DNA of 30,229 bases from contig JAPMTY010000126.1 of NCBI GenBank assembly GCA_026552835.1, forward strand, positions 1 to 30,229. The letters run 5' to 3'. How positions within the stretch are numbered: the first letter of the stretch is position 1; the number at the start of each line of letters is the position of its first letter. Under the pieces are notes generated by a model, which saw only the letters and a program-made list of their open reading frames with translations, searched no databases and was not told the origin of the DNA. Below, piece by piece: positions 1 to 30,229 of the stretch. This stretch comes from Candidatus Methanoperedens sp. (GTDB taxonomy: Archaea; Halobacteriota; Methanosarcinia; Methanosarcinales; Methanoperedenaceae). A program made the translations under genes and the position numbers.

Positions 1-32
1 ATTATAGTTGAATACCAAACAATTGAAACTAT

Positions 33-100
33 CTTTGCGTCCTTTGCGCCCTTTGCGGTGAAAAAAATCATGCACCGCAAAGAACGCAAAGAGCGCAAAG
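33..100. repeat. Inverted repeat with 9-nt period, solo copy
   Basis: Left arm 33-60 carries CTTTGCG at 33, 42 and 51; right arm 73-100 carries its complement CGCAAAG at 76, 85 and 94. Both arms keep an exact 9-nt period and pair at 25 of 28 positions around a 12-nt A-rich loop. There is no ORF inside. It resembles in design the arms that flank the GxxExxY gene at 10668-11177, although the repeat unit differs. Confidence 0.85.
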
Positions 101-153
101 TTTTAGCATATAAGTAAAATAAATTATGTTCTTGACTATAATCAATTACTTTA

Positions 154-861
154 TTAATATGGAGCCTTTTGCGGCTTCTGCTTGTGAAAAACCACAGCAA
201 CACCAATAATATTATCTTTCTCATCTTTAATTGAATTAGTGCTGATATCAATAGGCATACATGTTCCATCCCTGGCATAAAGCAGGGTTTCATCTGGCTT
301 TTCGGTGACTATGTTCAGGACTTCCTTTAATGGCCTTCCTTCTGCATTGTCCCATCCGGTCAGGGATTGCGCAACAGTATTCATGAATGATACACAGCCT
401 TTTGGATTCGTAGCGATCACACCATCGCTGATGCTGTTGAGCGTTACTGAAAACCATTCGTTCTTCTCTTTTAATTTCTTTTCCATATCATGTTTGAAGA
501 GGGCGATCTCAATAGCGACCTGCAATTCTCTTTCCTTGAATGGTTTAATGATATATCCGAACGGTTCTGTTATTTTAGCCCTGAGGAGGATTTTATCATC
601 CGAATAGGCGGTGAGATAGACAATAGGAATGTTAAAATTCTTGTATATTTGCCTGGCAGCTTCAATTCCATCCTTTTCACCCTGAAGCACAATATCCATA
701 AGCACAAGGTCGGGTGAATACTCCTCAGTTTTTTTGACAGCCTCATCTGCGCTTGATGCTGTTGAAACAACGGAATATCCCATTTTCTTCAGCTTTATTT
801 TTATGGATTCCGCCACTATAGCTTCATCCTCAACCACCAGTATCTTCGTTTCTGCCGCCAT
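154..861 (-). CDS. Response regulator with C-terminal PAS domain
   Basis: This is a predicted cytoplasmic two-component output or relay protein of 235 residues. Residues 6-122 form a receiver domain: the acidic pair in VVEDE, phospho-acceptor Asp in LVLMD (about residue 56), Thr in YLTAYS and Lys in IIKPF (about 106). A short coiled linker leads into a PAS domain (about 132-228, ending in the VVFHKQK stretch). There is no kinase core and no DNA-binding domain, so it probably passes phosphate to, or senses for, another protein. I chose ATG at 861 over the adjacent GTG at 864 because a GGGGT lies about 7 nt before it. It is the last gene of the minus-strand signalling cluster, separated from the kinase upstream by 250 bp, so it may have its own promoter. 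The ligand or cofactor of the PAS domain cannot be read from the sequence. Confidence 0.9.
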   Translation of the reverse strand: MAAETKILVVEDEAIVAESIKIKLKKMGYSVVSTASSADEAVKKTEEYSPDLVLMDIVLQGEKDGIEAARQIYKNFNIPIVYLTAYSDDKILLRAKITEPFGYIIKPFKERELQVAIEIALFKHDMEKKLKEKNEWFSVTLNSISDGVIATNPKGCVSFMNTVAQSLTGWDNAEGRPLKEVLNIVTEKPDETLLYARDGTCMPIDISTNSIKDEKDNIIGVAVVFHKQKPQKAPY

Positions 862-979
862 CACTTCAACCCCATAACCTGATTAAGGTTCACACAATTT
901 TGGAAGCTCTTCATCCTGCATTTCCAGTTCAGCCCGATGAATTTGAGGCTCCATGATATCATTGTGCATAGCATAACCC

Positions 980-1036
980 CACAAAAATGTCGTTTTTGAG
1001 GTTTTAAAACCCACAAAATCATGACATCTTTTTTTG
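980..1036. other. Intergenic stem-loop between two signalling genes
   Basis: An imperfect inverted repeat centres on the perfect palindrome GGTTTTAAAACC (1000-1011). Outer pairing joins ATGTC (987-991) with GACAT (1023-1027), and CACAAAA with TTTTGTG beyond it. It lies in the 250-bp gap between the receiver-PAS gene and the receiver-kinase gene. It could be a transcript end, an operator or a 5' UTR structure; the sequence does not decide which. The rest of 862-1111 shows nothing else I can support. Confidence 0.45.
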
Positions 1037-1111
1037 TGTATATGTTTTATTGGAGCCTGTTGACTAAATATAATTTTGCATCTGTTAATTTTTTAGGAAC
1101 TTGAGATGCAG

Positions 1112-3076
1112 TCATTTACTTTGCCCCCTGAAAATGATCCTGAATTTAGTTCCTTTGTTTTTATCGAGGGTTATCTCACCATGCAATTGGTTTTCCACCA
1201 GTATGTTAACGATATGCAGACCCAGCGATTTTGTTTTCCTGAAATCAAGGGCATCGGAAATGCCCACTCCGTTATCCCCTTCCATAAGTTCGAACAAATT
1301 TTCGCCTGTTGAATGAAGCGATACTTTTATTTCACCTTTTTTTCCATCCGGAAATGCATATTTCAAGGAATTAGTGACCAGTTCATTGATTATCAATCCG
1401 CACGGTATTGCAAGATCTATCCCAAAAGAAATATTCTCCACATCCAGGTTCAGGGCGATTTTGCTTCTGGTGACCATATGAGAATCAAAAATTCCGGTTA
1501 TCAGGTCATCAATGTATTCTTTGAAATTAATTTTTGATAAGTTTTTAGACCTGTATAGTTTCTCATGAATAAGAGCCATTGAAGATATCCTGTTCTGGCA
1601 GTCCTTAAGTATTTCAATAATTTTTTCATCATCGCTTGATTCTTCCTGGAGCATCAGCAGGCCGGAAATGACCTGCATGTTGTTCTTGACCCGATGGTGG
1701 ATCTCACGCAGGAGGATTTCTTTTTCATTAAGGGAGTCGGTCAACTGTGCTGTCCTTTCCTGGACACGTATCTCTAATTCATCATGGGCTTTGCGCAGCT
1801 CCTCTTCGGCCCTCTTGCGGTCTGTAATGTTACACGCCACTCCAATGATCCCGATGATTCTTCCATCAGCATCAAGTCGTGGTGCCTTGGTGGATAGGAA
1901 TATCTGCCGTCCCTGTGGCCCGTCGATAATTTCTTCTACGATTTCGGAATAACCGGACGCCATAATACGGTAATCGTTTTCCATAGTCGAGCGGCCAATT
2001 TCTGGATTTTCGTAAATTTCCGCGTCATTCCTGCCAAGAACCTCTTGCGCTGTTTTGCCAATAATGCTAAGGGTGGCGGGGTTGGCCATAATGAGCCTGC
2101 AATCACGGTCTTTTACAAAGATCGCGTCGTTGGTGCCCGAAAAGACGGCATTCAACAAATCCTGGTTCTCACGCAGCGCCTCCTCAATTCTCTTTCTCTC
2201 CATTAGTTCAGTCTTCAATTCTTCATTAGCAGTTACAAGTTCGGCGGTGCGCTCCACTACTATTCGTTCTAATTCTGTATGAGCTCTTCGAAGCTCTTCC
2301 TCATCCTTCTTTCGTTTGGTGATATCACGGGCGATGCCAAGACAATTCACAACATTTCCATTTCTGGTTTGCGGTACTATCGAGACATCCATTATCAAAT
2401 ATTCACCTGTTTTAGAAAGAATGCGCATTTCTACATTGGATGGCTTATCCCCGTTTGAATAACAATCATAAAATCCGATAATATGGGAGACATCATCAGG
2501 ATGAACAAAAAGCTCCAGATGTTTGCCCAGCCACTCACTGCGGGCCCACCCGGTTATTGTTTCGAATGCAGGGTTAAGGGACGTGACCTGGCCTTCATTT
2601 GAGACAGTGAAAATAAAATCTTTCGCGCTTTCAACAAGACCCCTATAACGCGATTCTGATTCGCGCAGTGCCTCTTCGGCATTCTTGCGCTCCTTTATAA
2701 CCGCTGCCTCCCGCAATTCACGCTCGATCGCAGGAACAAGCCTTGCCAGATTTCCCTTTAAAAAATAATCATTTGCACCAGCCCTCATGGCTTCTACTGC
2801 TATATCCTCACCGATCTTCCCTGAGACAATTATAAATGGCAGGTCAAGCCCGCTCCGGTGCAATAATGTAAGCGCATCAAGCCCTGAAAAACGGGGCATG
2901 ACATAATCCGCTATCACCACATCCCAGGTTTTATTTTCAAGGGCAGCCTTCATGGCTTCAGGATTATCCACTCTTTCAAAAGTTGGCTTATAAGCGCCCC
3001 TTCGAAGCTCCCTTATCAGCAGCAGGGCGTCATCTTCTGAATCTTCGACCATTAATATGCGAAGTGGTGAGGACAT
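1112..3076 (-). CDS. Hybrid sensor: receiver-PAS-PAS-HisKA_2 histidine kinase
   Basis: This 654-residue cytoplasmic protein has no membrane segment. Residues 5-125 are a receiver (acidic pair Glu11/Asp12, phospho-acceptor Asp57, Ser85, Lys107). Two PAS domains follow at about 141-255 and 308-425, each ending in the DIT/NIT-xRK motif and joined by coiled coil. The C-terminal half is a HisKA_2 kinase: H-box REIHHRVKNNMQ with His460/461, N-box NELVTNSLKYAF, G1 box DNGVGI and G2 box SLGLHIV. The N-terminal receiver makes it a kinase that is itself controlled by phosphorylation, probably by the neighbouring kinase through the CheY-like protein. Its start lies 14 bp after the stop of that receiver gene, with GGTGAG as ribosome-binding site, so the two are co-transcribed. 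The input signal is unknown. Confidence 0.93.
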   Translation of the reverse strand: MSSPLRILMVEDSEDDALLLIRELRRGAYKPTFERVDNPEAMKAALENKTWDVVIADYVMPRFSGLDALTLLHRSGLDLPFIIVSGKIGEDIAVEAMRAGANDYFLKGNLARLVPAIERELREAAVIKERKNAEEALRESESRYRGLVESAKDFIFTVSNEGQVTSLNPAFETITGWARSEWLGKHLELFVHPDDVSHIIGFYDCYSNGDKPSNVEMRILSKTGEYLIMDVSIVPQTRNGNVVNCLGIARDITKRKKDEEELRRAHTELERIVVERTAELVTANEELKTELMERKRIEEALRENQDLLNAVFSGTNDAIFVKDRDCRLIMANPATLSIIGKTAQEVLGRNDAEIYENPEIGRSTMENDYRIMASGYSEIVEEIIDGPQGRQIFLSTKAPRLDADGRIIGIIGVACNITDRKRAEEELRKAHDELEIRVQERTAQLTDSLNEKEILLREIHHRVKNNMQVISGLLMLQEESSDDEKIIEILKDCQNRISSMALIHEKLYRSKNLSKINFKEYIDDLITGIFDSHMVTRSKIALNLDVENISFGIDLAIPCGLIINELVTNSLKYAFPDGKKGEIKVSLHSTGENLFELMEGDNGVGISDALDFRKTKSLGLHIVNILVENQLHGEITLDKNKGTKFRIIFRGQSK

Positions 3077-3090
3077 TTGATCTCACCGGA

Positions 3091-3525
3091 TCATGGAACA
3101 GGCTCGTTCAGGACAAGCCAGTACAACCCCAATTGGCGTACTGCTTCACTGAACTGGATAAAATCCACCGGTTTTCGTATGTAGCTGTTGGCTCCCAGTT
3201 TATAGCTCCTGACAAGATCCTGTTCTTCTTTGGATGAGGTCAGGACCACAACAGGAGCTAATTTTGTTCTATCATCTTTCCGCAGGCGCTCCAGCACTTC
3301 CAGGCCGTCAACTTTCGGCAGTTTCAAATCAAGAAGTATGACTGCCGGGATATGGTTGGCATCGCGGCCGGAATAAGCCCCCTCGCCAAATAAATAATCC
3401 AGGGCTTCAACCCCGTCTTTGGCAATTATCACTTCATTTGCAATATTGTTTTTCTTTAACGCGCGAAGTGTAAGCGCAACGTCGTCAGGATTGTCTTCTA
3501 CTAACAATATATTTCTTGTACTCAT
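3091..3525 (-). CDS. CheY-like single-domain response regulator (Rcp1 type)
   Basis: A 144-residue stand-alone receiver. Visible are the acidic pair Glu10/Asp11, phospho-acceptor Asp66 in ILLDLKLP, VVLTSS, and the Lys in YIRKPVD. The long loop before Asp66 (FGEGAYSGRD) and the IRKPVDF end are typical of the Rcp1-like receivers that pair with phytochrome-like kinases. It sits between two large kinases, 15 bp after the GAF-PAS-PAS kinase, with a strong AAAGGAG site before the start. The arrangement suggests it shuttles phosphate from the upstream kinase (3541-5652) to the downstream hybrid kinase. It has no output domain. Function assignment is from family and context, not experiment. Confidence 0.93.
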   Translation of the reverse strand: MSTRNILLVEDNPDDVALTLRALKKNNIANEVIIAKDGVEALDYLFGEGAYSGRDANHIPAVILLDLKLPKVDGLEVLERLRKDDRTKLAPVVVLTSSKEEQDLVRSYKLGANSYIRKPVDFIQFSEAVRQLGLYWLVLNEPVP

Positions 3526-3540
3526 GTTTTTTCTCCTTTT

Positions 3541-5652
3541 TTATAAATTAAAGTAAAATGTCGCACCATTTCCTGCCTCGCTTTCTGCCCATATGCGTCC
3601 GCCGTGCCTGTTAATAATGCGCTTTACAGTTGCAAGGCCTATACCTGTGCCTGGGAACTCTGATTGTAAATGAAGTCGCTGGAAAGCCTGGAAAAGTTTA
3701 GAAGAATACGCCATATCGAAACCTACACCGTTATCGCGCACAAAGTATGAAGGTTTGCCGTAGAGTTCCATAACACCAAATTCTATTTTTGCGCTTTGCT
3801 GATTCGAGGTGAATTTCCATGCATTACCAATCAAATTCTCAAGCATTGCCCTTAAAAGTTCAGCATCCCCGTTAACGACCAATCCGGAGGCTATTTCTAA
3901 CTCCACCTTTCGCTGTGGTTGTGTTTTCACAAGTTCGGCAGCGATTATGTTAGCAAGTGCGCTAAGATCAACGGCGGTACGTTTCATCTCACGCCGCGTT
4001 ACACGTGACAGCACAAGCATATCATCGATGAGCTGCGACATACGCTGGCTTGCAGAACGTACCCGGGCAAGGTAATCCTTACCCTGCTCATCAAGCACTC
4101 CGCTATAATCTTCAAGAAGGGCCTGGCTGAACCCATCGATGCTGCGAAGCGGAGCGCGAAGATCATGCGAGACTGAATAGCTGAAAGCTTCAAGTTCTTT
4201 GTTCGCAGCTTCAAGCTGTCTCGTACGTTCAATTACCCGCTCCTCAAGCTGTGAATTCAGCTTTCTGATCTCTTCTTCTGCCTGCTTGATCTGGCTGATA
4301 TCCCTGGCTGCGGCAAATACGCCCAATACCTGCCCATTCTCATCCCGATAAACTGTAGCATTATATAAAACGTCGATTATATTTCCTGAGACGTTACGGA
4401 TACTTAGCGAATAATCTCTTACATACCCATTCGAGAAAACCTGTTGATACCCGTCCCTTGCGTTCTCCGGTTTTGTAAAATATTCAGAGAAATCCGTACC
4501 TATAAGGTGTTCACGGGGGAATCCTGTTATGACCTCTGTGGCTTTATTCACATCCATGATCTTACCTTCAGGGCTTATGGTTACCAGGGGATCAAGACTC
4601 GCTTCGAGCAGGTTCCTTGCATATAATGAAGCTGCACGGCGTTGTTCTTCTGCCTTCTTGATCTGGCTGATATCCCTGGCTGCAGCAAATACACCCATGA
4701 TCTGCCCGTTTTCATCCCGATAAACTGTGGCGTTATATAATACATCGATTATATTTCCTGAGATGTTACGGATACTGAGCGGATAATCTATTACATACCC
4801 ATCCGAAAAAACCTGCTGGTAACCACTCTTTGCGTTCTCAGGTTCTGTAAAATAATCAGAGAAATCAGTGCCTACGAGATTTTCACGGGGGATTCCTGTT
4901 ATTCCCTCTGTGGCTTTGTTCACATCCATGATCCTACCTTCGGAGCTGATGGTGACCAGGGGATCAAGGCTTGCTTCGATCAGGTTCCTTGCATATAATG
5001 ACGCTGCACGGCGCATTTCTTCAGCCTTTTTTCTCTGGATTACAGAACCCAGCTGTGCAGCCGCCACTGAAATAAAATCAATAAGTCTCATTTCTTCCTC
5101 TTTTGATTCAAACATGAGAAAGACGAGAACTGCTAGCACCTCATCGCTGGCAATGATAGGAACACCCAGACATGCCCTGAATCCCGCTTCCCTGGCAAAT
5201 CCGGCACGGGGGAAATCAAATTCGGAAACCAGTGAGACATCGGGAACCCACTCATAGTTTTTTGAACGCCAGATACGACCTGGCATCCCTTTACCCAGAG
5301 GAAATATAAAATCCTGGGTTAATTCTTTGAACTTCATAAGATTTACTGAACTGCAATATCCTTCAGGAATGCATTCAAGTGCAGATCCATCCTTGGTCCT
5401 GATCCATGCTTCACCATAATTCCAACCTTTAATCTCACATATATTCTTTAATGCAACTTCAATTGCGGAACGTAAATCTTTAGCCTGGCTGATTTCCAGG
5501 ATCATTCCTGGCAAAAGATGGACATCATCTTCAGATCCTTCATGCCTGGCATTCCCGGATTGCCGGAATTGATTTCCTGACGTTTTCAAGCGGCGGCGTA
5601 ACTCATTTAATTCGTTAATAAGCTGGACTTTTGATTTATCTTCATCTCTCAT
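3541..5652 (-). CDS. GAF-PAS-PAS sensor histidine kinase with duplicated PAS
   Basis: A 703-residue soluble kinase. After a short N-terminal coil, residues about 50-205 form a GAF domain (ending GVPIIASDEVLAVLVF...). Two near-identical PAS domains occupy 216-338 and 340-462. A coiled linker leads to a HisKA domain with H-box YSVSHDLRAPL (His496) and an ATPase domain with N-box ENLIGNAWKF, RDNGVGF, and GTGIGLATV. The C-terminal part resembles cyanobacterial phytochrome-type kinases, but no chromophore-binding phytochrome core is present. The start ATG overlaps the stop of the upstream ribbon-helix-helix gene by 4 bp (ATGA), so the two are translationally coupled. The partner receiver follows 15 bp downstream. 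No membrane segments are seen, so the signal is intracellular. Confidence 0.93.
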   Translation of the reverse strand: MRDEDKSKVQLINELNELRRRLKTSGNQFRQSGNARHEGSEDDVHLLPGMILEISQAKDLRSAIEVALKNICEIKGWNYGEAWIRTKDGSALECIPEGYCSSVNLMKFKELTQDFIFPLGKGMPGRIWRSKNYEWVPDVSLVSEFDFPRAGFAREAGFRACLGVPIIASDEVLAVLVFLMFESKEEEMRLIDFISVAAAQLGSVIQRKKAEEMRRAASLYARNLIEASLDPLVTISSEGRIMDVNKATEGITGIPRENLVGTDFSDYFTEPENAKSGYQQVFSDGYVIDYPLSIRNISGNIIDVLYNATVYRDENGQIMGVFAAARDISQIKKAEEQRRAASLYARNLLEASLDPLVTISPEGKIMDVNKATEVITGFPREHLIGTDFSEYFTKPENARDGYQQVFSNGYVRDYSLSIRNVSGNIIDVLYNATVYRDENGQVLGVFAAARDISQIKQAEEEIRKLNSQLEERVIERTRQLEAANKELEAFSYSVSHDLRAPLRSIDGFSQALLEDYSGVLDEQGKDYLARVRSASQRMSQLIDDMLVLSRVTRREMKRTAVDLSALANIIAAELVKTQPQRKVELEIASGLVVNGDAELLRAMLENLIGNAWKFTSNQQSAKIEFGVMELYGKPSYFVRDNGVGFDMAYSSKLFQAFQRLHLQSEFPGTGIGLATVKRIINRHGGRIWAESEAGNGATFYFNL

Positions 5653-7124
5653 GTTAACCCCAGATCAAGATACATTTCACAAAAATCATTTCCTGAATCT
5701 TTTGAAGGCGTTGTAAGGATTATTTCTGTCTCCCCGCCAAAGGCATGTGAAATCCATCCATGGAACATCCCCTTTATGAACATTCGATTAAGATCACCAG
5801 TCCTTATGTCATTTGCCCATGGGAACCTGTCGATCCTGCCATAAATCGCATTCTTGCTTATGATTTCCCAGGTTGAATCTATTTTGAGGGCAGTGCTGAT
5901 TTCTTTCAGGTACGTAATGAATGTTTCTTCATCCCAGGTAGATATATTTTTGCTTTTTTGATAATTTTCTATTATCATTCTCCCGAATTTATAACCTAAT
6001 GATCTGATAAGCTCTTCATTTGAAGGCATATTTTTTAACATATCTAACATTTTCAAGAGGTCTGAATGATATTTCTCAAACTCGACCTTTGAATTCCTCA
6101 TTGTATCGATCATTTTTATAAGAATCTTGCCTGTTCCCGGTATGGGTTTTAAGACTATGAGGTTCCTGCTTGTTACGGAACTATATTCGTGTCCGCTCAA
6201 TCTAAGTATTTCCACAAACATATGGGCAAGTTTCTTAATGGATTCGGGTTCGGTAAATGAATGGTACAGGATTAACGATTCTTTGTCGATATCCGCATTT
6301 TCTATCAGGCCTGTACATTGGTAAACATCCTTAATTCTTTTTAATAAATCCTCTACAGGGATCTGGTTTATCGGAAAACCATAGAATTTTTCAATAACCG
6401 TTGTTATTTTATGAGATGACTTTCCACCAAGGATCTCTTCAAAGAATTGTTTCGGTATTACAACTATGTCATAATTCATCTTTGAATACAGGGTTAGTAC
6501 CATATTCCAGAAGTCCGGTTTCTTATAAAACTCGGAAAAAGCAGGTTCCATATACCCGAAATTATCATTTGTGCTTTTTAGCGCCCATTCCCTTGTTCCC
6601 CGTACCATATACATTTCAAAAGAATTATTTTCAGTTCTTGTGGTTGATATGCCAAAATCATATTTTTCGGACATGAACACGGCTATAAAAGCTCCTATGA
6701 ACCTGTTCATATCCTGATTCTTCCCCGTTATGACAAATGAAGCATTCTGAGGCATCCTGTCATCGTCCGATGCTATTTTGATCGAAGAATCCCAGTAGAT
6801 TTCTCCCAGGAGCTCGTTCATACGCTTTTCAAGAACAGAGATAGAATAAATATCATTCCCAAGGATGTTATTAACAAATTCCCGGTCCGGGCGCCTGCCG
6901 GCAAGATCTTTTAACGCCCAGGCAAGAGTCGGAGGAGTAAGGCTTTGCTTATTTTTCATTCCGGAAATAAGCCTCTTTATGGAATCGGGGTCCTTGGAAG
7001 CATAATCCGCAAGATCAATTATTTCACGAATGACCGCGCTCAGATTGCCATTGTGTTTTTGGATGAGTGGCTCCATTTTCTTAAGGTACTCTTCGTCCAG
7101 AGAGATACTTTTCCTGAGATTCAT
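5649..7124 (-). CDS. Ribbon-helix-helix protein with long unknown C-terminal part
   Basis: A 491-residue protein I cannot name. Its first 40 residues (KSISLDEEYLKKMEPLI... followed by NLSAVIREIIDLADY) match the ribbon-helix-helix DNA-binding pattern. The remainder has no family I can assign firmly. The last 90 residues, with GMFHGWISHAFGGETEI and a late DFCEMYLDL, resemble the end of V4R-type small-molecule sensor domains; this is a weak, motif-level impression. There is no signal peptide or membrane helix. It opens the signalling cluster and overlaps the kinase gene by 4 bp, so it could be a DNA-binding sensor working with the kinase. The upstream region carries the duplicated structured block (7171-7592), a possible target or regulator. 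Confidence 0.7.
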   Translation of the reverse strand: MNLRKSISLDEEYLKKMEPLIQKHNGNLSAVIREIIDLADYASKDPDSIKRLISGMKNKQSLTPPTLAWALKDLAGRRPDREFVNNILGNDIYSISVLEKRMNELLGEIYWDSSIKIASDDDRMPQNASFVITGKNQDMNRFIGAFIAVFMSEKYDFGISTTRTENNSFEMYMVRGTREWALKSTNDNFGYMEPAFSEFYKKPDFWNMVLTLYSKMNYDIVVIPKQFFEEILGGKSSHKITTVIEKFYGFPINQIPVEDLLKRIKDVYQCTGLIENADIDKESLILYHSFTEPESIKKLAHMFVEILRLSGHEYSSVTSRNLIVLKPIPGTGKILIKMIDTMRNSKVEFEKYHSDLLKMLDMLKNMPSNEELIRSLGYKFGRMIIENYQKSKNISTWDEETFITYLKEISTALKIDSTWEIISKNAIYGRIDRFPWANDIRTGDLNRMFIKGMFHGWISHAFGGETEIILTTPSKDSGNDFCEMYLDLGLT

Positions 7125-7170
7125 GCCACTAGCTTAGATATTAAACCGATAGATTAATGTTTCTATCAAA

Positions 7171-7320
7171 AACTTTACCAAAATTAATAGAGTGTGAATC
7201 TTGTTAATAACAGACGATATATCGGTATGAAAGTATTGTAGATTCGTATACAAAATAGGTGTAAATACATAAGAACCCAGGAGTGGGAACTTATGGGAAA
7301 GGATTTATCCTTTCCTTCCT
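7171..7320 (+). ncRNA. Candidate structured RNA, copy 1
   Basis: This block is repeated 272 bp downstream. Both copies begin with the same AT-rich stretch ACTTTACCAAAATTAATA, which could serve as BRE/TATA. They then hold three hairpins in the same order: TTGTA(7236-7240)/TACAA(7249-7253); CATAAG-aa-CCC (7268-7278)/GGG-aa-CTTATG (7285-7295); and GGAAAGGAT (7296-7304)/ATCCTTTCC (7307-7315). The hairpins are conserved while loops and several paired bases differ between copies, which points to selection on RNA or DNA structure. The strand is inferred from the direction of the following gene. No ORF is present. The 120 bp between the copies (7321-7442) show only a short repeat, GTAATTATG, at about 7350 and 7387. 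Confidence 0.5.
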
Positions 7321-7442
7321 TTTCATAATAAGACCGATTTGAGAATAGTAATTATGCTACCTGCGAATCTCATAAAATATCCAGGGTAATTATGTTACTA
7401 TTTTTCAGTTACTAAGCGAGTTAAGGATTAAGATTTCAATCT

Positions 7443-7592
7443 AACTTTACCAAAATTAATAAAGTGTGAACTTTTGTAATAACAGTCAATATCTCAGTAT
7501 GAAAATATAGTAGTATTGTACAAAAAATGTACAAAACGAACTATAAGACCGAGAGTTGGAACTTATCGGAAAGGGGTTTTTCCTTTCCTTCT
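7443..7592 (+). ncRNA. Candidate structured RNA or leader, copy 2
   Basis: Second copy of the block at 7171-7320. Hairpins: TTGTAC (7516-7521)/GTACAA (7529-7534); ATAAG-a-CC (7543-7550)/GG-aa-CTTAT (7558-7566); GGAAAGG (7568-7574)/CCTTTCC (7582-7588). It ends about 40 nt before the start codon at 7635, so it could be either a separate small RNA or the 5' leader of that gene. The outer pairs ATAAG/CTTAT and the GGAAAGG/CCTTTCC stem are kept despite changes around them. Confidence 0.5.
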
Positions 7593-7634
7593 AATTCTTC
7601 TCGGAATCGCAAAAGAAAAAAATCTGGAGGGATT

Positions 7635-7850
7635 ATGAGATACTCAAGAGGAGATGTTGTAGAATTTAAAGTCGGTTCAAATGACAAACATACAGGACAG
7701 GTTCAATTTGTCGAAGAGGATAACAACGAGAACATATTGTATGTAAACAGTTTTAGCGGGTGGGCATACAAAGTCCCTGAAAAAAGAATAATCGGACAGA
7801 TCACTGTAAAGAATACCGGGACAGAACGAAAACGTTTTGCGGGAAATTGA
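7635..7850 (+). CDS. Small SH3-like hypothetical protein
   Basis: A 71-residue protein. The reading frame is open further upstream, but the ATG at 7635 is preceded by TGGAGGG at the right distance and the upstream part overlaps the structured leader, so I take 7635 as the start. The sequence alternates short beta-like stretches (YSRGDVVEFKVGS, HTGQVQFVEE, NILYVNSF, WAYKVPEKRIIGQI), which suggests a small SH3-like barrel. There is no signal peptide, cysteine or membrane segment. I do not recognise a function. It follows the duplicated structured block, so its expression may be tied to that RNA. Confidence 0.7.
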   Translation: MRYSRGDVVEFKVGSNDKHTGQVQFVEEDNNENILYVNSFSGWAYKVPEKRIIGQITVKNTGTERKRFAGN

Positions 7851-7878
7851 AGTTTCACTGACCTGTAAAAGCCACACT

Positions 7879-7933
7879 GGGCGGGAGGCTTTATAGGGTC
7901 ATTAAAACTATTTTTATATTCCAACTCCCGCCC
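7879..7933. promoter_or_regulatory. Perfect 9-bp inverted repeat around a TATA-like box
   Basis: GGGCGGGAG (7879-7887) and CTCCCGCCC (7925-7933) are perfect complements separated by 37 AT-rich nt. Those 37 nt contain CTATTTTTATATTCC, a good archaeal TATA-like box on the plus strand. It lies between the 71-aa gene and the permease gene, 110 bp before the latter. The repeat could be an operator around the promoter of the permease/oxidase operon, or the terminator hairpin of the preceding gene. The remaining sequence to 8043 shows nothing else. Confidence 0.5.
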
Positions 7934-8043
7934 TACCTCCTATCAGGATAAAAAAACATTGATGAAAAACTGCCATACCGGAAAAATATCAACCACCGTT
8001 CAGGATAGCTATATCCTTTGGAGAACAAATCTGAATAGTACGA

Positions 8044-9306
8044 ATGGCTGAACTGAAAAGGACGCTCGGATTATTCGATGCCTTTGCAATCGGGATGGGC
8101 GCCATCATCGGATCGGGTATTTTTGTAGTCACAGGTGTGGCTGCGGGCCTGGCAGGTCCGGCGCTGCTGATATCTTTAATAATAGGCGCCATTATTTCAA
8201 CATTTACAGCGCTGAGTTTCGCAGAACTGGCAAAGTTCATTCCAAAAGAAGGGGGAGGCTATGAGTTTGCCCATGAACTGATATCGCCTTTTGTCGGTTT
8301 TATTTCCGGCTGGCTCTGGATATTATCCAATGTTGTTACCGGGGTGGTAGTAAGTCTCGGATTTGCCAGCTACCTGTCATTATTTATACCATTTCCTGTG
8401 AACGTGAATGTGATAGCAGCCCTGGCATGCCTTGGGGTTACCTTGATAAATGTTCTTGGGGCTCGCGATTCGAGTCTCATAAATGATATCCTTGTGATCC
8501 TGAAGCTTCTCATCCTGGCTTTTTTTGTGTTTTTTGGACTGGGCGCGGTAAAGTTTGAAAATTTTTCACCATTTATACCAAATGGCGGGATTGGCATCAT
8601 GCAGGGAGCGACTCTCATATTCTTTGCATATTCAGGGTTTGCGAGGATAACACTGGTAAGCGAGGAAGTAAGAGATCCAAAAAAGAATATCCCTCTTGCT
8701 ATTATTCTTGCACTGGGAATATCAACCGTTGTATATATGCTGGTCAGTTTCACGGCAATTGGTCTGGTGGGTTATAAATCGCTTGCTTCGTCGGGCTCGC
8801 CGCTTGCCGATGCCGCTTCATCGGTTGGCATGAATCTCACTTATTTTGTCTCGATAGGCGCACTTTTTGCCACTTTGAGCGTTCTTTTAACAACGCTACT
8901 GGGATTATCCCGCATTTCTTTTGCCATGGCAAGGGAACGTGACCTTCCGCAGTTGTTTACCAGACTCGATAAACACGCAACTCCATACTACACAGTATTG
9001 GTTTTCGGATTTACTATGGCAATCCTGTCCCTGTTCACAAACCTTTTACAGGCTATCGCGTTAGCCAATTTCGGCTCATTGCTGTATTATCTTATTACCA
9101 ATTACGCTGCGTTAAAACTGGAAGAGCGTGTGTATCCCCGCATAATTCCTGTGCTTGGAATAATAACATGTTTTGCTTTACTGCTTTTCCTTACAAAGGA
9201 AGCATGGATTATTGGTTGTATAGTTCTTCTGGCAGGCTCTGCATTTTATTATCTTATGAAGAAATGGCAAAAAACCAAAAAATTTAAACTATCGGGAGGG
9301 TCATGA
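8044..9306 (+). CDS. APC-family amino acid permease
   Basis: A 420-residue integral membrane protein that is expected to take up amino acids or amines in symport with a cation, by family. The first helix carries the hallmark broken-helix motif GAIIGSGIFV, followed by AALSFAELA-like residues (TALSFAELAKFIPKEGGGYEF), the conserved glycine-rich loop of APC permeases. About twelve hydrophobic segments fill the chain, a usual size for the family. The only good Shine-Dalgarno-like sequence (TTTGGAGAA) lies more than 20 nt upstream, so start usage is somewhat uncertain. The stop overlaps the start of the FAD oxidoreductase by 4 bp (ATGA). Import plus oxidation of the same amino acid or amine is the likely joint role; the substrate cannot be deduced. 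Confidence 0.93.
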   Translation: MAELKRTLGLFDAFAIGMGAIIGSGIFVVTGVAAGLAGPALLISLIIGAIISTFTALSFAELAKFIPKEGGGYEFAHELISPFVGFISGWLWILSNVVTGVVVSLGFASYLSLFIPFPVNVNVIAALACLGVTLINVLGARDSSLINDILVILKLLILAFFVFFGLGAVKFENFSPFIPNGGIGIMQGATLIFFAYSGFARITLVSEEVRDPKKNIPLAIILALGISTVVYMLVSFTAIGLVGYKSLASSGSPLADAASSVGMNLTYFVSIGALFATLSVLLTTLLGLSRISFAMARERDLPQLFTRLDKHATPYYTVLVFGFTMAILSLFTNLLQAIALANFGSLLYYLITNYAALKLEERVYPRIIPVLGIITCFALLLFLTKEAWIIGCIVLLAGSAFYYLMKKWQKTKKFKLSGGS

Positions 9307-10523
9307 ACTTTGACTACATCATAATTGGCGCCGGCGTCATAGGAAGCTCGACTGCCTATTATTTAAAAAAAGCTCTTCCTTCCTGTAAGATACTGCTCAT
9401 TGACAGGAATCACACGGCAGGTGCAGGGAATACTGCCAAAAGCGCGGCGCTTTACAGGAACTTTTTTTCATCACGGACAAACCGGATGCTGGCAGCAAGT
9501 TCCATAAAATATTACCTTGAGATCGGCGATAAGATCCAGCTTGACCCGATCGGTTATCTCTGGCTGTTTTCAAAAGAACAATGGGAAACATCCCGGAAAG
9601 GCATCCGGCAGCTTGACATGAAGAAGGATGAATTTGAAGTTCTTGACAGGGCAGGCATAATGAACATTCTCAGGATAAATCACCAGGCTAATAGTCCTTT
9701 CCCGGATTTCCATTCGGGAATTTACTGTCATTTATGCGGTTCCCTTTCGGCAATGGCGCTTGCCCGGCATTATACCTCTGAGTTCATATCTCTTGGAGGA
9801 GAGATCAGTTTCGACACGGATATCAAATCATTTATCCTGGCAGGAGAAGGTAGCTGCTATGCCCCATGGGATAACGTTCTTGCCAAATCAATAATAGACA
9901 AGAGCGGAAATACCTTTAATGCAACTAATTTTATTATAACCACCGGAGCATGGACACATGAACTGCTCGCCCCCGTCGGCATTGCTTCAGGCATACTTCC
10001 CAAGAAGCGTCAGCTTTTTGTCCTGGATATAAAAGATCCGGCCCAATTGTTCGCAGATATGAATCCGGTGAAAAAACCTGCCATCATCCTTCCGGCTGGA
10101 GGAGTATATATAAAACCCATACTGGATAAGAACATCCTGATCGTAGGTTGTGCCGATGACCTCGGCCAGCCCTTCATGATGTCGGATCCTGAACCTGACT
10201 CCCGATATTTTCATAATGCGATCGAGCCTGTTTTGAATCACTATTTCCCGAAGCTTGCTGATTATAAGTTATCCCTGAGATGGGCAGGATATTACGATTA
10301 TCACTGGCCTGATATGACTCCTGTCATTGAATCCGTTGCCAATATAACGTGGGTCGGCGGGACTTCAGGAAGCGGCATAATGAAAGCCGACGCTGTGGGC
10401 AGGATCGCAGCAGCAGGATTGCAGGGTCAAATAGAGGCGGTTCTGGCGGATGGGACGAGGTTTAAGGTTTCCAGGCTTTCATTGAGGGAGAGGGAAGTGG
10501 AGAAAGAAGAATTGGTTATTTGA
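9303..10523 (+). CDS. FAD-dependent amino acid/amine oxidase-type oxidoreductase (DAO family)
   Basis: A 406-residue flavoprotein of the DAO fold, the family of D-amino acid, glycine and sarcosine oxidases or dehydrogenases. The N-terminus has the dinucleotide-binding motif IIGAGVIGSSTAYYL followed by the acidic strand end LLIDRN and the TAGAGNTAKSAALYR stretch. The C-terminal FAD-contact region reads RWAGYYDYHWPDMTPVIE and then WVGGTSGSGIMKADAVGR, where the family has the GxSGxG flavin contact. There is no signal peptide. The gene overlaps the upstream permease by 4 bp, which strongly suggests a joint uptake-and-oxidation function. The exact substrate and electron acceptor are unknown. Family call is confident; enzyme name is not. 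Confidence 0.9.
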   Translation: MNFDYIIIGAGVIGSSTAYYLKKALPSCKILLIDRNHTAGAGNTAKSAALYRNFFSSRTNRMLAASSIKYYLEIGDKIQLDPIGYLWLFSKEQWETSRKGIRQLDMKKDEFEVLDRAGIMNILRINHQANSPFPDFHSGIYCHLCGSLSAMALARHYTSEFISLGGEISFDTDIKSFILAGEGSCYAPWDNVLAKSIIDKSGNTFNATNFIITTGAWTHELLAPVGIASGILPKKRQLFVLDIKDPAQLFADMNPVKKPAIILPAGGVYIKPILDKNILIVGCADDLGQPFMMSDPEPDSRYFHNAIEPVLNHYFPKLADYKLSLRWAGYYDYHWPDMTPVIESVANITWVGGTSGSGIMKADAVGRIAAAGLQGQIEAVLADGTRFKVSRLSLREREVEKEELVI

Positions 10524-10667
10524 ATATTAGTGTCGGGGCTGAAATTGTATCTATATCGGTACTAAGCGGGAACTCATGGTATATACAGAATTTAAGGATA
10601 GCAGCGATGATTAATTCAAATTTTATTACTTTCACAATGCCCTATCTAAGAGTATAAAAAGGGCAAA

Positions 10668-11177
10668 CGAAATAGAACGCGGATTGCGCGGATGACGCGG
10701 ATACCCGCAGATCGAATTATCCGGTGTCCATTAAAAGGAGATACTATGTTGTATTCAGAAATAACAGATAAAATAATCAATTCGTTTTACAAAGTCTATA
10801 ACATTCTGGGTTATGGCTTTTTGGAAAAAGTTTATGAAAATGCCCTGGTAATTGAATTAGAAAGTGCAGGTTTCCAGGTTTTGCAGCAGCAAAATATCAA
10901 AGTTTATTATGAAAATCAGGTAGTTGGAGATTATTTCGCAGATATTATTGTGAATGATTTGATAATTTTAGAAATAAAAGCGGCTGAAGGTTTGAGAGAC
11001 GAAAATAAGGCTCAATTGATCAATTATCTAAAAGCTACCAATAAGCAAATCGGGCTTTTGTTTAATTTTGGTAAAAAACCCGATTTCAAAAGAGCGATCT
11101 TTTCCAATGAAAGAAGGGAAATATCAGAAACCGAAGCCTCAAATCCGCGTGAATCCGCGTCATCAGCGTTCTATTCG
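10668..11177. mobile_element. GxxExxY gene enclosed by terminal inverted repeats
   Basis: The left end (10668-10712) reads CGAAATAGAAC followed by CGCGGAT at 10678, 10687 and 10696 and CGCAGAT at 10706. The right end, read on the other strand, has CGAATAGAAC (11168-11177) followed by CGCTGAT (11162-11168), CGCGGAT (11153-11159) and CGCGGAT (11143-11149). Units recur every 9-10 nt. The unit of about 510 bp encloses exactly one gene, and the right repeat encodes the last residues of its product. I see no recombinase, so it may move in trans or by an undescribed route. No clear target-site duplication is visible. Confidence 0.6.
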
Positions 11178-11186
11178 TCTAGATGA
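10746..11186 (+). CDS. GxxExxY protein (PD-(D/E)XK nuclease-like)
   Basis: A 146-residue protein. It shows the signature GFLEKVYENAL (GxxExxY) and then FADIIVNDLIILEIKA, which fits the D...ExK core of the PD-(D/E)XK nuclease superfamily, followed by QLINYLKAT and IGLLFNFG, all typical of the family. Function in the cell is not established. The ATG at 10746 is chosen because AAAAGGAG stands 5 nt before it; an earlier in-frame ATG at 10692 lies inside the left terminal repeat and lacks a ribosome site. The last 15 or so residues (SNPRESASSAFYSSR) are encoded by the right terminal repeat and probably are not part of the fold. The surrounding inverted repeats suggest a mobile or selfish unit. Confidence 0.88.
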   Translation: MLYSEITDKIINSFYKVYNILGYGFLEKVYENALVIELESAGFQVLQQQNIKVYYENQVVGDYFADIIVNDLIILEIKAAEGLRDENKAQLINYLKATNKQIGLLFNFGKKPDFKRAIFSNERREISETEASNPRESASSAFYSSR

Positions 11187-11189
11187 ATA

Positions 11190-11405
11190 CTATTTTCTAT
11201 AACCTGACAACCATGCCAATAACCCAGTCCTTTCGCTATCATGCTTTAACACATGCAGGAAAGAGGACGCAGATGCTAACTTAGGCGCTTGTCCTTTTAA
11301 GGGGAAGCGCGAAACGGTTGCGTTCGTCCGGCGTGTTTGTTTATTAGAAATGTAGAACAACTCAACAACGTCCCCATATAACCTTTTTTTCGAGTCGTTC
11401 TTCAA
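11190..11405 (-). other. Doubtful 71-codon ORF over a strong hairpin
   Basis: An open frame that could encode a 71-residue basic peptide. I doubt that it is a protein: there is no clear ribosome site, no domain, and the frame is crossed by a strong hairpin, GCGCTT(11285-11290)..CCTT(11293)/AAGG(11299)..AAGCGC(11305-11310). The stretch SRFPLKGQAPKLASAS looks to me like a peptide that appears in database translations of repeated DNA of this archaeal group; that is a recollection and not checked. It may be a multi-copy repeat or a structured RNA. It directly adjoins the GxxExxY unit. The remaining sequence to 11512 is AT-rich with no other feature I can support. Confidence 0.3.
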
Positions 11406-11512
11406 AAATATTTCCGTCGGCTTGTCTAATAAAAAATAATAAACTATTGATATCGGGATGGATTTTCAGAAATTAAAAATCCAAGAGGGTCAATAAGGTT
11501 TTTGGTTAGAAA

Positions 11513-12376
11513 TCAACTTAATTTTTCTAAGTATTCTCTAATATTTTCTATTTTTTTAACTTCAATTTCAAATCCATCTTGAATCTCATGAGTACTATAA
11601 AAATTAACTTTTATGCCTTGCCACAAATAGTAAATGCTGATAATATCACAAATTTCTTCAATTTCTTTTCTTTTGGCTTTTAAACCAAAAATAATGCCCT
11701 CCAAATCTTCTTTTCTATACTTTACAGTAAAACCTTTTTCTTGCCCAACTTCATCAAATATAACTTTTCTATGTTCTTTTTCATAATTCCATTCATGATG
11801 TTTTCTAAAATAAAAATTCACTAGTTTTTTATTTTCTTCTGGAGAAAATGTTAGCATATTTATTTTTTTTGGCTTTGGTTTATCGTAATCGACAGGAAAT
11901 AATATGGGTTTTGACATTGATTCTGGTATAAGAAATTCAAGTATATGATGATTTTTTACTTTTTGTGTCTTAAAACAAAGACATATTCCTTTATGGCTGT
12001 CAGCATAATGACTCCACATCAAAATACTTGAATTTGTCTCACTAAAAGTACAGATCTTAAAACGATTTTTAGCCCTATCCTTAAGTAATTTATCATTTGT
12101 GGTTGGATCCAATTCAAAAATTCCATTCCCCACTTCTATTATTATCTTATCTTTTATCCATTGATCAATATCTTTCTTATCGATATTACTTATTGATGCC
12201 CAATAATACCAATCTTTTATTGTACCTTTAAATTCTACTTCAATTTTACTATCAAATGGATCATTAAAGTCTTGGGGGTGATTGAAAAATAACTCATTAT
12301 TTATTAGACCATTTTTTGTATGATCATTAATTTTCCGATATTTAAATAATCTACCTTCAGTTTCCTCTTTTTCCAT
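11513..12376 (-). CDS. DUF2971 family protein
   Basis: A 287-residue protein of the DUF2971 family. The hallmark segments are visible in order: LFKYRKIND, LFFNHPQDFNDPFDS, FKICTFSET, ILMWSHYADSHKGICLCF, WNYEKEHRKVIF, and GIIFGLKAK. The molecular role is unestablished; members often sit in defence or mobile islands. I place the start at ATG 12376: an AATAAATATATT TATA-like box at 12399-12410 lies at the right distance for a leaderless transcript from there, whereas the TTG at 12394 would need an upstream leader. Base composition is much richer in A/T than the flanking metabolic genes, and the gene is next to repeats, so recent transfer is likely. Confidence 0.82.
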   Translation of the reverse strand: MEKEETEGRLFKYRKINDHTKNGLINNELFFNHPQDFNDPFDSKIEVEFKGTIKDWYYWASISNIDKKDIDQWIKDKIIIEVGNGIFELDPTTNDKLLKDRAKNRFKICTFSETNSSILMWSHYADSHKGICLCFKTQKVKNHHILEFLIPESMSKPILFPVDYDKPKPKKINMLTFSPEENKKLVNFYFRKHHEWNYEKEHRKVIFDEVGQEKGFTVKYRKEDLEGIIFGLKAKRKEIEEICDIISIYYLWQGIKVNFYSTHEIQDGFEIEVKKIENIREYLEKLS

Positions 12377-12506
12377 GATGAAACAATAATGCAAGTTGAA
12401 TATATTTATTTCTATTAGAGAAATAGCAAATTAGTAAATGTCAATTTTTGGTTAGATTCTTTTTTTTTTAGGATAAGTTTCAATTTACCAACACTATTTG
12501 AAACGC

Positions 12507-12971
12507 TCACCATTTCCTCTTAACAATCAGCGCCGCCATTATCCCCAAAATTGCAAATTGAACTTCAAAGGCAGGTGTTTTTGGCGCCGCTCCAGCCACT
12601 ACAATATTAACACGAAACTCCCGTGACGGTGCAGCACAGGGTGGCGACGCTTGGCGGCAGACAGGATCGCCAATTGCGGTCAATGTGGAACTTCCTTCCT
12701 TATGCGCCCGGTAAATGCCCTGGGCGCCCCTGACAACAAGGATATTCGTAACGCGGCTGACGATGCTCTGGTCGGCTATTGTGATGTTCCAATCATACCC
12801 TTCCCCTAATTCGAGCAGGAAAGTTTCATCGACCTGGAGTGTTATCGTCTGTCCATCGTCAGCAAGCGTGACGGTTTTACTTTCAGGCGTATTTGTTGGT
12901 GTCACACCTGCGCTTATCGAAACCAGAATAATCAATCCAAGTAGGATTGATTTAATTATTAAACCGTTCAA
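12507..12971 (-). CDS. Secreted chagasin-like (I42) protein with C-terminal anchor
   Basis: A 154-residue exported protein. Starting at TTG 12971 the chain opens with MNGLIIKSILLGLIILVSISAG, a clean signal peptide. The mature part (about 30-125) has LELGEGYDWNITI, IVSRV, GIYRAHKEGSSTLTAIGD and SREFRVNIVV, which resembles the chagasin/I42 cysteine-protease-inhibitor fold, with GEGYDW in place of the usual NPTTGY-type loop. Two cysteines (CRQASPPC) could form a disulfide. The tail TPAFEVQFAILGIMAALIVKRKW is hydrophobic then basic and looks like an archaeosortase-processed PGF-CTERM-type anchor with PAFE in place of PGFE. The start is supported by GAGGAG just upstream and a TTGA overlap with the stop of the preceding gene. 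Inhibitor activity is inferred. Confidence 0.7.
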   Translation of the reverse strand: MNGLIIKSILLGLIILVSISAGVTPTNTPESKTVTLADDGQTITLQVDETFLLELGEGYDWNITIADQSIVSRVTNILVVRGAQGIYRAHKEGSSTLTAIGDPVCRQASPPCAAPSREFRVNIVVAGAAPKTPAFEVQFAILGIMAALIVKRKW

Positions 12972-13360
12972 TATCTCCTCGGCCTGCACTTATCCAGCAT
13001 AATCACTTTCCTGGCAGTCTCTATATCATCTGTTTTGAGTCTCATTTTAAACCACCACTTGTTGCCGCCTTCTTCAAAGCTCCCCACAGCAACCATCCAG
13101 AATTCCCCATCGATAACAGCCAGCCCGTAATCCTCCCCGAACCATTCAGTCACACTCTCTATGATTTTATCTGTTTCTTCAAGGGGAATATCATAAAACG
13201 ATTTCTTATCTTCATACTTATCCAGGAACTTCTCTGTCCCCTCTTTCCAGGTCTCATCATAAAAATCATCCAGAAGGTCCAGATCCCTGATACATTTTAA
13301 CCCCATTTCAATTTTTTTTAACTTTTCGTGCGTTTTTTCAACGCCTTTACCTGAGTTCAT
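12968..13360 (-). CDS. Hypothetical acidic protein coupled to the chagasin-like gene
   Basis: A 130-residue soluble protein I do not recognise. It is acidic and rich in Lys/Glu/Asp, with an N-terminal helical half (EKTHEKLKKIEMGLKCIRD) and a C-terminal half that looks like alternating strands (YGLAVIDGEFWMVAVGSF, KWWFKMRL). No signal peptide, membrane segment or metal motif is evident. The ATG at 13360 is preferred over the GTG at 13372 because GGGGTGAT lies 7 nt before it. The stop overlaps the TTG start of the secreted chagasin-like gene, which indicates a two-gene operon with translational coupling. Confidence 0.65.
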   Translation of the reverse strand: MNSGKGVEKTHEKLKKIEMGLKCIRDLDLLDDFYDETWKEGTEKFLDKYEDKKSFYDIPLEETDKIIESVTEWFGEDYGLAVIDGEFWMVAVGSFEEGGNKWWFKMRLKTDDIETARKVIMLDKCRPRRY

Positions 13361-13560
13361 GTTTCTAATCACCCCGAATCACATTTAATAATATGTGACA
13401 ACAGGGGCATAAATCTATCGAAAACTGGTATCCTGCCAGGGCTGAATTGTAATATAATATCGAGATAATTATAGTTTTCCGCACAAAATAAAAAAACTTA
13501 ACCTATTGTTATGGATTCGGCGCAACCCAGCACACGCAAGAATTACTATTTTCCGCTTTT

Positions 13561-13957
13561 GAAAAAATTAGCCGCAGATGATGGCGCCCAGAGTCACGCC
13601 TCTGGAGGGCGTGTCCACGTCGACTGTCACGCCAGTCGATTGCGTGCACACTTATGCCAGCGTACTGGCATACGTGGACGAGCGTCCTCAAGGGGTGCAA
13701 CCCTTGACGTATGCCTGCGGGCATACGTGGGTGCGGAGTCGAGAACCCGCAGGGTTTCGGCACGATAAACGCAGATTAAATGCTACGGTTTTTAAAAAAT
13801 AATAACACCAAAACCATATTCTCCCACGCGGCGAATTGTTCCCAAAGCAAAACACATATGGGGAACTTAAATACAGGAATAACTTTAAATCCAAAAGAAC
13901 CGATAAGATGCGCTGGATTTGATACTAAAAATCCGCGTTTATCTGCGGTTCGTTTTC
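13561..13957. repeat. Repeat-arm element with split left arm
   Basis: The right arm, 13931-13957, read on the minus strand is GAAAACGAACCGCAGAT followed by AAACGCGGAT. The left arm reads GAAAAAATTAGCCGCAGAT at 13561-13579, then continues as AAACGCAGAT only at 13767-13776. The two halves are separated by the hairpin cluster. Rejoined, the left arm matches the right arm, including the 10-nt unit spacing. The enclosed 13777-13930 stretch is AT-rich and has no gene I can support. The arms resemble the ends of the GxxExxY unit, so this may be a gene-less or decayed relative. Confidence 0.55.
13580..13766. other. Cluster of perfect hairpins inserted in a repeat arm
   Basis: In 187 bp lie: CCAGAG(13588)/CTCTGG(13600-13605); TCGACTG(13620)/CAGTCGA(13633-13639); TATGCCAG(13653)/CTGGCATA(13665-13672); TCAAGGG(13688)/CCCTTGA(13701-13707); ACGTATGCC(13707)/GGCATACGT(13720-13728); AACCC(13744)/GGGTT(13752-13756). 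An outer stem GTCCACG(13613-13619)/CGTGGAC(13673-13679) encloses the second and third, forming a three-way junction. The first two loops are the same hexamer, TCACGC. It is clearly richer in G/C than its surroundings. GAT at 13577-13579 and 13764-13766 could be a 3-bp target duplication. Open frames across it are artefacts of composition. Confidence 0.7.
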
Positions 13958-14094
13958 TTTATCAACAGAATCTTTTTCTAGAGTTACCAATGGATTTTCT
14001 CAATTTATCTCGGTTATTTGTTGCTAATTGCCAGTCAACGAGACATTAGGGAGTGTAAAATTTTTGTTATTACAACTTACTAAATCGTAAATAT

Positions 14095-14150
14095 GCTATC
14101 ATAAATCGCGTTCATCTACGGTTTTTTATTTTCCAATCATTTATGATAGC
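14095..14150. repeat. 12-bp perfect inverted repeat around a repeat-arm relic
   Basis: GCTATCATAAAT (14095-14106) and ATTTATGATAGC (14139-14150) are perfect complements. The 32 nt between them contain CGCGTTCATCTACGG, a degenerate copy of the repeat arm found at 13931-13957. It lies 75 bp before the proton ATPase start, in the promoter-proximal region. It could be the footprint of an element or an operator for the ATPase. Apart from this and the two entries before it, the 13361-14223 gap holds no gene I can support. Confidence 0.5.
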
Positions 14151-14223
14151 CCCCAACACCAAACTTTCCCTGATTTGCCCGAAAACTATTAATCGTTTTA
14201 ATTAGTTTATTGTATTGGGAGTT

Positions 14224-16683
14224 ATGGTTGAACCTGCTGGGAAACAAATTGATTTTATTGATACCGATGAAGCTAAAAAATCTTCTATAAATGATTTGAA
14301 ACAGAAACTCCAATCGAGTGAAAACGGGATATCAACACAGGAAGCTGAAAAGCGATTAATGCGATATGGTTACAATGAAATTTCCGAAAAGAAGATAAAT
14401 CCGATTATCAAATTCCTGCGGTATTTCTGGGGCCCGATTCCCTGGATGATCGAAATTGCTGCGATCCTGTCCGCATTCATCCAGCACTGGGAAGATTTCG
14501 TGATAATCACTACGCTGCTGTTCGTAAACGCTATGGTGGGATTCTGGCAGGAACATAAAGCCGAAAATGCCATCGAATTATTAAAACAGAAGCTGGCATT
14601 CCTGGCGCGGGTGCAGCGTGATGACAAATGGCAACAGATACCAGCCCGTGAACTTGTTCCCGGAGACATAGTGCGCGTGCGTCTTGGGGAGATCATCCCG
14701 GCTGATATAAAACTCATACAGGGAGATTATCTGATGGTAGATGAATCCGCATTGACAGGAGAATCCCTTCCCGTGGAAAAACATATTTCCGATGTCGGGT
14801 ACTCAGGCTCCATAATCAGGCAGGGTGAGATGGATGCGCTTGTTATTACAACAGGGATGGATACTTATTTTGGCAGGACGGCAAAGCTGGTAGAGGAAGT
14901 AAAAGCTAAAAGCCATTTCCAGAAAGCTGTTATCAAAATAGGCGATTACCTCATCAGGCTCGATATAGTACTAGTGTCAATCGTGTTCGTTCTCGCGCTT
15001 TACCGGCATGAAAGCCTGCTTGAAACTCTCCAGTTTGTACTGATCCTCACTATCGCCGCAATCCCGGTTGCGATGCCGGCGGTTTTATCGGTAACGATGG
15101 CTGTAGGTGCGATTGCGCTGGCCAAAAAGGAAGCCATCGTCAGCAAGCTTGTTACTATAGAGGAATTGGCCGGAATGGATATTTTATGTGCGGATAAAAC
15201 AGGAACTATCACAAAAAATGAACTCAGTGTGGCAGAGGTGAAATCCTTCGAAGGGTTCACAGAAAACGATGTGCTTCTAATGGGCGCTTTGGCATCCAGG
15301 GAGGAAGATCAGGATACAATAGATAATGCAATAATCACAAAAGCCAGAGCCTCAAATTTATTCGCAGACGTTCAAGGGTATAGGGCAACCGGGTTTAAGC
15401 CTTTTGATCCTGTTCTTAAGAGGACAGAAGCCACAATTGAAACTGCAAAAGGGATGTTCAAAGTAACCAAAGGGGCGCCGCAGGTTATTCTGTCCCTTGT
15501 ATCAAATAAAAAGGATGCAGCATCTAAAGTTGATGGGATTGTCAGCGATTTTGCAGCAAAAGGGCATCGTTCGCTTGGCGTAGCAAGAACGGATGCTCAG
15601 GGAAACTGGCAATACGCCGGGATCATAGCCATTTATGATGCGCCCCGTGAAGACTCGGCAGACGTAATAAAGACAGCGCAGTCGTTGGGCGTTAATGTAA
15701 AAATGGTCACAGGAGACCATATCGCTATAGCCAGGCAGATATCATCGCAGGTTAACCTGGGAACAGGTATTACGACCGCTTCTGCCTTCCTTGATAAACC
15801 TGACAATGAAGCGCAAAACATCGTAGAAAAATCAGATGGTTTTGCCCAGGTTTTCCCTGAGCATAAATACCGTATTGTCGAACTTCTCCAGGGCAAAGGG
15901 CATATCGTAGGAATGACCGGTGACGGGGTAAATGATGCTCCGGCCCTGAAAAAAGCGGACGCGGGAATTGCAGTTGCGGGGGCAACGGATGCCGCTAAAT
16001 CGGCGGCGGATATAGTGCTCACAAGACCCGGACTTTCGGTCATTATCGATGCCATCAAAGAAAGCCATAAGATATTCCAGCGCATGAACAATTATGCCAC
16101 ATACCGTATCGCAGAGACCATCCGGGTTCTCATATTCCTTACGCTGTGCATTATCATTTTCAACTTTTATCCCCTGACGGCAGTGATGATAGTCATCCTT
16201 GCGCTGCTGAATGACCTGCCCATAATGATGATCGCTTATGACAATACAAAACCCCTCAACAGGCCCGCAAGCTGGGAAATGAATAAAGTGTTGACCATTG
16301 CAGCAGTCCTTGGCCTTGCCGGTGTTGTTTCCAGTTTCATGTTATTTTATTTCAGCGAACAGGTTCTGCATCTTGACAGGCCGACCATCCAGACCCTCAT
16401 GTTCCTGAAACTTGCAGTAGCGGGTCATATTACGATTTACCTGACGCGAACCGGAGAGCATCATTTCTGGTCACGCCCTTTTCCTGCCGGGATACTGTTC
16501 TGGACAACTGAGATCACCCAGGTCGCTGCCACATTGATCGCCATTTATGGCGTTTTCATGAAACCTCTGGGATGGCAGCTTGCCGGTTTTGTCTGGGCAT
16601 GGGCGCTGGGCTTTTTCATAATAAATGACTTTATAAAAATCTATTTCTATAAGCGAAAGGAGCGGATAAGAGGAAGGATTTAA
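14224..16683 (+). CDS. Plasma-membrane proton-efflux P-type ATPase (P3A)
   Basis: An 819-residue ion pump that would export protons at the expense of ATP. The N-terminal cytoplasmic segment matches the cation-ATPase N domain (GISTQEAEKRLMRYGYNEI). The actuator motif TGES lies at 178-181, the phosphorylation motif DKTGT begins at Asp324, and the hinge motif TGDGVNDAP is at 565-573. About ten membrane helices are seen (several before residue 300, the rest after 600). The length and the short C-terminus match archaeal and plant P3A proton pumps, not Ca/Mg pumps. I start at ATG 14224, with GGGAG just before; a TTG three codons earlier is possible. The short spacing to the phosphatase gene downstream (25 bp) suggests co-transcription. 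Role: membrane energetics or pH control. Confidence 0.93.
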   Translation: MVEPAGKQIDFIDTDEAKKSSINDLKQKLQSSENGISTQEAEKRLMRYGYNEISEKKINPIIKFLRYFWGPIPWMIEIAAILSAFIQHWEDFVIITTLLFVNAMVGFWQEHKAENAIELLKQKLAFLARVQRDDKWQQIPARELVPGDIVRVRLGEIIPADIKLIQGDYLMVDESALTGESLPVEKHISDVGYSGSIIRQGEMDALVITTGMDTYFGRTAKLVEEVKAKSHFQKAVIKIGDYLIRLDIVLVSIVFVLALYRHESLLETLQFVLILTIAAIPVAMPAVLSVTMAVGAIALAKKEAIVSKLVTIEELAGMDILCADKTGTITKNELSVAEVKSFEGFTENDVLLMGALASREEDQDTIDNAIITKARASNLFADVQGYRATGFKPFDPVLKRTEATIETAKGMFKVTKGAPQVILSLVSNKKDAASKVDGIVSDFAAKGHRSLGVARTDAQGNWQYAGIIAIYDAPREDSADVIKTAQSLGVNVKMVTGDHIAIARQISSQVNLGTGITTASAFLDKPDNEAQNIVEKSDGFAQVFPEHKYRIVELLQGKGHIVGMTGDGVNDAPALKKADAGIAVAGATDAAKSAADIVLTRPGLSVIIDAIKESHKIFQRMNNYATYRIAETIRVLIFLTLCIIIFNFYPLTAVMIVILALLNDLPIMMIAYDNTKPLNRPASWEMNKVLTIAAVLGLAGVVSSFMLFYFSEQVLHLDRPTIQTLMFLKLAVAGHITIYLTRTGEHHFWSRPFPAGILFWTTEITQVAATLIAIYGVFMKPLGWQLAGFVWAWALGFFIINDFIKIYFYKRKERIRGRI

Positions 16684-16708
16684 ATTTGCTGGAGTTATTT
16701 AATTTACT

Positions 16709-17110
16709 ATGGAAATATTTCAGATTGACGAATATTTATACCAGAGTTCCATGATAGACGATGTGGAAAAGGCTAAGATGTTCGACGTCTGCATCGATCT
16801 TGCGGGCGGCATAGATCCTGATGCTAGCGATTTTAAAATTTATATGAAATGGACGATAGAGGATGCAGGATTGCCGGATTTAGACATTTTGAAGTTTATT
16901 GCCTCTTTTGGATATGATCTGGCCTATAAAAAGAAGATCAAGGTGCTGGTTCATTGCCAGCAGGGTCTCAATCGGGCAAGCCTGCTAAACGGCGTAATTT
17001 TATGGATGAAGGGACTGAAGGGCCAGGGGATCGTTGATTATATCAGGAACAGAAGACCGGGCGCTTTATTCAATCAGAATTTTGTAAATTACCTTGTAAA
17101 TTTGAAGTGA
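16709..17110 (+). CDS. Dual-specificity/tyrosine phosphatase-like protein
   Basis: A 133-residue protein of the dual-specificity phosphatase family. The P-loop HCQQGLNRAS fits HC(X5)R with Cys83 and Arg89, and an aspartate in WTIEDAGLPD is placed as the usual general acid. It is close to the minimal size for the fold. There is no signal peptide. It lies 25 bp after the proton ATPase and its stop overlaps the possible starts of the DNA glycosylase gene. Its target could be a phosphoprotein, a nucleotide or RNA 5' end; the sequence does not tell. Confidence 0.85.
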   Translation: MEIFQIDEYLYQSSMIDDVEKAKMFDVCIDLAGGIDPDASDFKIYMKWTIEDAGLPDLDILKFIASFGYDLAYKKKIKVLVHCQQGLNRASLLNGVILWMKGLKGQGIVDYIRNRRPGALFNQNFVNYLVNLK

Positions 17111-17127
17111 TGTATAGGAGATTACTT

Positions 17128-18057
17128 TTGAAACTTATCTCTCTGCAACTCAAACCAATAGCACCATTTCGACTGGATTTGACCATATGGGCTCTGCGCC
17201 GCCGGGCAAATAATATAGTTGACAGGTGGGATGGGAAAACATACCGCCGGTTGCTGCCGCTTGATGGCAAGCTCGTCGATATCGCAGTTACACAGGCAGG
17301 CCCGACAGATGATCCTGAGCTTAAAATCGAAGCTGCCGGCGCCGGACTTTCATCAGATGATGAATCCAATATAACGGCAATAGTTGAACGGATGCTGGGT
17401 ACCAGGCAAAACCTCCATGAATTTTATCAGCTTGCTTCTGAGGATGATCAACTTTCACAACTGGCAGAGCGATATCGCGGTCTCAAACCACCGCGTTTCC
17501 CTACAGTGTTCGAGGCGGCAATCAACGGAATTGCCTGCCAGCAGATAACGCTTACCCTGGGCATTATCCTGCTAAATAGACTTGCGACGAACTTTGGTAT
17601 GCCTGGCCGGGCAGAAAGTTCACCAGCCTATGCTTTTCCCCGGCCAGAAGACCTGGCAGGACTAAAACCGCAGGACATCAGGAAATTGGGGTTAAGCTGT
17701 AATAAGGCAAATGCAATTATCGAACTTGCCCGGATGATTACTGAAAAGCGTCTGGATGTGAAAGAGCTGGAATTGCTGGATGATGAAACCGTCCTGTTAC
17801 ATCTTTGCCAGTTGAAGGGTGTAGGCCGATGGACAGCCGAATATGTCATGCTTCGAGGTTTTGGACGGACCCATATTTTCCCCGGCGATGATATGGGCGC
17901 GCGTAAGAACCTGCAGCGCTGGTTGAAACTAAAAGAACCGATGGGCTATGAAGATGTAAGGCGGGTTCTCTCAGGATGGAAGCCTTACGCCGGGTTCCTC
18001 TACTTCCATTTGCTGCTGGAGCGACTCGCACGGGATGGTGTCTATGGAAAAGAATAG
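17128..18057 (+). CDS. AlkA-like DNA-3-methyladenine glycosylase (HhH-GPD)
   Basis: A base-excision repair glycosylase of about 309 residues that would remove alkylated purines from DNA. The N-terminal AlkA-type domain (FRLDLTIWALRRRANN, WDGKTYRRLLPL) is followed by the helix-hairpin-helix core: INGIACQQITLTLG, then LKGVGRWTAEYVMLRGFG and the catalytic acidic pair in FPGDDMG (residues 254-255 from this start). The frame is open from GTG 17107 and ATG 17110, which overlap the phosphatase stop. I favour TTG 17128 because AGGAG lies 8 nt before it and the extra residues match no domain; the ATG start with TGATG coupling remains possible. The DUF488 gene overlaps the end by 23 bp, implying linked roles in DNA damage or stress. 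Confidence 0.9.
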   Translation: MKLISLQLKPIAPFRLDLTIWALRRRANNIVDRWDGKTYRRLLPLDGKLVDIAVTQAGPTDDPELKIEAAGAGLSSDDESNITAIVERMLGTRQNLHEFYQLASEDDQLSQLAERYRGLKPPRFPTVFEAAINGIACQQITLTLGIILLNRLATNFGMPGRAESSPAYAFPRPEDLAGLKPQDIRKLGLSCNKANAIIELARMITEKRLDVKELELLDDETVLLHLCQLKGVGRWTAEYVMLRGFGRTHIFPGDDMGARKNLQRWLKLKEPMGYEDVRRVLSGWKPYAGFLYFHLLLERLARDGVYGKE

Positions 18058-18592
18058 TAAGGACACGGTCGTATTCACAATTGGACATTCCACGCGAACA
18101 TTGGATGCATTCATCAGTCTTTTGCAGGTGCACTCGGTAACAATGGTTGTAGACATCCGGACGGTTCCACGCTCAAGACACAATCCTCAGTTCAATAACG
18201 AAACATTACCCGGCAACCTTCGCAATGCTGGCATAGGTTACACGCACATGGCCGGGCTGGGCGGCCTTCGTCACGCACGGAAAGACTCACCTGATACGGG
18301 TTGGCATAACTTATCTTTCAGGGGTTTTGCAGATTATATGCAGACAGAAGAATTTGAGAAAAACCTGGAGGAGTTAATACGTCTTGCAACGTCCGGACAA
18401 ATCGTATTAATGTGTGCTGAAGCTGTTCCCTGGCGCTGTCATCGCTCTCTTATTGCCGATGCGCTTTTGGTTCGTGGCATCAGGGTTGAGCACATAATGA
18501 GCATGAAAAGCCGTTCACCACATGCGCTCACGCCTTTTGCACGGGTGAATGGCATGTATATCACATATCCGCCCGGACCTGATGAGATATGA
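18035..18592 (+). CDS. DUF488 family protein
   Basis: A 185-residue protein of the DUF488 family. The signature segments are present: FTIGHSTRTLDAFISLL near the N-terminus, VVDIRTVPRSRHNPQFN, and the cysteine-containing VLMCAEAVPWRCHRSLIADAL near the C-terminus. Molecular function is not established; the conserved Cys and His/Arg could bind a metal or a nucleic acid. It overlaps the AlkA-like glycosylase by 23 bp, so the two are probably co-expressed. An internal ATG at 18044, three codons later, has a GGTG nearby and may be the true start. Confidence 0.88.
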   Translation: MVSMEKNSKDTVVFTIGHSTRTLDAFISLLQVHSVTMVVDIRTVPRSRHNPQFNNETLPGNLRNAGIGYTHMAGLGGLRHARKDSPDTGWHNLSFRGFADYMQTEEFEKNLEELIRLATSGQIVLMCAEAVPWRCHRSLIADALLVRGIRVEHIMSMKSRSPHALTPFARVNGMYITYPPGPDEI

Positions 18593-18628
18593 TCTCATAA
18601 TTCAGTTTCACGGGATTTTCAAGATGTT

Positions 18629-18835
18629 TTATTTTTCAAGAACGAATGCGCCAATATATCCGCAGTCCTTACACCGGTACTGATAACCCAGTTCTCCTCC
18701 GAGATAATATGTAACATTATCGGACTTGCATTCAGGGCAGATCAAGACTTTCATTGGGTGACTTTTCTGTTCCTCTTCCTTTATCAGTTCTTCAACTTTT
18801 TCCTGTTCGTCGTCATTTTCAGTTGATGTATACAT
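18629..18835 (-). CDS. Small zinc-ribbon protein
   Basis: A 68-residue protein with an acidic, helical N-terminus (ENDDEQEKVEELIKEEEQK) and a C-terminal zinc ribbon: CPECKSDNV then CKDCGYIG, two CxxC knuckles separated by about 17 residues. Such archaeal proteins are often small nucleic-acid or protein-binding factors; no specific role can be given. It starts at ATG 18835, after a GGGGGCC stretch. It is convergent with the DUF488 gene and stands alone. The sequence from 18836 to 19014 contains nothing else that I can support. Confidence 0.8.
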   Translation of the reverse strand: MYTSTENDDEQEKVEELIKEEEQKSHPMKVLICPECKSDNVTYYLGGELGYQYRCKDCGYIGAFVLEK

Positions 18836-19014
18836 TTTTAAGGCCCCCTATAGATTTATAATTAAGCAATATACTCTTTGGAAGGCTATAACTTTATTAT
18901 AACCAATTGCTGCGGTTCCTGTGATAAAAAAACTATGGCCATTCTTCACCCCGTCGTCAATAACTTTTTATTAAAAAAAATAACTATTGATGGAGATATC
19001 AATAATGGGAAAAA

Positions 19015-19503
19015 TCATAGCTCCAGGCTTTTATGCGTTTTTATATAAGCAACAAGCCCGCCCTCCTGCAATATCTTTTTCATGACCGGGGGAAGAGGTG
19101 GAAATTCCAATTTCGTTCCCTTTGTCTTATTCTTCACCACACCCTTTTCCATATCAACTTCAAGCTCATCCCCTTCATCTATATTATCTGTATTACAGGT
19201 TATAGCTGGAAGCCCTATATTTATGCAATTCCTGTAGAATATCCTGGCAAAACTCTTTGCCAGAACTGCATTTGCACCCGCTATTTTTATTATCATGGGG
19301 GCATGCTCCCTGCTTGAGCCCAGGCCGAAATTGTCTCCGGCGACAACAAAGTCTCCTTTTTGCACCTGTGATGCGAACTCAGGCCGCGCAGGTTCCAGCA
19401 CATGCTTTGCAAGTTCGGGAAGATTCGAACGCAGATGGAAATACCTGCCAGGAGCTATCACATCCGTGCTGATGCTGTCCCCGAATTTCCATGCTTTTCC
19501 CAT
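19015..19503 (-). CDS. Aconitase/isopropylmalate dehydratase family, small subunit
   Basis: A 162-residue swivel subunit of a two-subunit hydro-lyase. It shows [16 protein letters not shown], then the substrate-binding [14 protein letters not shown], and [15 protein letters not shown], all typical of LeuD/HacB-type subunits. In methanogen enzymes the loop after GRY is YLRT for isopropylmalate and YLVYT for homoaconitate; here it is YFHLRSN, so neither assignment is safe and an aconitase-like or other substrate is possible. The large-subunit stop is directly followed by this start (TAAATG), with AGAGGTGAT serving as ribosome site inside the large-subunit gene. The two are one operon. The upstream operator is shared in sequence with the citrate synthase gene. 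Confidence 0.9.
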
Positions 19504-20760
19504 TTACATCACCTCTCTCGGATCGGATATCTCCCCGGCCAGGGCAGTAGCTGCGGCGACAGCCGGATTACCAAGATATATGAAGGAATCAGGATCTCCC
19601 ATCCTTCCTTTAAAATTCCGGGGCTGGGTTGCGAGGCAAACTTCACCGTCACCCAGGATGCCCAGATGTACACCGTCACAAGCACCGCATCCTGCACCGG
19701 TAACCAGTGCGCCTGACTCCATAAATGTTTCAATTGTACCGTCTTTTAAAGCTTCAACGTAAACCCGCCGTGAAGCTGGAGTCACAATTACCCTGGTATC
19801 GGGATTGATCTTATGGCCTTTCAATATTGAGGCAGCAATATGAAGGTCTTCAAGGCGCCCGTTACATGACGTACCTATAAAGACCTGATTGACTTTGACT
19901 TTTCCGATATCGCTTATTTTTTTGACATTATCGACCAGATGCGGACAGGCAATTAAGGGCTCAAGCTCCTCTGCGTTGATCTCGATTCTCTTTTCAAAAA
20001 CAGCATCCTCATCTGACTTCAACTCCTTGAATGCTTCCTCCCGTCCCATTGTTTTCAGGAAATTCCTGGTCTCGCCATCGGGTGAAAAAAGACCAGCCTT
20101 GGCTCCGGCCTCAACTGACATATTGGCTATCGTGCTTCTGGCTGCGGTACTCAAACCTGAAATCGTATCGCCGGTAAATTCCAGAGCCTTATAAGTGGCC
20201 CCGTTGCTGCTGATTGAGCCAATGAGATGGAGAATTATATCCTTGGAATAAACTCCTTTTGGCAGCCTGCCATTTACTTCAACCAGAAATGTCTCAGGGA
20301 CTTTCATCCATGTCTTTCCTAGTGCGATCGCTGCGGCAACATCCGTACTTCCCATTCCTGTCCCGAATGCGCCCAATGCACCGTTAGTGCATGTATGGGA
20401 ATCGGCTCCGATAATTATGTCACCGGGGCAGGCATATTTTTCCAGGGAATTATGATGAGATATACCGTTTCCGATATCTGATAATATAATGCCTGATTTC
20501 CGGGCAAATTCCCTCATGAGTTCATGATCGTTACTCAGTTCCATCCTTGGGCTTGGAGAAGCATGGTCAAGGAAAAATAGGGTCTTTTTTGGATTAAATG
20601 CCGTTCCTATCTCCATTTCTTTCATTCTCCTCACAGTAAGAGGACCTGTGCCATCCTGAACGTAACTCAGATCTACTTTAACGATCACGGTTTCCCCTGC
20701 TTTTACTTCCTTGCCGCAATGCTCGCCGATTATCTTTTCGGAAAGTGTTTTTCCTGCCAT
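19504..20760 (-). CDS. Aconitase/isopropylmalate dehydratase family, large subunit
   Basis: A 418-residue iron-sulfur subunit that, with the small subunit, would interconvert hydroxy-tricarboxylic or related acids through a cis-enoic intermediate. Conserved segments include [31 protein letters not shown] and the cluster region. Putative [4Fe-4S] ligands are Cys299, Cys358 and Cys361. The first is shifted: the family has G-S/T-C-T-N-G-R, but here the order is G-T-S-C-N-G-R, giving a 59-residue spacing to the second ligand where I count 60 in family members. The start is supported by GCGGAGG 9 nt upstream, and a TATA-like GATATTTAAT (20797-20806) precedes it. Candidates are isopropylmalate, homoaconitate or citrate isomerisation; proximity to and shared control with citrate synthase favours an aconitase-type role, as inference. 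Confidence 0.9.
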
Positions 20761-20796
20761 GTATTCTAACCTCCGCTTAATATGCGTTCATCAAAG

Positions 20797-20806
20797 ATTA
20801 AATATC
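20797..20806 (-). promoter_or_regulatory. TATA-like box of the hydro-lyase operon
   Basis: On the minus strand the sequence reads GATATTTAAT, about 40 nt before the large-subunit start, which leaves a leader of about 15 nt that contains the GGAGG ribosome site. The first reverse copy of the shared operator (20822-20833) lies just upstream of it, at BRE-adjacent distance. Confidence 0.5.
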
Positions 20807-20821
20807 TTTCCTGTGTGAGGC

Positions 20822-20902
20822 TTTACACCTAATGTCGTGATCTTTCGTTACTTTAAGTGCAAACTCCCGACTTTAGGTGCAAAATGTTGGTTTAGGTGGA
20901 AA
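20822..20902. promoter_or_regulatory. Shared operator array A (TTAGGTGCAAA)
   Basis: Three forward copies lie at 20852 (TTTAAGTGCAAAC), 20872 (TTTAGGTGCAAAA) and 20891 (TTTAGGTGGAAAG), spaced 20 and 19 nt, about two helical turns. One inverted copy, TTTACACCTAAT, is at 20822-20833. The array is upstream of the hydro-lyase operon (minus) and of the small membrane protein gene (plus). The same three-copy design, with matching text between the copies (AAACTCC, AATGT), recurs before citrate synthase. It looks like the binding site of an unidentified regulator. The remainder of 20761-21032 shows nothing else. Confidence 0.7.
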
Positions 20903-21032
20903 GCCCGCCAGAAGCAATCGTTTATTAACTCCAGAATCTTGTTACTAATTATGATCGGCCTCTTCACAATTAATTATTCACAGGCAGGTTCGATGTAACA
21001 GGATAATCAAATAACTTTAACAGGAGATAAAA

Positions 21033-21257
21033 ATGAAGGAAATATATAAATACGGTATTGGTTTTTGGTTAGGCGCTGGTGTTTATAGCTTGATAAATAT
21101 GATTCTAAATCTTAAACACGTAACCCAGAATGAAGTTTTAACCTACAACTATTTAATAACGGGGGTTGCTGTTTTCGGCTTAATTTTGAATATACTTGTA
21201 ATGAAAAAAGCAACAGAAAATAAACTTAAATCCCTACCCGGCAAGGAGAAGAAGTAA
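21033..21257 (+). CDS. Small two-helix membrane protein
   Basis: A 74-residue protein with two hydrophobic segments (about 7-26, YGIGFWLGAGVYSLINMIL, and 41-57, YLITGVAVFGLILNILVM) and a basic C-terminus. The start has a strong AACAGGAGAT ribosome site. No family is recognised. It lies between the hydro-lyase operon and citrate synthase, transcribed with the latter's direction, and could be an accessory or a regulator of membrane transport; there is no direct evidence. Confidence 0.7.
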   Translation: MKEIYKYGIGFWLGAGVYSLINMILNLKHVTQNEVLTYNYLITGVAVFGLILNILVMKKATENKLKSLPGKEKK

Positions 21258-21300
21258 ACTCCATTATAGACACTCAAAGGCACAAAATTTGAAAATGTAA

Positions 21301-21323
21301 GAACCCCGCCCTAAAGGATGGGT
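21301..21323. repeat. Short hairpin resembling an IS200/IS605-type end
   Basis: GAACCCCGCCCTAAAGGATG folds with CCC(305-307 in this hundred)/GGG(21320-21322) and CCT(21310-21312)/AGG(21315-21317). The text resembles the GC-rich hairpin at ends of IS200/IS605-family elements in archaea. No transposase is nearby, so this would be a relic at best. It lies between the two small membrane-protein genes. Confidence 0.25.
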
Positions 21324-21365
21324 ATTTATGCAGTGGCAGAACATTATAATAAAAAGGTGAAAAAT

Positions 21366-21566
21366 ATGGAGAAATGGAGAAAAAGCATTTTAGGACGGTT
21401 GGATACGACGCTCATATTATTCGAGTTAGTTCTGAGTGTGATATTCATTTTAGTGGGACATCTTATAAGCAGCATGTACCTTAGGGGAATTGGGGTTGGA
21501 TTGATAATTTCCTGGGTGACAAGCGCAATAGCCTATTTATACAAAAAGAATACGGTAAAACCATGA
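21366..21566 (+). CDS. Small two-helix membrane protein
   Basis: A 66-residue protein. After a basic start (MEKWRKSILGRLDTT) there are two hydrophobic segments (LILFELVLSVIFILVGHLI and IGVGLIISWVTSAIAYLY) and a lysine-rich end. I begin it at ATG 21366 since AAAAGGTG lies 6 nt upstream; an in-frame ATG at 21318 lies in the hairpin relic and has no ribosome site. No family is recognised. Its position, next to a second small membrane protein and before citrate synthase, is suggestive but not informative on function. Confidence 0.65.
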   Translation: MEKWRKSILGRLDTTLILFELVLSVIFILVGHLISSMYLRGIGVGLIISWVTSAIAYLYKKNTVKP

Positions 21567-21628
21567 GCAATGAACAGCGGTGACATTCACTCCCCTCCCT
21601 TTAGACAGGTTTCCCTGCCACCAGAGAA

Positions 21629-21721
21629 ATGGAAGAGCTTCTGTATAAATGGGAAGAAGTGTCGAAAGCGAACAACAGCAACTTAACTCCCGCCGTTATG
21701 CTTGATGAGATTATTCTTTGA
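21629..21721 (+). other. Short 30-codon ORF or gene relic
   Basis: The frame encodes a 30-residue peptide that begins MEELLYKWEEVSKANN and ends in AVMLDEIIL. It reads like genuine amphipathic protein sequence, but it lacks a ribosome site. The frame is open a little further upstream without a start. It is most likely the remnant of a longer gene. Apart from this and the operator array at 21762, the 21567-21896 gap holds nothing else I can support. Confidence 0.25.
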
Positions 21722-21761
21722 GCTTCGGAAACAAATAAGCCGGATAGTTCTCAAAATATAC

Positions 21762-21806
21762 TTAGGTGCAAACTCCGGCATTAGGTGCAGAATGTGATTT
21801 AGGTGC
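21762..21806. promoter_or_regulatory. Shared operator array B (TTAGGTGCAAA)
   Basis: Three copies: TTAGGTGC at 21762, 21781 and 21799, spaced 19 and 18 nt, with flanking ...AAACTCC, ...AGAATGT and ...AAAGCCCC identical or nearly so to array A at 20852-20902. It lies 90-135 bp before the citrate synthase start. A TATA-like ACTTATTA about 21857 follows. The match in both site and inter-site text implies the two transcription units answer to one regulator, or derive from a duplicated upstream region. Confidence 0.7.
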
Positions 21807-21896
21807 AAAGCCCCTTTTCTGTCTTCTGTCCTTTCAATCATTTCTCTCCAAAAAACTTATTACCCGCCAAACCCTACTTAAAAGTGGGGTTATGTA

Positions 21897-23069
21897 ATGC
21901 CAGAAACTAAGGATATCGGATTAAGAGGCGTTGCGGTCGCTGATACAAAAATAAGTGCAGTAGATGGTGAAAATGGCAGATTGATCTATCGGGGATATGA
22001 TATCGATGAACTCGCCCATTATTCAACTTTTGAAGAAACGGTCTATCTGCTGCTCTACGAGGCACTTCCAACCAGGAAAGAGTTAGAAATATTTAAGGAA
22101 ACACTGGCTTCTGAAAGACAACTTCCTGTGGGCATTATCAGGCACCTGAAAAAGAGGAAAAAAACAGCGAATACCATGGATGTGCTCCAATCCGTAATAC
22201 CAATGCTTGCGGATTTTGATAGTGAGGCCAGAATGGAGACAAAAGGAGCCAATATAAAAAAGTCAATCAAACTTATTGCCAAAACGGCAACGATCGTTGC
22301 ATACTGGGACAGGATCAGAAAGAATTTAGAAATAATAAAACCGGATGAAAGATCAGGCCATGCGGCAAATTTCCTGAATATGTTAAATGGTGAAATGCCG
22401 GATGAAGATACTGCAAGGGATTTTGACACCTGTCTCGTACTTCATGCCGAACATTCCTTTAATGCCTCCACTTTCGCTGCGAGGGTAGTGGCATCGACAC
22501 ATGCCCATATGTATGCATGCGCCGGTGCTGCACTTGGTGCGCTTTCAGGCGAGCTTCACGGCGGCGCCAATACCCAGGTAATGAGAATGCTTCTTGAAAT
22601 TGACAGGATAGAACGGGTTGAGAAGTGGATACATTCAAAATTAGATGCTGGAAAAAAGATAATGGGTATGGGCCATACTGTTTATAAGACTCTTGATCCT
22701 CGTGCAAAGATACTTTCCGGTATTTCAGAAAAACTGGCAGGAAGGACAGGAAATACAAAATGGTTCGAATTATCCCGGAAAATTGAAAGTGTAACAAGAG
22801 CGGATTTTAAAAAACGCAAAGGAAAGGAAATCTATTCCAATGTAGATTTTTATAGTCCCTCTATATATTCAGTCATGGGAATTGATCCTGACCTCTTTAC
22901 CCCGGTATTTGCTATTTCCAGGATGTCAGGATGGTGTGCGCATATTATTGAAGAGAAATTTGCCGAAGCGCAGCCAAAAGCTGTCATCTACAGGCCTGAA
23001 GCTGAGTATGTCGGGAGATACTGCGGGGTTGAAGGATGCAGTTACATGCCTTTAGAGAAACGCGAATAA
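21897..23069 (+). CDS. Citrate synthase (Si type)
   Basis: A 390-residue enzyme that condenses acetyl-CoA with oxaloacetate to give citrate. The N-terminus has DGENGRLIYRGYDIDELA typical of this family. Catalytic segments are LHAEHSFNASTFAAR, LSGELHGGAN, MGHTVYKTLDPRAK and NVDFYSPSIYSVMGI, which supplies the aspartate. The last part, FAISRMSGWCAHIIEE, binds CoA and substrate. The residue after the catalytic His in GHTVYK is Thr, where many citrate synthases have Arg. 2-Methylcitrate synthase is a possible alternative. It is an Si-type enzyme, unrelated to the Re-citrate synthase of many anaerobes. It is controlled by operator array B and is followed 15 bp later by a TDT-type exporter gene. 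Confidence 0.93.
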   Translation: MPETKDIGLRGVAVADTKISAVDGENGRLIYRGYDIDELAHYSTFEETVYLLLYEALPTRKELEIFKETLASERQLPVGIIRHLKKRKKTANTMDVLQSVIPMLADFDSEARMETKGANIKKSIKLIAKTATIVAYWDRIRKNLEIIKPDERSGHAANFLNMLNGEMPDEDTARDFDTCLVLHAEHSFNASTFAARVVASTHAHMYACAGAALGALSGELHGGANTQVMRMLLEIDRIERVEKWIHSKLDAGKKIMGMGHTVYKTLDPRAKILSGISEKLAGRTGNTKWFELSRKIESVTRADFKKRKGKEIYSNVDFYSPSIYSVMGIDPDLFTPVFAISRMSGWCAHIIEEKFAEAQPKAVIYRPEAEYVGRYCGVEGCSYMPLEKRE

Positions 23070-23084
23070 GTTACTTGAGAAAAA

Positions 23085-24128
23085 ATGAACCTGAAATTTA
23101 AGGAGAGGTTGAAATACGAGGCAGGCAGCCTTTATCCAGGGTATTTTGCCTTTGTCATGGCATCCGGGATAGTTTCAATCGCATCCTTTTTACAGGGAAT
23201 GACCTCAGTGGCAAGGGCACTTTTTTTCATCAATATTTTTGGATACGTGGTTTTGTGTTTTCTTACTCTGGTTCGCCTGTTTCGATACTTTCCTGAATTC
23301 ATTGCCGATCTAACATCTCACATCCGTGGCCCGGGATTTTTTACACTTGTAGCAGGTACATGTATTCTTGGGAACCAATTCGTAATTATTTCAAAGGATT
23401 TCACCACATCATTCTACCTGCTGGTTTTAGGCATCATTCTCTGGCTCATATTAATATATGGCTTCTTTACATCCGTGATTGTTCATGAGGCAAAACCCAC
23501 TCTGGAAACAGGGATTCATGGCGGATGGTTCATTGCAGTCGTAGCCACTCAATCTGTCTCGGTTCTTGGCACCCTGGTCGCTCCGGGAATTATTGGATGG
23601 GAGGAATATTTCCTTTTAATCGCCCTGTTCCTGTTCCTGTTTGGCTCCATGCTGTACCTGGTTATCTTAACTCTTGTCTTTTACAGGCTCATGTTCTTTG
23701 ACTTTGCTCCAAAAGATTTCATACCTCTTTACTGGGTCGATATGGGCGCCGCCGCTATCACAACTCTTGCAGGGGGAAGGCTTATACTTGCATCCGGGGA
23801 GTGGGCATTCCTTCAAGAGATTCTTCCATTTCTTAAAGGATTTACCATGTTATTCTGGGCTACAGCAACATGGTGGATCCCCCTCCTGTTAATCCTGAGC
23901 GCATGGCGCCACCTGTACAAGCGGTTCCCCATGAGCTATGACCCCCAATACTGGAGCCTTGTGTTTCCCCTCGGTATGTACACAGTTAGTACTTTCGTAT
24001 TTGCGGAGGCTACACGGCTGGCACCATTATACCTGATTTCCCGATATTTCATATATGCGGCTTTGCTTGCATGGTTAGTTACTTTTATCGGGATGGTGAG
24101 AAGGATTGGAAATAAAATGGCCGGATGA
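23085..24128 (+). CDS. TDT-family (TehA/SLAC1-like) anion or dicarboxylate transporter
   Basis: A 347-residue membrane protein with about ten hydrophobic helices. It fits the tellurite-resistance/dicarboxylate transporter family, whose members carry malate, tellurite or anions. Recognisable segments are [18 protein letters not shown] at the start, [18 protein letters not shown], and [21 protein letters not shown] near the end. The gene starts 15 bp after the citrate synthase stop and is probably in the same transcript, which suggests movement of a di- or tricarboxylate linked to this pathway. A broken copy of its 3' end lies at 30002-30090. Substrate is not known. Confidence 0.9.
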
Positions 24129-24179
24129 TACCAATTGCGTACAAACCTTTTTGGAACTTCAATTGTATAGAGACGTTCT

Positions 24180-24596
24180 TTACGAAGGCATCGTAAAGTA
24201 GATAGTTGCACCAGTGAGAACGCTGGCTGCCCAGATGACTATTGTAGTGCGCATCAGCAGCGTTGCTTTCATATTGTCGAGACTATAATTGTTGCGAGCC
24301 CATCGGATCACGAGGATTGCGCCCAAAACCGTCCCCGCTATTCCGAGAGGTATATGCACGATAGATGCAATGTCGAACACAACAGTAGCCGGGTCAAGAA
24401 AAGTATTGTAATTCATCAAGAGGCTTGGTACCATTACAAGAAGGAAAGAGATGAGAATCATAGCGAATGCTATGGTATTTATCTGCGCGTGCCAGATGAA
24501 TTTCTCCTTCCTGACGAAAAGGTATCCGACGATCACAAATAGTAGAATTCCAATATGGATTCCCAGGTTAATGCTCTGTGTCAAAGTCGCTGCCAT
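24180..24596 (-). CDS. DUF420-like four-helix membrane protein
   Basis: A 138-residue membrane protein with four hydrophobic segments. Several histidines lie at helix edges (GIHIG, WHAQIN, IVHIPLG), as is common in the DUF420/YozB-like group of heme- or quinone-associated membrane proteins; this is a family-level suggestion. ATG 24596 is chosen because GGGGAAAAT precedes it directly, while an upstream in-frame ATG at 24644 lacks a ribosome site. It is convergent with the TDT gene and followed, in its own direction, by nothing. Upstream on the same strand is the MFS remnant. No specific role can be given. Confidence 0.75.
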   Translation of the reverse strand: MAATLTQSINLGIHIGILLFVIVGYLFVRKEKFIWHAQINTIAFAMILISFLLVMVPSLLMNYNTFLDPATVVFDIASIVHIPLGIAGTVLGAILVIRWARNNYSLDNMKATLLMRTTIVIWAASVLTGATIYFTMPS

Positions 24597-24655
24597 ATAT
24601 TTTCCCCATTTTCTAATCCCATTTATTAAATATAGAGTCCTCATCCTAGATAATG

Positions 24656-24945
24656 TTAATTCACGATTAACTTACCTCTTGCAAGCGATGCGAAAATGCC
24701 GGCAAAACACAGAGCAGCAAAAACGATGAAAGCTGCTTTTTCACTTCCCAGGAAGAGGGAATAGTTACCAGGGATAATCTGGACGTTACCCATGTATATT
24801 GTCAATATCAGCGTGGCAATTCCCGTACTTAGCATCTGCCCTGTTAATCTCATTGTCCCAAGAGTTGCCGAGGCTACCCCGTAAAATTTCTTTTCAACAG
24901 AACCCATGACCGCATTTGTGTTGGGAGAGGAGAAACTTAAGAGGA
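24656..24945 (-). pseudogene. C-terminal fragment of an MFS transporter
   Basis: The frame encodes about 92 residues that align throughout with the C-terminus of the intact MFS protein at 28495-29892: SSPNTNAVM-SVEKKFYGVASAT is shared, then GIATLILTIYMG against GIATIILAMYLG, and FIVFAALCFAGIFASLARGK against FIIFAALCFIGLFVSLSRGK. Everything before the last two or three helices is missing, so it cannot transport. The open frame continues upstream to 25015 but that part has no similarity. It is a relic of a paralogue of the downstream gene, in opposite orientation. Confidence 0.85.
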
Positions 24946-24980
24946 CAGGCACAAAGAAAGATTTAATACACAAGAATCTC

Positions 24981-24990
24981 AATATAAAAA
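24981..24990 (+). promoter_or_regulatory. TATA-like box before the propeller-protein gene
   Basis: AATATAAAAA at 24981-24990 is a good archaeal TATA element. It would start transcription near 25010-25015, upstream of a ribosome site AAAGGGAG (25036-25043) and the small ORF at 25049, and 190 nt before the large ORF. It indicates that the bacterial-looking gene has, or has acquired, an archaeal promoter. Confidence 0.45.
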
Positions 24991-25048
24991 TGTGTGTGTT
25001 AGTTTGGTGTATCAAAAACTTTGATCAGCTAATAAAGGGAGTTATACA

Positions 25049-25225
25049 ATGAGCTATAATATAAGAATCGAAGATGTTGGGGAAGTGGTAGATCGGAAGT
25101 TAGTAACTGGTTTGTTAGGGGCAGGTCAAATTAGACCTGCCAATGGGAAAGTAATAGAAGAAAGTCGTTATCGGGGTTTTTTTAATTTAAAGGAGTTTTA
25201 TTTTTATGGCTTTATTAGCACCTAA
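25049..25225 (+). CDS. Possible 58-residue leader ORF
   Basis: An open frame of 58 codons with a good ribosome site, AAAGGGAGTTATACA before ATG. The product (beginning MSYNIRIEDVGEVVDRKLV) has no recognisable domain. Its end overlaps the start of the 1050-residue gene by 20 bp in another frame. It contains a perfect hairpin GGCAGGTC (25120-25127)/GACCTGCC (25134-25141), which argues either for regulatory structure or against coding. If translated it may couple to the large gene, which also has its own AAAGGAG site. Confidence 0.35.
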   Translation: MSYNIRIEDVGEVVDRKLVTGLLGAGQIRPANGKVIEESRYRGFFNLKEFYFYGFIST

Positions 25226-28200
25226 AGTTGTTGGACCTCTATCAGAGTGCAGTTCGGCGGTACGCGTTCAAGGCCAATTGACCGGGTCCACGGTAGACCT
25301 TTTTGCCAACAATGTACCTGTCGGAAGCGGCGTAGCCACCTGGTCAGACCAGGTTTTTCTCCTCAATACAGGCGTAACCTTGGCCCCGGGCGCCATGGTC
25401 ACCGCCACGCAAAAGCAGGGCACACAATTCAGCCCGCCGTCCCCCCAACCTGTGGTCGTCCAGGCGAAGCCACCCCATATTGGTTTCGTTGGTTGCAAGA
25501 CTCATCTATACGTCTGCGGCCAGTGCCTATGGTTGGATGGCATGGTACCGGGTGCCAAAGTAGAGGTCAAAGTGGGCGGCGTGTTGCGAGCATCAGGTGT
25601 CGCGCATGATGGTTCTGTCCGCCTCGGCCTGTCCACAGCCACTGGCCCAGGAGACGTTCTGGATGCTCAGCAGATCCCGTGTGGGATTCCTGGGCCGATC
25701 ACACCGCTCCCTGCGCCAGAACAGGTACCAATGGTGCAAGACAGGCGCGTTCTATTGGCCCCCAGCGTGGAGGCGCCGTTGAAGGCCTGCCAGCGCGCCG
25801 TGACGGTGAGCAATGTGGAAGATGGCGCCAAAGTTACGCTCAATCGAACCTCATCTCCACCGGAATCGGCATGTTTCGACCTGAGCTCGTTGTGGTTTCC
25901 AGTGCCCCCGCTGGTCATGGGCGAAACGGTTACGGCTGTCCAGGAGTTTCCAGCATGCAAGTTAAAGAGTCCCTCATCAAACGCCGTGGTCGTGGGGCCG
26001 ACGCAGCCAGTCCCGGCGCCAACGGTGATAAAGCCCCTGTGCGCCGGCGGCAACGTGGTGCGGCTTACAGACCTCCTTCCTGGCTCGAAAGTGCATATTT
26101 ACCAAAACAACGTGGATTTAGGGGAGGGCGAGGCCTCGGAATCGACGGAGGATTTCGCGGTGCCTCCGCTGGCGGCGAACTCCAAAATCACCGCAAAACA
26201 GGAACTCTGCAACCATTGGAGTCACAATTCTAACGCAGTCAAAGTAGATCCCCTGGCCGGCGGTCTTCCGACACCTGTTGTTCCGGGGCCGCTTTTCGCA
26301 TGCGGAGCAGTCGTGCGGGTGACAAACCTGCGCCCAGGCACCACTGTTGATGTATATTCGACTTTTCTGGGTGCGCCGATTGGATCGCAACAAGTCTATG
26401 CTACTCAGGCAGATATCCCTGTTGCGCCGCAACTCATTGCCGGAGACCATATCTATGCAATGATAGTGGGTTGCGGCAAGAAGAGTGCCAAATCAACTTC
26501 GGTGCCGGTAAAGCCGGTGCCGAAACCAGGCCTGCCGAATGTGCAGCACCCGGTGGACGACTGCATGCGCAGCGTAAAAGTCACCAATGTGATCTCGGGT
26601 GCGTGCGTGGATGTTTACGTCAACAACGTGTGGCGTGGCACGGGAATTGCCGGGGGCACCAGCATAGAAGTACCCATCCAGTCCGGCTCGCTGCATGTGG
26701 GCGATCATGTGCGTGCTCGGCAAAGAATCTGCCAGTTCATCACCGGATTTGGAGAACCTGCCATCGTCGTGAGTTCAGTCCAATTTAACTACCTCACCCA
26801 GCACTTCGATAACGCGCGAACCGGTTGGCGTCCATATGAGACCATACTCAATGTGGTAAATGTGCCACACCTTAAGCATCTCTTCACTCAGAAGGTGGAT
26901 GGAACGGTGTATGCACAACCTCTCTACATGCATCATGTTTTAATGCCCGGCCCAAGCGCTCATAATGTTGTCTATGTCGCAACCGAAAATGATACAGTAT
27001 ATGCCTTCGATGCAGATGCGAAACAGCTTCCATTGTGGAAAAGATCACTCGTCCCTCCGGGCGAGAATGTGGTCTCGGTAAACGATATTGAGGGATGCAA
27101 TAATATTGCACCCGTCATAGGCATCACCAGTACCCCGGTAATCGACTGCCGCAGCTACACAATGTACGTAGTAGCCAAGACTAAGAGAGTTCAAGGTTCG
27201 CAGACCACTTTCCATTACCGATTGCATGCAATTGACATTACAACAGGATTTGACAGGCCTGGAAGTCCTGTGGAAATTCAAGCCGCGTTTCCGGGTACTG
27301 CACCCCAGAACGATGGACATGGGAACGTACTTTTTACGACACAGTGGCAGTTGAACCGCCCTGCACTCCTGCTGCTGAATGGATTCATTTATATCGCTTT
27401 TGGAGCACACTGTGATTTCCACCAAGGCACCTACCACGGTTGGGTCGTGGCTTACAACGCCACAACATTAAAAGAGTTGGCGGTTTTTAACGCCTCGCCT
27501 AACGACCCAGGGGAAACCAGTGGCGCCCAGGGAAGCACTGGCATATGGCAGGGAGGAATGGGCCTTGCAGCGGATTCTGGTAGCTTTATCTATTTCACAA
27601 CAGGAAATGGGTTGTTCGATGCGAATGTCGGTGGCGCAGATTACGGGGATAGCGTATTAAAGTTGAGCACGAAGTTGAAAGTGTCCAGTTACTTCACCCC
27701 AGCTGACCAGGCGACCCTGCTTCGCCCGGCGGATATCGACCTCGGATCAGGTGGTGTTCTGGTACTGCCAGATCAGCCCGCTACTGCCAGCTTCCCATAC
27801 CTGTTAGTTACATGTGGCAAAGATGGTGACATCCTTCTCCTCAATCGCCAGAACTTGGGCGGCTATACCGGCCCGGGAGGGAATAACCCACAAGCAGTGC
27901 AAACACTGCCGTTGCAGCCAGGCAGACCAAAGGACAGTCAACCCGGCGTGTGGGGTGGACCCGCCTACTATCACGGCCCGAATGGGCAATTCGTGTATTA
28001 CTGTGGAAGCGGCGGCCATCTGAAGGCGTTCCTGTTCCAGAATGGATTACTATTGCCTGCTACGCTAGGCGGTGGCCAACCAAACCAATCGCTGGATGCT
28101 TTCCCAAGTGAAGGGGGGACCACTCCAAACGTTTCCTCCAACCAGCAGGTATCGGGTGCAGGTGTGGTCTGGGCAATTGCGCGGCAGAATCCAATACGGC

Positions 28201-28358
28201 TCCAGGCCTTTGACGCGACCAATCTTACAATGAAGCTATTCGACGCAGCGGCCGGACCCTGGAACAACCCAAATGGAGGGGCGTTTATTGAGCCGACCGC
28301 GGTCAACGGCAAGGTGTACGTCGGCAGCGATGGCGAGTTGAATATCTTCGGCCTCTAG
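25206..28358 (+). CDS. Large repeat protein with C-terminal PQQ-like beta-propeller, bacterial in character
   Basis: A 1050-residue protein. Residues 5-525 hold about six related beta-rich repeats of about 85 residues; each has a PGxxVxVY/xxN core (DLFANNVPVGSG, HIYQNNVDLGEG, DVYVNNVWRGTG) and ends in a vxAxQ...S..vxV pattern, several with paired cysteines. Residues 527-1050 resemble the PQQ-like beta-propeller proteins of Acidobacteria and similar bacteria: YLTQHFDNARTGWRPYET, VDGTVYAQPLYMHHV, VVYVATENDTVYAFDAD, and the final NGKVYVGSDGELNIFGL. No signal peptide is seen at the start, which is unusual for such proteins. GC content is clearly higher than in neighbouring genes. It has an archaeal-type promoter and an AAAGGAG site 9 nt before the start. 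Function is unknown; a structural or surface-associated role is possible. Confidence 0.85.
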   Translation: MALLAPKVVGPLSECSSAVRVQGQLTGSTVDLFANNVPVGSGVATWSDQVFLLNTGVTLAPGAMVTATQKQGTQFSPPSPQPVVVQAKPPHIGFVGCKTHLYVCGQCLWLDGMVPGAKVEVKVGGVLRASGVAHDGSVRLGLSTATGPGDVLDAQQIPCGIPGPITPLPAPEQVPMVQDRRVLLAPSVEAPLKACQRAVTVSNVEDGAKVTLNRTSSPPESACFDLSSLWFPVPPLVMGETVTAVQEFPACKLKSPSSNAVVVGPTQPVPAPTVIKPLCAGGNVVRLTDLLPGSKVHIYQNNVDLGEGEASESTEDFAVPPLAANSKITAKQELCNHWSHNSNAVKVDPLAGGLPTPVVPGPLFACGAVVRVTNLRPGTTVDVYSTFLGAPIGSQQVYATQADIPVAPQLIAGDHIYAMIVGCGKKSAKSTSVPVKPVPKPGLPNVQHPVDDCMRSVKVTNVISGACVDVYVNNVWRGTGIAGGTSIEVPIQSGSLHVGDHVRARQRICQFITGFGEPAIVVSSVQFNYLTQHFDNARTGWRPYETILNVVNVPHLKHLFTQKVDGTVYAQPLYMHHVLMPGPSAHNVVYVATENDTVYAFDADAKQLPLWKRSLVPPGENVVSVNDIEGCNNIAPVIGITSTPVIDCRSYTMYVVAKTKRVQGSQTTFHYRLHAIDITTGFDRPGSPVEIQAAFPGTAPQNDGHGNVLFTTQWQLNRPALLLLNGFIYIAFGAHCDFHQGTYHGWVVAYNATTLKELAVFNASPNDPGETSGAQGSTGIWQGGMGLAADSGSFIYFTTGNGLFDANVGGADYGDSVLKLSTKLKVSSYFTPADQATLLRPADIDLGSGGVLVLPDQPATASFPYLLVTCGKDGDILLLNRQNLGGYTGPGGNNPQAVQTLPLQPGRPKDSQPGVWGGPAYYHGPNGQFVYYCGSGGHLKAFLFQNGLLLPATLGGGQPNQSLDAFPSEGGTTPNVSSNQQVSGAGVVWAIARQNPIRLQAFDATNLTMKLFDAAAGPWNNPNGGAFIEPTAVNGKVYVGSDGELNIFGL

Positions 28359-28465
28359 CTCTATCCAGGAAGACATCTAGAGGCTAATGTCTCAGCACCG
28401 AGATGTGAGTTCCGGGTGTATTGAAGCTTTGCATACATCATGAATGAGGCGACGACCAGTGAAAG

Positions 28466-28474
28466 TTTAAATAA
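28466..28474 (+). promoter_or_regulatory. TATA box for a leaderless MFS transcript
   Basis: TTTAAATAA is centred 25 nt before the ATG at 28495, which is the distance expected between TATA and transcription start in archaea. With no ribosome site visible, the transcript is probably leaderless. The preceding 28359-28465 has no other feature I can support. Confidence 0.6.
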
Positions 28475-28494
28475 CCAAAATTGGTTTACACAAA

Positions 28495-29892
28495 ATGGGG
28501 TTCACTCCTATGATAGAGGATACAAAGAACGCTGTAAATAAAAAAGTTGTATTGCTTGTTGTAACGATGAGTTCTTTTATTGCTCCTTTTATGGTATCTT
28601 CGGTGAACATAGGTCTTCCCGCCATAGGGAAAGAATTTACGATGGATGCTATTTCTTTAAGCTGGGTTTCCCTTTCATATCTTTTGGCCGCTGCGATGTT
28701 TCTTATTCCATCCGGAAAGATTGCAGATGTATACGGAAGGAAAAAGATTTTCAGTTATGGCCTATCGATTGATATTGTTGCTTCTCTACTTATTTCGATT
28801 TCCACAAATGAGACTGAACTTATTCTATTTCGTATTTTGCAGGGAATTGGAGAAGCAATGATATTTGGTACGGGTGTGGCTATTCTAACTTCAGTTTATT
28901 CTCTCGGAGAAAGAGGAAAAGTATTGGGTATAAATTTTGCCGCGGTTTATTCCGGGCTTTCTCTGGGGCCAGTAGTAGGCGGTTTTATAACACAGCATTT
29001 CGGTTGGAGAAGTATTTTTCTTTCCTATATTCCTCTTGAATTAATAATAATTATTTTAACGTTCTGGAAATTAAAGGGAGAATGGGCTGACGCGCAGGGA
29101 GAGAGATTAGATTTAACCGGGTTCACAATATATGGCTTATCTCTTATGGGGATAATGTACGGTTTTTTCTTGCTGCCATCTATACGAGGGGTGCAGCTAA
29201 TCTTTTTTGGTATTTTGGGGGTTGTGGTTTTTGTTAAATGGGAAATGAAGACAAAAAATCCAGTTATGAACCTGAATCTCTTTCGAAACAACTCTGTTTT
29301 CACCTTTTCTGTGCTGGCAGCTTTAATTAATGACACTGCAACATTTGCCGGAAGTTTTTTTTTAAGCCTTTATCTACAATATGTAAAGGGGTTTGGCGCA
29401 CAAACTGCTGGCCTGGTTCTGATGTCCCGGCCCATAGTTATGGCTATTTTTTCGCCTTTAGCAGGTAGGCTCTCAGATAAGATCGAGCCGCGAATAGTGG
29501 CAACAATAGGTATGGCTTTCACGTTGGTTGGACTTTTAATGTTCAGTTTTTTAAGCGAAAAAACAACATTAGGATATATAATTGGGGGTTTTATTCTCCT
29601 TGGTTTCGGGTTTGCCTTGTTCTCTTCACCCAATACAAACGCGGTTATGAGTTCAGTTGAGAAGAAATTTTATGGGGTGGCCTCGGCAACTGTTGCAACA
29701 ACCAGGCTAGCAGGGCAGACTATAAGCATGGGGATTGCTACGATAATTTTAGCGATGTACTTGGGTAAAATCAAGATTACACCAGAATATTATTCCCTTT
29801 TTTTGAGAAGTGTAAACACAGCGTTTATCATTTTTGCTGCTCTTTGTTTTATTGGCTTATTTGTATCTCTTTCAAGGGGTAAAATAAGATGA
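28495..29892 (+). CDS. MFS exporter, DHA2 (EmrB/QacA) type
   Basis: A 465-residue membrane transporter, likely a proton-coupled drug or metabolite exporter. The length and helix number (about fourteen) fit the DHA2 subfamily. Characteristic segments are VNIGLPAIGKEF in the first helix region, SGKIADVYGRKKIF (the MFS A motif) and RILQGIGEAMIFGTGVAIL. The start at 28495 is placed by the TATA box 25 nt upstream; an internal ATG at 28510 is possible. A truncated paralogue lies at 24656-24945, so a second copy decayed nearby. It is more AT-rich than the propeller gene before it. Substrate unknown. Confidence 0.92.
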   Translation: MGFTPMIEDTKNAVNKKVVLLVVTMSSFIAPFMVSSVNIGLPAIGKEFTMDAISLSWVSLSYLLAAAMFLIPSGKIADVYGRKKIFSYGLSIDIVASLLISISTNETELILFRILQGIGEAMIFGTGVAILTSVYSLGERGKVLGINFAAVYSGLSLGPVVGGFITQHFGWRSIFLSYIPLELIIIILTFWKLKGEWADAQGERLDLTGFTIYGLSLMGIMYGFFLLPSIRGVQLIFFGILGVVVFVKWEMKTKNPVMNLNLFRNNSVFTFSVLAALINDTATFAGSFFLSLYLQYVKGFGAQTAGLVLMSRPIVMAIFSPLAGRLSDKIEPRIVATIGMAFTLVGLLMFSFLSEKTTLGYIIGGFILLGFGFALFSSPNTNAVMSSVEKKFYGVASATVATTRLAGQTISMGIATIILAMYLGKIKITPEYYSLFLRSVNTAFIIFAALCFIGLFVSLSRGKIR

Positions 29893-30001
29893 AATCAGTA
29901 ACTCTGAAAAGCAAATTGACCGATTAAAGAAGTCTCTAAACGGAAAATTACAATTCCATCGGTCGTATATTTTCCAGAAGTAACATGCGACGAGCACTAT
30001 T

Positions 30002-30090
30002 GTATTTGCGACCGCTACAGGGTTGATGCCGTTAACCTGATTTCCGGTATTTCATATACGCAGCTTTGCCTGAGTGGCTTGTTACTTTTA
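30002..30090 (+). pseudogene. Frameshifted fragment of the TDT transporter gene
   Basis: GTATTTGCG at 30002 through GTTACTTTTA at 30090 aligns with 23997-24087 in the intact TDT gene, with the shared text ACCTGATTTCC, TATTTCATATA and GCAGCTTTGC/GCGGCTTTGC. The copy is 2 nt shorter, which shifts the frame and creates an in-frame TGA after a few codons. It cannot be functional. Similarity may begin about 20 nt earlier. The rest of 29893-30229 has a 31-codon open stretch without a start (29888-29964) and otherwise nothing I can support. Confidence 0.8.
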
Positions 30091-30229
30091 CAGTACTTCC
30101 GATTGATCACACTTCCGAATGAGATATTTTCTGTAACCTGTTATCTTAATCTCAGATTGGATAAATCCATTCATTCCTCATAAATAAAATCAATATCTCT
30201 TGATATTCATTTTAAAAAAGCGTGAACAA

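Follow-up and report, generated by a model that had tools for sequence, protein, structure and literature searches.

REP-associated tyrosine transposases (RAYTs) are enzymes of the HUH type. In REPIN/RAYT systems, as outlined by Bertels and Rainey (2011; PMC3116915), extragenic hairpins composed of short inverted sites form miniature non-autonomous mobile DNA that is tied to an enzyme gene of the same genome. Excerpts of two reports on Geobacter (PMC2996986, PMC2700814) describe multicopy sequences that comprise families of intergenic palindromes together with direct repeats of 6-42 nt, often several per region; binding of global regulators was proposed for the repeats of G. metallireducens, and these excerpts tie none of them to a GxxExxY gene. 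According to sections of a further paper (PMC4990558), a mobile origin has been proposed for the intervening sequences of 23S rRNA, which are excised from the RNA by RNase III, and heptameric repeats lie upstream of the Coxiella S23p gene. No paper linking a GxxExxY gene to repeats was found in the open-licence PMC literature, represented mostly by titles and the beginnings of abstracts.

The window, i.e. the whole analyzed stretch of 30,229 nt from Candidatus Methanoperedens sp., contains a GxxExxY gene placed between two inverted arms (Table 1). We consider it most likely to be a transposase-less, REPIN/RAYT-like element, the nuclease of which would recognise the arms. Elements of this kind resemble REPIN/RAYT systems in that their hairpins are built of inverted sites tied to an enzyme gene of the same genome, and paired inverted sites of the type flanking this gene also occur without it. 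They differ in that the only gene of the unit encodes a PD-(D/E)XK nuclease, that each arm has an array of three or four sites of 7 nt spaced by 8-10 nt, with the gene lying between the arms, and that archaea have such elements besides many groups of bacteria. Since the enzyme belongs to another family, the system is not a member of REPIN/RAYT. With the 23S rRNA intervening sequences, as far as they are described in the sections cited, it shares a small size, a single non-transposase gene, inverted ends and short tandem repeats beside the open reading frame (ORF), but the fold of the protein is different and no rRNA location is indicated (no Rfam family, rRNA included, was matched in the window). 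The palindromes of Geobacter can be likened to the hairpins by their partial description only. Unlike a DDE insertion sequence, the window unit carries no DDE transposase. In sum, these elements look like a little-known kind of jumping DNA without a known transposase.

Table 1. Features of the window discussed in the text (positions refer to the whole stretch).
Feature	Position	Strand	Details
Gene-less hairpin, CGCAAAG unit type	33..100		arms 33-60 and 73-100; 28 nt, 86%
Possible full mobile unit of the archaeal branch	10563..11282	+	90% identity with L001 (blastn)
Left arm, four units (three CGCGGAT, one CGCAGAT)	10671..10712	+	inverted-repeat search; arm profile 31.2 bits
GxxExxY protein gene	10746..11186	+	146 aa, PD-(D/E)XK nuclease superfamily; TIGR04256 and PF13366 matches, residue alignments
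Right arm, three inverted units, overlapping the 3' end of the gene	11143..11175	-	inverted-repeat search; arm profile 29.0 bits
Palindromic repeat adjoining the possible remnant hairpin	about 13579-13763		parts match L002; resembles inserts in hairpins L252 and L264
Possible remnant hairpin, CGCAGAT/CGCGGAT type	13764..13943		14-nt arms 13764-13777/13930-13943, 152 nt apart

The inverted arms of CGCGGAT type with a period of 9-10 nt, reported in a preliminary description of the locus, were borne out. The units of the left arm start at 10678, 10687 and 10696 (CGCGGAT) and 10706 (CGCAGAT), at spacings of 9, 9 and 10 nt, and the inverted units of the right arm lie at 11143, 11153 and 11162; a repeat search paired the arms over 26 nt (85% complementarity) and over 23 nt (87%). 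A profile of the arms, built from the best 80 GxxExxY loci described below, matched with E-values of 2.6e-9 (left) and 1.2e-8 (right), the next match in the window reaching 10.3 bits; these scores are not independent, since a 90% identical relative (L001) was among the training loci. The likely start of the gene is the ATG at 10746, preceded by AAAAGGAGATACT, while an alternative ATG at 10692 falls within the left arm. Contrary to what had been claimed, the framing of the gene is not exact: the gene does lie between the arms, but the left one stops 33 nt upstream of the ATG and the right one extends into the gene. The right arm is indeed read in frame, encoding about residues 133-144 of the 146-aa protein and not its last 15 residues. 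The nuclease is the sole ORF of at least 90 aa in 10563-11282, and no DDE transposase was found there among such ORFs by Pfam and NCBIfam matches, in agreement with the earlier view that the unit lacks a transposase.

The window protein matches TIGR04256 (E 7.4e-38; 129.5 bits against a curated cut-off of 35) and PF13366 (E 4.9e-39; 133.8 bits against 22), and no other Pfam or NCBIfam family at E 0.001. Residues D66, E76, K78, Q90 and Y94 are present in it (alignments A1-A3); among 75 sequences the last four are invariant and D66 is conserved in at least 90%. These residues represent the D...(D/E)xK and QxxxY motifs of the RecB/Cas4-like branch of the PD-(D/E)XK nucleases, the active site of which is kept in the GxxExxY protein. 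The nearest fold to the predicted structure is that of PDB 4ic1 (SSO0001), a Cas4. Cas4 proteins have iron-sulphur cysteines, whereas the GxxExxY protein of the window, of 146 aa, contains no cysteine at all, and its relatives have diverse neighbours. Searches of solved structures by sequence gave no credible match (three at E 0.078-0.9 with the single protein, one at 0.48 with the profile). At three places (G340:C9:91044-91385, G367:C1:72354-72692 and G351:C22:338277-338615) a GxxExxY match lies inside an open reading frame as long as 883 codons, which may represent a fused or domesticated form.

The nearest locus among the best 80, L001, comes from a Candidatus Methanoperedenaceae genome and encodes a protein 94% identical to that of the window. 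The sequence common to both loci runs about 108 nt past each arm (blastn), so that in this archaeal branch the arms need not be the ends of the element; beyond it, the surroundings of L001 gave no further blastn match to the window except the arm itself. No outer inverted repeat around the window arms was present among the inverted pairs detected in the window. The archaeal loci have a common AGTATAAA upstream of the left arm, which could be a TATA box.

Arms of this kind accompany the gene family. The best 80 GxxExxY loci of a genome-contig scan were selected by the protein alone, and their record titles name one archaeal family and more than 10 bacterial groups. Each was given a model-free score, the best local inverted match between 300 nt upstream and 300 nt downstream, with a pass at 14 or above; 8 loci that did not offer 300 nt on both sides were dropped. 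The score was passed by 57 of the remaining 72 loci and by 5 of 234 control ORFs from the same loci, the highest-scoring of which (L016, 21.0) sits between two gene-less hairpins. As the score is blind to periodicity, a few of the passes (e.g. L323 and L339) look non-periodic. Similar proportions were obtained for further copies in the same genomes (54/68, 2 of 70 dropped; about 20 coincide with places of L001-L080) and for a sample of 99 genomes from each of two phyla with loci chosen by family score, where 44 of 55 loci (2 of 57 dropped) passed, against 0/26 control ORFs and 0/55 shuffles. Thus, about four in five of the tested GxxExxY loci have inverted arms and control ORFs rarely do, so that neither of the two refuting outcomes named in the preliminary description (most loci without arms, or arms equally frequent around unrelated genes) was encountered. 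With half of the loci as its training set, a profile found both arms in 28, one arm in 7 and none in 2 of 37 held-out loci (3 of 40 were too short), although its seed was composed with knowledge of 25 loci that included test loci, so that the hold-out was not strict; shuffled sequence, with base content kept only, gave no match. Away from the gene, the test loci (149 kb) contained 14 matches to this profile, 10 of which belong to forward/reverse pairs. The tandem-domain GxxExxY genes (L148-L151) had no inverted arms by the score.

Arms are rare beside the control ORFs, but they are not confined to this family. Genes for four-helix-bundle proteins (TIGR02436, L181-L209) scored 14 or above at 19 of 28 loci (2 of 30 dropped), a set without a control of its own in which a few matches are AT-rich (e.g. 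L192). The units there are 7-8 nt long and vary between loci, e.g. TTTTCAG, CAATTGA and GTTCAAC. GxxExxY genes are therefore not alone in having periodic arms, which may be made by a more general process.

In a close set of elements the arm consensus is AATAGAACGCGGATGACACGGATTAAACGGATTTACACGGATT, with GGAT at almost every 10 nt, and the family-wide unit approximates C-R-C-N-N-A-T/G (e.g. CACGGAT, CGCAGAG or CGCAAAG) at spacings of mostly 8-10 nt. Units are alike inside one element, equally within and across both arms, and differ between elements; some likeness between left and right arm is also seen in a few columns of the spacers. The class of the arms changes together with the lineage of the protein. 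Removal of duplicates, short proteins, the four tandem-domain loci and any row containing over 2 stops left a tree of 179 proteins, all unique, and 141 of these had an arm label. On it, 27 changes of class were counted, compared with a mean of 55.9 and a minimum of 49 when the labels were shuffled 200 times. Outside the close set, 66 loci belonging to the three main classes gave a count of 15, against 31.1 (minimum 27) after shuffling. When two proteins of one genome were less than 55% identical, their elements had the same arm class in 3 of 20 pairs; for proteins of different genomes with at least 55% identity this was so in 2,532 of 2,924 pairs. Shared descent contributes to this agreement, because arms and gene are linked. 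Arms were still recognisable between elements with proteins differing by 25-45% in hosts of different phyla.

Arms also occur without the gene. A 21-nt arm pattern, allowing up to 2 mismatches, was present in 18 of 20 genomes, with 83 matches in genome G002, whereas the reversed pattern had 0 or 1 match per genome. All of 40 selected regions, chosen beforehand for looking paired, hold a forward/reverse pair of 60-144 bp overall. In a draw of 199 Flavobacterium genomes, a pattern of another arm type had more than 3 matches in 82 of 161 genomes with the GxxExxY gene and in none of 38 without it, counts that include arms beside the gene and are uncorrected for kinship. All 43 genomes of at least 4.5 Mb in this draw possess the gene; between 3.0 and 4.4 Mb the numbers were 29 of 66 with and 0 of 24 without. 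The matches correlated with the number of GxxExxY copies (Spearman 0.66) and with genome size (0.57). The hairpins of G002 were considered as a source of element ends and rejected: 10 of 24 regions have the common flank GGTTAAGAGAAAAACCG within 2 mismatches, and several hairpins (L245-L264, L281-L284) are nested in a larger repeat that starts with CATTCGTCATCGGTTAAG and ends in its near-inverse. At L376, L377, L385 and L388 of the Flavobacterium draw, hairpins of one class seem to lie inside the hairpin loop of another class, and one element (L045:2700-3700) is located in a tandem array of hairpins with a near-constant short linker, CCACTC.

Two further places in the window had been linked to the arms of the gene. 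The solo repeat near its left end is a real hairpin, but of a unit type unlike that of the gene's arms; arms resembling it flank GxxExxY genes elsewhere (L145, L298 and L299). Of the split arm proposed at 13561-13957, only the 14-nt pair of the possible remnant hairpin could be recovered. A palindromic repeat interrupts or adjoins this CGCAGAT arm, and a similar one splits the hairpins L252 and L264 of another archaeon, as if hairpins served as landing sites.

The units move. Genome G290 has two copies, located in dissimilar places, that share 95.1% identity over 530 bp; their common sequence stops at the end of the right arm, and both arms point in the same direction, an exception to the inverted layout. 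In a second recent pair (L414/L415, 88.2% over 645 bp) the arms are also direct. At one intergenic site in the genus of genome G005, the element is present in 7 and absent from 11 of 18 genomes (one of 19, with weak matches only, was left out). Several of the empty sites among L346-L356 hold other short palindromic repeats, e.g. TCGGACCGGTCTGAC, at the same intergenic place. In Flavobacterium odoriferum (G014) the element L077 lies between two genes, the stop and start codons of which overlap in L112, L113 and L114, and by coordinates none of 29 other loci of the genus draw leaves room for a GxxExxY gene; hairpins of another type occupy this place in L128, L130, L134 and L139. The empty site there is compatible with an 8-bp duplication, but too diverged to establish one. 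The existence of a family of small mobile units is thus supported by hairpins that lack the gene, by recent copies and by empty sites. At L354 and L358 a gene is placed between two complete hairpins in direct orientation, an arrangement that would allow a solo hairpin to arise by recombination.

A target duplication was sought around 46 bacterial elements at lengths of 4-12, and the best z of 32 tests (2.7) is not convincing. When 49 elements were scanned, a 2-nt match reached z 5.3, but it falls within the conserved terminal AATA/TATT; outside it the next best z was 2.9.

The genomic setting was analyzed for 91 labelled elements that have a neighbour, by longest-ORF calls, no farther than 700 nt away on either side. 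Both neighbours are on the strand of the element in 61 cases, the upstream one only in 23, the downstream one only in 3 and neither in 4 (61 versus 4, binomial p 4e-14); other pairs of neighbouring ORFs, read on the element strand, were 85 '++', 19 '+-', 19 '--' and 13 '-+'. The first unit follows the upstream stop codon at a median of 10 nt (quartiles 2 and 25.5; 83 cases). Because the elements sit so closely behind a stop codon on the same strand, their expression in bacteria probably relies on read-through transcription, judging from gene order. The setting of the window element is looser, about 147 nt from the upstream stop and with the downstream gene opposed, and the candidate TATA box means that read-through may not hold in archaeal loci. 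Neighbours belong to many families (101 among 127 upstream and 87 among 106 downstream ORFs), and no conserved partner gene was found among them. GxxExxY genes are present in 39/99 and 50/99 genomes of the two phylum draws and in 161/199 of the Flavobacterium draw. They are rare on plasmids; none was found in phage records, and none of 16 pattern matches in viral contigs was confirmed.

We propose that the element consists of a single gene, encoding a PD-(D/E)XK nuclease of Cas4/RecB-like type, and of an arm on either side of it, each with about three or four sites of 7 nt that follow one another at roughly a helical turn. The protein would bind the sites, bring the two ends together and cut or trim the DNA there, and the excised or copied DNA would then be joined into a break by host repair, in which case no fixed target duplication is expected. 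Gene-less hairpins may be mobilised in trans or be formed by loss of the gene. We assign a probability of about 60% to the reading in which the array of sites is recognised by its own nuclease, which also pairs the two arms and processes the ends, the insertion being completed by host repair. The suggestion of the preliminary description that the nuclease acts on the arms gains indirect support from the co-variation of arm class and protein, from the gene-dependent arm matches in one genus draw and from the kept active-site residues. Association, co-variation and mobility are demonstrated by the data above; recognition, cutting and joining are steps that we infer.

The nuclease could instead be a passenger of larger inverted-repeat units on which DDE transposases act in trans, the arms having some other role. 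Two archaeal loci speak for this. Outside its arms, L003 (1560-1640, 2300-2380) has an outer inverted repeat GGTAGTGTCC...GGACACTACC, surrounded by a perfect direct repeat of 8 bp (8/8), GGAAATTC, and L002 (2740-2820, 3470-3560) has a similar outer repeat with a direct repeat matching at 7 of 8 bp, which suggests that a conventional transposase may carry some units; the shared flank and larger repeat of the G002 hairpins point the same way. The bacterial elements argue otherwise, since the short distance to the upstream stop codon leaves little room for outer ends, no duplication is seen and the sequence common to L392 and L430 stops at the arm. As it also leaves both the agreement of arm class with protein and the gene-dependent arm matches unexplained, we regard this alternative as unlikely.

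Action of the nuclease on DNA must also be weighed against a function of the arms in RNA, whereby they would pair across the gene in a polycistronic transcript and be cut by RNase III, as in 23S rRNA intervening sequences, the DNA repeats being by-products. The same-strand position behind stop codons fits this, as do the periodic arms at S23 (four-helix-bundle) genes, a kind of gene that rRNA intervening sequences are known to contain, and the heptameric repeats reported upstream of S23p in the sections of PMC4990558 cited above. Selection for a stem should make each unit resemble its pairing partner most, but the similarity of left unit i to right unit i (0.60, n=165) was no higher than to other units (0.61, n=471). 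Stem pairing as a selected feature is not supported by these values, and the units are read as protein sites and not as stem partners. Gene-less hairpins also occur away from the gene, and no Rfam family was matched in the window, which makes a role in RNA quite improbable. Tail encoding as a designed feature was discarded: of 137 labelled elements, 45 (a third) have a reading frame that extends past one or more units of the right arm, and 4 have one that extends past all units. Given this proportion and the disorder of residues 125-145 in the structure model, it looks incidental.

Least probable of all is a defence or regulatory module with a Cas4-like nuclease controlled by, or sparing, chromosomal arm sites, to which the nearest fold and a weak PADLOC match to Cas4 (E 0.0073) lend some colour, but which is at odds with the lack of a conserved adjoining partner gene, the many gene-less arm sites per genome and the gain and loss of the gene at given sites.

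Movement by the nuclease itself leads to a broader proposal, which we put forward tentatively and at somewhat short of even odds: the elements may form a separate class of mobile DNA in archaea and many bacterial phyla, in which a Cas4-like nuclease replaces the transposase or recombinase, reads sites spaced by a helical turn that drift with it, and leaves no target duplication. The TIGR02436 elements, with units of 7-8 nt and including the rRNA intervening sequences, would then be a parallel second class. If the proposed mechanism is true, a role would be found for a nuclease family of unknown function that is present in many genomes of the draws described above, and a source for intergenic palindromes of the kind noted in Geobacter. 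Genomes would have a new route of change if a small nuclease moved DNA by means of short sites set in an array. The matched series of arms and proteins would provide a natural data set for the evolution of nuclease DNA specificity.
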